From Stenotrophomonas hibiscicola ATCC 19867 (GTDB lineage Bacteria > Pseudomonadota > Gammaproteobacteria > Xanthomonadales > Xanthomonadaceae), in the NCBI RefSeq assembly GCF_000382065.1, contig NZ_KB907503.1, positions 184,682 to 248,681 on the forward strand: DNA of 64,000 bases, in the 5' to 3' direction. Position 1 is the first letter of the stretch; each line of letters begins with the position of its first letter. Below are positions 1-64,000 of the stretch, one piece after another. The notes under the pieces were generated by a model. It saw only the letters and a list, made by a program, of their open reading frames with translations. It did no database searches and had not been told where the DNA came from. The translations under genes were made by a program, and so were the position numbers.

Positions 1-1
1 G

Positions 2-538
2 CGCGAAAGTGGCCTGCACGCCTTGGTGCGCGACCACTTCGCCATCCTCAAGGTCGGCCCGGCGGCGACCTTCGCCTACCGCGAAGCGCTGTTCGCGCTG
101 GCCGCGATCGAGGCCGAACTGCTGCCGGCCGCACAGTGCTCGCGCCTGCCGCAGGTGCTGGATGAAGTGATGGCGGCGCAGCCGAAGTACTGGCAGTCCT
201 ACTACCAGGGCGATGAGGCAGCGCTGCGCCTGCTGCGCAGCTATTCCTTCAGCGACCGCTGCCGCTACTACTGGGGCGAGCCCGCGCTGGTGCAGGCGGT
301 GAAGACCCTGTTCGCCAACCTGGAACAGCACGCGCCGCCGCTGGTACTGCTCAGCCAGTACCTGCCGGAGCAGTACCGCGCCGTGCGCGAGGGCACCCTG
401 GCCAATACGCCTACCGCGCTGGCACGGCATCGCGTCGGCCTGTGCCTGGGCGAGTACGCCCGTGCGTGCAGCGCCAACCAGGCCGGAACCCGCACGCATC
501 ACGCAGACGCGGCTGCCGCCGTTGCTGCGAACGGCTAA
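2..538 (+). CDS. kbaZ: Tagatose-bisphosphate aldolase non-catalytic subunit (KbaZ/GatZ/AgaZ family), C-terminal part
   Basis: The reading frame is open from the window edge (base 2) to TAA at 536-538, so the 5' end is missing. The visible residues include HFAILKVGPAATFAYREALF and, later, YSFSDRCRYYW. Both are signature stretches of the KbaZ/GatZ family, the partner that stabilises class II D-tagatose-1,6-bisphosphate aldolase. The Ala-rich tail after about residue 155 looks species-specific. A DeoR-type regulator and a NagA-like deacetylase follow on the same strand, which points to N-acetylgalactosamine use rather than galactitol. In several proteobacteria AgaZ sits beside AgaR and AgaA. The kinase, the AgaS isomerase/deaminase and any catalytic aldolase would lie upstream, outside the window. 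Confidence 0.82.
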   Translation, partial: RESGLHALVRDHFAILKVGPAATFAYREALFALAAIEAELLPAAQCSRLPQVLDEVMAAQPKYWQSYYQGDEAALRLLRSYSFSDRCRYYWGEPALVQAVKTLFANLEQHAPPLVLLSQYLPEQYRAVREGTLANTPTALARHRVGLCLGEYARACSANQAGTRTHHADAAAAVAANG

Positions 539-565
539 TCTCTACCTTTCCCCGCGACACCGAGA

Positions 566-1348
566 ATGGCCATGCGCAACACCCGCTCCCGCCGGCAACA
601 GATCCTGCAGCTGCTGATCGAGCACGGCTCGGTGCAGGTGGCCGATCTGGTCGAGCGCTTCGGCGTGTCGGCGGTGACCATCCGTGCCGACCTGACCCAC
701 TTCGAATCGCAAGGCCTGGCCAACCGTACCCACGGTGGCGCCACGCTGGTACGCACGCCGCCGCAGGAACAGGACATCCACGAAAAGGACGCACTGAACC
801 TGCCGCTGAAGGAATCGATCGGCGCGTGTGCCGCGCGCCTGGTGCGGCCCGGTGACAACATCATCATCGACTCCGGCTCGACCACGATGACCCTGGCCCG
901 TCACTTGCGCACCCAGCGCGACGTGACGGTGATGACCAATGGGTTGAACATCGCCTGGGAACTGGCCAACGCGCCCGGCATCAACGTGCTGCTGACCGGT
1001 GGACTGCTGCGCCAGCAGTCGTTGTCGCTGCAGGGCAGCCAGGCCGAAGCCAGCCTCAACTCCTACAGCTTCGACACCCTGTTCCTGGGCGTGGACGGCC
1101 TGGACCTGCAGTTCGGACTGACCACCCACGATGAAGCCGAAGCCCGCCTCAACCACCGCATGGTCGAGCGCGCGCGCCGCATCGTGGTGCTGACCGACGC
1201 CTCCAAGTTCGGCCGCGTCAGCCTGCACCGCATCGCACTTCTCGATCAGATCCACGCCATCATCACCGACGCCGGCATCGACGACGCAACCCGTGAAGGG
1301 CTGCAGCGGCTGGGCATCGAGGTGATCATCGCCGAGCCCACTGCATGA
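566..1348 (+). CDS. agaR: DeoR-family transcriptional regulator (AgaR-like)
   Basis: This 260-residue protein has the usual DeoR layout. An N-terminal winged helix-turn-helix (RRQQILQLLIEHGSVQVADL, then FGVSAVTIRADL) is followed by a sugar-phosphate sensing domain with IIIDSGSTTM, VMTNGLNIA and LFLGVDGLD. Its gene lies 27 bases after the aldolase subunit and overlaps the deacetylase by four bases (ATGA), so all three are probably one transcript. I infer that it represses the amino-sugar genes and is released by a phosphorylated sugar, as described for AgaR. ATG at 572 is an alternative start, and no strong ribosome binding site separates the two. Confidence 0.88.
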   Translation: MAMRNTRSRRQQILQLLIEHGSVQVADLVERFGVSAVTIRADLTHFESQGLANRTHGGATLVRTPPQEQDIHEKDALNLPLKESIGACAARLVRPGDNIIIDSGSTTMTLARHLRTQRDVTVMTNGLNIAWELANAPGINVLLTGGLLRQQSLSLQGSQAEASLNSYSFDTLFLGVDGLDLQFGLTTHDEAEARLNHRMVERARRIVVLTDASKFGRVSLHRIALLDQIHAIITDAGIDDATREGLQRLGIEVIIAEPTA

Positions 1349-2460
1349 CCGACACCCGCACCCTGCATGGCCGCATCCTCACGCCGCTGGGTTGGCGGCG
1401 TGGCCACGTCCACTTCGATTCGCACATCCGCCAGCTGCAGGTGGACGACCACAGCGGCGCTGACGACCTGCAGCTGCCGGTGATCCTGCCCGGCTTCATC
1501 GACCTGCACGTGCATGGTGCGGCCGGCGTCGACCTGATGCAGGGCGGCGACGTGGCCCGCACCATTGCCCGCACCCACCTGCGCTTCGGTACCACCACAC
1601 TGCTGGCGACCACCATGACCGCCGGCCTGGATGAGATCGAGCACGCGCTGCACGGCGTGGCCGCGACCATGGCAGCGCCCGATGCCGACGCCGCCTGCAT
1701 TGCCGGCGTACATCTGGAAGGGCCGTTCATCAGCCCGCAGCGCCTGGGCGCGCAACCCAACCGCACGATCGAGGCGACGCTGGCGCTGGTGCAGCAACTG
1801 CATGCACTTGCACCGATCCGGGTGATGACACTGGCGCCGGAAATCGGCGAGCACACCGCGCTGATTCCCGCGCTGGCGGCAATGGGCATTCGCGTGCAGC
1901 TCGGCCACAGCGCCGGCACTTACGAAGAAGGTGTTGCTGCCCTGCAGGCGGGTGCCTCCGGCTTCACTCACCTGTTCAACGGCATGACCGGCGTCGACCA
2001 CTACCGGCCTGGCATCGCCGCGGCGGCACTGGCGCATGCGCAGTACGCCGAGATCATTCCCGACCTGCAGCACATCCATCCCGGCGTGATCCGCCTGGCC
2101 ACACGGGCGATTCCGCGCCTGTACGCGGTGACCGACGCCACGGCGGCCACCGGCATGCCCGATGGCGAGTACGCCCTGGGCGAACAGCGCGTGCACAAGT
2201 GCGGCGGCTGCGTGCGCCTGGCCACCGGTTCGCTGGCCGGCAGCGCACTGACCATGGACCAGGCGCTTCGCAACCTGGTGCGCGTCGGCCTGGACCTGGC
2301 CGACGCCTCGCAGCGGGTTTCCACCTTCCCGGCCGACTATCTGGGCCTGGGCGATCGCGGCCGCATCGCGCCCGACGCCCGCGCCGACCTGGTGGTGCTG
2401 GACGCCGAACTGCGCCTGCAGCAGGTGGTGGTGGGTGGGCGCGTGGTCGATCTGAACTGA
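1345..2460 (+). CDS. nagA: N-acetylgalactosamine/N-acetylglucosamine-6-phosphate deacetylase
   Basis: The 371-residue product belongs to the amidohydrolase superfamily, NagA/AgaA branch, which removes acetate from amino-sugar 6-phosphates in the cytoplasm. Visible motifs are the metal-binding HVH in GFIDLHVHGAAGVDLMQG, HLEGPF near residue 127, LGHSAGTYEEG near 188, the substrate loop THLFNGM near 209, and VTDATAATGMPDG near 265 with the catalytic Asp. Length is normal for the family. The four-base overlap with the regulator and the KbaZ-like gene upstream favour galactosamine specificity (AgaA), but sequence alone cannot exclude GlcNAc-6-phosphate as the substrate. Confidence 0.9.
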   Translation: MTDTRTLHGRILTPLGWRRGHVHFDSHIRQLQVDDHSGADDLQLPVILPGFIDLHVHGAAGVDLMQGGDVARTIARTHLRFGTTTLLATTMTAGLDEIEHALHGVAATMAAPDADAACIAGVHLEGPFISPQRLGAQPNRTIEATLALVQQLHALAPIRVMTLAPEIGEHTALIPALAAMGIRVQLGHSAGTYEEGVAALQAGASGFTHLFNGMTGVDHYRPGIAAAALAHAQYAEIIPDLQHIHPGVIRLATRAIPRLYAVTDATAATGMPDGEYALGEQRVHKCGGCVRLATGSLAGSALTMDQALRNLVRVGLDLADASQRVSTFPADYLGLGDRGRIAPDARADLVVLDAELRLQQVVVGGRVVDLN

Positions 2461-2497
2461 CACGCGCGATGCGGCCCGGATGCCGCGCAGGCTCCCT

Positions 2498-2591
2498 GTA
2501 GAGCCGAGCCATGCTCGGCTCAGCGCGCGAAGCGCGGCATGGGGAACCTCGATATCGGAACGGAAAGCAGCCGAGCATGGCTCGGCTCTAC
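2498..2591. repeat. Inverted pair of SMAG palindromes
   Basis: A GTAG-headed palindrome at 2498-2520 is followed after about 48 bases by its inverted partner at 2569-2591. Each can fold on itself (arms AGCCGAGC / GCTCGGCT), and the two can pair with each other into one long hairpin. This matches the SMAG family of S. maltophilia, short REP-like elements that can act as RNA-processing or termination signals. The pair separates the deacetylase gene from the sugar porter. Confidence 0.85.
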
Positions 2592-2616
2592 AGAAAGCAC
2601 TCTGCGACGAACCGCC

Positions 2617-2638
2617 GCCGGGCGTGGCCCGGCGCTAC
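2617..2638 (-). repeat. Single SMAG palindrome
   Basis: GCCGGGC / GCCCGGC arms end in CTAC, which is GTAG on the minus strand. It ends 14 bases before the porter start codon, directly before the ribosome binding site. Confidence 0.8.
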
Positions 2639-2652
2639 CACAGGAACTGCCG

Positions 2653-4431
2653 ATGACTCCAAGCACCGCTCCGCGCTGGCCCGTACGCTACCTGCTCTTC
2701 ATCGGCGGCCTCGGTGGCCTGCTGTACGGCATCGACATCGGCATCATCGCCGGTGCCCTGCCCTACCTGGAAGCAACGGCCAGCCATGCCTGGCAGCTCA
2801 GCAGCCAGCAGCTCGGCTTCGTGGTGGCCGCGGTACTGCTGGGCAGCGTGCTGTCGTCGCTGTTCGCCGGCATGATCGCCGACCTGATCGGCCGCCGCGG
2901 CGCGATGCTGCTGGCCGGCCTGCTGTTCACCGCCTCGATTCCGATCATGGCGCTGGCCTCCGGTTACACGCCGCTGCTGCTGGGCCGCCTGCTGCAGGGC
3001 ATCAGTGGCGGTTTGATCGGTGTAGTGATTCCGCTGTACCTGGCCGAAGTGCTCAGCCCCGAGCGACGCGGGCGCGGCGCGGCCATGTTCCAGCTGCTGC
3101 TGACCGTTGGCCTGGTGCTGGCAGCCCTGATCGGCCTGTACCACGCCCATGCCGTGGATGCCGCCGCCGAGGCCGTGCGCTCGCTGCCGGTCGCGCAGCA
3201 GGCGCAGGAACTGTTCACGGTGAAGGACCACGCCTGGCGCACCATCTTCTGGACCTGCCTGGCGCCCGGCCTGCTGTTCTGCGCCGGTATCTTCTGGCTG
3301 TCCGAATCACCACGCTGGCTGGTGCGCCGCGGCCGCATCGATGAAGCCCGCCGCAGCCTTCAGCGCGTCCTCCCCGCCGCAGACGTCGAGCCCACGCTGG
3401 CCCAGATCCAGGCGCCGGAATCGAGCAGCAGCGACGGCAAGCGCGATCCGCTGCTCAGCCGCCGCTACGTGGTGCCGTTCGTGCTCGCGTGCGTGGTGCT
3501 GGCCTGCACCCAGGCCACCGGCATCAACTCGGTGCTGGCCTACGCGGTCAACATCCTCAACCAGGCCGGCCTGTCCGGTTCGGTGGCCAACGGTGCCGAC
3601 GTGGCGATCAAGCTGCTCAACGCGGTGATGACCGTGGTCGCGCTGCTGCTGGTCGACCGCAAGGGCCGCAAGTTCCTGCTGATGCTGGGCAGCGGTGGCA
3701 TCTGCGTGGCCCTGCTGGCGGCGGCCACGCTGTTCTTCCAGGCCGAGCGCGGACGCGCCGATGTGCAGCCTCAGCTGCAGGCGGCGGTCAGCGGCGACGG
3801 CCTGCGGCTGGTGCTGGATGATGCGCAGTGGCAGCGCCTCGGCGCTGGCATCGACAGCGAAGGCCGGCCGCTGCAACTGACCGTGTCGTATGCCTACGGC
3901 GACTTCACCAATGTGCGCGCCCTCCGCAGCGACAACCTGACCGACCGCGAGCTGCGCATCGAGCGTGCCGGCACCGTGCAGCCGGACAGCGTGATCGGTG
4001 CGTTCTTCCGCAAGCTGCATCTGAACCCGTTCGCCGACCCGGCCAGTGCCAGCCAGGCGCCATTGCGCATCGAGCAGGCCCGCATCGGCCCGGTGCCGCC
4101 GCCGGCCCATGGCTGGGCCGTGGCCGCCTGCATCCTGGTGTTCGTGGCGTTCTTCGCGGTCGGCCCCGGCGTCTGCGTGTGGCTGGCACTGTCGGAACTG
4201 ATGCCGAACCGCATCCGTTCCAACGGCATGAGCATCGCGCTGCTGATCAACCAGTTCGTGTCCACCACCATCGCTGCCATCTTCCTGCCCACGGTGGGCC
4301 ACTACGGCTACGCCAGCATGTTCGTGTTCTGGGCGGCGTGCACTTTCGTGTTCTTCCTGGTGGCCGCGTTCTGGCTGCCGGAGACCAAGGGCAAGTCACT
4401 GGAAGAGATCGAAGCGCGGTTCGCCCGGTAG
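2653..4431 (+). CDS. MFS sugar porter with large extra periplasmic loop
   Basis: The 592-residue membrane protein carries the sugar-porter signatures. They are a GGLLYGIDIG first helix, GMIADLIGRRGAM in loop 2, GRLLQGISGG, SESPRWLVRRGR after helix 6, a TGIN motif in helix 7, VDRKGRK in loop 8 and PETKGKSLEEIE at the C-terminus. The start at 2653 is set by AGGA at 2642-2645; a longer frame would begin inside a SMAG palindrome. About 120 residues (roughly 364-490) are inserted between helices 9 and 10, so they should face the periplasm. Family members are usually near 460-500 residues. Proximity to the deacetylase suggests uptake of an amino sugar. Confidence 0.88.
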   Translation: MTPSTAPRWPVRYLLFIGGLGGLLYGIDIGIIAGALPYLEATASHAWQLSSQQLGFVVAAVLLGSVLSSLFAGMIADLIGRRGAMLLAGLLFTASIPIMALASGYTPLLLGRLLQGISGGLIGVVIPLYLAEVLSPERRGRGAAMFQLLLTVGLVLAALIGLYHAHAVDAAAEAVRSLPVAQQAQELFTVKDHAWRTIFWTCLAPGLLFCAGIFWLSESPRWLVRRGRIDEARRSLQRVLPAADVEPTLAQIQAPESSSSDGKRDPLLSRRYVVPFVLACVVLACTQATGINSVLAYAVNILNQAGLSGSVANGADVAIKLLNAVMTVVALLLVDRKGRKFLLMLGSGGICVALLAAATLFFQAERGRADVQPQLQAAVSGDGLRLVLDDAQWQRLGAGIDSEGRPLQLTVSYAYGDFTNVRALRSDNLTDRELRIERAGTVQPDSVIGAFFRKLHLNPFADPASASQAPLRIEQARIGPVPPPAHGWAVAACILVFVAFFAVGPGVCVWLALSELMPNRIRSNGMSIALLINQFVSTTIAAIFLPTVGHYGYASMFVFWAACTFVFFLVAAFWLPETKGKSLEEIEARFAR

Positions 4432-4450
4432 CGGTCGACCTTGGTCGACC
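4428..4450 (+). repeat. SMAG palindrome overlapping a stop codon
   Basis: The GTAG head at 4428-4431 shares its last three bases with the porter stop codon TAG. It is followed by GGTCGACC-type arms around CTTG. It lies between two convergent genes. Confidence 0.65.
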
Positions 4451-4483
4451 TCCATGCGCAGCGTGGGGGTGTTGGCACGTCCG

Positions 4484-4954
4484 TCAGTCGCCCGTGATGT
4501 GCTTGGCCAGCGCCTGCGCCTCGGCAACGCTGGGCAACCCGCTCAGCATCATCGATTCACCGAACGGGCCTTTCACCGTCGCCACCATCAGCACGCGGCC
4601 GTCCACGCTGAGCGCCGCGCGCTGGCCCACCAGTGCTTCCGTACCATCGTGGATGCGCTGGTGCGCTTCGGGCCGATAGCGGATCTGCAGGCCCGGCTGC
4701 TTGGCCTCGTCCAGCACGTAGCGCACATCGGCGATGTCGGCGCTGCCAGCGATCGGCGGCTCGCGCAGGGCGAGCGTTTCGCCCTGCCACTGCGCCTGCC
4801 TGCCCTTGCCGTCCGCATCGACCGCGCTCAGGCGTACATCCACACCCGCGCGCGGCGCATGATCCTTGCCTGCCAGCGCACCGGGCGTGGCACCCGGCAT
4901 GCATCCGGCCAGCACCAGCGCTGCGCCCAGCAGGAACGGAAACGCGCCCCTCAC
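4484..4954 (-). CDS. Lipoprotein with SecD P1-head-like domain
   Basis: With GTG at 4954 as start the product is 156 residues. It has a short signal peptide ending in the lipobox LAGC near residue 18, then a domain whose last 80 residues resemble the P1 head of SecD: VLDEAKQPGLQIRYRPEA, an AALSVDGRVLMVATV strand, then SEAQALAKHI-like ends. No SecD membrane part is present. The start overlaps the stop of the upstream HdeD-like gene (GTGA), so the two are translationally coupled. Its role is unknown. A periplasmic accessory function is inference only. Confidence 0.75.
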   Translation of the reverse strand: MRGAFPFLLGAALVLAGCMPGATPGALAGKDHAPRAGVDVRLSAVDADGKGRQAQWQGETLALREPPIAGSADIADVRYVLDEAKQPGLQIRYRPEAHQRIHDGTEALVGQRAALSVDGRVLMVATVKGPFGESMMLSGLPSVAEAQALAKHITGD

Positions 4955-5508
4955 TTCAGCTTCCGCAGCTTGAACGCCACCAGCACCTGCAGCAGCCCGT
5001 ACAGCAGGCTGCCAATGCCGATCCACAGCGTGGTCACCGCCACGCCTGCATACGGATTGGCCGCGAACAGCAGCCCCAGCACCGCCGCCAGCACGCCACT
5101 GAGGATCAGCAGCCACTCGCCCTGGATCTGCTTGCGCACGCGGATCGCGAACACGATGCGATAGATGCCGGCCACCAGCAGCCACGCCGCCAGGAACAGC
5201 ACCAGCACGCTGGCGGTGGCCAGCGGATTGATCACCGCCAGGATGCCGAAGCCCAGCGAGGCGATGGCATACAGCGCCAGCCAGCCGCGCGGAGCACCAT
5301 TGCCGCCGCTGATCAGTGCGAACAGGCTGATGACGCCTTCAACGATGGCCATCACGCCCAGTGTCCAGGCCAGTGCCATCGCTGCGGACAGCGGCCAACC
5401 GATGGCGATGATGCCGAAGCCCAGTGCGACGAGCCCGTACAGCAGCAGGATCCACCAGCTGCGCCCAACCGCCGACAACAAGGGAGACAAGGGGGAATTC
5501 ATGGCCAC
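4951..5508 (-). CDS. HdeD-like DUF308 membrane protein
   Basis: The 185-residue product has about six hydrophobic helices arranged as three similar pairs. Each holds a Gly-rich stretch such as LLYGLVALGFGIIAIGWPL, LASLGFGILAVINP and VLAAVLGLLFAANP. This is the DUF308/HdeD pattern, named after an E. coli acid-resistance membrane protein. The repeated G-x-x-AI-x-P pattern is clear by eye. It precedes and overlaps the SecD-like lipoprotein gene. Biochemical function is not established for most members. Confidence 0.85.
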   Translation of the reverse strand: MAMNSPLSPLLSAVGRSWWILLLYGLVALGFGIIAIGWPLSAAMALAWTLGVMAIVEGVISLFALISGGNGAPRGWLALYAIASLGFGILAVINPLATASVLVLFLAAWLLVAGIYRIVFAIRVRKQIQGEWLLILSGVLAAVLGLLFAANPYAGVAVTTLWIGIGSLLYGLLQVLVAFKLRKLK

Positions 5509-5560
5509 TCCTCCGATCCGGAACCGGCCTCATCCTAGCCCCTGTGGATGAAGAGGGCGA

Positions 5561-6256
5561 TCACGGCGCCCGCGCACAGACCCACACGCGCACCTCCGCT
5601 GCTCCGGCCAGGCGTAGCGTCTCGGCGACCTCCATCACCGTGCTGCCAGTCGTCATCACGTCATCGACCACGGTCAGCCGCGAGGGCACGGAACCACGCA
5701 CGTCGAATGCATCGAACAGGTTTTCCCTGCGCTGTTCGGCCGTGCGTTCAGACTGCGGTGCGGTATGCCGCTGCCGGTACACCCCCTGCCAGACCGGCAT
5801 CGGCAGCAACCGGCACAGCTCACCGGCCTGGTTGTAGCCGCGCTGGCGCAAGCGTCGCCTGTGCAGCGGCACCGGCACCAGCGGCGTGCACGACCACGGC
5901 GGCGGTGCGCGCTGCATCAGCTGCGCGAGCAGGCGTCCAGCGGCGAGATCCTGATGGAACTTGTAGCGGACCAGCAACTGGTCGACCGGTGGCAGGTACA
6001 GCAGGCTGGCGTGGGTAGCCGCCTGTGGCGGTACCTCCTCGCGGCAGGTGCCACAGACGATCAACGCGGTGTCGGGCAACGGCAAGGCGCAGCGCAGGCA
6101 GGCACGGCCTGCCCAGGGCAGATCGGCCAAGCAAGCCCAGCACAGATCAAGATCATCGTGGCCCGGGTCGCCGCAGACCAGGCAGCGGAGCGGTAGCAGC
6201 ACACCAAGCAGTGCGCGCGAGACACGGGTTGCCGAACGCAGGAGATAAGTACGCAT
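5561..6256 (-). CDS. comF: ComF family phosphoribosyltransferase-like protein
   Basis: The product (231 residues from ATG at 6256) has the two ComF parts. The first is an N-terminal zinc-binding cluster (RCLVCGDPG, LCWACLADLP, CLRCALPL, CGTC). The second is a C-terminal type I phosphoribosyltransferase fold with the PRPP loop LTVVDDVMTTGST. RRRLRQRGYNQA is also typical. ComF/GntX proteins are linked to DNA uptake and oxidative metabolism in other bacteria; their exact reaction is unsettled. A TTG start at 6331 would add 25 unlikely residues. In xanthomonads comF usually faces bioB, but here about 5.7 kb separates them and a broken second copy lies at 8350-8514. Confidence 0.9.
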   Translation of the reverse strand: MRTYLLRSATRVSRALLGVLLPLRCLVCGDPGHDDLDLCWACLADLPWAGRACLRCALPLPDTALIVCGTCREEVPPQAATHASLLYLPPVDQLLVRYKFHQDLAAGRLLAQLMQRAPPPWSCTPLVPVPLHRRRLRQRGYNQAGELCRLLPMPVWQGVYRQRHTAPQSERTAEQRRENLFDAFDVRGSVPSRLTVVDDVMTTGSTVMEVAETLRLAGAAEVRVWVCARAP

Positions 6257-6353
6257 CACCCAATACTTGATGGCGCACGCCGCGTGCGGCCATCGGCGAA
6301 GCACCGATTGCAGTGTCGGAACTGCCCTCAACTGCGACGGGGGCCGCCGCCCG

Positions 6354-7694
6354 TCAGGAAAGGCGTTCGCCCTGTCCGGTCGCCGGTGGCGTAGCGGCGG
6401 GCCCGATCAACAACTCCGCCAGCCCGCGATAGATCGGCACCCTGCACACCAGCCCGGACACGCCACGCGCGATCAGCACCGTGGCCAGTATCGGCAGCAG
6501 CAGGTCGCCGCTGTCGGTCAGCTCCAGCGAGATCACGGCCGACGTCAGCGGGGCCTGGGTAACGCCGGTCAGGTAAGCACACATGCCCAGCAGCACGAAC
6601 GCGCGCGGGTCCACGCCCGGCATCAGCACTGCCAGGTTGTGGCCGAGTCCAGCGCCGACCGCCAACGCCGGCGAGAACAGGCCGCCGGGAATGCCCGCCA
6701 CGTACGAGGCCAGATTGGCCAGCAGCTTCATCACCCCGAACTCGTGGCCGACCACCGCCTGCCCCTGCACCAGGCTGCGCGCCTGCTCATAGCCGGTGCC
6801 GAACGCGCCTTCACCGAAGACCAGGGCGAGCAGTACCACCACCAGGCCGCAGCCTGCGGCCAACAGAACCGGATGCCGCTGCCGCAGTTGCCCGAGCCAG
6901 CGCGGGCGGCCCGCCGCACTGGCCAGCACCGCACGCGCGAACAGGCCGCCCAGCAGGCCCGCCACCACGCCGCACAGCAGGATTGCCAGCCAGCCCTGGC
7001 CGAGCGGCAGGCGTGCGCTCACATGGCCGAAATAGGTGTAGTTGCCCAACAGGCCCAGCGACACCACGCCACCGACGATCACCGCAGTCAACAGGGTGCC
7101 CGAGAAGCGATGCTCGAAACGACCGCTGAGCTCCTCGATGGCGAAGACGATGCCGGCCAGCGGCGTGTTGAACGCCGCCGCGATACCCGCCGCACCACCG
7201 GCCAGCAGGAAGTGCGAGAGCTCGCGGGGATCCTTGAAACCGAACCAGCGGCCGAACAGGTACATCAAGCTGGCGCCTACGTGCACAGTCGGGCCCTCGC
7301 GGCCCACCGAGGCGCCACCCAGCAGTGACAGCGAGGTCAGCAGCAGCTTGCCGGCCGAAACCGCGGGTGAAAGGTTGGTCTTCCGGAACCGCTCATCGGC
7401 CTTGTCCAACGCGGCGATGACCTGCGGAATGCCGCTGCCGCGCGTGGGCTTGAGCACACCGGCGGTCAACCAGGCCAGCAGCGCGAAGATGCCCGGCGTC
7501 AGCAGCAGGGCCCACCACGGCGAGTGCGACGTGATGCGCTGGAACAGATGGAACGCCGCGTCGCTGGCCTTGGCGAACAGGATCGCCACCAGCGCCACGG
7601 CCACGGCGCCGCCCCAGAGCGCGGCGCGGCGGCGCCAGGCTTCGCTGAGAACCAGCGCGGTGATGCGGCCGCGGAGGCGATGGAGATCGGTCAT
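6354..7694 (-). CDS. ClC-type chloride channel/antiporter
   Basis: A membrane protein of 446 residues if ATG at 7694 is used; an upstream GTG or TTG start would add 27 poorly conserved residues. ClC filter motifs are visible: GSGIPQV, GREGPTVHVGAS and GIPGGLFSPALAVGAG. The sequence GGAAGIAAAFNTPLAGIVFAIEE is a long identity block of the family and includes the glutamate region after GREGP. No C-terminal CBS domains are present. Bacterial ClC proteins exchange chloride and protons or conduct anions across the inner membrane. It lies between intact comF and the comF/bioB relic, so it may be part of the material inserted there. Confidence 0.9.
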   Translation of the reverse strand: MTDLHRLRGRITALVLSEAWRRRAALWGGAVAVALVAILFAKASDAAFHLFQRITSHSPWWALLLTPGIFALLAWLTAGVLKPTRGSGIPQVIAALDKADERFRKTNLSPAVSAGKLLLTSLSLLGGASVGREGPTVHVGASLMYLFGRWFGFKDPRELSHFLLAGGAAGIAAAFNTPLAGIVFAIEELSGRFEHRFSGTLLTAVIVGGVVSLGLLGNYTYFGHVSARLPLGQGWLAILLCGVVAGLLGGLFARAVLASAAGRPRWLGQLRQRHPVLLAAGCGLVVVLLALVFGEGAFGTGYEQARSLVQGQAVVGHEFGVMKLLANLASYVAGIPGGLFSPALAVGAGLGHNLAVLMPGVDPRAFVLLGMCAYLTGVTQAPLTSAVISLELTDSGDLLLPILATVLIARGVSGLVCRVPIYRGLAELLIGPAATPPATGQGERLS

Positions 7695-7833
7695 GGGAAA
7701 GAGTCTGCGCGCCAGCGCTTCCGTTGGGCAGCGGCCACTTTGGCCGCAGCCCTTGCAGGATGCGGTGAAATGCACCGGTGCCGCCAGAAGGGCGCCCGGA
7801 GCACGGGCGGATGCGGCGATCTGCGGGACCTGA

Positions 7834-8151
7834 TCAGACCAGCATGCGATGGAGAATGTGGGTCAGCGTCAGTTGAGAACAACCTCGGTCCGGCAAGACA
7901 CCATCCTCGCCCGGCGTGCCTACCTCGAATCCTTCCTCAACGTCCTCGTAGTAAAGCAGCCCCTCGGGCAGTTGTGCGACCACCCAGACCCACTCAATCA
8001 TGCCCAGCCTGTGCAGCCGAACGGCACGGAATGGCAAACGCAGGGACTCGAAGACGGCTCGTTGCACAGGTGAGCAAGCCTGCAGTTGCTGCGAGATCAG
8101 GATTGCCAATTCTTCCCGGGTGATCGGCTGCCAGCTGTCCGGATAGATCAT
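7834..8151 (-). CDS. Hypothetical 105-residue protein
   Basis: I do not recognise this protein. It begins MIYPDSWQPITREEL, has a Glu/Asp-rich middle (YYEDVEEGFEVGTPGEDG) and an aliphatic strand EWVWVVAQLPEGLLYY, and has no signal peptide or membrane helix. The composition is that of a small soluble acidic protein and looks coding. It lies just left of the rearranged comF/bioB relic and probably belongs to the accessory segment. Confidence 0.6.
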   Translation of the reverse strand: MIYPDSWQPITREELAILISQQLQACSPVQRAVFESLRLPFRAVRLHRLGMIEWVWVVAQLPEGLLYYEDVEEGFEVGTPGEDGVLPDRGCSQLTLTHILHRMLV

Positions 8152-8262
8152 CGCAACGCGGCTCGACTGGGTGTGCGTGCCTCAAGGTACGTCAAGCGCG
8201 CCTCCGGCACCGCCATTTTGTTCGTGGCAGCCTTGGCACGGACGCCTCATTCCAGGTGCGAA

Positions 8263-8349
8263 CAATGTAAACCATAGGCCATCTCAAATGATTGGCCATA
8301 CGCCCCGCCACCTCCACACTGCGTTCACCGAAGGGCCGCGACATCCCGA
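8263..8349 (+). pseudogene. bioB: Relic of bioB leader with BirA half-operator and internal bioB fragment
   Basis: Bases 8263-8277 are identical over 15 positions to the left half of the true bioB operator region at 11983-11997. The next ~45 bases align loosely with the bioB leader (shared CACACTGC). At 8321 the sequence jumps to an internal bioB segment: 8321-8349 matches 12387-12415 at 24 of 29 positions and encodes RSPKGRDIP against RSPKDRDIP in BioB. The right operator arm is degraded. It ends where an antisense comF fragment begins. Confidence 0.6.
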
Positions 8350-8514
8350 TCGCAGACACGCGCGGCCGGACCAGGGCAACTCGGCCAGGGAGGCCGGGCA
8401 GAGGTCCAGGCCGTCATGGCCAGGATCGTTGCAGACCAGGCATCGGAAGGGAAGCAGCAGGCGAAGCGGCGCCTGCCCGGAACGTACCAGCCTGAATGTG
8501 GATATCAGCCCCAT
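8350..8514 (-). pseudogene. comF: comF fragment (N-terminal part only)
   Basis: Minus-strand translation gives FRCLVCNDPGHDGLDLCPAS and LAELPWSGRACLRSG. This matches the N-terminal zinc region of the intact ComF at 5561-6256 (RCLVCGDPGHDDLDLCWACL, LADLPWAGRACLRCA). Only about 55 residues survive. The phosphoribosyltransferase part is gone, and one cysteine of the cluster is changed to serine. At 8349/8350 the fragment abuts the bioB fragment head to head. Divergence from the intact copy suggests an old or foreign duplicate. Confidence 0.75.
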
Positions 8515-8636
8515 TCGTCCAGCTTCGCCACCCCTCCCCGTTCACCATCGGCGCAGCGGACGTTGGGCGGCGGGGTTTCCCCTACACGGCTGCCGGACAG
8601 GCGCCGGATGATTCGCCCGGCCCCCGTGTCCGGTCG

Positions 8637-8891
8637 TCAGCGCGTCTTGAACAACTTCCTGAGCCTGAGATAGCAGGGCATGATGATGAACGTACTGATG
8701 ACCGACCAGTTCTGCCGCAGCTGGATGCCGATGAGCAGGACGAACACGTCCACGCCAATCATGTTCACCAGCAGAACCACCGACAGCAGTTCCGGATTCG
8801 ACAGGAACAGGATCACCGTGGCGAACACGATGAGTGCGCCCCACTTGCGTGCGAACGGCGTGCTGAAGCGGCTGCGGAGGAAGCCCATCAT
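8637..8891 (-). CDS. Small two-helix membrane protein of the peptide/cupin cluster
   Basis: The 84-residue product has a basic N-terminus (MMGFLRSRFSTPFARKW), two hydrophobic segments near residues 18-36 and 38-57, and a basic tail ending RLRKLFKTR. The ATG at 8891 overlaps the stop of the upstream gene (ATGA), so it is translated together with the cupin protein. I do not recognise the family. As the last gene of a five-gene minus-strand set that includes a short hydrophobic peptide, it could serve in export or immunity. That is inference from position only. Confidence 0.65.
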   Translation of the reverse strand: MMGFLRSRFSTPFARKWGALIVFATVILFLSNPELLSVVLLVNMIGVDVFVLLIGIQLRQNWSVISTFIIMPCYLRLRKLFKTR

Positions 8892-9793
8892 CCGGCCGCT
8901 GCCTGTCCCTGTTCCAGCCAATGCCGTGCCGAACGACGGATTGCCGGATCGGCATCCTGTTCGGCCCTTCGCCACAGGCGCTCACGCTCATCGGGCGCAA
9001 GCAGCCCTGCCACTTCCAGGGCAGCATTGCGCACTCGCCAGTGGCCGGTGCCGAAGGCCAGCCGTTCGATGGAATCGTAGGCCTGGGTGGTGCCAAGCAG
9101 CGCAGCGAATGTCAGCAGCGACATGCACCCCAGATTCGGCGACGTAATGACCCCGGCAATGCGCTTGGCGGCGACATCGAAGCTGTACTGGTCGGCAAGC
9201 TGCTCGTAAGGCGGTACGACCAGAAGGTTCAGCGATATCGACAACTCTTCGCACGGCAACTGGGTGTGAACGTCCTCGCAGGCACGGAAAAGAATGACCT
9301 TGCCTCGGGGCAGGGAGGTCTTCTCAAGGTAGTCCAGCGCTACGGGCTCACCGATGTATCCCTGGATCCGATCAGGCTTGCACTCATGGATTTCGGTCCA
9401 GTAGCCACTGCCCAGGTAGCCCACCGTCAGCAGCTCGAAGTTGTGATTGTGTGCGTAGTTGTAGGAGTAGAGATTGGAATCGTGGTCCATGCTGCCCGCA
9501 CGGGCGACCGGCTTCTTCCAGACGTTGGCGCGCACCTTGAACGTCGGGTCGGAGTGCAGAATGATCGACTGGCTGGAAACGCCCATGTTGTCGTTGAAGT
9601 AGTCATCACGCTCCAGCAGCGACGAGTTGATGGCCCTGACCAGCAGTTCGCGGTCGTTCGCCAGCGCAGCCAGCAGATCCGATGCGCCGAGGATGCTGTC
9701 GTAATCGCCGTATCTGACATGACTGCGGCAATAGGAAACAAGGTCTTCCACACTGGCGGTGCCCTGCACGGCGGGATACAGGCTGAATGCCAT
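8888..9793 (-). CDS. Cupin-like protein with C-terminal HEAT-type helices
   Basis: I do not recognise this 301-residue protein as a named family. Residues about 110-190 look like a cupin. HNHNFELLTVGYLGSG gives a His-x-His and Glu metal-site pattern, and PRGKVILFRACEDVH gives the second motif with its histidine. Residues 230-295 form Ala/Leu/Arg-rich paired helices (WRVRNAALEVAGLL, DPAIRRSARHWLEQ) typical of HEAT-like repeats. The N-terminal 90 residues are helical. It follows a similar but motif-poor protein by 15 bases and overlaps the small membrane protein gene. A metal-dependent modification or sensing role is inferred, not shown. Confidence 0.7.
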   Translation of the reverse strand: MAFSLYPAVQGTASVEDLVSYCRSHVRYGDYDSILGASDLLAALANDRELLVRAINSSLLERDDYFNDNMGVSSQSIILHSDPTFKVRANVWKKPVARAGSMDHDSNLYSYNYAHNHNFELLTVGYLGSGYWTEIHECKPDRIQGYIGEPVALDYLEKTSLPRGKVILFRACEDVHTQLPCEELSISLNLLVVPPYEQLADQYSFDVAAKRIAGVITSPNLGCMSLLTFAALLGTTQAYDSIERLAFGTGHWRVRNAALEVAGLLAPDERERLWRRAEQDADPAIRRSARHWLEQGQAAAG

Positions 9794-9808
9794 GAACGTT
9801 TCTCCGCG

Positions 9809-10684
9809 TCAGTTGAGATGCGCCGCGATGGCGCGTTGCGCTGCGGCAGCGACCGCCGGATGGACATCCCGTGCCGCCTCCAGCAGATGGGGACGGGCAT
9901 GCTCGAGGTCAATCGCGCACAACCCCTGGAGCGCCGCCCAGCGGACAAAATGCGATTCATCGCGAACGAGCGCTGACAGCGTGGACAGAGATGCCTCCAC
10001 CGGCAGCACTTCGGTCTGGTGGATGTGCTGCAGCATCGCCGCACCCGCTTGCCGCCGTACCGGGCTGTCATGACTGGCCAGGGCCATCACCGACTGCAGC
10101 GACTGCCTGTCGAAGCACCAGATCAACGGCGCGTACACCTTGGGGTACAGCGTGAGCGTCAATGCCGGCGCACGCATCTGTACGTGCGGAATATCCTGGT
10201 TCATCAACAGCTCTGCAGACTCGCCCCGGCCCAGGCTGAGCGTACCGCGCTCCACGGCCTTTAGGCCCACCTTGAACGCATCCATCTGCGCGCCCGCGGG
10301 AAACCCATAGCGGGTCAACGAGAATTCGGGCCCACTCATGTTGCCGACCAGGCAGTTGAAATTGAGGCTCTGCAGCAGTTGCCCCGAGCGGGGTTTGCGT
10401 GCGACCAGCCGCAGCGAATAGTCCCGGGTGTCCATCACCACCCATTCTTCGGCCGTCTTGGACAGCCACTCAGGGTGGACGAGATCCCCGTTGGCAACGG
10501 CATGCAGGGTCTCGGCGACGATCAGCGACAACTCCTCCGACCGTAGAAGGCCATCAAATGGTTCGCGGCAGTGGCCGGTCAGGTCCGCAGCGTTCCCCTC
10601 TGCCACGCAGGCATCGGCGGCGGCGGCCAGGGCACTGAGCCGGGGGAAGCGCCCCTCGGTCAGGTAGCGTCTGTGTTCATTCAT
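9809..10684 (-). CDS. HEAT-repeat protein with degenerate cupin-like middle
   Basis: Starting at ATG 10684 (MNEHRRYLTEGRF), the product has 291 residues. It shares the plan of the next gene product: helical N-terminus, a beta-rich middle (residues about 115-200), then HEAT-type helices (SPVRRQAGAAMLQHI, ESHFVRWAALQGL, VHPAVAAAAQRAI). The middle lacks the His-x-His pair and keeps only a lone histidine in NQDIPHVQM, so it probably does not bind a metal as a cupin would. The pair looks like an ancient duplication with one catalytic-type and one scaffold-type copy. An upstream start at 10729 is possible but less likely. Confidence 0.65.
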   Translation of the reverse strand: MNEHRRYLTEGRFPRLSALAAAADACVAEGNAADLTGHCREPFDGLLRSEELSLIVAETLHAVANGDLVHPEWLSKTAEEWVVMDTRDYSLRLVARKPRSGQLLQSLNFNCLVGNMSGPEFSLTRYGFPAGAQMDAFKVGLKAVERGTLSLGRGESAELLMNQDIPHVQMRAPALTLTLYPKVYAPLIWCFDRQSLQSVMALASHDSPVRRQAGAAMLQHIHQTEVLPVEASLSTLSALVRDESHFVRWAALQGLCAIDLEHARPHLLEAARDVHPAVAAAAQRAIAAHLN

Positions 10685-10744
10685 TTTGTCACCATCGGGT
10701 AAGCGTTCAACATCCGTTCGTAACGCCACGCGTGCCCGCGCAGA

Positions 10745-10769
10745 ACCCCTCCCCGGAACGGGGAGGGGT
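10745..10769 (-). terminator. GC-rich hairpin between peptide gene and downstream operon
   Basis: A perfect 10-bp stem (ACCCCTCCCC / GGGGAGGGGT) with a 5-base loop lies 16 bases after the peptide stop codon. The minus-strand sequence beyond it has only a short T-rich run (TTCT), so it is more likely a partial terminator or RNA-stabilising hairpin than a full stop. Such an element would raise the peptide transcript above the downstream protein genes. Confidence 0.6.
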
Positions 10770-10784
10770 CCCGCGGGTGCATGC

Positions 10785-10895
10785 TTACAGAATGACGACT
10801 GCGATGGTGATCACGATCCCGAGCTCGGTGGTCGTATTGGTGGTCGGGGCGACGTCATCCAGCAGATCTTCCAGTACGACAGACTTGCGTTCCAT
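10785..10895 (-). CDS. 36-residue peptide, candidate modified-peptide precursor
   Basis: The reading frame from ATG 10895 to TAA at 10785-10787 is preceded by AAGGA at 10903-10907 with good spacing. The peptide has three zones: a charged leader-like start MERKSVVLEDLLDDV, a Thr-rich stretch APTTNTTTE (residues 16-24), and an aliphatic end GIVITIAVVIL. There is no cysteine. The last 12 residues are too few for a normal membrane helix. It has its own downstream hairpin and is followed by two cupin/HEAT proteins, which is how precursor peptides of RiPP-like systems are usually placed. Alternatives are a small toxin or a signalling peptide. The family is unknown to me. Confidence 0.6.
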   Translation of the reverse strand: MERKSVVLEDLLDDVAPTTNTTTELGIVITIAVVIL

Positions 10896-11006
10896 GCTGC
10901 ATCCTTTTGGCGAGTAGAAGTAAAGAGTTGATTGACCGGGCGTCGTCGCGGTGCGAACCATGCCCGGCCTGATTACATCTACTTGCACACTCAAGGCGCA
11001 AACGTT

Positions 11007-11027
11007 CTGCTGTGCGACGCACAGCAG
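11007..11027. promoter_or_regulatory. Perfect dyad upstream of the peptide gene (candidate operator)
   Basis: CTGCTGTGCG and its complement meet around a single central A at 11017. The dyad lies 16 bases past the regulator stop codon and 112 bases before the peptide start. It could be the HTH protein's operator. As an RNA it could also fold into a hairpin that ends the regulator transcript, although no T-run follows on the minus strand. Confidence 0.5.
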
Positions 11028-11042
11028 TGGATGCAAGGTGTA

Positions 11043-11417
11043 CTACAGGTACGTCTCGGCGTTTTCAAGAAGGGCGACGACACTGGCAAGGAATGACACA
11101 GGCAGATGCTTTGACAGCAACAGCAGCTTCGCCTCCAACCCGGCGCGCACGCCCCCCATCTCCACCGGCAGTGGAACGTCCTCGCCATGCAGCAACCAGG
11201 CTGAGCTCACCTGCATGACCTGGCTCAGTGCACGCAGATGGTCGACACTCGGTGCAAAGCCATTCTCGCGTTCCCAGTGCCCGATTGTTGCGCGATTGAC
11301 GGCGAGCTTCTGCGCCAGCTCGGTCTGGGACATCCCGACCCCGATCCTGGCAGCACGGATCCTCGCTGCCAGGGAACTCGTCTTACCATCCAAACAGTCT
11401 CTCCACTGCTTCCGCAT
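11043..11417 (-). CDS. Cro/C1-type HTH transcriptional regulator
   Basis: The 124-residue product (ATG at 11417) has an N-terminal helix-turn-helix of the Xre type: LAARIRAARIGVGMSQTELA, then AVNRATIGHWERENG and LRALSQVMQVSSAWLL. The last segment and the G-E-D-V-P after it match the common end of phage-type repressors. The C-terminal 45 residues are Leu/Val-rich and may dimerise. It is the first gene of the minus-strand peptide/cupin cluster, and a perfect dyad sits just downstream of it, so it probably controls that cluster. Confidence 0.82.
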   Translation of the reverse strand: MRKQWRDCLDGKTSSLAARIRAARIGVGMSQTELAQKLAVNRATIGHWERENGFAPSVDHLRALSQVMQVSSAWLLHGEDVPLPVEMGGVRAGLEAKLLLLSKHLPVSFLASVVALLENAETYL

Positions 11418-11585
11418 GCGCGGTCTTCGAGACTCTATCAATCCCGGAGCGCGAGTCAAACCGCCGCGCACTGACAGCGGTGCCCGCACCGGGTCGGCCA
11501 TTGCGCCCTGCACCGCGCGTTCTGCACCAGGAGGGGCACACGCTGCGCGTAGAGCACGTCGGGTATTCCTGGGTGTCGCTGCCGG

Positions 11586-11915
11586 TCAGCGCGGCGATGT
11601 TCTGTCGCGCTGCTCGGCAAGGTGGGCATCGCTGTCGGGCTCCTCCTCCGTGTCGCGCAGGCAGCCATTGATGGCCAGCAGGCGAACCAGCACGTACAGA
11701 CCGATCGCCTGCAATTCCTCGTTCGGCAGCGTCGACGGATCGAGCTGCCCCGCCGCGTAGTCCTTGAAGGTCACGAAGAAGCGATTCTGCCAATGCCCAG
11801 ATTCACCCGTCTGGCGCAGATCATCCATCACCACGCGCAGGCCGCCGTCGGGCAGTTCGGCCAGGCTGCACAGCACCGCATCGCGGCGGATCGGGTGGGG
11901 CTGGTAGCTGTCCAT
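11586..11915 (-). CDS. Hypothetical 109-residue protein divergent from bioB
   Basis: Starts at ATG 11915 (MDSYQPHPIRRDAVL). It appears soluble and acidic at the C-terminus, with HWQNRFFVTFKDYAAG and EELQAIGLYVLVRLLAINGCL as its most structured stretches. I do not recognise it. Its 5' end faces bioB across the BirA operator, so its promoter may share that region. An upstream GTG or TTG start would add residues with no conserved look. Confidence 0.6.
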   Translation of the reverse strand: MDSYQPHPIRRDAVLCSLAELPDGGLRVVMDDLRQTGESGHWQNRFFVTFKDYAAGQLDPSTLPNEELQAIGLYVLVRLLAINGCLRDTEEEPDSDAHLAEQRDRTSPR

Positions 11916-11984
11916 TGCAGGTGCTCGCGAGTCCGTATGCAGCAATGAACTTACACCGCAGCGCACACTTCCAGCTATCGATCA

Positions 11985-12040
11985 ATGTAAACCATAGCCA
12001 GAACATTGAGGTTGACAGACTTCGCCAAGCCACCCACACT
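11985..12040 (+). promoter_or_regulatory. BirA operator overlapping the bioB promoter
   Basis: ATGTAAACC at 11985-11993 and GGTTGACAG at 12010-12018 form the two arms of a BirA site with a 16-base spacer; the E. coli consensus is TTGTAAACC and GGTTTACAA. The right arm contains TTGACA (12012-12017), a perfect -35 box. Seventeen bases later CACACT (12035-12040) is a weak -10, which would put the transcript start about 30 bases before bioB. Biotinyl-AMP-bound BirA would thus block RNA polymerase. The arms are clear; the -10 is tentative. Confidence 0.82.
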
Positions 12041-12075
12041 GCCGCCCTCGCTCCACGCGTACCCAAGGTCCCGCC

Positions 12076-13119
12076 ATGGCTGCTGCCATCCGCCACGACT
12101 GGCAACACGACGAACTGCAGGCCCTGTTCGACCTGCCGTTGCCCGAGCTGCTGTTCCGCGCCGCGGCGGTCCACCGTGAGCACTTCGACCCGGCGCAGGT
12201 GCAGGTCTCCACGCTGCTGTCGGTGAAGACCGGCGGCTGCCCGGAAGACTGCGCGTACTGCCCCCAGGCGCAGCGCTACAGCACCGGGGTGAACGCGCAG
12301 AAGCTGATGGAGACCGACGCGGTGCTGGCCAAGGCACGCCAGGCCAAGGCCGCCGGTGCATCGCGCTTCTGCATGGGTGCCGCATGGCGTTCGCCGAAGG
12401 ATCGAGACATTCCGAAGGTCGCGGCGATGATCGCCGGGGTGAAGGCACTGGGTCTGGAGACCTGCGCCACGCTGGGCATGCTCAGCGGCGAACAGGCGCG
12501 TGCGCTGAAGGACGCCGGCCTGGACTACTACAACCACAACCTCGACACCGCGCCGGACTACTACGATTCGATCATCCACACGCGCCAGTACCAGGACCGC
12601 CTGGATACGCTGGAACACGTGCGCGATGCCGGCCTGAAGACCTGCTGCGGCGGCATCGTCGGCATGGGCGAGACGCGCGCGCAGCGCGTCGGCCTGCTGC
12701 TGGCGCTGGCCACGCTGCCGGCGCATCCGGATTCGGTGCCGATCAACAAGCTGGTGCAGGTGGCGGGTACGCCGCTGCATGGCAGCGCCGAACTGGACCC
12801 ATTCGAGTTCGTGCGCATGATCGCGGTGGCCCGCATCGCCATGCCGCGCTCGATGGTGCGGCTGTCGGCCGGGCGCGAGGCGATGAGTGACGAACTGCAG
12901 GCGCTGTGTTTCCTGGCCGGCGCCAACTCCATCTTCTACGGCGACAAGCTGCTGACCACCGGCAACCCGGAAAGCGAGCGCGATCTGGCGCTGTTCGCAC
13001 GGCTGGGGCTACAGCCGATGGCGGTGCAGGTGGATGCCGAAGGCCACGACCACGGCGGTACCGTGCACGCCGATATCAGTGCCGATACGCCCGGCTGTGG
13101 CTGCGCTCACGCGGCCTGA
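12076..13119 (+). CDS. bioB: Biotin synthase
   Basis: This 347-residue radical-SAM enzyme converts dethiobiotin to biotin. The [4Fe-4S] motif [10 protein letters not shown] lies near residue 56. Also visible are the family blocks [34 protein letters not shown] and [17 protein letters not shown]. The Cys and Arg ligands expected for the auxiliary [2Fe-2S] cluster sit in these blocks. A His/Cys-rich tail (GHDHGG...GCGCAHAA) ends the protein. AAGG at 12064-12067 precedes ATG 12076. It is first in the bioBFH-SDR-C operon, behind a BirA operator. Confidence 0.98.
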
Positions 13120-13186
13120 GACGGGCCGCAAGCAGGCGCCGCGGCAACGCGCTACCCTAGCCGCCCCGTCGACGCATTCAGCCACC

Positions 13187-14410
13187 ATGGCCCGCCCCGA
13201 CCTGACCGCCCGCCTCCACGCCCAGCGCGCCCTGCGCGATGCCCAAGGCCGTCGCCGCCCGCGACGCACGGTCACCCGACGTGATGGCGTGCGCCTGGAA
13301 GTGGACGGCCAGTGGCTGACCGGCTTCTGCAGCAACGACTACCTGGGCCTGGCCCAGCAGTTCAGCGTGGTCAACGCGCTGCAGGACGCCGCCGCACGCG
13401 AAGGCGCTGGCGCCGGTGCCTCGCACCTGGTCTGCGGCCATCATGTCCTGCATGAGGCGCTGGAACGCGAGGTGGCCGAGTGGCTGGGCTATCCGCGTGC
13501 GCTGCTGTTCGGCAGTGGCTTCGCCGCCAATCTGGCGGTGCAGCAGGCACTGCTGAGCGAAGAGAACGATGTCTGCGTACAGGACAAGCTCAACCACGCC
13601 AGCCTCCTTGATGCCACCCGGCTGGCCGGTGCGCGCCTGCGCCGCTACCCGCACCTGGATGCGGAAGGCGCGATGCGCCAGCTCAAGCACGCGCCCGATG
13701 GCGCGGCCATGCTGGCCACCGATGGTGTCTTCAGCATGGATGGCGACATCGCACCGCTGCGTGCATTGTCGCTTGTGGCACGCCTGCAGCAGGCGCTGTT
13801 CTATGTGGATGATGCGCACGGTGTCGGCGTGGTCGGTGATGGCCGTGGTGCCGTGGCCGCCGCCGGGCTGGGCGTGGACGACGTACCGCTGCAGCTGGTC
13901 ACACTGGGCAAGGCACTGGGCGGTTCCGGTGCGCTGGTGCTGGGCCGCGACGACCTGATCGAGCATCTGGCCGAAACCGCGCGCCCGTACATCTACACCA
14001 CCGCGGTGCCACCGGCGATGGCCGCTGCTGCGCTTGAAGCAGTGCGCCTGGCGCGCCGCGACCACTGGCGTCGCACAAAGCTGACCGACCTGATCGCGCT
14101 GTTCCGCACTGAAGCGCGTCGCCATGGCCTGGACCTGATGGCTTCGGAAACACCGATCCAGCCGCTGCTGTTCGGCGATGACCGCACCGCCGTGGCGATG
14201 TCCACGGCGCTGGAACAGGCCGGCTGGCTGGTCGGTGCAATCCGCCCGCCGACGGTGCCGGAAGGCAAGGCACGCCTGCGCGTGACACTGTCCGCGCTGC
14301 ATACGCCGGAACAGGTGCGTGGCCTGGTGGAGGCCATCGCCAGCGCGCGCGATCGCGTGACCCTGGCCGTGCGTGAAGCCGCGCCACCGCCGCTGCCCGC
14401 TTTTGCCTGA
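13187..14410 (+). CDS. bioF: 8-amino-7-oxononanoate synthase
   Basis: The 407-residue PLP enzyme joins pimeloyl-ACP and alanine. Motifs are [11 protein letters not shown] at the N-terminus, [35 protein letters not shown] with the Asp and His that contact the cofactor, and [13 protein letters not shown] with the Schiff-base lysine. ATG 13187 ([16 protein letters not shown]) begins the conserved part. The longer frame back to 13034 overlaps bioB and has no family match. It lies 67 bases after bioB on the same transcript. Confidence 0.97.
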
Positions 14411-14427
14411 GTTCCGTGTCATTGCCC

Positions 14428-15207
14428 ATGCATATTGACGTCACCGGCCGTGGGCCGGACCTGGTACTGATCCACGGCTGGGCCCTGCAGGGCGGTGTAT
14501 TCGCGCCGCTGGTGCAGCGCCTGGCAGACCAGTTCACCCTGCACCTGGTCGACCTGCCCGGCCATGGCCACAGCCGCGACGACACCACGCCGCTGCGCCT
14601 GCCGTTCGTAGTCAGTGCCATTGCCGCGGCCACACCCCCGGCGGTGTGGTGCGGCTGGTCGCTGGGCGGTCTGTTCGCGCTGCACGCTGCCGCGACGCTG
14701 CCGAAGGTGCGCGGGCTGGCGATGATCGCGGCCACGCCACGCTTCGTGCGTGGCGAAGACTGGCCGCATGCAGTGGAACCGGCGGTGTTCGAGCAGTTCG
14801 GGCGCGAGCTGGCCACCGACTTCGGCGGCACCCTGGAACGCTTCCTCGCGCTGGACGTGATGGGCTCGGCACACGCCCGCGAGGAGCTGCGCATCCTGCG
14901 GCAGCGCCTGGTCGAGCGCGGTGCGCCCACCGAACGCGCCCTGCTGGAAGGCCTGCGCCTGCTGGAGAGCACCGACCTGCGCGGGGCACTGCCGACGCTG
15001 GGCAAGCCCAGCCTGTGGATCGCCGGCCAGCGCGACCGCCTGGTGTCACCGGTCGCCATGCAGGCCGCTGCGGCGCTGGCCCCGGGTGCGCAGGCGCTGA
15101 CCATCGCCCACGGCGGCCATGCGCCCTTCCTCGGCCATGCCGACGAAGTGGCCGCCGCCCTGCAACACTTCGTTGCCGGCCTGTCGCCGGCCGATGGCGG
15201 ACAATGA
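14428..15207 (+). CDS. bioH: Pimeloyl-ACP methyl ester carboxylesterase
   Basis: An alpha/beta hydrolase of about 259 residues that frees pimeloyl-ACP from its methyl ester at the end of the BioC-BioH route. LVLIHGWALQGGVF is the oxyanion region, GWSLGG holds the nucleophilic serine, GQRDRLV the aspartate and HGGHAPFLGH the histidine. It follows bioF closely. GTG at 14416 would add four residues; ATG 14428 gives the usual BioH start. Confidence 0.94.
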   Translation: MHIDVTGRGPDLVLIHGWALQGGVFAPLVQRLADQFTLHLVDLPGHGHSRDDTTPLRLPFVVSAIAAATPPAVWCGWSLGGLFALHAAATLPKVRGLAMIAATPRFVRGEDWPHAVEPAVFEQFGRELATDFGGTLERFLALDVMGSAHAREELRILRQRLVERGAPTERALLEGLRLLESTDLRGALPTLGKPSLWIAGQRDRLVSPVAMQAAAALAPGAQALTIAHGGHAPFLGHADEVAAALQHFVAGLSPADGGQ

Positions 15208-15236
15208 GCCCCCTCCGAATTCCGCAGGATTGACGC

Positions 15237-16016
15237 ATGGATCTGGGTATCAACGGCCGCTGGGCACTGGTCTGCGGCGCGAGCAAGGGGCTGGGCCTGG
15301 GCTGCGCGCGTGCGCTCGTACGCGAGGGCGTGAACGTGGTGATCGTGGCGCGTGGCGAGGCTGCACTGAAGGTCGCCGCCGACGAACTGCGTGCACTGCC
15401 CGGTGCCGCTGAGGTGCGCGCCGTCGCCGCCGACGTCACCACCGAGGCCGGCCGCACTGCGGCGCTGGCCGCCTGCCCGCAGGTGGACATCCTGGTCAAC
15501 AATGCCGGTGGTCCGCCGCCCGGTGATTTCCGCAATTTCGAACGCGACGACTGGATTGCCGCGCTGGACGCCAACATGCTGGCGCCGATCGCGCTGATCC
15601 GCGCCACCGTCGACGCGATGATCGAGCGCGGCTTCGGCCGCATCGTCAACATCACCTCGTCGGCGGTGAAAGCCCCGATCGACATCCTGGCGTTGTCCAA
15701 TGGCGCGCGCAGTGGCCTGACCGGTTTCGTCGCCGGCCTGGCGCGCCGCACCGTGGCCCACAACGTCACCATCAACAATCTGCTGCCCGGCCAGTTCGAC
15801 ACCGACCGCCTGCGCGCCAACTTCGCCCACAGTGCGGGCAAGGACGGCGATGCCGGCGAAGTCGCCGAACGCCGCCGCCAGCAGATTCCCGCCGGCCGCT
15901 TCGGCACGCCTGACGAATTCGGCGCCGCCTGCGCCTTCCTGTGCAGTGCACAGGCCGGTTACCTCACCGGGCAGAATCTGCTGATCGACGGCGGCGCCTA
16001 CCCCGGTACGTTCTAA
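15237..16016 (+). CDS. Atypical short-chain dehydrogenase/reductase inside the biotin operon
   Basis: The 259-residue protein has a Rossmann fold of the SDR type (CGASKGLGLGCARALV, VDILVNNAGGPPPG, VNITSS), but the catalytic Tyr-x-x-x-Lys is missing. The aligned position reads LSNGARSG, giving Ser and Arg instead. It resembles the beta-ketoacyl-ACP-reductase-like SDR subgroup known to lack a perfect catalytic tetrad. It sits between bioH and bioC with short gaps, so it is probably co-transcribed. A role in the ACP-bound biotin precursor pathway is suggested by position; catalysis by the classical SDR mechanism is doubtful. Confidence 0.88.
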   Translation: MDLGINGRWALVCGASKGLGLGCARALVREGVNVVIVARGEAALKVAADELRALPGAAEVRAVAADVTTEAGRTAALAACPQVDILVNNAGGPPPGDFRNFERDDWIAALDANMLAPIALIRATVDAMIERGFGRIVNITSSAVKAPIDILALSNGARSGLTGFVAGLARRTVAHNVTINNLLPGQFDTDRLRANFAHSAGKDGDAGEVAERRRQQIPAGRFGTPDEFGAACAFLCSAQAGYLTGQNLLIDGGAYPGTF

Positions 16017-16027
16017 GAGAGTTCGCA

Positions 16028-16912
16028 ATGCCGTCCCACTTCGATGCCCACCATGTCCGTCGCGCGTTCGCGCGTGCCGCCACCAGTTACGACGCTGCCG
16101 CCGCCCTGCAGCGCGAGGTGCAGTCGCGGCTGATCGAATCGCTGGACTACCTTGAGGCACGCAAGCCCGAGGTGGTGCTGGACATCGGCGCCGGCACCGG
16201 CCATGCAAGTGCGTTGATGAAGAAGCGCTGGCCGAAGGCGCAGGTGATCGCGCTGGACGTGGCGCTGCCGATGCTGGACCAGGCCAAGCGCCAGGCCGGC
16301 TGGTGGAAGCCGTTCCAGCGCCTGTGCGGCGACGCCGCTGCGCTGCCGCTGGCCGACAACAGCGTGGACGTGATCTTCAGCAACCTGTGCCTGCAGTGGG
16401 TGGACGACCTGCCGGCGGTGTTCGCCGGGTTCCGCCGTGTGCTCAAGCCCGGTGGCCTTCTGGTGTGCTCCACCTTCGGCCCGGAAACGCTGATCGAACT
16501 CAACGAAGCCTTCGCCGCCGCCGATGACCGCCCGCACGTCAGCCGCTTTGCACAGATCGCCCAGTTCGGTGATGCGCTGATGATGGCCGGCTTCCGTGAC
16601 CCGGTGCTGGACCGCGATCTGTTCACCCTGACCTACGACGACCTGCCCTCGTTGATGCGCGAACTGCGCGCGATTGGCGCGACCAATGCGCGGGTGGACC
16701 GCCGCCATACGCTGACCGGGCGTGGTCGTTTCGCCGCTGCCGCCGCTGCATACGAGCCGATGCGCCGTGCCGACGGCAAGCTGCCCAGCAGCTGGGAAGT
16801 GATCTATGCCCACGCCTGGGCACCGGACCCGGGCGCGCCGATCCGCGAAGGCGGGCATGACGTCGCCTCGGTGCCGGTGTCGGCGATTCCAATCCGGCGC
16901 AAGCAGACCTGA
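16028..16912 (+). CDS. bioC: Malonyl-ACP O-methyltransferase
   Basis: The 294-residue SAM-dependent methyltransferase disguises malonyl-ACP so that fatty-acid enzymes can extend it to pimeloyl. The N-terminal FDAHHVRRAFARAATSYDAA is typical of BioC, VVLDIGAGTGHAS is the SAM site, VDVIFSNLCLQWVDD follows, and the acidic loop PLADNSVD is motif II. GAGAG upstream of ATG 16028 is a fair ribosome binding site. It is last in the biotin operon and followed by a SMAG pair. Confidence 0.95.
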   Translation: MPSHFDAHHVRRAFARAATSYDAAAALQREVQSRLIESLDYLEARKPEVVLDIGAGTGHASALMKKRWPKAQVIALDVALPMLDQAKRQAGWWKPFQRLCGDAAALPLADNSVDVIFSNLCLQWVDDLPAVFAGFRRVLKPGGLLVCSTFGPETLIELNEAFAAADDRPHVSRFAQIAQFGDALMMAGFRDPVLDRDLFTLTYDDLPSLMRELRAIGATNARVDRRHTLTGRGRFAAAAAAYEPMRRADGKLPSSWEVIYAHAWAPDPGAPIREGGHDVASVPVSAIPIRRKQT

Positions 16913-16921
16913 TCGAAAGCC

Positions 16922-17002
16922 GCCGGGCATGGCCCGGCGCTACCGGGCGCGCGATAGGGGCCGCGCCGGGTGCACCAATGGTAGCGCCGGGCCATGCCCG
17001 GC
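16922..17002. repeat. Inverted pair of SMAG palindromes
   Basis: Elements at 16922-16943 (reverse) and 16981-17002 (forward), each with GCCGGGC / GCCCGGC arms, lie between the convergent bioC and ydcF-like genes. Confidence 0.85.
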
Positions 17003-17025
17003 GAGCGCAGCGGCGCGGCAGCCGC

Positions 17026-17658
17026 TCAGGTATTGGCCGGCGAGCTCAGCGGCGGGCGCACCAGGTCGCGGTGGAAGAAGTAGATTTCCTGCACCAGGAA
17101 GCGCCAGCTGGTGTGGAAGCTGCGGAAGCGCGTGCTGGGCGTGGACGAGGCCAGCGCATCGATGCCCAGCGCCTTGCTCAGGCGCAGCGCGCGCGCCATG
17201 TGCAGCGGGTCGCTGACGATGATCACCCGGTGCAGGTCGCGCTGGTCCATCAGTCGCTTGGCTTCCACCAGGTTCTGCACGGTGTTGCGCGACGCGGTCT
17301 CGATCAGGATCGCATCGTCCGGCACGCCATGCTTCAGCGCATAGCGCCGCGCCACCTGCGATTCGGAGAAGCGCGCACCGGTGCCGCCATAGCCGCCGGT
17401 GAAGATCAGCAGCGGCGCGTACTGGGCCTCGTACAGGTCTAGTCCATGCCGGATACGTTCTTCGAACACCGGCGATGGCTTGGCGTCATAGGCGGCCGCA
17501 CCCAGCACGATGATGGCATCGGCCTTGGCGGCCTGGTCGCGCTCGCCGACCCAGACGATCCAGGCGGTCACGCCCAGCAGCCAGATCACCAGCAGGACAA
17601 ACAGCCGCCACAGCCAGCCCAGCAGGCCGGTGCGGGGCCGGTGCCGGTCGCGGCTCAT
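17026..17658 (-). CDS. YdcF/SanA-type DUF218 membrane-anchored protein
   Basis: The 210-residue protein has one N-terminal membrane helix (LLGWLWRLFVLLVIWLLG), then a DUF218 domain. Visible motifs are ADAIIVLGAAAYD, FTGGYGGTGARFSESQ, ETASRNTVQNL and IVSDPLHMARALRL. Related E. coli proteins (SanA, ElyC, YdcF) affect the cell envelope, and their exact reaction is unclear. The start at 17658 overlaps the stop of the dehydratase gene (ATGA), so the two are coupled. Confidence 0.88.
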   Translation of the reverse strand: MSRDRHRPRTGLLGWLWRLFVLLVIWLLGVTAWIVWVGERDQAAKADAIIVLGAAAYDAKPSPVFEERIRHGLDLYEAQYAPLLIFTGGYGGTGARFSESQVARRYALKHGVPDDAILIETASRNTVQNLVEAKRLMDQRDLHRVIIVSDPLHMARALRLSKALGIDALASSTPSTRFRSFHTSWRFLVQEIYFFHRDLVRPPLSSPANT

Positions 17659-18617
17659 GGCGCGCCCCAGCGCAGCGCAGGCAGGTCGACATTGCCACCA
17701 GACAGCACCAGGCCCACGCGCAGGCCGGCGAAGCGCTGTGGCTGTGCCAGCACGGCAGCGAGCACGGTGGCCGACGACGGCTCGACCACCTGCTTGAGCA
17801 CCTCCCACAGCAGGCGCATCGCCGCCATCGTCGCGGTGTCATCAACCACGATCACCTCGGCGCCTGCCGCGCGCAGCAGTTCGAAATTCGGCGCGCCGAT
17901 CAGGGTACGCAGTCCATCGCAGATCGTGTCCGGGGCGAACGCGCCCTGGCGCTCGCCAGCGGCCAGCGAGCGCGCGGTATCGTCGGCTCCGGCTGGCTCG
18001 GCCAGCACCAGGCGGGTCTGCGGGCTGGCGTGCTGCAGCGCCAGCGCAGTACCGCTGGCCAGGCCACCACCACCCACCGGCACCACCAGCACATCGAACG
18101 GGCCGTCGCTGTGCAGCAGCTCCAGCGCGGCGGTGCCCTGCCCCGCCATCACCGCCGGGTCGGTGTATGGATGGACGAGAGTCGCGCCGGTATCGGCCTG
18201 CACTTTGGCGCAGGCGGCCTCACGATCGGCGGTGGTCGGCGGGCAGCGCCAGAGGGTGGCGCCATGGCGCGCGATGTTGGCCAGCTTGGCCGCCACCGCG
18301 CCTTCCGGCACCACCACGTGACAGGGAATGCCACGCGTGCGCGCGGCCAGCGCCAAGGCGGCGCCGTGGTTGCCGGAGGAGTGCGTGACCACGCCGGCAC
18401 TGGCGCGATCGGCCTCCAGCGCCCACACCGCGTTGCAGGCACCACGGAACTTGAATGCGCCGCCGCGCTGCAGGTGCTCGGCCTTGAACGCGAGTTGCGC
18501 GCCGGCCAGCGCATCAAGCATGCGCGAGCGCAGTACCGGGGTCACGCTGGCATGCGGGGCAATCCTCGCCGCAGCAAGCAGGACGTCATCGGCGCGGGGC
18601 AACAGTGAATCGCTCAT
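17655..18617 (-). CDS. Threonine/serine dehydratase-type PLP enzyme
   Basis: The 320-residue product is a fold-type II PLP enzyme. GAFKFRGACNA holds the cofactor lysine, THSSGNHGAALALAA is the substrate loop, and PVGGGGLASGTAL binds the phosphate. There is no C-terminal ACT regulatory domain, so it is the short catabolic or serine-racemase-like type rather than IlvA. Candidate activities are threonine or serine deamination, serine racemisation or hydroxyaspartate dehydration. It overlaps the YdcF-like gene by four bases. Confidence 0.88.
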   Translation of the reverse strand: MSDSLLPRADDVLLAAARIAPHASVTPVLRSRMLDALAGAQLAFKAEHLQRGGAFKFRGACNAVWALEADRASAGVVTHSSGNHGAALALAARTRGIPCHVVVPEGAVAAKLANIARHGATLWRCPPTTADREAACAKVQADTGATLVHPYTDPAVMAGQGTAALELLHSDGPFDVLVVPVGGGGLASGTALALQHASPQTRLVLAEPAGADDTARSLAAGERQGAFAPDTICDGLRTLIGAPNFELLRAAGAEVIVVDDTATMAAMRLLWEVLKQVVEPSSATVLAAVLAQPQRFAGLRVGLVLSGGNVDLPALRWGAP

Positions 18618-18776
18618 GACGCAAGATTAACGTATGGCTTCGCGCTGGCGACCGGGGCGCAGGTCATGCCAGCATGCAGGCCTACGCCTCCATTCATCCT
18701 GGCCGGCAGAATTAAGGGCCGATTCAACGCTGGCGCCCGAAGCTGACTGCACACCCGTCCTCTGGGGGGACCCACC

Positions 18777-19256
18777 ATGAAAATGCGCCTGATGCTTGCC
18801 GGTGGCCTGTTGCTGGCCCTGACCGGCTGCACCACCTACGACTATGTCGGCGGCGGCCGCAGCGGCAGCTACTACCACGGTGCGCCGTCGGTGGAGTACC
18901 GCTACCCGGCCGGCTATCCCTACAACTACGGCCCCTACTACGGTGGCTATGGCGGCTACTACGGCGGCTACGGCAACCCGTATTACTCGCGCCCGATCTA
19001 CCGCCCGCCGCACAACCATCGCCCGCCGCCGCGCCCGGGCAATGGTGGCGAGCACCGTCCGCCGCCGCCGTCGCGACCGTCGTACAACGGTGGTTCGCCG
19101 TGGCGGAACATGGACTCGATGCGCCGCCCGCCGCAGTCGAACGCACAGCCGCCGGCGCCCCAGGCCCGTCCGGCACCGGCACCGAGTGCGCCGAGGATGA
19201 ACGGTTCCCCCTGGCGCAACATGGATCGTGCGACGCAGCGCACAGTTGAGCGCTGA
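18777..19256 (+). CDS. Tyr/Gly/Pro-rich lipoprotein
   Basis: The 159-residue protein starts with a signal peptide and lipobox LTGC near residue 18. Residues 20-65 are rich in Gly and Tyr (NYGPYYGGYGGYYGGYGNPY), followed by Pro/Arg/His-rich sequence. The block GGSPWRNMD appears near residue 103 and again as GSPWRNMD near 143, an internal duplication. No enzyme domain is visible. It is probably an outer-membrane or cell-surface structural lipoprotein. GGGGGG bases just before ATG act as the ribosome binding site. Confidence 0.75.
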   Translation: MKMRLMLAGGLLLALTGCTTYDYVGGGRSGSYYHGAPSVEYRYPAGYPYNYGPYYGGYGGYYGGYGNPYYSRPIYRPPHNHRPPPRPGNGGEHRPPPPSRPSYNGGSPWRNMDSMRRPPQSNAQPPAPQARPAPAPSAPRMNGSPWRNMDRATQRTVER

Positions 19257-19354
19257 ACCGTCTTGCATTTCACACGGTCCAAGCCGCACTCTACGCGGAC
19301 AGTGACGGCCCACGTCACAAAGTGACAAAAACGACACGGGCCGCCGCAAAAAGC

Positions 19355-19461
19355 TCTACGTCGATATCCGACAGGAACATCTGGATCCCCCCTGTTCCGG
19401 CCCTGTCGGATGTCGGCACCTCTGAAGGCAGACGGCCCCGCAATGCGGGGCCGTTTGTTTT
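19355..19461 (+). ncRNA. Candidate small RNA ending in an intrinsic terminator
   Basis: A long hairpin at 19362-19415 has a 12-bp outer stem (one G-U pair) and a 6-bp inner stem GGAACA / TGTTCC. It has a one-sided 5-base bulge and a 13-base loop that ends in six Cs. It is followed by a textbook terminator at 19432-19461: ACGGCCCCGC / GCGGGGCCGT then TTGTTTT. No open frame with coding character fits here, and the nearest upstream gene ends about 100 bases earlier. The 5' end is a guess. C-rich loops are a feature of some xanthomonad regulatory RNAs such as sX13, but I cannot identify it as that RNA. It could instead be the lipoprotein mRNA 3' end. Confidence 0.55.
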
Positions 19462-19495
19462 GTCAGGTCGCCAACCGGCGAAAGCCCCAGCTTCA

Positions 19496-19518
19496 GTAGA
19501 TCCACGCCATGCGTGGAT
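19496..19518 (+). repeat. Single SMAG palindrome
   Basis: GTAG head followed by ATCCACGC / GCGTGGAT arms. It lies between the plus-strand terminator at 19432 and the minus-strand terminator at 19539. Confidence 0.75.
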
Positions 19519-19538
19519 GGCGCCTTCCCGACAGCCCC

Positions 19539-19577
19539 AAAAAAACAGGGCCGGACAGTCCCCCGACTGCCGGCCCT
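19539..19577 (-). terminator. Intrinsic terminator for an unseen minus-strand transcript
   Basis: On the minus strand AGGGCCGGCAGTC pairs with GACTG..CCGGCCCT (one bulged base) around a G-rich loop and is followed by GTTTTTTT. No minus-strand gene lies between here and mnmG (19805), so the transcript it ends must be short and non-coding, or arise from 19578-19800. The rest of that gap, including TTGGGTTATCTGC near 19663, probably holds the mnmG promoter, but I see no clear -10/-35 pair. Confidence 0.7.
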
Positions 19578-19804
19578 CTGCTCCCCCACCGTGCGCCTGT
19601 ACCGGCCCCTGTTCCAATTCCGGTCACGGGCGCCTACGGCGCCAGCCACGATGGGTGCTATTGGGTTATCTGCAAAAATCCTGCCAACTTTAGGGCCGAT
19701 TTCGCCGCCAACTGGCCGGCGCCGGCGTCCGGACCCCGAATGGCGCTAAAATCGCCACCCCGGCGCCGCCCCCGGCCGCGCCTGCCCCAAGCTGAACAGC
19801 CCCC

Positions 19805-21694
19805 ATGAACCCGTCCTTCCATCGTTACGACGTCATCGTCATCGGCGGTGGCCACGCCGGCACCGAAGCCGCGCTGGCCGCAGCCCGCACCGGCGTGCGC
19901 ACCCTGCTGCTGACCCACAACATCGAAACCGTGGGTGCGATGAGCTGCAACCCGGCCATCGGCGGCATCGGCAAGGGCCACCTGGTCAAGGAAATCGACG
20001 CGCTCGGCGGTGCGATGGCGCATGCCGCCGACCGCGCCGGCATCCAGTGGCGCACCCTCAACGCCTCCAAGGGCCCGGCCGTGCGCGCCACCCGCTGCCA
20101 GGCCGACCGCAACCTGTACCGCATGGCGATCCGCGCCATCGTCGAAGGCCAGGCCAACCTGACCGTGTTCCAGGCGGCCGTCGATGACCTGGTCATCGAA
20201 GGCGATGCCGTGCGCGGGGTCATCACCCAGACCGGCCTGCGCTTCGACGCCGAGGCCGTGGTGCTGACCGCCGGCACCTTCCTGGCCGGCAAGATCCATG
20301 TCGGCCCGACCCAGTACGCCGCCGGCCGCATGGGCGACCCGCCGGCCACCACGCTGGCCGCGCGCCTGCGCGAGCGCCCGTTCCAGGTGGACCGCCTGAA
20401 GACCGGCACGCCGCCGCGCATCGACGGCCGCTCGCTGGACTACAGCGTGATGGATGAGCAGCCCGGCGACTCGCCGCGCCCGGTGATGTCCTTCCTCGGT
20501 TCGGTGGACGAGCATCCGCAGCAGGTCAGCTGCTGGATCACCCACACCACCGAACAGACCCACCAGATCATCCGCGACGCGCTGCACCGCTCACCGCTGT
20601 ACAGCGGCCAGATCGAGGGCATCGGCCCGCGCTACTGCCCGTCCATCGAGGACAAGGTGGTGCGCTTTGCCGAGAAGGCCAGCCACCAGATCTTCGTCGA
20701 ACCCGAAGGCCTGGGCATCGTCGAGATCTACCCCAACGGCATCTCCACCTCGCTGCCGTTCGACGTGCAGCTGGAGATGGTGCGCAGCATCCGCGGTTTC
20801 GCCAACGCGCATATCACCCGCCCGGGCTACGCGATCGAGTACGACTTCTTTGATCCACGCGGGTTGAAGGCTTCGCTGGAAACCAAGCTGGTCAACGGCC
20901 TGTTCTTCGCCGGCCAGATCAACGGCACCACCGGCTATGAAGAAGCCGCCGCGCAAGGCCTGTTGGCCGGCCTCAACGCTGCACGCCAGGTGCGCGGGCT
21001 GGACGGCTGGTGCCCGCGCCGCGACGAGGCGTACCTGGGCGTGCTGGTGGATGACCTGATCACTCACGGTACCAACGAGCCCTACCGCATGTTCACCAGC
21101 CGCGCCGAGTACCGCCTGCAGCTGCGCGAGGACAATGCCGACCAGCGCCTGACCCCGGCCGGCCGCGAGATGGGCTTGGTGGATGACCGCCGCTGGAACG
21201 CGTTCGAGACCAAGCAGGCCGCTGTTGCTGCCGAACGCGCACGCCTGGGCGCGCTGTGGGCAACCCCGGCCAATGCGCTGGGCCGCGAAGTGCAGGACAC
21301 GCTGGGCGTGGCGGTCAGCCGCGAGACCAGCGTGCTGGACCTGATCAAGCGCCCCGAGCTGGACTACGCGCAGCTTATGCAGGTGCCGTCGCTGGGCCCG
21401 GCCGTGGCCGACGCCAAGGTGGCCGAGCAGGTGGAGATCGGCGTGAAGTACGCCGGCTACCTGGACCGCCAGCGCGAGGAGATCGAGCGCCAGCAGCGGC
21501 ATGAAGCCACGCCGATCGCCGAAGCCTTCGATTACGCGGCGGTGCGCGGGCTGTCGGCCGAAGCGCTGCAGAAGCTGGAGCGCGTGCGCCCGCAGACCAT
21601 CGGCCAGGCGCAGCGCATTCCGGGCATGACCCCGGCGGCAATCTCGCTGCTGCTGGTGCACCTGGAGCGTGCACGCCGCGGCCGCGTGGCGTAA
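19805..21694 (+). CDS. mnmG: tRNA uridine-5-carboxymethylaminomethyl modification enzyme
   Basis: The 629-residue FAD protein works with MnmE to modify U34 of certain tRNAs. The FAD site [18 protein letters not shown] is at the N-terminus, followed by [20 protein letters not shown] and the folate/tRNA region RTGTPPRI-like ([16 protein letters not shown]) with conserved cysteines ([16 protein letters not shown]). The C-terminal [18 protein letters not shown] is also conserved. Length is normal. The sequence around it carries no cluster of DnaA boxes, so this is not an origin region as far as I can see. Confidence 0.98.
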
Positions 21695-21705
21695 CGCGGG
21701 ATCGG

Positions 21706-21768
21706 TGGATGCCATCCACCAATGCGGCGCGCGATCCGTTCTGGCAGGTGTCGACCTTGGTCGACACG
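21706..21768. repeat. Short palindromes of SMAG type (degenerate)
   Basis: GGTGGATGCCATCCACC at 21706-21722 and a GTGTCGAC / GTCGACAC palindrome ending at 21767 lie after mnmG. The second matches the SMAG subfamily at 62088 but has GCAG in place of GTAG. Confidence 0.55.
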
Positions 21769-21862
21769 GATGCATGAGGCATTCCGGCAGTTGCGGGTGG
21801 CGGGGTCGCCATTGGCCGAGCGCGTATCATCGTCGCGGACGCCCTGATTTCCGGAGACATCG

Positions 21863-22393
21863 ATGAACCCGCTGCGCCCCTTCCGCGACAAGATGCCCGT
21901 CCTCGGCGAGCGCGTGTACATCGACCCGTCGTGCACGATCATCGGTGACGTGGAGCTGGGCGAGGACGTCTCGGTGTGGCCGGGCACGATCATCCGCGGT
22001 GACGTCAACTACGTGCGCATCGGCGCACGCACCAACGTGCAGGACGGCACCATCATCCACGTCAGCCACCACAGCCCCTACAACAAGGCCGGCTACCCGA
22101 CCCTGATCGGCGAAGGCGTGACCGTCGGCCACGGCTGCATCATCCACGCCTGCACCATCGGTGATTACAGCCTGATTGGCATGGGTGCCTGCATCCTCGA
22201 CGGCGCGCGGGTCGAGCGCCATGGCTTCGTCGGCGCCGGTGCCGTGGTCGGCCCGGGCAAGGTGGTCGGCGAAGGCGAGCTGTGGGTAGGCAACCCGGCC
22301 CGCCCGGCACGCACGCTGAGCGACAAGGAAATCGAGGCGCTGCACTACTCGGCCGACCACTACGTGCGGCTGAAGGACGAATACCTGGGCTGA
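21863..22393 (+). CDS. Gamma-carbonic anhydrase family protein
   Basis: The 176-residue left-handed beta-helix protein shows the hexapeptide pattern throughout (IIGDVELGEDVSVWPG, VGHGCIIHACTIGDYSLIG). The three zinc histidines are in IIHVSHHSP and VGHGCIIHAC. RGDVNYVRIGARTNVQDGTIIH is the family hallmark. Related proteins are YrdA and PaaY. Some are carbonic anhydrases or thioesterases and others are inactive, so the activity is not certain. It precedes the RDD operon by about 120 bases. Confidence 0.93.
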   Translation: MNPLRPFRDKMPVLGERVYIDPSCTIIGDVELGEDVSVWPGTIIRGDVNYVRIGARTNVQDGTIIHVSHHSPYNKAGYPTLIGEGVTVGHGCIIHACTIGDYSLIGMGACILDGARVERHGFVGAGAVVGPGKVVGEGELWVGNPARPARTLSDKEIEALHYSADHYVRLKDEYLG

Positions 22394-22516
22394 GCGCCCA
22401 ACGCCGCCATGCGGCTCTGCTAAAGTCTGGGCCCGACCAGGACCTGTCGAGACCCCCATGCCTGTGGCTGCCTGCCGGAGAGGACTCCGGCGCCCACAAC
22501 GAAGGCCATCACGCTG

Positions 22517-23206
22517 ATGGCCGCACCGATGCTCGATACCTACCGCGAGGTGGTAACGCCGGAGGGTGTGCCGCTGCAGTTGCCTGCAGCCGGCCCGGTA
22601 CCGAGGGCGATGGCCTGGCTGGTCGATCTCGGCGTGCGCATCGCGGCACTGGTGCTGATGTCGATTCCGCTGGCACTGCTGGACCAGTTCGGCTCCGGCC
22701 TCTACCTGGTGCTGATGTTCCTGGTCTACTGGGCCTACCCGATCGTCTGCGAAGCAGTGTGGGGACGCACCCTGGGCAAGCGTGCGCTGGGGCTGCGCGT
22801 GCTGTCCCGCGATGGCGCGCCGGCAGGCTGGATGGCGGCGATCACCCGCAACCTGCTGCGCACGGTGGACATGCTGCCCTTCGGCTATGCGCTGGGCCTG
22901 ATCAGCAGCCTGTTCGATCCGCATGGCCGCCGTCTGGGCGACCTGGTGGCGGGCACTGTGGTGGTGCATGCACCCGCGCTGTACCTGCCACCGCCGCCGA
23001 CCATCGGCAGCGTGCTGGCCCCGCCGCAGCCCCTGCGACCAGAGGAACAGGCCGCGCTGATGGCCTTCGCCGAGCGCGCGCCACGCTTGTCGGCGGCGCG
23101 CCAGCAGGAGCTGGCCGGTATTGCCGAGCCACTGACCGGCACCCACGGCCAAGTCGGCGTGTTGCGCCTGTATGCGATGGCCAACTGGCTGCTGGGGCGG
23201 CGATGA
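22517..23206 (+). CDS. RDD family membrane protein
   Basis: The 229-residue protein has three hydrophobic helices in an RDD domain: VPRAMAWLVDLGVRI with the Arg-x..Asp pattern, YWAYPIVCEAVWGRTLGKRALGLRVL, and LFDPHGRRLGDLVAGTVVV. The C-terminal third is soluble. It begins a run of overlapping genes (SpoIIM, DUF4129, DUF4350, MoxR, DUF58). The ATG at 22517 lies inside a small perfect hairpin (GGCCATC / GATGGCC, 22504-22522). ATG 22529 is an alternative start. Upstream, 22394-22516 holds another hairpin (GCCGGAG / CTCCGGC) but no recognisable riboswitch. Confidence 0.9.
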   Translation: MAAPMLDTYREVVTPEGVPLQLPAAGPVPRAMAWLVDLGVRIAALVLMSIPLALLDQFGSGLYLVLMFLVYWAYPIVCEAVWGRTLGKRALGLRVLSRDGAPAGWMAAITRNLLRTVDMLPFGYALGLISSLFDPHGRRLGDLVAGTVVVHAPALYLPPPPTIGSVLAPPQPLRPEEQAALMAFAERAPRLSAARQQELAGIAEPLTGTHGQVGVLRLYAMANWLLGRR

Positions 23207-24195
23207 AACAGGAGCAGTTCGTCGCCCGCTACCAGCAGGAATGGCAGGACCTGGAGCAGTGGCTGCTGCTGCGTGCCGGCGCCTCACGCCGCACGCGCCG
23301 CAAGGCCAGCGGCCTGGCACTGGACGACACTACCTTCCCGCAGCGCTACCGGCGGCTGTGCCAGCAGCTGGCGCTGGCCCGCGAGCGCGGCTACAGCCCG
23401 CAGCTGGTGCAGCGCCTGCAGCAGCTGATGCAGCAGGGCCACAGCGTGCTGTACCGCACGCCGCCGACACGTTGGCGGGGTGCCCTGGAGTTCCTGGTGG
23501 CCGACTTCCCGCTGCTGGTGCGCAGCCAGGCGCGCAGCATGTGGGTAGCGCTGGCGATGTTCGCGCTGCCGGCGGTGGCCTGCTTCGTGCTGGTGCAGGT
23601 CTATCCGGACCTGATCCACATGCTGATGGACAACCGCCAGATCGCAGAGATGGAGCGCATGTACGATCCCGCCGCCGAGCGCCTGGGGCGTGACAGCGGC
23701 ACCGACTGGATGATGTTCGGCCACTACATCATGAACAACATCAGCATCGCCCTGCGCACCTTCGCCAGCGGACTGCTGGCCGGGCTGGGCACGCTGCTGG
23801 TGCTGCTGTTCAACGGCGTGATCATCGGTTCAGTGGCAGGCCACCTGCAGCACATCGGCCATGGCGACCCGTTCTGGCGCTTCGTGGTCGGCCACGGCGC
23901 CTTCGAGCTGACTGCGATCGTGATCGCTGGCGGTGCCGGCCTGCAGCTGGGCATGAAGCTGCTGGCGCCGGGCCGGCGCAGCCGCCTGGATGCACTGGTC
24001 GACGGCGGCCGCATCGGCGCGCGGCTGTGCCTCGGCGTCGCCTTCATGCTGTTGGTGGCCGCCTTCATCGAAGCCTTCTGGTCATCGATCGCCGAAGTAC
24101 CTGCATGGGGCAAGTTCAGCGTGGCCGGTGTGTTGTGGGCCGGCGTGCTGCTGTGGCTGTGGCGCGGCGGACGTGGAGCTGGCCATGCGCATTGA
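23203..24195 (+). CDS. SpoIIM-like (stage II sporulation protein M family) membrane protein
   Basis: The 330-residue product begins MKQEQFVARYQQEWQDLEQW, a soluble helical part common in this family. It continues with about five membrane helices including IMNNISIALRTFASGLLAGLGT and FNGVIIGSVAGHLQHIG and GAFELTAIVIAGGAGL. These N-x..F..G and H-G-x-x-E-L/I patterns mark the SpoIIM family outside spore formers. It overlaps the RDD stop (ATGA) and the next gene by 11 bases. It probably forms a membrane complex with the RDD and DUF4129 proteins. Confidence 0.9.
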   Translation: MKQEQFVARYQQEWQDLEQWLLLRAGASRRTRRKASGLALDDTTFPQRYRRLCQQLALARERGYSPQLVQRLQQLMQQGHSVLYRTPPTRWRGALEFLVADFPLLVRSQARSMWVALAMFALPAVACFVLVQVYPDLIHMLMDNRQIAEMERMYDPAAERLGRDSGTDWMMFGHYIMNNISIALRTFASGLLAGLGTLLVLLFNGVIIGSVAGHLQHIGHGDPFWRFVVGHGAFELTAIVIAGGAGLQLGMKLLAPGRRSRLDALVDGGRIGARLCLGVAFMLLVAAFIEAFWSSIAEVPAWGKFSVAGVLWAGVLLWLWRGGRGAGHAH

Positions 24196-25807
24196 CCACC
24201 TGGACGTGGCGCTGCGTGCCCGCAGTGGCTGGGAAGCGATGGAGCTCGGCACCGCGCTGTCCCGCCGTCACGCGCGCGCGCTGTGGGGCAGCTGGCTGCT
24301 GGCCAGTGCACCGCTGTTCGTGATCTTCAACGCGCTGGGCTGGTGGCTGGATGCCTTCGGCTGGGCCTGGCTGGCGATGTGGTGGTGCAAACCGCTGTTC
24401 GAACGTGCGCCGTTGTATGTGCTGTCGCGCGGCATCTTCGGTGAACCAGTCGGCACGCTGGCCGCGCTGCGTGCGCAACGTCACTGGGGCAACAGCGGCT
24501 TCTGGGGCTACCTGGGTTGGCGTCGTTTCAGCGTGCTGCGCAGCCTGTGCCTGCCGGTGAACCTGCTGGAAGGCAACACACCGGGCCAGCGCGGCCCACG
24601 TCGTCGTGCAGTGGCAGCCGGCGCAGCGGGCGCGGCACTGGTACTGACCGTGACCTGCATGGCGTTCGAAGCCGTGCTGGTGTCCGGCGCGATCGGTGCG
24701 GTGTTCATGTTCATGCCACTGGAGCTGATGTCCGAATCATGGCGCGCCGCATGGGACATGATCGGCCAGGACACACCCGCATGGGCACGGCTGGGCTTCA
24801 ACCTGGCGTGCTGGCTGGCCTCGGTGCTGATCGGCCCGTTCTTCGTCGGTGCGGGCTTTGGCCTGTACTTGAACCGGCGCACGCAGATGGAAGCCTGGGA
24901 TGTGGAGATCGCCCTGCGCCGCCTGCGCGAGCGGCTGCTGCCGGCGGCATCGACGCTGGCCCTGCTGCTGTGCCTGGCACTGCCGCTGGTCTCCGCACCG
25001 GTGCATGCGCAGGACACAGACGCCGAGCCCGAACGCGCCATGGGCAAGCCCAACGACCGTGGCATCGACGCCGAGGAAGGCGACGAAGCACCGACCATCG
25101 ACCCGGGCAACACCCCGGCAACGATCTTCGGCGGTACGCCGGTGGACACCGCCGGTTTCCGTCAGGCAGTGAACCGCGCCTATGAAGACCCGCTGCAGCG
25201 CCCGACCCGCCAGGTCACCCGCTGGAAGCCGATCGAACAGGCCGAGGAAGAGAAGAAGGAAGACAAGCAGCTGCAGCGTGACACCAACAGCAACGGTGAA
25301 CGCAAAGCGCGCAAGGACGGCATCGCCTGGCTGGCGCGGCTGGCCGAATGGGGCCTGTGGGGGCTGCTCGGCGTCCTGCTGCTGGTGCTGCTGCTGACCG
25401 CACGGCTGTGGCTGCCGTGGCTGCGGGGCAGTGGCCGACGCAAGGCCGAGGCCGCACCGCCGGTGGTGGAGGAACAGGTGGAGTTGCCGGTGGTGCTGCC
25501 GCCGGACGTGGCCACCCAGGCCGGCCTGCTCTGGGACCAGGGCCGGCCGCGGCAGGCGCTGGCCCTTCTGTACCGCGCCAGCGTGCGCACGGTGGGCGAG
25601 CGCAGCGGTATCGCGCTTCCACCCGGTGCCACCGAAGCGCAATGCCTGCGCGCGTCGCGGCGCATGCCCGAGGCCAGCGACCGTGACCTGTTCGCGCGCA
25701 TCGTGCGCATGTGGCAGTACGCCGCCTACGGTGGCCGCCTGCCCAGCCGCGCCGATTTCGATGCATTGGCCGATACGCTGCGCCAGCAGTACCGGTGGCA
25801 GGCATGA
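24185..25807 (+). CDS. DUF4129-containing membrane protein
   Basis: The 540-residue protein has several N-terminal helices (residues about 35-220), a helix followed by a periplasmic stretch beginning PVHAQDTDAEPERAMGK, a charged linker (EQAEEEKKEDKQLQ), a membrane helix LWGLLGVLLLVLLLTARLWL, and a C-terminal DUF4129-type domain (QALALLYRASVRTV, ATEAQCLRASRR, WQYAAYGGRLPS). The start at 24185 lies within the SpoIIM end. Proteins like this accompany MoxR ATPases. Function is unknown beyond that association. Confidence 0.85.
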   Translation: MRIDHLDVALRARSGWEAMELGTALSRRHARALWGSWLLASAPLFVIFNALGWWLDAFGWAWLAMWWCKPLFERAPLYVLSRGIFGEPVGTLAALRAQRHWGNSGFWGYLGWRRFSVLRSLCLPVNLLEGNTPGQRGPRRRAVAAGAAGAALVLTVTCMAFEAVLVSGAIGAVFMFMPLELMSESWRAAWDMIGQDTPAWARLGFNLACWLASVLIGPFFVGAGFGLYLNRRTQMEAWDVEIALRRLRERLLPAASTLALLLCLALPLVSAPVHAQDTDAEPERAMGKPNDRGIDAEEGDEAPTIDPGNTPATIFGGTPVDTAGFRQAVNRAYEDPLQRPTRQVTRWKPIEQAEEEKKEDKQLQRDTNSNGERKARKDGIAWLARLAEWGLWGLLGVLLLVLLLTARLWLPWLRGSGRRKAEAAPPVVEEQVELPVVLPPDVATQAGLLWDQGRPRQALALLYRASVRTVGERSGIALPPGATEAQCLRASRRMPEASDRDLFARIVRMWQYAAYGGRLPSRADFDALADTLRQQYRWQA

Positions 25808-26984
25808 GCCCGCGCCTGTTCTGGTCGCTGCTGCTCGGTGCATTGGTGCTGGTCGGTGTACCGCTGACGATCCTTTACCTGCGCACGCATGAGCGGGTGA
25901 CCGAGACCGTGCAGCTGCCGCCGCAGGGCGAAGCTGGCTACAACCCGCTGTACGTGCTCGGCCAGGCCCTGCGCGCCGACGGCATTGACGTGCACTCGCG
26001 GCCACGGCTGGAACTGCGGCAAATGACGCTGGGGCCGCACGACACGGTGGTGCTGCTGCAGGACAGCAGCGAACTGCCGCCGCCCGTCGCCAGCGCGCTG
26101 CTGGACTGGGTCGATGGGGGCGGCCACCTGCTGGTGCGGACGCCGCCACCGGCCGAGGACGATGCCGGCAGCACGCAGGGGCCCCTGCTGGATCAGCTGG
26201 GCGTGGACAGCCTGTTCCAGCGCAGCGACTGCCAGCCGTTCCATGTCGACGACGATCCTGGTCACGTTGAGTTCTGTGGAGGCCGCCGCTTCACCCTGGG
26301 TTTTGCCGCCAGTGCACAGGCCGAACGTCGCTGGGGCACGGATCGCGACCTGGTGTTTGCGCGCCTGCGCCATGGCCAGGGCAAGGTGAGCGTGCTGGCC
26401 GACATGGAGTTCATGCGCAGCGAGGTGGACTCACCGGCAGCGCGCCTGGCATCGGCAGGGGGCAAGGCCAGCGACGGCCTGCACGACGCGTCGCACCGCG
26501 ACCTGACCCGCTATCTGCTCGATCCGAACTACGGCAAGGGTGCGGTCTGGCTGATCTACGCCAGCCGCCCGCCGTCGCTGTGGTCGCGCATGTTCTACCA
26601 GGGCTGGCCACTGTGGGCGCCACTGCTGCTGGCCCTGCTGGGCTGGTTGTGGGGCCGCTCGCAGCGCTTCGGCAGCCTGCTGCCGTCACCGGTACTGGAA
26701 CGCCGTTCGCTGCTGGAACACGTGCGTGCCAGTGGTGAACTGCTGCTGCGTTTCGGCCACGGTACGCGCCTGTACGAGGCCGTACTCGCCCTGTTCCTGC
26801 ACCGCCTGCGCCTGCGCGCACCGGTTGCGGCCGCACTGGATGGTGCGCCACGCGATCAGGCCATCGCCGAGCTGCTGAAGTGGCCTCAAGGCCGCGTTGC
26901 CAGCGCGCTCACGCCCCCTCCGCCGCACGATTCCTCCGCCCTGCGCGAGCGCATCCGCTTGCTGCTCCAGATGAGATCCCTGCT

Positions 26985-26988
<4 letters not shown>
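25804..26988 (+). CDS. DUF4350-containing protein
   Basis: The 394-residue product has an N-terminal membrane helix (LFWSLLLGALVLVGVPLTI). A periplasmic DUF4350 domain follows (GYNPLYVLGQALRADGIDV, VLLQDSSELPPP, WVDGGGHLLVRTP), then a second helix near residue 262-282 and a cytoplasmic tail with HVRASGELLLRFGH. The four-base overlap with DUF4129 and the next overlap with moxR show tight coupling. The domain resembles the beta subunit-like partner of MoxR systems. Catalysis is not expected. Confidence 0.88.
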
Positions 26989-27967
<979 letters not shown>

Positions 27968-27971
<4 letters not shown>

Positions 27972-29266
27972 GGCCGGCCCCGCTGCTGCTGGCGCTGCTG
28001 CTGGCCTGGGCCGCCTTGGGTGGCCTGGTGCTGGGCGGGTTGCTGCCGCGCTGGAGCTGGGCGCTGGCGGCACTGGCGATTGCCGTGCCGGCGTTGATGG
28101 ATCTGTGGCGGCAGTCGCGGCGTCCGTCGCCGCAGGTGCAACGCGAACTGCCCGAAGCGCTGGCACTGGGCGTGCGCCGCGATGCCGCGCTGCGGCTGCA
28201 GGCAGACACGTCGATGACGGTGCAGGTGTTCGACCTGGTGCCCGGCGGCTGGCCGCTGGAATCGCTGCCGCAGCGCGTGCGCCTGCAGGCCGGCAGCGCC
28301 TCCACCCTGCACTATCACCTGCACCCGCTGCAGCGTGGGCACTTCCGCTTTGAAGGCGTGCACCTGCGCATGCGCTCGCCGTGGCGCCTGTGGTGGCAGC
28401 AACGCACCCTGCCACCGGCGCTGGACGTGCGCGTCTACCCGAACTTCGTGCCGCTCACCCGCTTCGCGCTGTTCAGTGCGGACCAGGCCTCACGGCTGGT
28501 GGGTGCGCACGTGAAACGCCGGCGTGGCGAAGGCACCGACTTCCACCAGATGCGCGAGTACCGCGTGGGCGACAGCCTGCGCCAGCTCGACTGGAAGGCC
28601 ACGGCACGGGCACGCAAACTGGTCTCGCGTGAGTACCAGGACGAGAAGAACCAGCAGCTGCTGCTGATGCTCGACAGTGGCCGGCGCATGCTGGCCAGCG
28701 AAGGCGGGCTCTCGCATTTCGACCACGCCTTGAACGCTTCGCTGGTGGTGGCGTACCTGGCGCTGCGCCAGGGCGACGCCGCCGGCCTGTTTGCTGCCGG
28801 TGGCGAGCGCCGCTGGGTGGCGCCGCAGCGTGGCATGGGCACGGTCGAGCACCTGTTGCGTGCCAGCTACGACCTGCAGCCGCGCGCGGTGGCCACCGAC
28901 TACCTGGCCGCCGCCACCGAGGTATCGCTGCGCCAGCGTCGGCGCGCGCTGGTGATGCTGGTCAGCAACGTGCGCGACGAGGACATCGAAGACCTGCTGG
29001 CGGCAGTGCGCCTGCTGCAGCGGCGCCACCTGGTATGCGTGGCCAGCCTGCGCGAGCGCGAGCTGGACGGCGTGCTGGACAGCGAAGTGCAGACACTGGA
29101 AGACGCCACCCAGGCCGGTGCCGCCGCACTCTACCTGCAGCAGCGCGCGAAGGCGCACGAGGCACTGCGCAGCGAGAAGGTGATGGTGCTGGACGTGACC
29201 GCCGATGCCCTGCCCGCAGCGCTGGTGGAGCGCTACCTGGCAGTGAAGCGCGAAGGGTTGTTGTAG
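27968..29266 (+). CDS. DUF58 protein, VWA-like partner of MoxR
   Basis: The 432-residue protein has two N-terminal membrane helices (LLLALLLAWAALGGLVLGG), then a beta-rich part, then the DUF58 signature GEGTDFHQMREYRVGDSLRQ LDWKATAR (split here for clarity) near residues 180-210. A VWA-like domain follows with LMLDSGRRM and VMLVSNVRDEDIEDL. The Asp-x-Ser part of a metal-ion site is present. It ends the RDD-SpoIIM-DUF4129-DUF4350-MoxR-DUF58 operon and is followed by a SMAG pair. Confidence 0.93.
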
Positions 29267-29282
29267 CCCTGCGCTTGACCGG

Positions 29283-29342
29283 AGCCGAGCGTGGGCTCGG
29301 CTCTACGGAACAACACGTGTAGAGCCGAGCCCATGCTCGGCT
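29283..29342. repeat. Inverted pair of SMAG palindromes
   Basis: Elements at 29283-29306 (reverse) and 29319-29342 (forward) with AGCCGAGC / GCTCGGCT arms lie 12 bases apart between convergent genes. They can fold into a single long hairpin and may end both transcripts. Confidence 0.85.
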
Positions 29343-29348
29343 GCCGTA

Positions 29349-29972
29349 TCAGCGCTCACCCAACAACCGCCGCTCCAACCGCTCCACCGCGCGCTGCAGC
29401 AGCACCCGGTTGCGGGCCAGCTTCATCCACTGCGGCAGGCGCGAGAACATGGATCGGTGATGGCCGCTGCCTTCGCGCAGTCTGGCCGCGGCGTAGTCGT
29501 GCAATGCCTGCAGGTGCTCGGCGTTATACGCCCACAGCAGGCCAGCCGAGGTTTTTTCCACCAACCTCAAAGGCAGGCCGAAGTCCGGGTCGATGGCTTC
29601 GTTGCCAAGCCACCGCGACCGGGTGACCTCGACATCGCTGCTGCGCCCACATTGGCTGCAGTCCGCAGCCATGGTCCGCAGCGGCGGGGTGGCACGGGCA
29701 CGACGTACCTCGATGCGTACCCACTGGTGGCCGCAATAACCACACGGCCGGTAACCGCTGTAGCGCACCGGTCCTACCCAGTCTCCGGAGCCACAGCGGC
29801 TGCAACCGCAGCCGCCGTTCAATGCCTGGCTGCAACCCAGGCACCGGAAGCGGCGTGAATCAGGCGTACCTACCACCCAACCCGGCGTGTCACATCGATT
29901 GCAACGCACCGCCACCCGGTCTGCATAGCGCAGCAGAGAGTGACCGTCGTCCCGGTGGCGCCCTGCCACCAT
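29349..29972 (-). CDS. Multi-zinc-ribbon hypothetical protein
   Basis: The 207-residue product has at least five Cys-x2-Cys pairs in its first 115 residues (CNRCDTPG, CLGCSQ, CSRCGSG, CGYCGHQ, CSQCGRS). That is enough for two or three zinc ribbons. The C-terminal half is helical and basic (RLPQWMKLARNRVLLQRAVER), possibly nucleic-acid binding. Its ATG shares one base with the stop of the YgiC-like gene (TGATG), so translation is coupled. I do not recognise a family function. The last codons run into the SMAG pair. Confidence 0.72.
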   Translation of the reverse strand: MVAGRHRDDGHSLLRYADRVAVRCNRCDTPGWVVGTPDSRRFRCLGCSQALNGGCGCSRCGSGDWVGPVRYSGYRPCGYCGHQWVRIEVRRARATPPLRTMAADCSQCGRSSDVEVTRSRWLGNEAIDPDFGLPLRLVEKTSAGLLWAYNAEHLQALHDYAAARLREGSGHHRSMFSRLPQWMKLARNRVLLQRAVERLERRLLGER

Positions 29973-31150
29973 CAGACGTAGATCCGCGTCGGCGCCTCAT
30001 CAACGATTGCGTGCGGCACGAAGCGCGCACTGTCGCGGGTGATCGCGCTGTCGTCCTCGCGGATACCGATGCCGCAGGCGTGGTCACCGATCACCCAGCT
30101 GCCGATCAGCGGGTAGCCGCCTTCGAAGCGGGTCAGCGGATGCGCGCGCTGGATGATCGCCGGGCCGTCGTAGGGACCGTCGCTGCGCTGGGTGCTGCCA
30201 TCGGCCAGGTGCATCTCGATGTTCGCGCCTTCGCGCGAGAACAGCGGCTTGCGCACCCAGCCCGAGGCCAGCATGCTGCCGTCATCGAAGTGCGCTTCCA
30301 GCAGGTTCGGATGGCCCACGTTGCGCTGCCACAGCAGCGGCAGGATGCCCTTGTTGCTCAGCACCGCCTTCCACGCCGGTTCCAGCAGCTGCATGCCCGA
30401 ACCGGGCAGCGCGCGACCGAATTCCTCGGCCATCAGGTCTTCCAGCGGGTACAGCTTGAACAGCGTGCCGATCACCGAATCATCCAGCGCGGTGAAGCGG
30501 CCGTCCTCGGACAGACCGATGTCCTCGATGGCGATGGCCTGGCCATGCAGGCCGGCCTGCGAGGCGCAGTCGCGCAGGTACTCGACCGTGCCACGGTCTT
30601 CCTCCGAACTGCCCACCGCGCTGAAGTACAGCGGCGGCGGCAGCTGTGAAGCCAGTTCGCCGAAACGCTCGACCAGCGCCTCGTGGATCGCATTGAACTG
30701 GTCGGCGTGCTGCGGCAGGCGACCGGCGTTGCGCTGGTCTTCCAGCCACTGCCACTGGAAGAAGCTGGCCTCGAACAGCGAGGTCGGCGTGTCGTAGTTC
30801 AGTTCGTACAGCTTGGCCGGGCCGGTACCGTCGTAGGCCAGGTCCAGGCGCCCGTACAGGTTTGGCTGGCGCTGGCGCCAGCTGTCGGCGATCCAGTCGC
30901 GGTAGTGCGACGGAATCGCCAGCTGGTCCATTAACCGTTCACTGGCGATGACATCGCCCACCAGGTCCAGCGCCATCTGGTGCAGCTCGGCGCTGGGGTC
31001 TTCGATGTCCTGTTCGATCTGGCGCAGGGTGAAGGCGTAGTACGCGCTTTCATCCCAGTACGGCTGGCCGTCGATGGTGTGGAAGCGGAAACCCGCCTCT
31101 TCCGCGCGTACCCGCCACTGGGCACGCTCGGCAATCCGGATGCGCTGCAT
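29972..31150 (-). CDS. ygiC: Glutathionylspermidine synthase-like ATP-grasp protein (YgiC type)
   Basis: The product, 392 residues from ATG 31150, matches the C-terminal ATP-grasp synthetase of Gsp in its short bacterial form. Blocks are YWDESAYYAFTL, GRLDLAYDGTGPAKLYELNYDTPTSLFE (shown across two conserved parts), VLSNKGILPLLW and GPYDGPAIIQRAHPL. E. coli YgiC and YjfC are the closest described types and do not show Gsp synthesis in vitro. The neighbour encodes a YgiB-like DUF1190 protein, as in E. coli. Substrate unknown. Confidence 0.9.
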   Translation of the reverse strand: MQRIRIAERAQWRVRAEEAGFRFHTIDGQPYWDESAYYAFTLRQIEQDIEDPSAELHQMALDLVGDVIASERLMDQLAIPSHYRDWIADSWRQRQPNLYGRLDLAYDGTGPAKLYELNYDTPTSLFEASFFQWQWLEDQRNAGRLPQHADQFNAIHEALVERFGELASQLPPPLYFSAVGSSEEDRGTVEYLRDCASQAGLHGQAIAIEDIGLSEDGRFTALDDSVIGTLFKLYPLEDLMAEEFGRALPGSGMQLLEPAWKAVLSNKGILPLLWQRNVGHPNLLEAHFDDGSMLASGWVRKPLFSREGANIEMHLADGSTQRSDGPYDGPAIIQRAHPLTRFEGGYPLIGSWVIGDHACGIGIREDDSAITRDSARFVPHAIVDEAPTRIYV

Positions 31151-31157
31151 GGGTCGA

Positions 31158-31730
31158 TCAGCCGCCGTAGCTGCCGCTGGTGCTGCGGCGTGCGCTGGTG
31201 TTGCCGAAGCCACCACGGCTGGCAGTGACCGCACGGTTCGGCTCGCTGGTGACCGGCGCCAGGCCAGCCTTGCCGGCACCGATGCCGCTGGCGGTGTTCA
31301 GGCCACCGGTGCCGCCCGGTGCCGGGCGCGCCCAGCCAGCGTTCTTGTCCTGGTAAGCCGGTGCCGACGCCGGCGCCTGCGGGGCGAGGCCGCCGCGGTT
31401 GCTCAGCATCTGCGACATGAAGAAGCCCATCATCATCGGGCCGATGAACGAGGTACCCGCCGAAGTGTGCTGCTGCACGCACTGTTCCGGCTTGTAGTCC
31501 TTCTCGCAGGCTTCCTTGCTGGCGTACTTCGGCGCCGCATCGGCGGCCTGCTTCTGCGCTTCGGCGAAGGCATTGCGGCACGACGACGGATCGCCGGTGG
31601 CCTCGGTGCAGGCTTCCACCGAGGTGTACAGGCCTTCCTGCACCTTCACCTCCGGCTCCTTCTGGCAGGCGGTGAACAGCAGCGGCGCGGCGCTCATCAG
31701 CAGCAGCGCGGTGGTGCGGGAACGTTTCAT
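31158..31730 (-). CDS. ygiB: DUF1190 lipoprotein (YgiB type)
   Basis: The 190-residue product starts at ATG 31730 with a signal peptide and lipobox FTAC near residue 20. Paired cysteine blocks follow (YTSVEACTEATGDPSSCRNAF and YASKEACEKDYKPEQC), typical of DUF1190. The C-terminal third is Gly/Ser/Ala-rich and ends GSYGG. It precedes the YgiC-like gene by seven bases on the same strand, the same pair as ygiBC in E. coli. Probably periplasmic and anchored. Confidence 0.88.
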   Translation of the reverse strand: MKRSRTTALLLMSAAPLLFTACQKEPEVKVQEGLYTSVEACTEATGDPSSCRNAFAEAQKQAADAAPKYASKEACEKDYKPEQCVQQHTSAGTSFIGPMMMGFFMSQMLSNRGGLAPQAPASAPAYQDKNAGWARPAPGGTGGLNTASGIGAGKAGLAPVTSEPNRAVTASRGGFGNTSARRSTSGSYGG

Positions 31731-31842
31731 GGCCTCATGCCCTGTCGACGGATCAATGCCCCAATGATGCCAAATCCGGGCCAGCAACCGGAGTCGGCAA
31801 AGTGGGAAAGATGAACGGCCTTTCATTTTCGTCGTTCCCCAT

Positions 31843-32044
31843 CATCCACGCGTGGCGTGGATCCATCGTGTCGACCAAGGTCGACACCTACCACGAGCAA
31901 CGCAGAGCGCCGGCCCCGACAGATCGCGGGAAACTGTCGAAGGCGGGGTGGGTCCGCTGGCGGGGGTGTCCGCGGCATGGATGCCGCGGCCAAGCCCCCA
32001 AGGAAGGGTTTACGGCGTCCCCCGCCAGCGGACCCACCCCGCCT
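31843..32044 (+). repeat. Composite ~200-bp hairpin repeat, copy 1
   Basis: Starts with a SMAG-like unit (ATCCACG..CGTGGAT and GTGTCGAC / GTCGACAC ending CTAC near 31892). It then runs through a linker to a 25-bp perfect inverted repeat with arms 31942-31966 and 32019-32043 (first bases GGCGGGGTGGGTCCG). An inner palindrome GCGGCATG / CATGCCGC-like lies in the loop. A second copy in reverse orientation is at 61938-62137 and shares the SMAG part, linker and arms in the same order. It lies between ygiB and ilvD. Confidence 0.8.
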
Positions 32045-32058
32045 CCCGCAGGAAGCCC

Positions 32059-32106
32059 GCTGTTGCTTCGGCTGTTGCTTCGGCGGGTGCTTCGGCGGGT
32101 GCCGGG
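32059..32106 (+). repeat. 12-bp tandem repeat, four units
   Basis: Units GCTGTTGCTTCG, GCTGTTGCTTCG, GCGGGTGCTTCG and GCGGGTGCCGGG follow one another directly after the composite repeat. The rest of the gap to ilvD (32107-32208) holds a GGTTGC / GCAACC hairpin at 32134-32149. I see no clear promoter or leader peptide. Confidence 0.75.
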
Positions 32107-32208
32107 CGCAGCCCGGCCGGACCACCTCCGGTGGTTGCAGCAGCAACCGAAAAAATTGGCCATGATCGGCTGACTCCCACGTCGTACGGCCCGCCCGTTC
32201 CGCCAGCC

Positions 32209-34047
32209 ATGCCCGAATACCGTTCCCGCACCTCCACCGCCGGCCGCAACATGGCCGGCGCCCGCGCCCTGTGGCGTGCCACCGGCATGAAGGACGGCGA
32301 CTTCCACAAGCCGATCATCGCCATCGCCAACTCCTTCACCCAGTTCGTGCCCGGCCACGTGCACCTGAAGGACCTCGGCCAGCTGGTCGCGCGCGAGATC
32401 GAACAGGTCGGCGGCGTCGCCAAGGAATTCAACACCATCGCCGTGGACGACGGCATCGCGATGGGCCACGACGGCATGCTGTATTCGCTGCCCAGCCGCG
32501 AGATCATCGCCGACGCCGTGGAGTACATGGTCAACGCGCACTGTGCCGACGCACTGGTGTGCATCAGCAACTGCGACAAGATCACCCCCGGCATGCTGAT
32601 GGCCGCGCTGCGCCTGAACATCCCGGTGGTGTTCGTGTCCGGCGGGCCGATGGAAGCGGGCAAGACCAGGCTGTCCGAGCACAAGCTGGACCTGGTCGAT
32701 GCAATGGTGGTGGCCGCCGATGACAGCGCCTCCGACGAGAAGGTGGCCGCATTCGAGCGCAGCGCCTGCCCTACCTGCGGCTCCTGCTCGGGTATGTTCA
32801 CCGCCAACTCGATGAACTGCCTGACCGAGGCGCTGGGCCTGTCACTGCCCGGCAACGGCACCACGTTGGCCACCCACGCCGACCGTGAGGCGCTGTTCCG
32901 CCGTGCCGGGCGCCTGATCGTCGAACTCTGCCATCGCTGGTATGGCGGCGAAGACCCGAGCGCGCTGCCGCGCGGCATCGCCACCCAGGCCGCGTTCGCC
33001 AATGCAATGACCCTGGATATCGCCATGGGCGGTTCCACCAACACCATCCTGCACCTGCTGGCCGCCGCGCAGGAAGCGGAGGTCGACTTCGACCTGACCC
33101 ACATCGACGCGCTGTCGCGGCGCGTACCGCAGCTGTGCAAGGTGGCGCCGAATACGCCGAAGTACCACATCGAGGACGTGCACCGCGCCGGCGGCGTGTT
33201 CGGCATCCTCGGTGAACTGGAGCGCGCCGGCCTGCTCGAAACCACGGTGCCGACCGTACACAGCACCAGCCTGGCCGAAGCGCTGGAACGCTGGGACGTG
33301 GTGCGCAATGACAACGACACCCTGCACACCTTCTTCAAGGCAGGCCCGGCCGGCATTCCCACCCAGGAGGCCTTCAGCCAGGCCACGCGCTGGCCGACGC
33401 TGGACGTGGACCGCGCCGAAGGCTGCATCCGCTCGCTGCAGCACGCGTACTCACTGGAAGGCGGCCTCGCCGTGCTGCGCGGCAACCTGGCCGTCGATGG
33501 CTGCGTGGTGAAAACCGCCGGCGTGGACGAGTCGATCCACGTGTTCGAAGGCCCTGCGCGCGTCTATGAAAGCCAGGACGCGGCCGTCGCCGGCATCCTC
33601 GCCGACGAAGTGCAACCCGGCGAGGTGGTGGTGATCCGCTACGAAGGCCCGAAGGGTGGCCCGGGCATGCAGGAAATGCTGTACCCGACCAGCTATCTGA
33701 AGTCGAAGGGGCTGGGCAAACAGTGCGCGCTGCTCACGGATGGCCGCTTCTCCGGCGGCACCTCGGGCCTGTCGATCGGCCACGTCTCGCCGGAGGCCGC
33801 CAGCGGCGGTGTCATCGGCCTGGTGGAAGATGGCGACCGCATCCGCATCGACATCCCTGCCCGCCGCATCGATCTGCTGCTGGACGAGGCCGTGCTGGCC
33901 CAGCGCCGCAGCGACGCCGATGCGCGTGGTTGGAAGCCGCGCGAAGCACGCCCGCGCAAGGTCACCAGCGCACTGAAGGCCTACGCACTGCTGGCGACCA
34001 GCGCCGACAAGGGCGCCGTCCGCAACACCGCTCTGCTCGGCGATTGA
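32209..34047 (+). CDS. ilvD: Dihydroxy-acid dehydratase
   Basis: The 612-residue iron-sulfur enzyme makes the 2-keto acids of valine, leucine and isoleucine. Cluster cysteines are visible in [14 protein letters not shown] and [18 protein letters not shown]. The active region [17 protein letters not shown] lies near residue 515. The start [19 protein letters not shown] at 32209 agrees with family length; the open frame upstream runs through the repeat element. No other ilv gene is nearby. Confidence 0.97.
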
Positions 34048-34053
34048 TGAAGA

Positions 34054-34090
34054 GGGGTCGGATCCCTTTCGCAGAAAGGGCTCCGACCCC
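34054..34090. terminator. Long hairpin after ilvD
   Basis: GGGGTCGGA and CCCTTTC pair with GAAAGGG and TCCGACCCC around a GCA loop, with small mismatches at the centre join. No T-run follows, so it may stabilise or end the ilvD transcript without being a classic terminator. Confidence 0.6.
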
Positions 34091-34186
34091 GGCACAGCAT
34101 TCCAGTCACTGTGGGTCGCAATGATGGTCCAGCCGTCATGTGACTCGCCGCGCGTGCAATCGCGCCGTGACAGTCCGATCTTCGAG

Positions 34187-34211
34187 GTTGCCGGCCAGCG
34201 GCCGGCACTAC
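34187..34211 (-). repeat. SMAG palindrome, GCCGGCC subtype
   Basis: TTGCCGGCC / GGCCGGCA arms end in CTAC (GTAG on the minus strand). Same subtype as the pair at 59191-59254. It lies just before the following secreted protein gene. Confidence 0.75.
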
Positions 34212-34260
34212 CCGGACGATCTGCTACGGTGCCGGGGTACTCACTGACACGGAGGTTGTG

Positions 34261-34872
34261 ATGACGTTGCTTTCGCTTGCCCTGGCCGCTGCGCTGGGCG
34301 CCGCACCCGAACCGTCGAAGGCGCCGGACTGCAGCTACGACCGCGATGCGATGCTGGCGATGGAACCGGATGCGTTCGACCAGGACCTGGAAGGCGGCTG
34401 GCGACCGCTGGCCGAGCGCGGTTGCCAGCGCGAAGCGGCCGATCTGCTTGCCGCCTACAGCGCCCTGCCCAAGGCGGCGGGCAACACCACCATCATCTGG
34501 CACGAAGGCCAGCTGCGCGCCGAGCTCGGGCAGACGGCCCAGGCGATTGCGCTGATGCAACGCACCTACAAGCCTAAGGACAAGGATCCCGGTTACTGGA
34601 ATGCCTACGTGGACGGCACGGTTGCGTTCCTGCAGCACGACCGTGCGGCACTGGAAAAGGCCCGCGCGGCGCTGGTCGCGATTCCCACACCGGAGGGTTT
34701 CGCCGGGGCGTTGAAGGATGGGCGCTACCACTTCACGACCGCAGGCGGGCAGAAGGTGGATGTGGCCTGGCCACCGAACCTGGACGTGCTCGATGGCTTC
34801 CTGCGCTGCTTTGATCGCGATTACCACAACGCCTATGGCAACCAGGCCTGCCGGAAGCCGGAGGGCGGTTGA
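34261..34872 (+). CDS. Secreted hypothetical protein with TPR-like helices
   Basis: From ATG 34261 (GGAGG at 34252-34256) the product is 203 residues with a signal peptide (LLSLALAAALGAAPE). The mature part is helical with TPR-like spacing (AADLLAAYSALPKAA, GQTAQAIALMQRTYK, DRAALEKARAALVAI) and two to three cysteines near the ends that could form disulfides. GTG 34258 is an overlapping alternative start. No known function. Confidence 0.7.
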   Translation: MTLLSLALAAALGAAPEPSKAPDCSYDRDAMLAMEPDAFDQDLEGGWRPLAERGCQREAADLLAAYSALPKAAGNTTIIWHEGQLRAELGQTAQAIALMQRTYKPKDKDPGYWNAYVDGTVAFLQHDRAALEKARAALVAIPTPEGFAGALKDGRYHFTTAGGQKVDVAWPPNLDVLDGFLRCFDRDYHNAYGNQACRKPEGG

Positions 34873-34893
34873 GCGACAGCGTGCGTGGTGGGG

Positions 34894-36996
34894 TCAGCCG
34901 ATCACACGCTTGAACGGCGGCAGCGCGTCGATGATGCGCTTGCCGTAGCGGCGGGTCAGCAGCCGCGAATCAAGGATGACCACGCGGCCGGTGTCGGTGG
35001 AAGTGCGGATCAGGCGGCCGGCGAACTGGGTCAACGTGCGCAGCGCATGCGGAATGGCGATCAGGTTGAAGGCGTTCAGCCCCCGCCCTTCAAACCATTC
35101 GCTGAGCGTGGCGGTCTGCGGGTCGGTCGGCACCGCGAACGGCACCTGGGTGATCACCACCGTGGTGCAGGCTTCACCTGGCAGGTCGAGGCCTTCGCCG
35201 AACGAATTCAGCCCGAACAGCACCGAGCCCTCACCCGCCGCGACACGGCGCAGGTGTTCATCGATCAGCCGCGTCTTGGACATCTCGCCCTGCACCAGCA
35301 CCTGCTTGCGGCGCGCGGCCGACATCAGGCCAGCCACCTTTTCCATCTTCCAGCGCGAGGTGAACAGCACCATCGAGCCCTTGGCCCAATCCAGCTCGGT
35401 GTCGAGGTAGCGTGCCACTTCGCGCGGATGGCCTTCGCGGTCATCCGGCGTGACCGGGAACTTCGGCACGATCAGCTCGGCCTGGTTGGGCAGGTCGAAC
35501 GGCGACGACAGCGAAACCATCTCGGCCTCTTCGGGAATGCCGTTGTCGATCGCCAGCGATTGGAAATCGCCACCGCCGGTCAGCGTCGCCGAGGTCATCA
35601 CCACCGAATCCACTTCATCCCACAGCAGCTTGCGCAGCACGTGCGCGGCCGACACCGGCGAGCCGTGCAGCACCAGGTCGCCGTCGCGGGTGGCGGTGAC
35701 CCAGCGCGCCATCGGCGGCGCGCCGTCCTTGTCCTCGCGGCGCCAGGCCTGCCACAGGTTGTACTGCTGCTCGATCATTTCCAGCGCCATGCCCAGGTTG
35801 CGCTGCAGGCGCTCGCGCGCGGCATCGTCCGGCTTGCCCTTGGCGACCTGCGCGGTGGCGGCATGCGCCCAGTTGTAGAGGCTGCGGGTCTCGTCAGCCA
35901 GCGCCTCGATCGGCTCGCGCCAGGCGTCGGGCAGTCGCCCATTGGCCGCGCGCCACATCGGCTCTTCGTCCGCCGGCGCCGGCATCCACACGCGCTCGAT
36001 ATGATCGCGGAACGCGCGCAGCTGCTTGGCCACGTTGCTGGCCACTTCGATCGCTTCGTTGGGCAGCAGGTTGCCGAGGCGGTCCTTGTCGACCGCGCGG
36101 TAGGCACCGGCGATCAGGATCTGCAGGCGGCCGGTGCGCTTGGCCATTTCATCCAGCGCCAGGCTGGCCGCGCCCTGGTCGATCGCCACGTTGCCGATGT
36201 GATGGCCTTCGTCCAGCACCAGCAGCATGTCCGACGGCGGCGCGATCAACGGCTGGCCGTTGTCGCTGTCGCCGATCGACAGCGCCGACAGCAGCAGCGC
36301 GTGGTTGGTGACCACGATCTGCGCATCGCGCACCGTGTTGCGCGAACGCAGCACCGCACACTGCGCCGAATAGGCACAGCGGCGCCCGGCGCAGCCCGAG
36401 GCCGGCGTGGTGATGCGGCTGCGCAGGCCGGGGCTGATGGTCTCCGGTGCGTTGTCGATGTCGCCATCCCAGCTGCCGCTGGTGAAGGCGTCGGTCAGGC
36501 GCTTGGCGATGTCCATTTCGATCGGCGCCAGCGGCCGATCAAACAGCGGCGCGTCATCCTCGAACATGCCGCCCTGCGAGCCCTCACCCTGTGCCTCGGC
36601 AGCATTGCGCGTGCACAGATAGCGGGTGCGGCCCTTGGCCAGCGCCACGGTCGCTTCCAGGCCGGTGGCCTTGAGGAAATTCGGAATGTCGCGCTCGACC
36701 AGCTGCGACTGCAGCGCCACGGTGCCGGTGCTGATCACCAGCTTTTTCTTGCTGGCCAGCGCGATCGGTACACCTGCGGTGAGGTAGCCCAGACTCTTGC
36801 CGACGCCGGTGGGCGCCTCGACCACGCCGACGCCGCCACTTTTCGACAGCGCACGCGACACCACACCGATCATCTGGCTCTGCGAGCGGCGGGTGGAGAA
36901 GCCGGGAGTATTGGCCTGCAGCGTGGTGTACGCCTTGCGGATCGCGTCCTTCAAGGCGTCATCAAGCGTGCGCGGAGCGGCGACGGTTTCGGTCAC
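34894..36996 (-). CDS. dinG: ATP-dependent DNA helicase DinG
   Basis: The product is about 700 residues if the GTG at 36996 (VTETVAAPRTLDDAL) is the start; no ATG fits better. Motifs of an XPD/DinG superfamily 2 helicase are clear: Q-motif RRSQSQMI, Walker A EAPTGVGKSLGYL, the four-cysteine Fe-S cluster region (from RYLCTRN to CAGRRCAYSAQC), the DEGHH box (DEAH variant) and the late helicase motif GSVLFGLNSFGEGLDLPG. DinG unwinds forked DNA and R-loops and belongs to the SOS response in E. coli. I see no LexA box here. Confidence 0.93.
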   Translation of the reverse strand: MTETVAAPRTLDDALKDAIRKAYTTLQANTPGFSTRRSQSQMIGVVSRALSKSGGVGVVEAPTGVGKSLGYLTAGVPIALASKKKLVISTGTVALQSQLVERDIPNFLKATGLEATVALAKGRTRYLCTRNAAEAQGEGSQGGMFEDDAPLFDRPLAPIEMDIAKRLTDAFTSGSWDGDIDNAPETISPGLRSRITTPASGCAGRRCAYSAQCAVLRSRNTVRDAQIVVTNHALLLSALSIGDSDNGQPLIAPPSDMLLVLDEGHHIGNVAIDQGAASLALDEMAKRTGRLQILIAGAYRAVDKDRLGNLLPNEAIEVASNVAKQLRAFRDHIERVWMPAPADEEPMWRAANGRLPDAWREPIEALADETRSLYNWAHAATAQVAKGKPDDAARERLQRNLGMALEMIEQQYNLWQAWRREDKDGAPPMARWVTATRDGDLVLHGSPVSAAHVLRKLLWDEVDSVVMTSATLTGGGDFQSLAIDNGIPEEAEMVSLSSPFDLPNQAELIVPKFPVTPDDREGHPREVARYLDTELDWAKGSMVLFTSRWKMEKVAGLMSAARRKQVLVQGEMSKTRLIDEHLRRVAAGEGSVLFGLNSFGEGLDLPGEACTTVVITQVPFAVPTDPQTATLSEWFEGRGLNAFNLIAIPHALRTLTQFAGRLIRTSTDTGRVVILDSRLLTRRYGKRIIDALPPFKRVIG

Positions 36997-37163
36997 GCCG
37001 GGAAGTACCGTGGCTGGATCAGGCCGGTCATTGTCGCATGGCCGGCCACGTTCACCGCCGCTGGCACCCTGAACGGGCCAGCGACGACGCCTGGCGGCGG
37101 TCACGGTCCGGTGGCCGGACCGCTCAGGGGCCAGATACGCCCGGCATGGCCCGGCGCGACCGG

Positions 37164-37517
37164 TCAGGCCGCCGGGATCGTACGGCTACGCAGCAGGCGC
37201 ACCAGTGCCCACACCAGCAGCACCACGCCGATGGCCTCGACCATCGCCAGCGCGAAGTGCAGCACGCCGAGGATGGTGCCGATGCCCGACACGGCGCCGA
37301 AGTTACCGCTGCTGACCAGCCACATCGGCAGGATGCCCGCTGCCAGGCCGCCAAGACTGGACAGCAGCAACAGCAGCAGGCCGGCCAGGGCGCCGGTGCG
37401 GGTGGCATCGCGCGGCGCGCCGACCACCCAGACCAGGCCGATGCACAGCGCGATCAGCACCGGCAGGCGCACGCCCACCATGCTCAGCACGGTCACCAGC
37501 AGGGTTGTGCCGTCCAT
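37164..37517 (-). CDS. Small four-helix membrane protein
   Basis: The 117-residue protein is almost wholly hydrophobic with four likely helices (MVGVRLPVLIALCIGLVWVV, GALAGLLLLLLSSLGGLAAG, GIGTILGVLHFALAM, IGVVLLVWALVRLL). It starts three bases after the aroE stop, so it is co-transcribed with aroE. No family recognised. Confidence 0.72.
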   Translation of the reverse strand: MDGTTLLVTVLSMVGVRLPVLIALCIGLVWVVGAPRDATRTGALAGLLLLLLSSLGGLAAGILPMWLVSSGNFGAVSGIGTILGVLHFALAMVEAIGVVLLVWALVRLLRSRTIPAA

Positions 37518-37520
37518 CGA

Positions 37521-38366
37521 TCAGTCCTCGCCGGCCAGCACGGCCGAGCCCTGCCGCAGCGACTGGTAGACCTCATCGGTCTGCGGGCGCACGCCATGCC
37601 ACTGCAGGAAGCTCTCGGCGGCCTGTTCGACCAGCATGCCCAGCCCATCCACGGTATTGCGGCAGTTCGACGCGCGTGCCCAGGCCAGGAAGGCGATGGC
37701 AGCCTCGCCGTAGTTGAGGTCGACGGCGGTGGTCATCGAGTTGACCAGCGACAGCGGCAGCTTGAACTCGACGTCGCGGTCGCGGCCGGCCGAGGTGGCA
37801 TTGACGATCAGCTCGAAGTCACCCAGGTCACGCAGGTCTTCCCAGTAGCGGCTGATCGCGCGGCCCGGTTCGCCCATCGCGTCGATCAGTTCATCGGCGC
37901 GTTCCGGTGTGCGGTTGACCACCACCAGCTCGGTGATGCCGGCATCGAGCAGCGCCGGCGCGACGCTGCGCGCGGAACCGCCGGCGCCGATCAGCAGCAC
38001 GCGGCGGCCACGCAGGTCCAGGCCATGGCGGTCGGTCAGGTCACGCACCAGGCCGATGCCATCGGTGGTATCGCCGTGCCAGCGGTCGCCCTTGCGCAGC
38101 AGCGTGTTGACCGAGCCGGCGCGGCGCGCGCGCGCGGTCAGGGTGGTGCACACCGAGAACGCGGCTTCCTTGTGCGGCGAGGTGACGTTGGCACCGACAC
38201 CGCCTTCGGCGGCGAAGGCTTCCAGGCCGGCCAGGAACGCATCAGGGGCCAGGTCGATTGCACGGTAGTCGATGCTGATGCCTTCCTGGCGACCGAACGT
38301 CGCGTGGATCTGCGGCGACTTCGAGTGGGCAACGGGGTGTCCGAAGACGGCGTAACGGTCGGTCAT
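37521..38366 (-). CDS. aroE: Shikimate dehydrogenase
   Basis: The 281-residue enzyme reduces 3-dehydroshikimate with NADPH in aromatic amino-acid synthesis. [16 protein letters not shown] is the substrate-binding start. [12 protein letters not shown] holds the catalytic lysine, and [18 protein letters not shown] is the NADP site with VVNRTPERA after it. NATSAG and the C-terminal Gln region ([10 protein letters not shown]) are also present. It is followed by a small membrane protein gene. Confidence 0.97.
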
Positions 38367-38414
38367 GGAATCCTCAAGCTGGCTAGACTGATGCTCTTTC
38401 GTGCACGGACCCGG

Positions 38415-39287
38415 ATGATGCGCATCACCCCGCCCCTGCTGGTGCTTGCCGCCAGTCTACTCTCTGCCCCCGTGGCGATGGCGTTGAACGAGTACGGCAT
38501 CGAAGGCATGGGCGTGGTCTCCACCCGTGCCGACGAGGGCCGCGCCACGATCAGCGCCGATGGCCAGCGCATCGTGTTCGCACGCCGCGGCGAGGCGGGC
38601 TGGGGCCTGTGGCAGGCGCGCGTGGTCGAGGGCCGCTGGCAGCAGGCGCAGGCGCTGCCGGTGGGCGTGGCCGGCGAGGCCCGCGATCCCTACTTCAGCC
38701 GTGATGGCCGCTGGCTGCTGTTCGCGGCCGGCCGCGAGGGCGCGCTGGCGCTGTACCGGGCCACGGTGGAAGCCGACGGCCAGCTCGGGAAGGCGCAGCC
38801 CTTGGCGGGCGATGGTGGGCGCCGGGAAGAGCGCGGGCCGGCCCTGAGTGCGGACGGCAAGCGGCTGTTGTTTGCCCGCGAGCAGGGTCGCGGCGCGGGC
38901 TGGGACCTGTTCGTGGCGTCACTGGACGCGCAGGGCGTGCGTGGCCCAGCCACCGCGTTGGCCGCGTTGAACAGCGCCGACGACGAGACCGACGGCGACT
39001 GGCTGGGCAACGACGGCGCGGTGGTGTTCAGCCGCGGCAGCGGCACGACCGCACAGGTGTGGAGCAGCGGCTGCGCGTGGAGTGGCGCGGCCCTGCAGCC
39101 GTTGGGACTGTCGTTCAACCAGACCGGCGGCTGGACCGGCGCGCCGGTGATCGACAACGCCAAGCCGGGCGAGATGCTGGTGGCCAGCAGCGCGGCGAAG
39201 GCGCCGCGCGCCGGTGGCGTGGACGTGTACCGCTTGGCGGTGCCGAAGAGGGCGGCGGTGGCCGGGTGCGTGCCAGGCGCGCGGTAA
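38415..39287 (+). CDS. Secreted TolB-like beta-propeller protein
   Basis: The 290-residue product has a signal peptide ([22 protein letters not shown]), then repeated strands of the PD40/WD40-like type. Examples are [50 protein letters not shown] and [16 protein letters not shown]. These four to five blades suggest a partial TolB-like propeller in the periplasm. It is divergent from aroE with 48 bases between start codons. ATG 38391 and 38418 are alternative starts. Confidence 0.8.
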
Positions 39288-39294
39288 CGGCAGA

Positions 39295-39432
39295 CGCCAA
39301 CCAAGGTTGGCGACTACCAGGGCGATGGGGGTGCCAGGTGCGTGCGATAGATCCACGCGATGCGTAGATGATCGCGGGGTAGGTGCCGACCTTGGTCGGC
39401 ACGCCAAGGTGCCAACCAAGGTTGGCACCCAC
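39295..39432. repeat. Cluster of SMAG-type palindromes
   Basis: At least three members lie here: 39295-39317 (reverse, CGCCAACC / GGTTGGCG), 39379-39402 (forward, GTAGGTGCCGACC type) and 39409-39432 (reverse, CCAC instead of CTAC). A decayed one is near 39349-39368. They lie between convergent genes. Confidence 0.75.
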
Positions 39433-39435
39433 CCG

Positions 39436-39705
39436 TCAGCGAGACAACACCTTGGCGCGCTGCTGCTCGTACTCCAGCTCACTCAGCTGGCCGTTGTCCT
39501 TGCGCTGGTTCAACGCGGCCAGCTCGGCCTGCACGCTGTCCGGCAGCGCCTGCTCACGGGCCACGTGGCGGGCAGCGGAGAGCTGTTCCGGCGGGCGCTT
39601 GCCGGCCCGCCAGGCGGCGATGAAGACACCGACGATGATGGCGCCGAACACCAGTGTTCCGGTGCCCCAGATCAGCCATTGCATCCATCCCAGTTCGGGT
39701 GCCAT
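39436..39705 (-). CDS. Small membrane protein with SHOCT-like tail
   Basis: The 89-residue product has one N-terminal membrane helix (WLIWGTGTLVFGAIIVGVFIAAW) and ends in AALNQRKDNGQLSELEYEQQRAKVL. That matches the short C-terminal SHOCT pattern (L..L...G.ls..Ey...K..lL) found in many bacterial membrane proteins. Function unknown. Confidence 0.75.
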   Translation of the reverse strand: MAPELGWMQWLIWGTGTLVFGAIIVGVFIAAWRAGKRPPEQLSAARHVAREQALPDSVQAELAALNQRKDNGQLSELEYEQQRAKVLSR

Positions 39706-39735
39706 CGCAGTCCTCCGTCTATCGTGTCGCTATTG

Positions 39736-41662
<1,927 letters not shown>

Positions 41663-41784
41663 GGGGCAGCCGCGCCGGGCGCGGATTCACAGGCACGCGG
41701 GGGGCTCGCGCAGCCATTCATTGTACGCCCCCGCCCGGCCATCGGCCGTGCGCCTGCGACGCCCTGTCGCACCCGGGCGCGGGC

Positions 41785-42033
41785 TCAGATGACGCCACCA
41801 CCCAGGCCGAGGCGGAGGATGCCCACCACCACCACGATGCCGTTCAGGACCAGGCCGGCCCAGGCCCGGCCACGCTTGCTCGGGTGGGTGAACAGGATGC
41901 CCAGCGCGGCGATGACCGCGCCCACCGCAGCGAACGGGATAAGGAACCAGTTGCCCCAGCCGAGCAGTGGAATCAGCGCCAGGATCATCCACAACAGCGC
42001 CAGTACGCCCCACAACAGACTGATCACGCCCAT
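41785..42033 (-). CDS. Small three-helix membrane protein
   Basis: The 82-residue product is mostly hydrophobic (LLWGVLALLWMILALIPLLG, IPFAAVGAVIAALGILF, LVLNGIVVVVGILRLGLG) with a short basic loop THPSKRGRAWAG. A DUF4190-like look is possible, but I cannot assign it. The frame is kept through a Gly/Leu-rich end. Confidence 0.7.
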   Translation of the reverse strand: MGVISLLWGVLALLWMILALIPLLGWGNWFLIPFAAVGAVIAALGILFTHPSKRGRAWAGLVLNGIVVVVGILRLGLGGGVI

Positions 42034-42217
42034 GCCACTCTCCCGCAGTTGGTTCCTGCCCCAACCATAGACGTTCCCGCTGCCGTCGCCTACTGCCGTT
42101 GGCGGGGCTGTCACCCCCGGCGTGCTAGCGTGCTGCCGTGCGTGCCCTGGCCCGGGTGTTGGCGCCGATTCAGAGTGGCCCGCCGATGATCGCAACCAGT
42201 CCTACAGGGGTCGTGCC

Positions 42218-42676
42218 ATGAACATCCGTTGGGCCGCGTTGGCGGCCATCCTGCTGGTCGCCGCCGGCTGTGCCAGCACCTCCAAGGTGATGCTGGGCCG
42301 CGCCCGCGCACCCATCGATCCGGCACTGGTGCAGATCTATTCGACGCCTCCGGCCGGTTCCCAGGAAATCGCCCAGCTGGAATCGGCGTCCGCCGTCGGC
42401 TTCGGCACACAGGGCCAGACCGATGCCGCCGTGGCACGCCTGAAGCGTGAGGCCGCCGCGCTGGGCGCCAATGGCGTGGTGCTGATGGGCGTGGGCAGCA
42501 GTGGCTCGCCGGTGGGCATGTCGGTGGGCGCCGGCACGTTCGGCTCGCATGTGGGTGGCGGCGTCGGCATCGGTATTCCGACCACGCAGAAGCGCGCCGC
42601 CGGCGTCGCGATCTGGGTGCCGAATCCGGCACCGCCGGCGCGATTGCCGACACAGGTGATTACCCCGCAGCGGTGA
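42218..42676 (+). CDS. Gly-rich lipoprotein of unknown function
   Basis: The 152-residue protein has a signal peptide with lipobox VAAGC near residue 18. A conserved-looking region follows (VQIYSTPPAGSQEIAQLES, VARLKREAAALGANGVVLMG) that recalls stress-related outer-membrane lipoproteins with a YbjQ-like strand-helix pattern. It ends in a Gly/Ser/Val-rich part (GSSGSPVGMSVGAGTFGSHV). Role unknown. Confidence 0.75.
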   Translation: MNIRWAALAAILLVAAGCASTSKVMLGRARAPIDPALVQIYSTPPAGSQEIAQLESASAVGFGTQGQTDAAVARLKREAAALGANGVVLMGVGSSGSPVGMSVGAGTFGSHVGGGVGIGIPTTQKRAAGVAIWVPNPAPPARLPTQVITPQR

Positions 42677-42695
42677 GGCGGCAGCGTCACCGCGG

Positions 42696-42757
42696 GTAGC
42701 GCCGGGCCATGCCCGGCGTCTCTCCCGCTGCGCTCGCCGGGCATGGCCCGGCGCTAC
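42696..42757. repeat. Inverted pair of SMAG palindromes
   Basis: Members at 42696-42717 (forward) and 42736-42757 (reverse), separated by 18 bases, lie between the convergent lipoprotein and DUF885 genes, three bases from the DUF885 stop. Confidence 0.85.
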
Positions 42758-42760
42758 CGA

Positions 42761-44563
42761 TTATTTCTGCCGGTACTTCGGCACGAACACCTTGTTCACC
42801 GCATCAGCCAGCTGGTCCGGCGGCAGCAGGCCCTGGTCGAGCAGGAAGTTGTTGAACGCAAGGCGGTCGAACTTCGCACCCAGTGCCAGCTCGGTCTGCA
42901 TGCGCAGTTCCAGGATGCGGGTGTAGCCGTAGAAGTAGCTGCCGGCCTGGCCCGGCATGCGCACCATGTAGCGGTCCAGTTCCTGGGTGGCCATTGCCTT
43001 GGACAGGCCGACCTGCTCCATCAGCACGCGCTCGCCGTTGGCGCGGTCGGTCAAGCCCAGGTTGAGCATCGGGTCCAGCATCGCGCGCGCGGCGCGCAGC
43101 AGGCGGAACTGCAGGGCGATCATCTGACCGTCCAGCGGTTCGTAGGGCACCATCTCGGCCTCGGCATACAGTGCCCAGCCTTCCACGTTCACCGAATTGA
43201 ACGCGAACATGGTGCGTGCCAGCGACACGCCACGCTCGACCATCGCGGTGAACTGGAGCTCGTGGCCGGGGCGGCCTTCATGCGCGCTCAGCGTCCATGC
43301 TGCCGCACCGAAGTTGAAGTCGTCGTACTGCGCGCCCGGGCCCGCTGCCGGGTTGCCCAGCGGCAGCACGAAGGTGCCCTGCTGCCCGGTGTTGTTGACC
43401 AGCGGCGCCGGCAGGAAATGCGGCGCGGGACTGGCCGCGCTCTCGGCGGCCGAACCCAGGCGCATCTGCATGGCGCGCTGGGGCACGTCGACGATGGCAT
43501 GCTCGCGGATCAGCGGATCGATCGCGTCGATCACCTTGCGGTAGTGGCCTTCCAGATGGTCGTCGGCGATCTTGTCGGCCTTCAGCGCGCGGATCACCGC
43601 CACCGGGTCGCTCGGGTCGGCCACCTTCAGGCCCTTGTCCTTCACCACCAGCGGCGCCAGCTGCTGCATCGCCGAGCGGGTTTCCATGAACTCCAGCTGC
43701 GCGCGCTGCATCAGCAGCTTCGGGTCGATGTCGATGCCGACCTGCTTGAGCTGGTAGGCGTACAGCGGCGCCGGCAGGCGCGCATCGGTGCGTGCCTTCG
43801 GCAGCACGTCCTTGCGGGTCCAGGCGGCGTAGTCCTTCATCTGCCCGGCCAGGGCCTTCATTGCTTCATCGGTACCGGCGATCTGGTACTTCTTCAGCAG
43901 CGACTCGATACCGGTGATGTAGGTCTCGACGTTGTCCAGCGACTGCTGCACTTCGATCTTGGTCGGCTGCAGCAGGCTGGTGTCCTTCAGGCGCTCTTCA
44001 TAGCGCTGGCGGGCCAGCGTGGTGAAGGCGGTGCCGCCCGGCTGCAGGCCGGCATAGGCCTTGAGGCGGTCGATCGCCTTGGCCCGGCGCTCGGCCGGCA
44101 CCTGGTCGGACAGCAGCAGGTTGAGGCCGCTGAACACGGTCTGCGGCGCATCACTCCACGGCAGCAGGTATTTCTCGTTGAGCTCGCTGCCTTCGATGTT
44201 CTGGCTGGCGGCGTGGATCATGATCTCCAGGTCCTGGCGGACGTTGGGATCCTTCTCGGTGGCCAGCTTTGCCTTGAGTTCATCGCGGGCTTTGGCCATC
44301 GCGGCGCGATAGCGCTTGCCGTTGTCCGGGCCAAGGTCTGCGACCTTGTCGTCGTAGCCGGGAACGCCGAAGAAGCCGGTTTCCTCCGGCTGGAACGGGC
44401 CTTGTGCATCAAGCAGGATCTGCGCCAGTGCATTGCTGCGGGCAACCCAGGCCGGGCTGGCCGGGGTAGCGGCCTTGGCGGCGGGTGCGGCCAGCGCCGG
44501 TGGCGCAGACAGCAGCGGTGCGGCAGTCAGGGCCAGGGCAACGGCGAACGCAATCGGCTTCAT
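42761..44563 (-). CDS. Secreted DUF885 putative metallopeptidase
   Basis: The 600-residue protein has a signal peptide (FAVALALTAAPLLSAPPALA) and the DUF885 plan. The motif SAHEGRPGHELQF near residue 428 provides a His-Glu...His zinc-like site, and NSVNVEGWALYAE and QAGSYFYGYTRILEL follow. The family is thought to be peptidases of the periplasm or outside, but substrates are mostly unknown. Full length, no frameshift. Confidence 0.9.
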   Translation of the reverse strand: MKPIAFAVALALTAAPLLSAPPALAAPAAKAATPASPAWVARSNALAQILLDAQGPFQPEETGFFGVPGYDDKVADLGPDNGKRYRAAMAKARDELKAKLATEKDPNVRQDLEIMIHAASQNIEGSELNEKYLLPWSDAPQTVFSGLNLLLSDQVPAERRAKAIDRLKAYAGLQPGGTAFTTLARQRYEERLKDTSLLQPTKIEVQQSLDNVETYITGIESLLKKYQIAGTDEAMKALAGQMKDYAAWTRKDVLPKARTDARLPAPLYAYQLKQVGIDIDPKLLMQRAQLEFMETRSAMQQLAPLVVKDKGLKVADPSDPVAVIRALKADKIADDHLEGHYRKVIDAIDPLIREHAIVDVPQRAMQMRLGSAAESAASPAPHFLPAPLVNNTGQQGTFVLPLGNPAAGPGAQYDDFNFGAAAWTLSAHEGRPGHELQFTAMVERGVSLARTMFAFNSVNVEGWALYAEAEMVPYEPLDGQMIALQFRLLRAARAMLDPMLNLGLTDRANGERVLMEQVGLSKAMATQELDRYMVRMPGQAGSYFYGYTRILELRMQTELALGAKFDRLAFNNFLLDQGLLPPDQLADAVNKVFVPKYRQK

Positions 44564-44677
44564 GGTGCACTCCAGGACGGGGTTGCCCGCACCCTACGCG
44601 CTCACGGCGATGGCGACAATCGGCGGGAAGTCATGGCGGCTGGTTGTGCAGCCGGGGCTCCGCGGAAGCCTGCCGGC

Positions 44678-44764
44678 GTAGAGTCGACTGTCAGTCGACT
44701 ATCGCGCGCAGCGCGGGGGTTTCGCTATCTGACCGAAGAGCAGTCGACTGACAGTCGACTCTAC
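44678..44764. repeat. Inverted pair of SMAG palindromes
   Basis: GTAGAGTCGACTG-type element at 44678-44700 and its inverted partner at 44742-44764. Their arms (AGTCGACT) are the same, so they can pair across the 41-base gap. Confidence 0.85.
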
Positions 44765-44799
44765 CCGGTCGACGTCCCGCAGTCGCCTGCCCGGGGAGG

Positions 44800-45315
44800 T
44801 CACAACGCGGCGGTCAGCGGGCATTCGCCGCGATCACGGCAGGCCTGCAGCTCGCACTCCTGCGCAGCCTCATCATCATCCAGCGCCGTCAGGTCGAAGG
44901 TCTGCTTGTCTTCGGCCAGCACGTACATCACCGGGTAGTCCCAGACATCGTCACGACGGATGCCCTGCACGAACAACCGCCCGCGTGCCTGCGGCCCTTC
45001 CAGCGCAACGGTCAGGCCAACGTCGCGCTGGCCGTTGATGGCGGTCTGCATGCTGCCCAGCGGCATCGATTCGATATGCAGCGGCTCGCCGAAGGCTTCC
45101 ACCAGTTCGATGCTACAGCCCGCGCGGCGCAACGCTTCGCGCATCGGTGGACTTTCGCGTGCCGCCTCGCTCCAGCGCAACAGGCTCCAGGTCACCACGC
45201 CACCGGCGCCACCCAGCACCAACACCACCGTCAGCGGCATCGCCCAGCGCCAGTGGCGGCGCCACCATCCGGTGGACGTCTGGCGATGGGCGGGAATCGG
45301 CGGTGGCAGGGTCAT
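44800..45315 (-). CDS. Coa1-like membrane-anchored protein
   Basis: The 171-residue protein has one membrane helix (AMPLTVVLVLGGAGGVVTWSLL). A Coa1/Tim21-like domain follows: REALRRAGCSIELVEAFGEPL, SMQTAINGQRDVGLTVALEG and GRLFVQGIRRDDVWDYPVMYVL. In mitochondria Coa1 assists cytochrome oxidase assembly; bacterial members are poorly studied. The C-terminus adds a short Cys-rich tail (ECELQACRDRGEC) not usual in the domain. It lies 25 bases after the peptidase stop on the same strand. Confidence 0.75.
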   Translation of the reverse strand: MTLPPPIPAHRQTSTGWWRRHWRWAMPLTVVLVLGGAGGVVTWSLLRWSEAARESPPMREALRRAGCSIELVEAFGEPLHIESMPLGSMQTAINGQRDVGLTVALEGPQARGRLFVQGIRRDDVWDYPVMYVLAEDKQTFDLTALDDDEAAQECELQACRDRGECPLTAAL

Positions 45316-45340
45316 CGGCGGGCTCCTTCCCGGTTGCGGA

Positions 45341-47629
<2,289 letters not shown>

Positions 47630-47687
47630 CTAACCAAGCCCGTGCGGGAAGGCAGCATGACCTTCTGCCCATAAGGCGTGCGGACGA

Positions 47688-47740
47688 GTGCCGACCAAGG
47701 GTCGGCACCCACCACCCGTAGATCCACGTCACGCGTGAAT
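47688..47740. repeat. Two SMAG-type palindromes
   Basis: Reverse member at 47688-47712 (GTGCCGACC / GGTCGGCAC) and forward member at 47718-47740 with GTAG head and imperfect ATCCACG arms. They lie between the GST stop and the DPP-IV start region. Confidence 0.65.
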
Positions 47741-47754
47741 GACGCCGTCCTGGT

Positions 47755-48444
47755 TCAACGCTGGCCGAACAGGTGCTTGCGCTCTTCGTCGCTGAGCGGC
47801 TTGCCGGCGTTGGGGTTCACCTGCTGGCGCAGGGCATAGGCGCGCTGGGTGGCCGGGCGTGCGGCAATCGCTTCATGCCAGCGCTTGAGGTTCGGGAACG
47901 CGGCGAAGTCCACCGGCAGCGTGTCGTAGGCGCCGACCCACGGGTAGCTGGCCATGTCGGCGATGGTGTACTCATCGCCGGCCAGGAAGGCGTGCTGGGC
48001 CAGGCGCTTGTCCATCACCCCGTGCAGGCGGCGCACCTCGTTGTCGTAGCGCTCGATGGCATAGGGAATCTTCTCCGGCGCGTACACGTTGAAGTGGCCC
48101 ATCTGGCCACTCATCGGGCCCAGGCCCGCCATCTGCCAGAACAGCCATTCCAGGGTGGTCACGCGGCCACGCGCGTCGCTGGGCAGGAAGCGGCCGGTCT
48201 TCTCGGCCAGGTACAGCAGGATCGCGCCGGACTCGAACACACTCTGGGGAGCACCGCCATCGGCCGGGGCATGGTCGACGATGGCCGGCATCTTGTTGTT
48301 CGGCGAGATGGCCAGGAATTCCGGCTTGAACTGGTCGCCCGAACCGATGTTGACCGGGTGGATGCGGTACTCCAGGCCGGCTTCCTCCAACAGCAGGGTC
48401 ACTTTGTGGCCGTTCGGGGTGGGCCAGTAATACAGGTCGATCAT
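47755..48444 (-). CDS. Glutathione S-transferase, YfcG/YghU-like
   Basis: The 229-residue protein has an N-terminal thioredoxin-like domain with PNGHKVTLLLEEAGLEYR, NNKMPAIVD and VFESGAILLYLAEKTG (the ESxA glutathione site). A helical C-terminal domain follows with FLAGDEYTIADMASYPWV. This resembles the nu class with disulfide-bond reductase activity. The start at 48444 (MIDLYYWPTPNGHKV) is supported by the fold; residues upstream are not. Confidence 0.93.
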   Translation of the reverse strand: MIDLYYWPTPNGHKVTLLLEEAGLEYRIHPVNIGSGDQFKPEFLAISPNNKMPAIVDHAPADGGAPQSVFESGAILLYLAEKTGRFLPSDARGRVTTLEWLFWQMAGLGPMSGQMGHFNVYAPEKIPYAIERYDNEVRRLHGVMDKRLAQHAFLAGDEYTIADMASYPWVGAYDTLPVDFAAFPNLKRWHEAIAARPATQRAYALRQQVNPNAGKPLSDEERKHLFGQR

Positions 48445-48554
48445 GGCGGCGGCTCGGGGTGCGGAAAGGAACCTGAAGTCTAGTGCGTGAGTTGGGTTGG
48501 CACCGTCATGGCGGGCCGGTAACCTCGCGGCTCCCCCGAAACGCACTGTCCTGC

Positions 48555-49196
48555 ATGAGCCACAGTCCTCGTCCCTTGTCCCCGTTGTCCTCGCTGATCT
48601 TCGCCTCGCGCTGGCTGCAGCTGCCGCTGTACCTGGGCCTGATCCTTGCCCAGTGCGTCTACGTGTTCCTGTTCGGCAAGGAACTGTGGCACCTGCTGTC
48701 CCACTCGGTGTCGATGGGCGAACAGCAGATCATGCTGATCGTGCTGGGCCTGATCGACGTGGTGATGATCTCCAACCTGCTGGTGATGGTGATCGTCGGC
48801 GGCTATGAAACCTTCGTCTCGCGCCTGCGCCTGGAAGGCCATCCGGACCAGCCGGAATGGCTGAGCCACGTCAACGCCAGCGTGCTGAAGGTGAAGCTGG
48901 CGATGGCGATCATCGGCATCTCCTCGATCCACCTGCTGAAGACCTTCATCGCCACCAGCGCGTTGAAGGGACTGCCGCTGTGCAAACCGGAACAATGGGC
49001 AGCGGCAGTGTCTTCGGCGTCGACCAGTTTCTACAACGCTGGCGTCGATACCTGCACGACCATGACCCAGGAAGGTGTGCTGTGGCAGACCATCATCCAC
49101 TGCGTGTTCATCCTGTCGGCGATCGGCATCGCCTGGACCGACAAGCTGATGTCCAACGGCCACAGCAAGTCGCACGACAAGGCACACGACCACTGA
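48555..49196 (+). CDS. YqhA/UPF0114 family membrane protein
   Basis: The 213-residue protein matches the UPF0114/TIGR00645 type. [18 protein letters not shown] is the first helix, and [26 protein letters not shown] and [18 protein letters not shown] are conserved helices. A His/Lys-rich tail ([12 protein letters not shown]) could bind metal. Four membrane helices overall. An insert with two cysteines ([17 protein letters not shown]) lies between helices 3 and 4. Function unknown. Confidence 0.9.
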
Positions 49197-49397
49197 GGTC
49201 GCCGCCGGCCACGACATGATCACTGCGGCCCCACCCGGCCACCACCCCTTGTGCGGGGCGGTGGCCGGGATGCTAGATTGCATCCTCGCCGTTGCCGGCG
49301 GTGGCGTCGGGAAACGCCACCCTGCCGCGCCTGGACCACGGGTCCCGGCCATGCATATCAATGATTTACGTCACGTCGTCTTCTAGAGGGGAGCAGG

Positions 49398-50399
49398 ATG
49401 TCGCACGTCTCAACGATCACCGCCGCGCGCCGGTGGCTGCCGGTTGCTTTGGCACTGGCGCTGGCCGCCTGCTCGGGCAAGGAAGAATCCGCAGCACCGG
49501 CTCCGGCCGCCGCCCCCACCGCCGCTGCACCGGCCGCACCGGTGGTCGCCGCCAAGGTGCAGTCGATGGGCACCGAGCAGCTGCGTGAGTCGGCCAGCCA
49601 GGCCCTGCGCGAGAACCGCATGTACGCGCCGGCCGGCGACAATGCCATCGAGTACTACCTCGCCCTGCGCGACAAGACCCCGGACGACGCCTCGGTGAAG
49701 AGCGCGCTGACCGACCTGCTGCCCTACACCCTGATCGCCGCCGAGCAGCACCTGGGCCGCGAGGACTACACCGAAGCACAGCGCCTGGTGGCACTGATCG
49801 AGAAGGTGGATGCCTCCGCGCCCGCCTTGCCGCGCCTGAAGGACGGTCTGTCCAAGGGCGTGGAAAACGCGGCCAAGCGCACCGAGACCGAAGCGGAGAA
49901 GGCAAAGAAGGACGCCGAGGAGCGCAGCAAGCAGCAGATCGAACAGCAGCGCCTGGCCGAACAACGCGCCAAGGAAGCCGACGCGGCCAAGCAGATCGCT
50001 GCCCAGCAGGACGCCGCACGCCGCGACAACGAACGCCAGGAAGCCGAGCGCCAGGCCGCCGCACGCCGCGAAGCCGAACAGAAGCAGCAGCAGGCCGCGG
50101 CCCAGCAGGCCAGCGCGGCGCGCCAGGCCGCGGCTGCCGCCGCGCCCACCCTGCGCCCGATCAGTACGCCGGCGCCGCGCTATCCGGCCGAGGCACTGCG
50201 TTCGGGAACGTCGGGCGAAGTGCTGGTGGAGATCACGGTCGGTACCGACGGCTCGGTGGTCAACGCCCGCGTGCTGCGCGCAACCTCCGGCCGCACCTTC
50301 GACCGCGAAGCCCTGAACGCAGTCAAGCGCTGGCGCTTCGAGCCGGTCAGCGCGCCGGTCACCACCCGCCGCACCCTGGTGTTCGCGCCAGGCGGCTGA
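49398..50399 (+). CDS. TonB-type energy transducer lipoprotein
   Basis: The 333-residue protein begins with a signal peptide and lipobox ALAAC near residue 27, then an Ala/Pro stretch. A soluble helical part (LREALRENRMYAPAGDNAIEYYLALRD-type; TPR-like) leads into a long charged coiled coil (AEKAKKDAEERSKQQIEQQR onward, residues about 155-245). The TonB C-terminal domain ends the protein (TPAPRYPAEALRSGTSGEV, FDREALNAVKRWRFEP). The anchor is a lipid rather than the usual helix, so it may span from the outer or inner leaflet differently from TonB. Confidence 0.87.
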   Translation: MSHVSTITAARRWLPVALALALAACSGKEESAAPAPAAAPTAAAPAAPVVAAKVQSMGTEQLRESASQALRENRMYAPAGDNAIEYYLALRDKTPDDASVKSALTDLLPYTLIAAEQHLGREDYTEAQRLVALIEKVDASAPALPRLKDGLSKGVENAAKRTETEAEKAKKDAEERSKQQIEQQRLAEQRAKEADAAKQIAAQQDAARRDNERQEAERQAAARREAEQKQQQAAAQQASAARQAAAAAAPTLRPISTPAPRYPAEALRSGTSGEVLVEITVGTDGSVVNARVLRATSGRTFDREALNAVKRWRFEPVSAPVTTRRTLVFAPGG

Positions 50400-50450
50400 C
50401 CGCAGAAAAGGGGACGGAGGGGATTAAGTCGTTTCCGCCCCAAAATGACC

Positions 50451-50477
50451 ACACGGCCCGGCATCTCCGGGCCGTGT
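50451..50477. terminator. Bidirectional hairpin between convergent genes
   Basis: ACACGGCCCGG / CCGGGCCGTGT, an 11-bp stem with loop CATCT, lies between the TonB-type gene and the 84-residue gene. Just before it (50410-50441) there is a weaker GGGGACGG / CCGCCCC inverted repeat. No T-run is present. Confidence 0.65.
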
Positions 50478-50482
50478 CCGCT

Positions 50483-50737
50483 TCAGGAGAGGCTGTCAAT
50501 CAGGCGTTGCAGTGCCGGATCGCGCGCGGCCAGCACCTGGAACAGGCCCAGCGCATGCAGGCCCGGCAGCAGCCCACGCAGATCTGCTTCGGCGGTGGCG
50601 CGGGTGGCGTCATCGCTGGCGGGGTCCTGCCAGTCACGGACGCTGGCGAGGAAGGCGCCCACGCTGCCCTTGCGCAGGGTGAGCCCGTTTACCTGTACCT
50701 CGTTCTGGTGGTCGGGAAGGATGTCTTGGGGCTGCAT
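50483..50737 (-). CDS. Hypothetical 84-residue protein
   Basis: The product begins MQPQDILPDHQNEVQVNG and is helical (SVGAFLASVRDWQ, ATAEADLRGLLPGLHALG, DPALQRLIDSL). No membrane helix or signal. It is divergent from the AraC-type regulator with 72 bases between starts, so it may be the regulator's target. Not recognised. Confidence 0.65.
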   Translation of the reverse strand: MQPQDILPDHQNEVQVNGLTLRKGSVGAFLASVRDWQDPASDDATRATAEADLRGLLPGLHALGLFQVLAARDPALQRLIDSLS

Positions 50738-50809
50738 CGGGGCGGCTCGTGTTGGAATGGGCGCCCAGTGTGGCGCGCGCGGATCGGCGCTTCTGCCGTA
50801 TAACTGCCA

Positions 50810-51601
50810 ATGGATATGGCAGATCAGACACCGACCGGCTTGATTGATCCGGCATTGGCGGACGCCGACGACGGCCCCATCGTGCTGGCCGGCCAGCTGC
50901 GCGTGCCCGGAAGGCGGCGCACCGCGCGCCACCAGCACGTGCGCGGCCAGTTGCTGGGTGCCCACCACGGCCTGCTGCGGATCGAGGCCGGCGACCTGCA
51001 CTGGCTGCTGCCGGCGGGGCATGTTGCCTGGATACCGCCCTTGCTGCCCCACGCCCTGGTAGGGGCAGACGCATTCGATGGCTGGAGCCTGTACGTCCGC
51101 GCCGATGCCGGCCTGGATCTGCCGCCGCTGCCCCGCATTTTCCAACCCGATGTGCTGTTGCAGGCGGCGGTGACGCGGGCACTGCGCTGGCCGCATCAGG
51201 CACTGGACGCTGCGCAGGCACGCTTGGCCGGCGTCATCGCCGATGAGATCCGTGCCAGCACTCCCTTGCCACTTGCCCTGCCACAACCGCAGGATCGACG
51301 GTTGCGGCGGATCGCGGCGGCGCTGGCACGGTCGCCGGACGACCTTCGCAGCGTCGAAGCGTGGGCAGCCACCAGCGGACTGTCCAGCCGCAGTCTCGCC
51401 CGCCGTTGGCAGGCCGAAACTGGCATGACCTTGAGCCAGTGGCGGCAGCGCCTGCGCGTGCTGCTGTCACTGCCACGCCTGCTGGCAGGCGAACCCGTGA
51501 TCAGCGTTGCGCTGTCAATGGGCTACGACACGCCCAGTTCGTTCATCGCCGTGTTCAAGCGCGAGATGGGTGTGACGCCTGCGCGGTATAGCGTGGAGTG
51601 A
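50810..51601 (+). CDS. AraC family transcriptional regulator
   Basis: The 263-residue protein has an N-terminal cupin-type sensor (HQHVRGQLLGAHHGLLRIEAG, WIPPLLPHALVG) and a C-terminal double helix-turn-helix. The second domain has SVEAWAATSGLSSRSLARRW, TLSQWRQRLRVLLSLPRL, and SVALSMGYDTPSSFIAVFKRE with GVTPARY at the end. Its inducer is unknown. It is divergent from a small unknown gene. Confidence 0.93.
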   Translation: MDMADQTPTGLIDPALADADDGPIVLAGQLRVPGRRRTARHQHVRGQLLGAHHGLLRIEAGDLHWLLPAGHVAWIPPLLPHALVGADAFDGWSLYVRADAGLDLPPLPRIFQPDVLLQAAVTRALRWPHQALDAAQARLAGVIADEIRASTPLPLALPQPQDRRLRRIAAALARSPDDLRSVEAWAATSGLSSRSLARRWQAETGMTLSQWRQRLRVLLSLPRLLAGEPVISVALSMGYDTPSSFIAVFKREMGVTPARYSVE

Positions 51602-51668
51602 CGCAATCAACACTCGCGCTGTATATCTTCGCGACCTAACCTGCCCGTTGGTCCATAGACGCACCCAT

Positions 51669-52094
51669 ATGAAGTACGACGACGCCAGCTGGCACTCTGA
51701 CGGCGACTTCCCTGCCGATCTCTCCCCTGAGGCAGGCGCTACCCACATCGGAATGTATCTGGCGTGGCTGCTGCTACGGGGGATGGCGGGCGAAGAGCTG
51801 TTGGATGACATGCAGGAGGAGCTGGGAGCCTTGACCCGGCGTGCAATGACACCCGGTCAGTTCCTGCTGGTGTGTGATGGCAAGTTCCTTGATGAAATGA
51901 TCAACGATGAGGCGAATGCATTCACGCTGGAGTACTACCAAGCGGATGACTGCCTGTATCCCGATGACTACATCGAATTGCTGGCAGACGATCTTCCTTC
52001 GCTGTACCACGTCGCCGATACCTGGGAAAACTTCGATCGACTGGCACCGGTGATCGCCCAGCGCTTCGCCGCTTGGCAGGCAGCACAATCCTGA
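51669..52094 (+). CDS. Acidic hypothetical protein, possibly immunity-like
   Basis: The 141-residue product starts MKYDDASWHSDGDFPAD at ATG 51669 and is very acidic. The stretch EAGATHIGMYLAWLLLRGM, then a long run of Asp/Glu residues (YYQADDCLYPDDYIELLADD), is seen in proteins found with polymorphic toxins (DUF7832-like). No toxin gene lies next to it. The sequence is more A/T-rich than its neighbours, so transfer is possible. It ends at a strong hairpin. Confidence 0.68.
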   Translation: MKYDDASWHSDGDFPADLSPEAGATHIGMYLAWLLLRGMAGEELLDDMQEELGALTRRAMTPGQFLLVCDGKFLDEMINDEANAFTLEYYQADDCLYPDDYIELLADDLPSLYHVADTWENFDRLAPVIAQRFAAWQAAQS

Positions 52095-52100
52095 AAACAA

Positions 52101-52129
52101 CGAGGCCCGGAATGACCGGGCCTCGTTTC
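52101..52129. terminator. Strong intrinsic terminator hairpin
   Basis: ACGAGGCCCGG / CCGGGCCTCGT stem with AATGA loop, followed by TTT on the plus strand and preceded by AAAACA, so it could work in both directions between convergent genes. Confidence 0.8.
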
Positions 52130-52136
52130 ATATCCG

Positions 52137-52157
52137 CCGGGCATGGCCCGGCGCTAC
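52137..52157 (-). repeat. Single SMAG palindrome, one base short
   Basis: GCCGGC-ATG-GCCCGGC arms ending in CTAC, just after the terminator and 10 bases before the permease stop. Confidence 0.65.
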
Positions 52158-52166
52158 CCGTGGCGG

Positions 52167-53351
52167 TCAGCCAGAGATGGCCAGGCGCTCGTTGTGGTAG
52201 CGGCGCACAGCGGCGAACCACAGCATAGCGGCCAGGCCGAGGCTGGCACCGAGGTAGATCGCCCAGACCGTCGGGGTGATGGTCTCGTGGCGGATCACCT
52301 TCAGCAGCATCTGGTTCTGCGACAGGAACGGCACGGCGTACTGCCACATCTCGCTCTTCAGCGGATAGGCCACCAGGGCGTAGCCAGGCAGCATCGGCAG
52401 CAGCATCAGCCAGGTCATGTGGCTCTGCGCTTCCTTCATGCTCTTGGCCGCAGCCGACAGGAAGGTCAGCAGCGAGGTGCCGATCAGCAGCATCGGCAAC
52501 ATCACCAGCAGCATCTGCAGCATCGAGCCGACGTTCATGTTGAACTGGCGGCCGATGTTGCCGGGGGCGATCTGCGCGCTCACCTTGAACGCGACCAGGG
52601 TCAGCAGCAGCGACACGAAACCGACCACGCAGGCGGCGGCGATCTTGCCGCTGACGATCGCACTGCGCGAGCCCGGCGTGGCCAGCAAGGGTTCCAGTGA
52701 CTGCCGCTCGCGCTCGCCGGCCGTGGCGTCCATCACCAGGTAGGCGCCACCGATGAACGAGGTCAGCGTCAGCAGTACCGGCAGCAGCATCGACAGGATC
52801 ATGCCGCGCTTGGCCTCGGCACTGGCCAGGTCCTGGCGCGCCACGTCCAGCGGGCGTGCCACCTGTGCGTCGATGCCGCGTGCCATCAGGCGCAAGGCAC
52901 CGACCTGGCCGTTGTAGGTGGCCAGCGCCGCCTCCAGGCGTGCACTGGGTACTTCGGCCGCGCGACGCGTGCTGTCCTTGATCACCTCCACCAGCGCTGG
53001 CTTGCCCTCGGCCCAGTCCTTGCCGAACTCATCGCTGATGCGCAGCGCCACATCGATGTCCTGGGTGCGGATGGCCTCGGCCAGGTCCTTCGGTGCCGGT
53101 GCGGTGTTCAGCCCCTGCGCGGCGAGGAAGCGCACCAGGTTCGGCGCGTTGTCCGCACCGATGGTCGGAATCTGCAGCGGTTGTTCGATCTGGGTGCGCA
53201 CCCGGCTCTCGGCCAGCTTGCCCATGCCCAGCAGCAGCACCGGGTACAGCAGTGGCCCGAACAGCAGGGTCAGCAGCAGTGTGCGGCGATCACGCGACAG
53301 GTCGCGCAGTTCCTTGCGCATCACCGTCATCAGGGTCGACATCATGCTCAT
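52167..53351 (-). CDS. ABC-2 type permease (NatB-like)
   Basis: The 394-residue protein has one N-terminal helix (TLLLTLLFGPLLYPVLLLG), a large extracellular part (residues about 45-190) and five to six C-terminal helices beginning ILSMLLPVLLTLTSFIGGAYLV. The motif DATAGERERQSLEPLLATP follows the second helix and is typical of NatB/ABC-2 exporters. The start at 53351 overlaps the ATPase gene (ATGA). Some family members export sodium or other ions; the substrate here is not known. Confidence 0.93.
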   Translation of the reverse strand: MSMMSTLMTVMRKELRDLSRDRRTLLLTLLFGPLLYPVLLLGMGKLAESRVRTQIEQPLQIPTIGADNAPNLVRFLAAQGLNTAPAPKDLAEAIRTQDIDVALRISDEFGKDWAEGKPALVEVIKDSTRRAAEVPSARLEAALATYNGQVGALRLMARGIDAQVARPLDVARQDLASAEAKRGMILSMLLPVLLTLTSFIGGAYLVMDATAGERERQSLEPLLATPGSRSAIVSGKIAAACVVGFVSLLLTLVAFKVSAQIAPGNIGRQFNMNVGSMLQMLLVMLPMLLIGTSLLTFLSAAAKSMKEAQSHMTWLMLLPMLPGYALVAYPLKSEMWQYAVPFLSQNQMLLKVIRHETITPTVWAIYLGASLGLAAMLWFAAVRRYHNERLAISG

Positions 53352-54094
53352 GCGTGCAGGCCCTCTTCGCTGCCGATCAGTTTCACGAACGCATCTTCCA
53401 GGTTGGATTCGGCGGCCTGCGCACGCAGTTCGTCGGCGCTGCCGGCGGCCATCACCGTGCCCTTGGCGATGATCACGATGTGATCGCACAGCGCGGCCAC
53501 CTCCTGCATGATGTGGCTGGACAGGATCACGCAGCGACCCTCTTCGCGCAGGCCCAGCAGGAAGCGGCGCAGCGCGCGCGTGGTCATCACGTCCAGGCCG
53601 TTGGTCGGTTCATCGAGAATGACGTTGCGAGGGTCGTGCACCAGCGCGCGGGCAATCGCGGTCTTGGTGCGCTGGCCCTGCGAGAAGCCATCGGTCTGGC
53701 GGTCGAGGATGTCCCCCATGTCCAGCGCGTGCGACAGCACCTCGATGCGTTCGCGGATGCGCTCGGCCGACAGGCCATGCAGTTCGCCGAAGTAGGCGAT
53801 GTTCTCGCGCGCAGTCAGGCGCTTGTAGACGCCACGCGCATCAGGCAGCACGCCGAGGTGGCGACGCACCTCCACCGGATTGCGCGCCGCATCGATGCCG
53901 TCGACAGTGATGCTGCCCTGATCGGGCGTCATCAGCGTGTACAGCATGCGCATGGTGGTGGTCTTGCCGGCACCATTGGGCCCCAGCAGGCCGGTGATGC
54001 GGCCATCCTCGGCGCGGAAGCCGACGTTGGACACTGCCTGGATACGGCCGGTGCGGGTGTCGAAGGCCTTGTGCAGGTTGTCGGCGACGATCAT
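53348..54094 (-). CDS. ABC transporter ATP-binding protein (NatA-like)
   Basis: About 248 residues from ATG 54094, whose bases overlap the hydrolase stop (ATGA); ATG 54103 is an alternative. Walker A GPNGAGKTT, signature FSQGQRTKTAIARAL, Walker B NVILDEPTNGLD and switch histidine ILSSHIM are complete. It pairs with the permease downstream to form an exporter. Confidence 0.95.
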   Translation of the reverse strand: MIVADNLHKAFDTRTGRIQAVSNVGFRAEDGRITGLLGPNGAGKTTTMRMLYTLMTPDQGSITVDGIDAARNPVEVRRHLGVLPDARGVYKRLTARENIAYFGELHGLSAERIRERIEVLSHALDMGDILDRQTDGFSQGQRTKTAIARALVHDPRNVILDEPTNGLDVMTTRALRRFLLGLREEGRCVILSSHIMQEVAALCDHIVIIAKGTVMAAGSADELRAQAAESNLEDAFVKLIGSEEGLHA

Positions 54095-55617
54095 GGTTCC
54101 CATCCGTTGAACGAGGTGAACGCCGGCACGTAGCTCAGCGTATCCAGGCAGCCGGCGTCCAGCGCCTTGGCATCGGTCGTGTCGATGAACTGGCCGAGCA
54201 GGCGCGGCATGCAGCCGGCGGTCAGCGTGCCGTGGCCCTGGCCACGGGCGACCAGCGCGCGTCCATTGGGCAGGCCCTTGAGGACCTGCTCGGCATAGCG
54301 CGGCGGGGTCACCGGGTCCAGTTCACCAGACAACAGCAGCGCCGGTACGTCACTGCGCAGCGGCACGGCATTGGCTGCCGGTGCCGGACGGTGCGGCCAC
54401 ACCGGGCAGGCCGCGAAGAATGCACTGGCCACCTCGTTGCCAAACAGCCGCTCGGGATCCTCGGCCGGCGCGTGGTAGCGCGGCGCATCTTCGCTACAGA
54501 TCACCGACCAATGCATCCCGCGGTTGATCTGGAAATCCATGCTGCGGTTCGCACCGCGTGCCAGCGAGGCGAGCGGCGCGTAGCGGCCGTGCGCGGCTTC
54601 ATCAAGAACCAGCGGCAGCAATGAGGCGTACTGGGGTACGTAGGAAAACGCAAAAGCCAGGCCCACCACGCTGTCCGGTGTCAGCACATCCTTCCGGGTC
54701 CCGTAGGTGCCGGGGTCGCGATACTCGACCGGAACCGGTGCACGGCGCAGGGTCTCGACCACGCTGCGCAGCTGCGCACGGGTATCGGTCGGGAAGCGCT
54801 TGCTGCAGGTAACGTCCTTGCGGCACTGCGCCGACTGCAGGGCGATCGCGTCCTCGAATGTCCTGGCGAAATCGCCGCCCACCACCAGCTCATTCGGCAC
54901 CACGCCATCGATGACGATGCTGCGGGTGTGCTGTGGATAGGTGCCCGCATAGCGCTGGGCCACGCGGGTACCGTAGGAGCCGCCAACCAGGTTGAGCTGG
55001 TCCACACCGAGCGCCGCACGCACCGCATCCAGATCGGCGATCGCCTCGGTGGTGGTGTAGAAGCGCGCATCGGCACGCCCCTGCAGCGATGCGGCACAGC
55101 GCTGGGCGTAGTCGCGCAGCGATGCCTCGGAAGGCGCGGCATCCTCATCCATCGGCAGCTCCTTCCCGTCCGCGCCCAGGCAGCTGAGCGGGCTGGAACC
55201 GCCAGTGCCGCGCTGGTCGATCAGGAACACGTCGCGCTGTTTGCGCACCTGGCGCAGTGCAGTATCGACGATGACCGCCACCTCGCTGGCCGCCTGGCCG
55301 GGGCCGCCGGCCAGGAAGAACACCGGATCCGGCTGGCTGGCGCCGCTGCTGCCCGATTCCAGCCAGGCGATACGCAGGCCGATCCGGCGACCGTCAGGCT
55401 GGGCCCGGTCCTCCGGCACCTGCAGGGTGGCGCACTGCGCCTCCACGTTGGCGCTCGCACCTACCGTGGACAGCGTGCAGGGCTGGAAATCGATCGTGCC
55501 GAAGCGGCGGCCGGGTGCGTCAGTGGCACCCTCGGCGCCGGGTGACGGCGGCTGGCTGCAACCGGCAAGCATCAGGCTGGCCAGCATCCCGGCCAGCGCG
55601 AGGAGGTGTCTTTGCAT
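54091..55617 (-). CDS. Secreted alpha/beta hydrolase (TAP-like peptidase)
   Basis: The 508-residue lipoprotein (lipobox LAGC near residue 19) has the tripeptidyl-peptidase plan: a catalytic domain with DPVFFLAGGPGQAAS, DQRGTGGSSPLSC and nucleophile NLVGGSYGTRVA near residue 230, then a lid and a C-terminal TAP-like domain with LLLSGELDPVTPP (Asp) and GQGHGTLTA (His). It probably trims peptides in the periplasm. It is the first gene of a set with the NatAB-type exporter. Confidence 0.9.
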   Translation of the reverse strand: MQRHLLALAGMLASLMLAGCSQPPSPGAEGATDAPGRRFGTIDFQPCTLSTVGASANVEAQCATLQVPEDRAQPDGRRIGLRIAWLESGSSGASQPDPVFFLAGGPGQAASEVAVIVDTALRQVRKQRDVFLIDQRGTGGSSPLSCLGADGKELPMDEDAAPSEASLRDYAQRCAASLQGRADARFYTTTEAIADLDAVRAALGVDQLNLVGGSYGTRVAQRYAGTYPQHTRSIVIDGVVPNELVVGGDFARTFEDAIALQSAQCRKDVTCSKRFPTDTRAQLRSVVETLRRAPVPVEYRDPGTYGTRKDVLTPDSVVGLAFAFSYVPQYASLLPLVLDEAAHGRYAPLASLARGANRSMDFQINRGMHWSVICSEDAPRYHAPAEDPERLFGNEVASAFFAACPVWPHRPAPAANAVPLRSDVPALLLSGELDPVTPPRYAEQVLKGLPNGRALVARGQGHGTLTAGCMPRLLGQFIDTTDAKALDAGCLDTLSYVPAFTSFNGWEP

Positions 55618-55913
55618 CGTGCTCGTTTCCCCTGGAAGACGTTCCTGGCAACCACGACGGGCTGCCGCGGAAGATGTGACTCAACTTACACGGGCAGCGC
55701 GCCGACGGCGATGGGCAATGACGAATCCGCCGCCAACGGCGCGCAGACCGGACGGTCCTGCCCCTCGGCCTTGGTCGGCACAGGGCGGCATCGGCGGCGA
55801 CCCGCAGCGCCCCACGGGCCAGTGCCCCGGCCTGACGGCGATGCGGGGTCTGAAAACGGCGAGCACGGCCGCCGGCGCACGCGCAGAATCCGCCGCAGAC
55901 CCAGGAGACACCC

Positions 55914-56441
55914 ATGCACACGTGGTACCTCGGTGGCATCGACCATCGCCCCTTCCTGCACCTGTTCGAGATGAGCGACTGCGCGCTCGCTGCGCTCGGC
56001 ATCCAGCGTCGCTGGGCCGGCGCCAACGGCGGGCATCCCTGCCGGATCAGCCTGAGCGATCCCGCGCCTGGCAGCGAGCTGCTCCTGCTGTCCCACGTCC
56101 ACCTGCCGCTGCATTCGCCGTACCGCGCCGCCGGCCCGATCTTCGTGCAGCGCGGCGTGACCCGTTGCGTCCTGCCGCCGGGCGAGGTACCCCCGTATGT
56201 GCAGCGCCGGGTGATCTCGATGCGTGCCTATGACCACGCCGCGCTGATGTGCGGTGCCCAGGTCTGTGCGGGCACCGAGGTGGCCGACCACCTGGATGCA
56301 CTGTTTGCCGACCCGTCGGTGGCGTTCGTCCAGCTGCACAACGCCGCGCATGGCTGTTTCTCGTGCCAGGCAGATCGGGTAGGTACCGGGACTGCGTCGC
56401 GTGATCTCCATGACGTGATCGATGCCACGCCGGTCACGTGA
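55914..56441 (+). CDS. DUF1203 family protein
   Basis: The 175-residue soluble protein shows the DUF1203 pattern: CRISLSDPAPGSELLLLSHVH, SPYRAAGPIFVQRG, RVISMRAYDHAALMC, and near the end AFVQLHNAAHGCFSCQADR. Conserved histidines and cysteines are present but no activity is known. It lies alone between the hydrolase and LPMO genes. A GTGAAGCC / GGCTTCAC hairpin at 56468-56492 follows it. Confidence 0.9.
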   Translation: MHTWYLGGIDHRPFLHLFEMSDCALAALGIQRRWAGANGGHPCRISLSDPAPGSELLLLSHVHLPLHSPYRAAGPIFVQRGVTRCVLPPGEVPPYVQRRVISMRAYDHAALMCGAQVCAGTEVADHLDALFADPSVAFVQLHNAAHGCFSCQADRVGTGTASRDLHDVIDATPVT

Positions 56442-56632
56442 CGTCCAGCGCATCCGTTCAGCCCTGCGTGAAGCCTGCGGGAAGGGCTTCACATGCGCAG
56501 TCACGGATCGGCACTGCGATGGTTCCGCCGCCTGCAGTGCGACTCGATACTCGCCCTGGTGCCGCCGAAAGTCCGCCGCCCAGCGCAGCGCCTGCGGTCA
56601 CCGTTCCCTTTCGACGACCACAAGGATGCGCC

Positions 56633-57805
56633 ATGTCATTCCGATCCACACCGCTGTTGCTGGCCACCTCGTTCGCCGCTGCGGGCCTGTGCCTGGCCGG
56701 CAACGCGTTCGCCCACGGCACGATGACCACGCCGGTCAGCCGCGTCTATGCCTGCTTCCAGGGCAATCCCGAGAATCCGACCAACCCGGCCTGTGCCGCT
56801 GCAAAAGCGATTGGCGGTTCACAGGCGTTCTACGACTGGAACGGCATCAACCAGGCCAACGCCAACGGCAACCATCAGGCCGTGGTGCCCGACGGCAAGC
56901 TGTGCAGCGGCAACAACCCGACCTTCCGCGGCCTGGACGTGAACCGCAGTGACTGGCAGACCACGCCGATCCACGCCGATGCCAATGGCAGGTTCACCTT
57001 CGTGTTCAAGGCAACCGCGCCGCACGCCACGCGCGACTGGCGCTTCTTCGTCACCCGCGACGGCTGGCAACCGGGCAGCCCGTTGCGCTGGGCCGACCTG
57101 CAGGAGTTCTGCACGCTGGGCAATACACCGCTCTCTGCCGATGGCACCTACAAGCTGCAGTGCACGCTGCCGCAGCGCAGCGGCCAGCATGTGATCTACA
57201 ACACCTGGCAGCGCTCGGATTCGACCGAGGCGTTCTACACCTGCATGGACGTGCGCTTTGAAGGCGGCGGCGGTGGTACGACGCCGGCACCGCAATGGCA
57301 GGATGCCGGCCCGGTCACCGCCCGCGGTGAATTGCCGGTCGGTACGACGCTGGCACTGCGCGTGTTCAATGCCAGCGGCAACGATGTCGAACGTGTGGAA
57401 GCGACGCTGGCCAGCGGCCAGACCTCGGCCGCGCAATGGCCCTTGGCGCTGGCCCGCAAGGTCAATGCCAGTGCCCAGCATGCGCGCGTGGGCGTGCTGG
57501 CCAATGGTGCAATCACGCCGACGGCCTCGGCCACCGCCAACCGCGTGTACCTGAAGGATGGCAACCGCTTCCAGCTCGACACGAAGGTGCCGGACCCGGG
57601 CACGCCGTCGCCGGGCGGTGATTTCGACCATGTGTACCCGGCCGGTATCGGCGGCTATGTGCCGGGCCAGACCGTGGTGAAGGGCACCGACGGCAAGCTG
57701 TACGCCTGCCGTCCGTTCCCGGAGGGTGCATGGTGCAACGTCAATGCCGAGGCCTACCGGCCGGGCGTGGGCGCGGCCTGGCGCGATGCGTGGATCGCGT
57801 ACTGA
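56633..57805 (+). CDS. Lytic polysaccharide monooxygenase AA10 with CBM5/12, copy 1
   Basis: The 390-residue secreted copper enzyme has a signal peptide ending ...GNAFA, so that His of AHGTMTTPVSR becomes residue 1 and half of the copper histidine brace. The second His is in KATAPHATRDWRFFVTRDGW. A linker domain of the GbpA-type (residues about 220-330) and a short C-terminal chitin-binding module follow (DGKLYACRPFPEGAWCN). It cleaves crystalline chitin or cellulose; chitin is most likely for this architecture. AAGGA before ATG is the ribosome binding site. Confidence 0.95.
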   Translation: MSFRSTPLLLATSFAAAGLCLAGNAFAHGTMTTPVSRVYACFQGNPENPTNPACAAAKAIGGSQAFYDWNGINQANANGNHQAVVPDGKLCSGNNPTFRGLDVNRSDWQTTPIHADANGRFTFVFKATAPHATRDWRFFVTRDGWQPGSPLRWADLQEFCTLGNTPLSADGTYKLQCTLPQRSGQHVIYNTWQRSDSTEAFYTCMDVRFEGGGGGTTPAPQWQDAGPVTARGELPVGTTLALRVFNASGNDVERVEATLASGQTSAAQWPLALARKVNASAQHARVGVLANGAITPTASATANRVYLKDGNRFQLDTKVPDPGTPSPGGDFDHVYPAGIGGYVPGQTVVKGTDGKLYACRPFPEGAWCNVNAEAYRPGVGAAWRDAWIAY

Positions 57806-57819
57806 GGCAGTGATGCGGG

Positions 57820-57844
57820 AGGCGGTGCACAATGCACCGCCTTT
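57820..57844 (+). terminator. Hairpin after the first LPMO gene
   Basis: AGGCGGTGCA / TGCACCGCCT with a CAA loop then TTT, 15 bases past the stop codon. It suggests the two LPMO genes have separate transcripts. Confidence 0.75.
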
Positions 57845-57941
57845 CGCCCGGATGACGGCAAAGTAAGCACCGTGTTGCAGATCGAACACAGCCGCCATCG
57901 ATTTCAAACTTGTCCGATGTTGCCGGCGCATCCGCATGTGA

Positions 57942-57979
57942 AGACTCCTTGAGGTTTCCCACACCTCGCAAAGGAGTCT
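57942..57979 (+). promoter_or_regulatory. Hairpin that buries the ribosome binding site of LPMO copy 2
   Basis: AGACTCCTT pairs with AAGGAGTCT and, directly inside, GAGGT pairs with ACCTC (loop TTCCCAC, small GCA bulge). The 3' arm contains AAGGAG at 57971-57976, seven bases before ATG 57984. All of the Shine-Dalgarno sequence is thus paired. This would hold translation low until heat, a protein or an RNA opens it. The first LPMO gene has no such structure. Confidence 0.8.
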
Positions 57980-57983
57980 CTGC

Positions 57984-59147
57984 ATGCACCTGTCCCATCG
58001 GGCAGTCTTCGCACTGTCCGTCGTCGCCGGCCTGGCCTTGTCCGGCAGCGCCTTCGCCCACGGCACCATGACCAAGCCGCTCAGCCGCGTGAAGCAGTGC
58101 CACGAGGGCAATCCGGAAAACCCGACCAACCCGGCCTGTGCCGCAGCCAAGGCCATTGGCGGCGCGCAGCCGTTCTACGACTGGAGCGCGATTGCCCACG
58201 GCAATGCCAATGGCAACCATCGCGAACTGGTGCGCGATGGCGAACTGTGCAGTGCCAGCATTCCCAAGTACCGCGGCCTTGACCTGAACCGTACCGACTG
58301 GCCGACCACACCAATCCGCGCCGACGCGCGTGGCCGCTACACCTTTGAGTTCTATGCCCCGGCCCCGCATGCCACCCGCGAGTGGAAGTTCTATGTCACC
58401 CGTGATGGCTGGCAGCCGGGCAGCCCGCTGCGCTGGGCCGACCTGCAGGAATTCTGCACACTGGGCAACGTGCCGGTGGACGGCAAGACCTACAAGTTGG
58501 ACTGCCCGCTGCCCAAGCGCAGTGGCCAGCACATCATCTACAACACCTGGCAGCGTTCGGATTCGGGTGAAGCGTTCTACACCTGCATGGATGTCCGCTT
58601 CGAAGGCGGCAACGGCGTGATTCCGCCGCCGCAGTGGCAGGATGCCGGCCCGGTCACCGCCCGCGGTGCGCTGGAGGCAGGCACCACGCTGACCCTGCGC
58701 GTGTTCAATGCCAACGGCAACGATCTGGAGCGCCCGGAAGTGACCCTGGCCGCCGGCCAGACCGCTCCGGCGCAGTGGCCGATGGCGCTGGCCAGCAAGG
58801 TCAATGGCAGCGCCCAGCACGCCCGCGTCGGCGTGATGAAGAACGGCGTGATCACGCCGGTGGCGTCCGCCACCGAGAACCGTGTCTACCTGAAGCCGGG
58901 TCATCGCTTTGAACTGGAAACCCAGATTCCGGGTCCGGGCCCGGTCGATCCGCCGGGTGGCGATTTCGACTTCGTGTATCCGGCAGGCCTCGGCAGCTAC
59001 AAGCCGGGCGAGACCGTGGTGAAGGGCACCGACGGCAAGCTGTACGCCTGCCGCCCGTTCCCGGAAGGTGCGTGGTGCAACATCAACGCCGATGCCTATC
59101 GCCCAGGCACCGGCTTTGCCTGGCGTGATGCCTGGATCGCGTACTGA
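57984..59147 (+). CDS. Lytic polysaccharide monooxygenase AA10 with CBM5/12, copy 2
   Basis: The 387-residue paralogue has the same order: signal peptide ending SAFA, catalytic domain starting HGTMTKPLSRVKQCH, the second copper His in APAPHATREWKFYV, then the GbpA-like linker domain and terminal chitin-binding module (KLYACRPFPEGAWCN). It differs from copy 1 mainly in residues 20-110 and in the linker (DPPGGDFDF). The tandem pair with intact copper sites suggests division of labour on chitin surfaces. Its translation is probably controlled by the hairpin just upstream. Confidence 0.95.
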   Translation: MHLSHRAVFALSVVAGLALSGSAFAHGTMTKPLSRVKQCHEGNPENPTNPACAAAKAIGGAQPFYDWSAIAHGNANGNHRELVRDGELCSASIPKYRGLDLNRTDWPTTPIRADARGRYTFEFYAPAPHATREWKFYVTRDGWQPGSPLRWADLQEFCTLGNVPVDGKTYKLDCPLPKRSGQHIIYNTWQRSDSGEAFYTCMDVRFEGGNGVIPPPQWQDAGPVTARGALEAGTTLTLRVFNANGNDLERPEVTLAAGQTAPAQWPMALASKVNGSAQHARVGVMKNGVITPVASATENRVYLKPGHRFELETQIPGPGPVDPPGGDFDFVYPAGLGSYKPGETVVKGTDGKLYACRPFPEGAWCNINADAYRPGTGFAWRDAWIAY

Positions 59148-59190
59148 GGCATGGCACCGGGGGCGGCGTGATGCCGCCTCCGATTTGCGG

Positions 59191-59254
59191 GATTGCCGGC
59201 CAGCGGCCGGCATTACCAAGGTTCGTGGGGTTGCCGGCCAGCGGCCGGCACTAC
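59191..59254. repeat. Direct pair of SMAG palindromes, GCCGGCC subtype
   Basis: Two near-identical members at 59191-59214 (ends ATTAC) and 59230-59254 (ends ACTAC) in the same orientation, between convergent genes. A weak hairpin (GGGGGCGGC / GCCGCCTCC, 59159-59181) precedes them. Confidence 0.8.
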
Positions 59255-59260
59255 CCTGGC

Positions 59261-60010
59261 TTACTTGCTGCTGACGTACTTCTCGCGGCGGATCTGCGGG
59301 TTGCCCAGGCCGGCGGCCTTCAGCAGCTCGGCGCAGGCATCGACCATGTCCGGGTTGCCGCACAGGTAGGCGATGTCGGTGGCCGGGTCCGGCGTGAAAC
59401 CGGCCAGCGCCTGCTGCACGTAGCCGTGCTGTACATCCGGGTGCGGTTCGGCCGGCAATTCGCGCGACAGGCACGGAACATAGCGGAAGTTCGCGTGCTT
59501 TTCGGCGAAGCTGTAGAAATCTTCGCTGTACAGCAGCTCGCCCGGGCTGCGCGCGCCCTGCAGCAGCACGATCTGCACATCGCGTTCGGCCATGGCCTTT
59601 TCCAGCAGCGGCAGCATGGAACGGTACGGGGTAACGCCGGTACCGGTGGCGATCAGCAGGTAACGGGCGTTGTGGTCACCGGGATTCAGGCAGAACCGGC
59701 CATAGGGGCCGGACGCACTGATCTGGCCGCCCGGCTCCAGTGCCTCGAACAGGGCCGTGGCAGCACCACCGGGCACGAAACTGACCGCGATATCCACCGC
59801 CTCGCCCGGGCCCAGCGCATGGTCGTGGATGGTCGCCAGCGAGTAGCTGCGCTTGGTTTCGGTGCCGTCGGCATAGCTGAAATGGACCTGGATGAACTGG
59901 CCGGGCTGGAAATCCAGTGGCTGTCCATCATCACGCACGAACTGGTAGTGGCCGACGGTCGGGGCCAGCATGCGGCAGCCGACCAGCTTGAGGGGGAATT
60001 GAACAGGCAC
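59261..60010 (-). CDS. fpr: Ferredoxin-NADP reductase
   Basis: The 249-residue flavoprotein moves electrons between NADPH and ferredoxin or flavodoxin. TKRSYSLATIH is the FAD motif (R-x-Y-S), GPYGRFCL follows, LIATGTGVTPYRSML is the pyridine nucleotide site and IAYLCGNPDMVDACAELL the NADP end. The C-terminal REKYVSSK is typical of the bacterial subclass. It is divergent from the YadG-like gene. Confidence 0.96.
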   Translation of the reverse strand: MPVQFPLKLVGCRMLAPTVGHYQFVRDDGQPLDFQPGQFIQVHFSYADGTETKRSYSLATIHDHALGPGEAVDIAVSFVPGGAATALFEALEPGGQISASGPYGRFCLNPGDHNARYLLIATGTGVTPYRSMLPLLEKAMAERDVQIVLLQGARSPGELLYSEDFYSFAEKHANFRYVPCLSRELPAEPHPDVQHGYVQQALAGFTPDPATDIAYLCGNPDMVDACAELLKAAGLGNPQIRREKYVSSK

Positions 60011-60056
60011 GACTTTTCGGGACAGTGTGTAGCCGGGGCAAGCCCTCGGGGTCTTC

Positions 60057-60062
60057 TATAAT
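60057..60062 (+). promoter_or_regulatory. Consensus -10 box upstream of the ABC exporter
   Basis: A perfect TATAAT stands 33 bases before ATG 60095. No good -35 is visible 16-18 bases upstream (CGGGGC region), so an activator or an extended contact may be needed. Rare in this GC-rich window. Confidence 0.5.
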
Positions 60063-60094
60063 AGCCCCTCCCCGCCCCTCTCCAGCGCCAGCCC

Positions 60095-61063
60095 ATGGGC
60101 GCGAAGGCTTCGAGCTTGGCATCCCAGAACGATACGGCGCCCGCCCTGCGCGTGCGCGACCTGCGCAAGACCTACGACAACGGCACCCAGGCCCTGAAGG
60201 GCGTTTCCCTGGAAGTGGCCCCGGGCGACTTCTTCGCCCTGCTCGGCCCCAACGGGGCCGGCAAGTCGACCCTGATCGGCATCATCAGCTCCCTGGTCAA
60301 CCTCAGCGAGGGCCAGGTGGAGGTGTTCGGCAGCGACCTGGTGCGCAACCGCAGCGCGACCATGCGCCTGATCGGGCTGGTGCCTCAGGAAATCAACTTC
60401 AACCTGTTCGAGAAGCCCTTCGACATCCTGGTGAACTACGCCGGCTTCTATGGCGTGCCGCGCGAGGAAGCCGAGCAGCGCGCCGAAGAGGAACTGAAGC
60501 GCGCGCACCTGTGGGAAAAGGCACAGGTGATGAGCCGCACGCTGTCCGGCGGCATGAAGCGCCGGCTGATGATCGCCCGCGCGATGATGACCCGCCCGCG
60601 CCTGCTGATCCTGGACGAACCGACCGCCGGCGTGGACATCGAGATCCGCCGCGACATGTGGCGCGTGCTGAAGGAGATCAACGGTGCCGGCACCACGATC
60701 ATCCTCACCACGCACTACCTGGAAGAGGCCGAGTACCTGTGCCGCCACCTGGCGATCATCAACCATGGCCAGATCGTCGAACAGGGGCCGATGCGCACCC
60801 TGCTGGCCAAGCTGGACGTGGAAGGCTTCCTGCTGGACATCGACGGTGACCTGCCGGCGCAGCTGCCGGTGATCGAGGGCGCGACGCTGACCGCCCCGGA
60901 CCCGCACACGCTGGACATCGATATGCCACGCGCGATGGACCTCAACCGCGTGTTTGCGACGCTCAACGCGTCCGGTATCCGCGTGCGTTCGATGCGTACC
61001 AAGAGCAACCGCCTGGAGGAGCTGTTCGTGCGCCTCACCGGCAACATGGAGAAGCCCGCATGA
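60095..61063 (+). CDS. yadG: ABC transporter ATP-binding protein (YadG-like)
   Basis: The 322-residue ATPase has Walker A GPNGAGKSTL near residue 51, Q-loop VPQEINFNLFE, signature TLSGGMKRRLMIARAM, Walker B LLILDEPTAGVD and switch HYLEEAE. A C-terminal extension of about 75 residues is usual for YadG. Its stop overlaps the permease gene (ATGA). Export of an unknown substrate is expected. Confidence 0.93.
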   Translation: MGAKASSLASQNDTAPALRVRDLRKTYDNGTQALKGVSLEVAPGDFFALLGPNGAGKSTLIGIISSLVNLSEGQVEVFGSDLVRNRSATMRLIGLVPQEINFNLFEKPFDILVNYAGFYGVPREEAEQRAEEELKRAHLWEKAQVMSRTLSGGMKRRLMIARAMMTRPRLLILDEPTAGVDIEIRRDMWRVLKEINGAGTTIILTTHYLEEAEYLCRHLAIINHGQIVEQGPMRTLLAKLDVEGFLLDIDGDLPAQLPVIEGATLTAPDPHTLDIDMPRAMDLNRVFATLNASGIRVRSMRTKSNRLEELFVRLTGNMEKPA

Positions 61064-61851
61064 GCACCACCGAGCTGACCGACGGCCAGCGCAACCGCAT
61101 CGCGCTGATGACCATCGTGCGCCGCGAAGTCGCCCGCATCATGCGCATCTGGGGCCAGACCCTGGTGCCGCCGGCGATCACCATGACCCTGTACTTCCTC
61201 ATCTTCGGCAACCTGATCGGGTCGCGCGTGGGTGACATGGGCGGCTACACCTACATGCAGTTCATCGTGCCGGGCCTGGTGATGATGAGCGTGATCCAGA
61301 ACAGCTACGGCAACATCAGCTCCTCGTTTTTCGGCGCCAAATTCGGCCGCCACGTCGAAGAGCTGCTGGTCAGCCCGATGCCGAACTGGGTGATCCTGTG
61401 GGGCTATGTGGCTGGCGCGGTGCTGCGCGGCCTGATGGTGGGCGTGATCGTGCTGATCATCGCGATGTTCTTCACCCCGGTGCGAATCCCGCATCCGATC
61501 GTGATGCTGACCACGGTGATCCTCGGCGCGACGATCTTCTCGCTGGCCGGATTCATCAATGCGGTGTATGCGAAGAAGTTCGATGACGTGGCGATCGTGC
61601 CGACCTTCATCCTGACCCCGCTGACCTACCTGGGTGGCGTGTTCTATTCGGTGAAGCTGCTGCCGGGCTGGGCCGAAGCGGCCACGCACGCGAACCCGAT
61701 CTTCTACATGGTCAACGCGTTCCGCTATGGCCTGCTGGGTAGCAGCGATGTGCCGCTGCCGGTGGCCTACGGCCTGATGATCGGTTTCGTGGTGGTGCTG
61801 ACGGCGCTGGCCCTGTGGCTGCTGCGCCGTGGCGTGGGCATGCGCAGCTGA
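61060..61851 (+). CDS. yadH: ABC-2 permease (YadH-like)
   Basis: The 263-residue membrane protein has six helices. The N-terminal RREVARIMRIWGQTLVPPAITMTLYFLIFGN is typical for YadH (given here as family block), then YMQFIVPGLVMMSVIQNSY, EELLVSPMPNWVIL and LTPLTYLGGVFYSV. It is the partner of the ATPase upstream. Substrate not known. Confidence 0.93.
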   Translation: MSTTELTDGQRNRIALMTIVRREVARIMRIWGQTLVPPAITMTLYFLIFGNLIGSRVGDMGGYTYMQFIVPGLVMMSVIQNSYGNISSSFFGAKFGRHVEELLVSPMPNWVILWGYVAGAVLRGLMVGVIVLIIAMFFTPVRIPHPIVMLTTVILGATIFSLAGFINAVYAKKFDDVAIVPTFILTPLTYLGGVFYSVKLLPGWAEAATHANPIFYMVNAFRYGLLGSSDVPLPVAYGLMIGFVVVLTALALWLLRRGVGMRS

Positions 61852-61937
61852 GTTTTGCCTGCAGGGCCTGCGGCCCTGCACCCGCTGAATCAACGTCAAC
61901 GTCAACTTCAACGGCAAAAGCTGACTATCCGGGGGAT

Positions 61938-62137
61938 GGCGGGGTGGGTCCGGTTGCGGAGGACGCCGTGAATCCGTCCATGGAGGCTCGGTCGCGCCAT
62001 CCATGGCGCTCACGCCCCCGCAACCGGACCCACCCCGCCTTCGACAAATTCCTGCGATCTGCCGGGGAGCCGTTCTGCGCTGCTGTTGGTAGGTGTCGAC
62101 CTTGGTCGACACGATGGATCCAAGCCATGCGTGGATG
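61938..62137 (-). repeat. Composite ~200-bp hairpin repeat, copy 2 (reversed)
   Basis: Reverse copy of the element at 31843-32044. Its inverted-repeat arms are at 61938-61962 and 62015-62039 (one mismatch). The linker runs on to 62087, and the SMAG part is at 62088-62111 followed by the ATCC..GGAT unit. The two copies keep most positions in the linker (for example CAGATCGC and TGTCGAAGGCGGGG), so they are one mobile or amplified unit. It follows the ABC exporter. Confidence 0.8.
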
Positions 62138-62148
62138 AAGCGATCTCT

Positions 62149-62173
62149 GTAGAGCCAAGCCGATGCTCGGCTC
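62149..62173 (+). repeat. SMAG palindrome with T-run (terminator-like)
   Basis: GTAG-headed palindrome with AGCC..GGCT arms, followed by seven Ts at 62174-62180. It therefore looks able to end transcripts coming from the exporter side, before panE. Confidence 0.75.
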
Positions 62174-62238
62174 TTTTTTTGCCCGCAATCTCCGGCACAA
62201 TCGCAGATCTGATTCCCCCAGAAAGCGGTGAACGTGCA

Positions 62239-63177
62239 ATGCGCATCCTGATCCTCGGCGCCGGCGGTACCGGCGGTTACTTCGGTGGTCGCCTGGCCCA
62301 GGCCGGCGTGGACGTGACCTTCCTCGTGCGCCCCGCGCGCGCCGCACAGCTGGACCGCGATGGCCTGGTGATCCGCAGCCCGCTCGGCGATGCCAACTTC
62401 CCGGTGCAGCACGTCACCGCCGATGCGCTGCCCGCATTGGCCGCGCAGAAGCCGTTCGACCTGGTCATCCTCAGCTGCAAGGCCTACGACCTCGACAGCT
62501 CGATCGACGCCATTGCTCCAGCCGTGGGCGCGAACACCACCGTGCTGCCGATCCTCAACGGCCTGCACCACTACAACGCGCTGGACCTGCGCTTCGGCCG
62601 CGACGCCGTGCTCGGCGGCCTGTGCTTCATCAGCGCCACCAAGGCCCCCGACGGTGCGGTGCTGCACCTGGGCAAGCCGGCCAAGCTCACCTTCGGCGAG
62701 CGCGATGGCGGCGCGGCGTCCGCACGCGTGCGTGCCTTCGCCGCAGCCTGCGCGCAGGCCCATCTTGATCACCTGGCGAGCGAACACATTGGCCAGGAAC
62801 AGTGGATCAAGTACACCTTCCTGACCGCGCTGGCCGCCGCGACCTGCCTGCTTCGCGCGGATATCGGCACCATCGTCGCCACCGATGATGGCGAGGCGAT
62901 CGTGCGCGGCCTGTACGACGAATGCCTGGCCGTGGCCGAAGCTGCCGGTGAGCCGATTCCAGATGCCGCGCAGGACACCGCACGCGGCACCCTCACCCAG
63001 GCGGGCTCGGCACTGAAGGCGTCGATGCTGCGGGATCTGGAAGCCGGCCAGCAGGTAGAGGCCGAACAGATCGTCGGCGACATGCTGGCGCGTGCACGCA
63101 AGGCCGACCAAGAAGCCCTGCTGCTGCAGGTCGCCTACAGCAGCCTGCAGGCCTACCAGGCACTGCGCGGCGCGTGA
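62239..63177 (+). CDS. panE: 2-dehydropantoate 2-reductase family protein
   Basis: The 312-residue NADPH enzyme (ketopantoate reductase in pantothenate synthesis) shows the Rossmann start MRILILGAGGTGGYFGGRLA, VILSCKAYD, LPILNGLHHYN and the catalytic lysine region QWIKYTFLTALAAATCL. It ends with AGQQVEAEQIVGDML with the conserved Glu. Some paralogues act on other 2-keto acids, so the role is probable rather than proven. The start at 62239 is fixed by the fold. Confidence 0.88.
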   Translation: MRILILGAGGTGGYFGGRLAQAGVDVTFLVRPARAAQLDRDGLVIRSPLGDANFPVQHVTADALPALAAQKPFDLVILSCKAYDLDSSIDAIAPAVGANTTVLPILNGLHHYNALDLRFGRDAVLGGLCFISATKAPDGAVLHLGKPAKLTFGERDGGAASARVRAFAAACAQAHLDHLASEHIGQEQWIKYTFLTALAAATCLLRADIGTIVATDDGEAIVRGLYDECLAVAEAAGEPIPDAAQDTARGTLTQAGSALKASMLRDLEAGQQVEAEQIVGDMLARARKADQEALLLQVAYSSLQAYQALRGA

Positions 63178-64000
63178 GCCTCCCGTTGCAGGCCAGCGCG
63201 CTGCCTATGCGGGTGCTGATCCTCGGTATGGGCTGGAGCGGATGCGTGCTGGCCCCGCATCTGCAGGCGCGGGGCGTGCACGTCGTCGGCACGGTGCGTA
63301 ACCCCTCGTCGGCGCCGGACGATGGCCTGCTGCGGCATCAGCTGCACGCTGACTCCCCACCGTCGCCCGCCCTGCTCGATGAGGTCGCGCAGGCCGAGGC
63401 CGTGCTGTGCAGCGTGCCGCCAGATGCCGCGGGCGACCCGGCACTGCGCCTGCTGCTGCCGGCTCTGCGGGCCAGCCCGGCACTGCGCTGGGTGGGCTAT
63501 CTGTCGTCCACGTCGGTGTATGCCGATCGGGCCGGCGGCTGGGTTGACGAGCGCAGCGCAGCCGATGCCACCGAAGCAGCCGGCGTGCAGCGCCTGCGTG
63601 CCGAAGCGCAATGGCGTGCGCTTGCAGAGGTACGTGGCATCGCTTCGGCGGTGTTCCGCCTGCCCGGCCTGTACGGGCCGGGGCGCAATGCGTTGCTGCA
63701 GTTGGCGCAGGGGCGTGCACGCCACGTGGTGCGCCCTGGCCTGGTGTTCAACCGCCTGCACGTGGATGACCTGGCAACGGTCGTTATCGCGTCGATGCAG
63801 CGGCCGTGCGTGGAGGGGCTATACCTGCCGGCCGACGACGAGCCGGCACCACCGCAGGATGTGCTGGCCTTCGCCGCGAAGCTGGGCGGGTTTGCGATGC
63901 CACCTGCCGTGGCGTGGGACGACCCTGCACTCAGCCCGACGCTACGGCGCTTCTACGAGAGCAACAAGCGCATCGACAGCCGTGGCACGCGTGTGGCGCT
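63174..64000 (+). CDS. NAD-dependent epimerase/dehydratase-like protein (YeeZ type), 3' end missing
   Basis: The frame overlaps the panE stop (GTGA) and is open to the window edge. It begins with GTG, or ATG 63207 (MRVLILGMGWSGCVLAP), and contains VGYLSSTSVYADRAGGWVDE, FRLPGLYGPGRNALLQL and FNRLHVDDLATVV, the extended SDR pattern of YeeZ. The glycine motif GMGWSG replaces GxxGxxG. Its end would lie beyond 64000. Function is not known in detail. Confidence 0.82.
   Translation, partial: MSLPLQASALPMRVLILGMGWSGCVLAPHLQARGVHVVGTVRNPSSAPDDGLLRHQLHADSPPSPALLDEVAQAEAVLCSVPPDAAGDPALRLLLPALRASPALRWVGYLSSTSVYADRAGGWVDERSAADATEAAGVQRLRAEAQWRALAEVRGIASAVFRLPGLYGPGRNALLQLAQGRARHVVRPGLVFNRLHVDDLATVVIASMQRPCVEGLYLPADDEPAPPQDVLAFAAKLGGFAMPPAVAWDDPALSPTLRRFYESNKRIDSRGTRVA

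Follow-up and report, generated by a model that had tools for sequence, protein, structure and literature searches.

Positions 8250-8514 of the window, by which we mean the whole 64,000-nucleotide stretch of Stenotrophomonas hibiscicola ATCC 19867 DNA analyzed here, carry a recombination scar with no function of its own. This scar is probably the seam between two stacked alleles of the comF-bioB interval, where a donor interval was set beside the resident one through homology in bioB and an illegitimate joint at the other end. The source genome holds two alternative cargoes in a row where its relatives hold one. The left unit runs comF, ClC, small ORF, leader and broken bioB, and the right unit runs broken comF, peptide cluster, ORF 11586, leader and bioB. 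Comparison genomes are given below by G numbers, and the two broken genes at the seam are denoted bioB' and comF'.

The scar consists of three pieces: a relic of the bioB leader, an internal bioB fragment and an antisense comF fragment (Table 1). The leader relic aligns with the intact leader (11969 onward) at 57 identities, with a score of 39, while the best of 1000 dinucleotide shuffles reached 30. It retains the left operator half-site TGTAAACC and lacks the right one; the only complete copy of the operator in the window, TGTAAACC-N16-GGTTGACA, precedes the intact bioB. About 350 bp are absent between the leader relic and the bioB fragment. The latter matches the genome's own bioB at 24 of 29 positions, a marginal result that one of 1000 shuffles equaled, and matches the same gene position in G037 (S. 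maltophilia Sm46PAILV) and G003 at 28/29, with a whole-genome E-value of ~2e-6. For comF', the alignment scored 84 and no shuffle exceeded 36, and its reading frame is open from the ATG at 8514. Chance similarity is excluded by the shuffles and the genus-wide matches, and the half-pieces are genuine and ordered as in a normal interval. The alignments and shuffles thus bear out the initial annotation, which had described a broken BirA half-site and bioB leader, the 24/29 bioB fragment and an antisense comF piece meeting at 8349/8350. Its coordinates for the intact comF and the operator-bioB were also correct, as was the order comF, leader-bioB', comF', leader-bioB; it also rightly assigned the ClC cargo to the left unit and the peptide cluster to the right.

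The joint itself is nearly blunt. As read from the alignments with G037 bioB and comF, bioB nt 340 meets comF codon 55 with a 1-bp overlap. No repeats lie beside the joint, and the sole long direct repeat across the two units is the comF/comF' pair; joining mediated by repeats was rejected on these grounds. The antisense ORF that runs from comF' into bioB' is probably without meaning. The relic had no Rfam match, and no promoter-like or terminator-like site was found at 7700-8700.

Table 1. Features of the scar and of the two units in the window.
Feature	Position	Strand	Remarks
Intact comF, left unit	5561-6256	-	Pfam DZR_2 and Pribosyltran
ClC chloride channel/transporter gene	6357-7694	-	Voltage_CLC, 1.3e-88
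Small ORF, left unit	7834-8151	-	105 aa; same place in G024 and G031, between ClC and bioB leader
bioB leader relic	8250-8322	+	Only the left operator half-site TGTAAACC remains
Chimeric ORF	8284-8514	-	76 aa; comF' running into antisense bioB'
Internal bioB fragment (bioB')	8321-8349	+	About nt 311-340 of the gene; overlaps the leader relic by 2 bp
bioB'/comF' joint	8349-8350	.	Apparently illegitimate; one shared base (A)
comF 5' fragment (comF')	8350-8514	-	Codons 1-55, 165 bp, frame open; zinc-ribbon Cys to Ser
Peptide cluster, first ORF	8637-8975	-	112 aa; homologue in G088 directly upstream of comF
Peptide cluster protein	8888-9793	-	Weak HEAT similarity
Peptide cluster protein, HEAT repeats	9809-10684	-	HEAT_2, 7.5e-07
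Peptide cluster, 36-aa peptide ORF	10785-10895	-	No family match
HTH_3 (XRE-type) regulator	11043-11420	-	Family match
ORF 11586, right-hand, beside bioB leader	11586-11966	-	Nearest G034/G062; missing from the G015 interval
Complete bioB operator-like palindrome	11986-12017	+	TGTAAACC-N16-GGTTGACA
Intact bioB, right unit	12076-13119	+	TIGR00433, 7.2e-123; 5' part mosaic, nt 445-905 as in G015

The ancestry of comF' is informative about the origin of the second unit. Its nucleotide identity is 91% to the comF of G037 and 74% to the comF of its own genome, and in a tree of this stretch it groups with G037 at a distance of 0.11, with its own comF at 0.73. Over codons 19-55, pS and pN are 0.20 and 0.026 against G037, and 0.66 and 0.114 against the genome's own comF. 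Since the differences between comF' and the resident gene are mostly synonymous, the divergence accrued while both genes were functional, in different genomes. Judged by these substitutions, comF' is a foreign allele, and its decay after the event, seen in the zinc-ribbon change, is slight. The donor's identity is uncertain given how short the pieces are (165 bp of comF' and 29 bp of bioB). The bioB fragment lacks the power to tell resident from donor, as it also matches G015 at 26/29. The leader core was tried as a donor marker and was uninformative, with the genome's own leader, G040 and G038 each at 18/24.

These values bear directly on the history proposed by the initial annotation, a tandem duplication of the genome's own comF-operator-bioB followed by a deletion across its middle. 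The order of the pieces fits such a duplication exactly, and the leader relic scores higher against the genome's own leader than against any other (at most 30), by a slight margin. Nevertheless, this origin is very unlikely: comF' and the resident comF differ at ~66% of synonymous and 11% of non-synonymous sites, as two functional genes would after diverging, whereas the synonymous difference from Sm46PAILV is ~20%. In addition, comF' resembles the gene of another genome and continues into cargo that adjoins comF elsewhere, so that a duplication would require the later replacement of one copy. A recent duplication of the genome's own genes is excluded by this divergence. The other possibility raised at the outset, a junction supplied by the donor itself, is supported by the same identities, tree and pS values, as well as by the continuity of this junction in G088.

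Indeed, both parental layouts survive in relatives. The sequence comF, ClC, ORF 7834 and leader is also present in G024 and G031, where ~95 bp separate the ORF 7834 homology from the bioB leader, versus ~50 bp here; the left unit accordingly has a layout that existed beforehand. In G088, an intact comF runs unbroken through the homologue of the 112-aa ORF (the equivalent of 8351-8951); beyond this point lies a deletion, after which the sequence resumes at the counterpart of 11843 and continues into the bioB leader. Comparison with this genome shows that comF, peptide cluster, ORF 11586, leader and bioB form a natural layout too. The right unit is therefore a pre-existing alternative allele of the whole interval that arrived as a unit. 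As for the cluster itself (8637-11420), its members mostly have no family names. A copy with 68% identity is located elsewhere in G078 (contig C67, L158), and the version adjoining comF in G088 (L097) carries the deletion.

The flanks of the two units are mosaic. The sister of the backbone is G015 (S. geniculata ATCC 19374), the top-scoring of the 91 genomes in a distant 3-kb control stretch, with 96% identity. Several 200-bp segments of the ClC gene and of the left flank match G015 at 99-100% identity, while comF', the peptide cluster and ORF 11586 have no counterpart within the G015 interval; the right unit therefore looks like the newcomer. G015 itself carries a different cargo between comF and ClC. 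Segment identities divide the intact comF into a 3' part that is G015-like and a 5' part, from ~6050, that is closest to G044, G048, G037 and G053. This other lineage accounts for the stretch at 6050-6550, which covers the 5' part of comF together with the comF-ClC spacer, whereas the remainder of comF and ClC is G015-like. On the right, ORF 11586 and the bioB leader are nearest to G034 and G062, with similarity extending to ~12050. Within bioB, the single-nucleotide polymorphism (SNP) map revealed rare alleles common to G043 at nt 309, 327, 330, 345 and 378, suggesting that nt 309-378 (12384-12453 in the window) form a small exchange tract with G043-type alleles; nt 445-905 are identical to G015. 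The bioB mosaic reaches ~nt 440, with an exact crossover that is not identifiable from the SNP map. The mosaic breaks fall near 6050 in comF and within nt 205-440 in bioB.

The two breaks leave room for other routes to the same structure. One is the mirror image of the history we favor, with the peptide-cluster unit as resident, and comF, ClC, leader and bioB' entering through comF homology with the illegitimate joint at the bioB end. The structure is symmetric, and the resident comF has its own mosaic break near 6050, but the newcomer appearance of the right unit described above makes this polarity unlikely. The same pair of breaks would be expected if the stacked interval had formed in another species and been imported whole by two homologous crossovers, one in comF and one in bioB. 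We consider this highly improbable, as the scar occurs in none of the other genomes among the 91 and ClC, which lies between the breaks, is G015-like.

Under the history of a donor interval stacked beside the resident one, donor DNA carrying a full alternative interval would have paired with the resident chromosome by homology in bioB. We place the homologous pairing in this gene because it is intact, with a mosaic 5' part up to ~nt 440. The other end of the donor DNA, within its comF at codon 55, would have been joined illegitimately to the resident bioB at nt 340, yielding both cargoes in a row and leaving a single functional copy each of comF and bioB. Subsequent loss of ~350 bp may then have trimmed the broken bioB to the leader and 29 bp. 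We infer that one homologous exchange in bioB combined with one illegitimate joint is the simplest history. Alternatively, a donor fragment bounded by comF codon 55 and bioB nt 340 could have circularized by the joining of its ends and integrated by a single crossover, duplicating the flanks in the observed order. Both halves of the scar are nearest to G037, and there is a precedent in E. coli, where a search for homology-facilitated illegitimate recombination found that most scored events were single-crossover partial duplications (PMC3240628). The bioB half, however, is too short to serve as proof of donor DNA, and the integration would need a crossover that is not locatable, either within the leader or within the initial 310 bp of bioB. 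We regard this route as quite unlikely.

To what extent is the scar shared? It was found in one of 91 Stenotrophomonas species genomes, the source genome itself, which rules out an ancient, fixed arrangement, one of the two outcomes that would have counted against the initial annotation. Similarly, among 60 comF-bioB intervals (53 of them long enough), only that of the source genome contained a second piece of comF or bioB. A genus-wide protein search of the 91 genomes returned two comF matches only in the source genome and in G053 (S. pavanii LMG 25348), whose gene is split by a transposon.

The interval in which the scar lies is itself variable. Across the family, comF and bioB stand back to back in 97 genomes, with a median gap of 140 bp and a gap of at most 400 bp in 95 of them. 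In the outer Stenotrophomonas species the gap is mostly 76-256 bp, with nine at 0.8-2.2 kb. In the S. maltophilia complex, it measures 655-10610 bp with changing cargo in 42/42 genomes, these being the complex genomes with comF and bioB on one contig, source genome included. The comF-bioB interval of this complex is therefore a hot spot for the insertion and exchange of variable cargo, as the initial annotation had proposed. The comparison across Stenotrophomonas also revealed the pattern it had anticipated, in which some genomes have comF directly beside bioB and others have different cargo between the two. ORFs from 51 larger gaps formed 47 clusters, of which 25 had a single member. ClC is the commonest cargo (the largest cluster, with 31 ORFs), and other families include MFS, LysR, short-chain dehydrogenase, HipA, VgrG, Rhs repeats and the X-Tfes domain. 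No recombinase, integrase or transposase was present among the 36 Pfam families from 39 cargo representatives. G053 does carry a transposon, but it lies within comF and not in the cargo. Reading the cargo as a defense island was rejected, as PADLOC matches were weak only.

We also asked whether the flanking genes follow the cargo beside them. Complex-wide, the similarity of the comF 5' end tracks the adjacent cargo (0/2000 shuffles), while the comF 3' end hardly does (53/2000 shuffles). The comF 5' end does not track the far cargo (379/2000 shuffles). Shared ancestry contributes to this pattern, which therefore lends support but is not decisive.

The locus has the features of a gene-exchange hotspot: differing cargo between the same core genes, an empty pair in outgroups and cargo without mobility genes. 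Oliveira and colleagues described integrase-free hotspots of this type flanked by core genes (PMC5635113), and the present interval resembles them in its two fixed core genes, its variable cargo, the lack of detected mobility genes and its mosaic flanks. Unlike the single-set intervals of its relatives, with one comF and one bioB, the source genome keeps two intervals in tandem. A process that could produce this is homology-facilitated illegitimate recombination, which is known from three transformable bacteria (PMC2884548), namely Acinetobacter, S. pneumoniae and P. stutzeri (cited in PMC2884548, PMC5361080). The resemblance lies in foreign DNA that attaches to the chromosome through homology at one end and by a joint nearly free of homology at the other; the one shared base at 8349/8350 and the foreign comF' agree with that process at those two points. 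Here, however, the process would be read from one natural scar with a 1-bp overlap, later trimmed by deletion, and not from measured events. A further parallel is found in the sequential displacement arrays of T6SS effector-immunity modules in Vibrio cholerae, for which the authors proposed the same process to explain stacked modules (PMC5361080). In both cases, a new module adjoins its predecessor at a conserved anchor, with truncated remnants and cargoes in a row. The kept immunity genes of the arrays are thought to be selected, whereas the remnants here derive from housekeeping genes and show no evident selection.

The scar is an unusually legible record of a second cargo being added without replacing the first, readable to the base at its joint. 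It offers a clear natural instance of an event of known type, at a locus that our literature search did not find described as variable in the S. maltophilia complex. A broader proposal, which we consider improbable, is that the comF-bioB interval of this complex is a cumulative exchange site in which whole intervals can be not only swapped but also stacked, with comF, of the DNA-uptake pathway, and bioB, a selected biosynthetic gene, as anchors. If so, the uptake of DNA from relatives would accumulate cargo over time.

Several additional observations emerged from the comparison. The comF of G053 (L156, ~5000-11100) is interrupted near codons 87-90 by ~25 kb of inserted DNA, and a comF half adjoins TniQ, an AAA protein and an 873-aa rve transposase, that is, a Tn7/Tn5053-like element in a competence-related gene. 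Five largely complete Stenotrophomonas genomes (G011, G016, G020, G022 and G069) contain comF without a match to bioB, and the bioB of G081 is in two pieces, pointing to a possible loss of biotin synthase. Finally, the records labeled Bacillus subtilis SK7B5 (L055) and Rickettsia endosymbiont of Bradysia (L047) contain Stenotrophomonas comF DNA and look mislabeled or contaminated.

Follow-up and report, generated by a model that had tools for sequence, protein, structure and literature searches.

The window, a 64,000-nucleotide stretch of the Stenotrophomonas hibiscicola ATCC 19867 genome, carries two neighboring LPMO genes; these genes and the hairpins around their starts and ends lie on its forward (+) strand. 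The upstream gene, LPMO1 (56633..57805), encodes 390 amino acids and the downstream gene, LPMO2 (57984..59147), encodes 387; domain matches assign LPMO_10 (AA10) and GbpA_2 (Pfam) to both products. In LPMO2, these domains follow an N-terminus that resembles a signal peptide when read by eye. LPMO2 is intact and under purifying selection, with a dN/dS of 0.10–0.19 against eight relatives. Sequence and folding place a GC-rich hairpin with a short U run 3′ of LPMO1 (57820..57842), possibly the terminator of that gene. If so, LPMO2 would perhaps be transcribed separately from its own promoter, as the arrangement suggests. A strict scan for terminators does not count this hairpin, and promoter prediction yielded no sigma-70-type call within 57700–58100. 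After LPMO2, two GC-rich palindromes (TTGCCGGCCAGCGGCCGGCA) can be read by eye at 59190–59255; they look like GTAG-type REP elements of S. maltophilia.

Similar LPMOs encoded side by side are usually explained from their proteins and not from their mRNAs. The initial annotation drew attention to the mRNA, describing a strong hairpin that buries an AAGGAG ribosome-binding site seven bases before the ATG of LPMO2. Folding reproduces this description: 57942–57955 pairs with 57963–57967 and 57971–57979 in 14 base pairs, and seven bases separate AAGGAG from the ATG at 57984. The Shine–Dalgarno (SD) helix joins a 5′ arm, AGACUCCUU (57942..57950; the anti-SD arm), to a 3′ arm (57971..57979) that holds the SD (AAGGAG, 57971–57976), whose predicted unpaired probability is 0.09 at 37 °C. 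The apical part (57951..57967) consists of a helix between 57951–57955 and 57963–57967 and the loop UUCCCAC (57956–57962), with a GCA bulge (57968–57970) on its 3′ side; the sequence and pairing of this helix vary in the folds of relatives. Seven outer pairs, which add to the original description, connect GCAUGUG (57934..57940) with 57981..57987 and bury the start codon (57984–57986), for which the unpaired probability is at most 0.003 at 37 °C in four transcript contexts. The predicted energy is −17.4 kcal/mol for the inner hairpin and −26.9 kcal/mol with the outer helix included. The fold of 57900–58040 has a z-score of −3.95, with 0 of 200 shuffles folding equally well, and the 64 kb contain a single exact copy of the inverted repeat ACTCCTT..AAGGAGT, against 0.00 expected.

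Exposing the LPMO2 SD is predicted to cost 11.7 kcal/mol at 37 °C, and 11.7–14.0 kcal/mol across the four transcript contexts. The background was drawn from 464 kb of the source genome (twenty stretches plus the window) and consisted of 156 SD-bearing genes, chosen mechanically by at least 150 codons between stops, third-position GC above 0.75 and an SD match, with uncurated starts. Their opening costs have a median of 3.2, a 75th percentile of 4.8, a 95th percentile of 7.1 and a maximum of 13.6 kcal/mol, and only two genes, LPMO2 itself among them, reach 11.7 kcal/mol. LPMO2 ranks 4th by local stability and 19th by SD exposure, and it is the sole gene of the 156 that is equally extreme in both start-region stability and SD occlusion. 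When the upstream sequence was shuffled with the SD and coding part fixed, 0 of 300 shuffles attained its opening cost. Judged by these predicted energies, the hairpin is real, beyond chance and exceptional for the source genome. Such an extreme value, for the gene in its genome and against its own shuffles, argues against a neutral or nearly neutral structure that drifted into a GC-rich leader while ribosome standby, S1 or co-transcriptional loading rescues translation.

The upstream copy had been credited with a free AAGGA, a description that the folds contradict: the LPMO1 SD (AAGGA, 56622–56626) is just 27% unpaired and costs 4.9 kcal/mol to open, approximately the 75th percentile of the 156-gene sample. 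Folds and RNAalifold place a GGUC/GACC hairpin next to this SD (56591..56626). Since the LPMO1 SD is itself partly paired, the two copies differ by degree, at approximately 5 versus 12 kcal/mol. The LPMO1 leader is nearly invariant in 35 genomes: 64% of the columns are invariant in the last 50 bases before the ATG, and 24% of the third codon positions are invariant in the first 100 codons. Its RNAalifold consensus sets CCU opposite AGG, with no compensatory changes. Following the GGUC/GACC hairpin, the leader (56590–56635) reads ACAAGGATG in 26 of the 35 genomes and ACAAGGAAG in the other 9, a segment that resembles the CsrA/RsmA consensus; this likeness in sequence is a lead for LPMO1 only. 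A CsrA/RsmA target displays its GGA in a loop, and for LPMO2 the possibility was rejected, as the GGA of the SD lies inside the helix in the fold. A regulon defined by the LPMO1 leader motif was likewise rejected, the search returning one exact copy and 13 two-mismatch places, that is, 14 against 42 for the reversed pattern.

The initial annotation further suggested an RNA thermometer, in which rising temperature would melt the hairpin and expose the SD. The LPMO2 leader resembles the ROSE and fourU elements (PMC3669281 and PMC10586365) in holding the SD within a 5′ UTR stem. The ROSE genes of the former paper are small heat-shock genes, unlike LPMO2. Predicted opening between 20 °C and 42 °C is almost nil: the unpaired probability of the SD rises from 0.07 to 0.10 between 20 °C and 42 °C, with 0.09 at 37 °C. 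Over the same range the opening cost falls from 13.6 to 11.0 kcal/mol, and it still amounts to 10.0 kcal/mol at 50 °C. The E. coli ibpA and ibpB leaders are far less stable by the same method: between 20 °C and 47 °C the cost drops from 3.4 to 2.3 kcal/mol for ibpA and from 6.8–8.0 to 4.3 kcal/mol for ibpB. The energy method handles the non-canonical pairs of ROSE elements poorly. The ROSE_2 model gave no match in the source genome while matching in E. coli as a positive control; FourU also gave none, a weak negative, as the control genomes lacked matches too. The bases facing the SD are CUCCUU and not four consecutive U. A fourU element with an overall Tm of 69 °C still regulates, according to PMC10586365, so high stability alone is not final against a thermometer. 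The temperature evidence against one is thus strong but not final. A simple thermometer is unlikely on these predictions, and we consider that reading very improbable.

Conservation was examined between species, each species being represented by a single genome in the collections; the close relatives of the source genome are S. maltophilia, S. sepilia, S. geniculata and S. pavanii. A DNA search found the LPMO2 leader and the adjoining gene start in 27 of 91 Stenotrophomonas genomes. The covariance model built from 26 leaders returned, by construction, the same 27 genomes and no further genome at E 0.01; a second weak match in the genus lay in G035 (E 0.0099). Twenty-six leaders were compared, L010 being dropped as identical to L008 over the compared stretch, and 25 of the 26 rows of the alignment (A1) are distinct. 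Across these leaders, the predicted opening cost spans 3.7–11.7 kcal/mol. Twelve are strongly occluded (L004, L013, L016, L018–L024, L028 and L029), defined as an opening cost equalled or exceeded by at most 10 of the 156 sampled genes, and 10 of the 26 beat 95% of their own upstream shuffles. The SD pairing, with arms read by eye, takes several forms: AGACUCCUU/AAGGAGUCU in leaders of the L004 type, AGACUCCUC/GAGGAG-A-UCU in L019 and L020, AACUCC/GGAGUU in L018 and L021, and AACUCC/GGAG-A-UU in L022, L023, L028 and L029. Nine leaders (L005–L009, L011, L012, L014 and L015) carry a G at 57947, which forms a G–G mismatch with G57974 of the SD; seven of these cost 3.7–4.1 kcal/mol (sample median 3.2), L014 costs 5.5 and L011 costs 6.2.

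The anti-SD arm is the most conserved leader stretch upstream of the SD in this alignment. Ahead of the SD, the alignment has 46 columns upstream of 57970; seven are invariant, and five of these (57942, 57944, 57945, 57946 and 57948) fall inside the arm at 57942–57948 (hypergeometric 3e-4, for columns that are non-independent and a 7-nt arm picked after the structure was known). The share of alignment cells that pair is 72% for the window structure and 81% for a variant, against at most 54% with slid partners, and these shares were attained by 32 and 26 of 500 shuffles, respectively. The covariation score was attained by 473 and 467 of 500 shuffles for the two structures, and the count of pairs changed on both sides by 402 and 500 of 500. 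RNAalifold found no common structure in the 26-leader alignment, predicting zero pairs. The compensatory changes in relatives to which the initial annotation had looked are present in one coherent pair, 57943–57978, which is G–C in 9, G–U in 11 and A–U in 6 of the 26 leaders and broken in none when the inserted A of some leaders is read as a bulge (otherwise 18 of 18 lettered cells); overall, covariation shows no excess over shuffles, and nine leaders carry the mismatch. As the SD is fixed by its function, its helix has little room to covary. The compensatory evidence is weak in this alignment, and plain conservation of the anti-SD arm is the stronger signal. These patterns bear again on neutral drift. 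The wide variation of strength among relatives, the lack of excess covariation and the empty RNAalifold result fit such drift, whereas the best-conserved stretch of the leader upstream of the SD being the anti-SD arm, and the strong occlusion of L018, L019–L020, L023 and L029, scattered over the tree, speak against it. We regard neutrality as improbable.

A coding-sequence tree served to trace the distribution of hairpin strength. One well-supported group unites the window with L013, L014 and the L005–L009, L011 and L012 clade, and both strong and weak leaders occur in the remaining tree. With the line drawn at 7 kcal/mol, at least six changes are required, which implies that hairpin strength has shifted repeatedly. 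We infer an ancestral strong hairpin that later weakened in the L005 clade. The LPMO2 coding sequence of L015 groups with L016 and L018, yet its leader is of the L005 type; this mismatch in sequence suggests recombination between leader and gene.

A third LPMO class (start MQ..) occurs in other Stenotrophomonas (L034, L035, L042, L044, L048, L052 and L053), and its leaders share GGAGACT and TCCA with the LPMO2 leader. Read by eye, and partly in the folds, several of them could form a helix ahead of the SD, of which GUGUGGA/UCCACAC is one example. GGAGACU is kept in the seven leaders of this class, where the SD is not its partner in the folds seen, and conservation of the GAGACU motif may have a cause other than SD pairing.

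Taken together, the predicted energies, the conserved arm and the gene tree are consistent with a structural brake on LPMO2 translation. The LPMO2 mRNA would begin with a short leader folding into a stable hairpin, in which, on the joint indication of prediction and conservation, the conserved anti-SD arm pairs with the SD and the outer helix with the start codon. The 30S subunit would have to unfold this hairpin before starting translation, and given so large an unfolding cost, LPMO2 would be made sparingly relative to LPMO1, at a low basal rate. The brake would be a leader feature in Stenotrophomonas whose strength, from predicted energies and the gene tree, depends on lineage: it appears strongest in the window, L019 and L020 and relaxed around S. 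maltophilia NEC1, E301 and SJTL3. The hairpin would then set the translation rate structurally and not as a thermosensor. We attach about an even chance to this account as a whole, and the hairpin probably keeps LPMO2 scarce unless opened. The brake presupposes that the transcript starts upstream; were transcription to begin within the 5′ arm, the hairpin would be lost. As for the proposal that the two LPMOs are controlled differently, its core survives, since the LPMO2 start is predicted to be sequestered and differing translation is plausible, while the thermometer reading attached to it does not.

A leader structure over the SD has to be unfolded, at an energy cost, before the 30S subunit is accommodated (PMC9410914), and the structured RBS-sequestering 5′ UTRs covered there resemble LPMO2 in that the leader fold overlaps the SD. 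The ligand penalty given in that paper for a riboswitch, 1.4 kcal/mol, is far below the LPMO2 cost, a loose comparison between different quantities. From its predicted fold, the LPMO2 hairpin looks like a new case of a known control type, the leader hairpin that covers a ribosome-binding site. Among the titles listed from the open PMC literature, none concerns RNA control of Stenotrophomonas LPMOs; subscription papers mostly fall outside it, so this absence is unproven.

A brake may also be a gate. LPMO2 could be held off until an sRNA, an RNA-binding protein or another factor opens the hairpin for chitin use, and such a factor perhaps docks on the recurring UUCC(C)AC loop stretch. A cost of approximately 12 kcal/mol should almost silence LPMO2, yet purifying selection acts on the gene, a hint that the block is sometimes relieved. 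Chitin-related genes are under post-transcriptional control elsewhere. Vibrio cholerae gbpA is preceded by Vc1, a c-di-GMP class I riboswitch (PMC4744006), and the likeness lies in an RNA leader before the gene of a chitin/GlcNAc-binding protein, both LPMO1 and LPMO2 carrying GbpA_2. In Listeria, the sRNA LhrA represses chiA, a gene for breaking down chitin, by hindering ribosome recruitment (PMC3078929); that repression acts in trans, whereas the LPMO2 mRNA would cover its own SD, and both systems are chitin-related. The LPMO2 leader differs from that of Vibrio gbpA in being a single hairpin with no riboswitch match: cmscan of 56300–59400 up to E 5 returned five families, all below the gathering score and none a riboswitch, and the c-di-GMP riboswitch model (GEMM-I) had no match there up to the same E-value.

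Leaders of other LPMO classes also carry UUCC(C)AC-like stretches, but the majority of the seven M3 folds show the stretch paired and not looped. The pattern TTCCMC-N-AGGA-N-ATG occurs at 27 places in the source genome against 2 for its reverse, an excess that AGGA-N-ATG alone may explain, and LPMO2 itself does not match it. No opening factor was found, and an Rfam scan of 3,101 bases gave nothing above the gathering score. We treat the gate as a tentative possibility. The fuller proposal of a Stenotrophomonas-specific cis-regulatory element, combining the anti-SD hairpin and the UUCC(C)AC loop with a dedicated opening factor so that the two LPMOs are made in different conditions, seems to us doubtful.

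The near-perfect inverted repeat might instead act in DNA or in transcription, as an operator palindrome or as a terminator or attenuator. The arms of relatives are, however, bulged or mismatched while their register to the SD is kept, the repeat occurs once in the window, and the source genome contains no second full match to the leader. For a terminator, the stem lacks a following U tract, the SD helix being followed by CTGCATGC, and none was called on the + strand in 57700–58100. We find such an element hardly credible.

Three further candidates were set aside. An upstream ORF ending in the 5′ arm (ATG 57917 to TGA 57952, MLPAHPHVKTP) has no equivalent in the other leaders of the 26-leader set: relatives sharing the upstream ATG read past the stop at 57952, and L013 and L014 have ATA. 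A repeat or mobile hairpin was rejected, with no other full leader copy in the source genome and no exact match in viral contigs; the near-copies are three matches of 14–17 bases to 57922–57939, outside the SD helix. A wider regulon was sought with the covariance model, which gave nine places in the source genome up to E 10, none convincing besides LPMO2. The other matches were one at E 7e-4 that lies antisense within a coding sequence judged by eye to be malate-dehydrogenase-like, the reverse strand of the hairpin at E 0.04 and six at E 1.6–8.4.

If the braking account is true, duplicate LPMOs can be separated by translation, and ribosome-binding-site hairpins differ in strength among species. 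The wider understanding of translational control would stay unchanged. The leaders would offer a natural series, from 3.7 to 11.7 kcal/mol, for testing hairpin strength against output.

Occlusion of the SD across the whole LPMO family was rejected, the predicted cost being mostly ordinary in 39 leaders from Lysobacter and other distant genomes, a set that includes one Stenotrophomonas leader and in which L076 equals L077. Three of these (L070, L078 and L087) cost at least 7.8 kcal/mol, and no more than 13 of 200 shuffles attain their values. In a paralogous class of Lysobacter LPMOs (L072, L075, L084–L087, L130, L131 and L133), a hairpin whose end falls within or at the SD recurs, for example CUGUUGG..CCAUCGACAG; it is variable in sequence, and its predicted occlusion is modest. 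One record, L108, is titled Bacillus subtilis SK7B5 and encodes a Stenotrophomonas-like LPMO. Its contig (31,436) has the same size as contig C51 of the Stenotrophomonas genome G072, so the record is probably mislabelled or contaminated.
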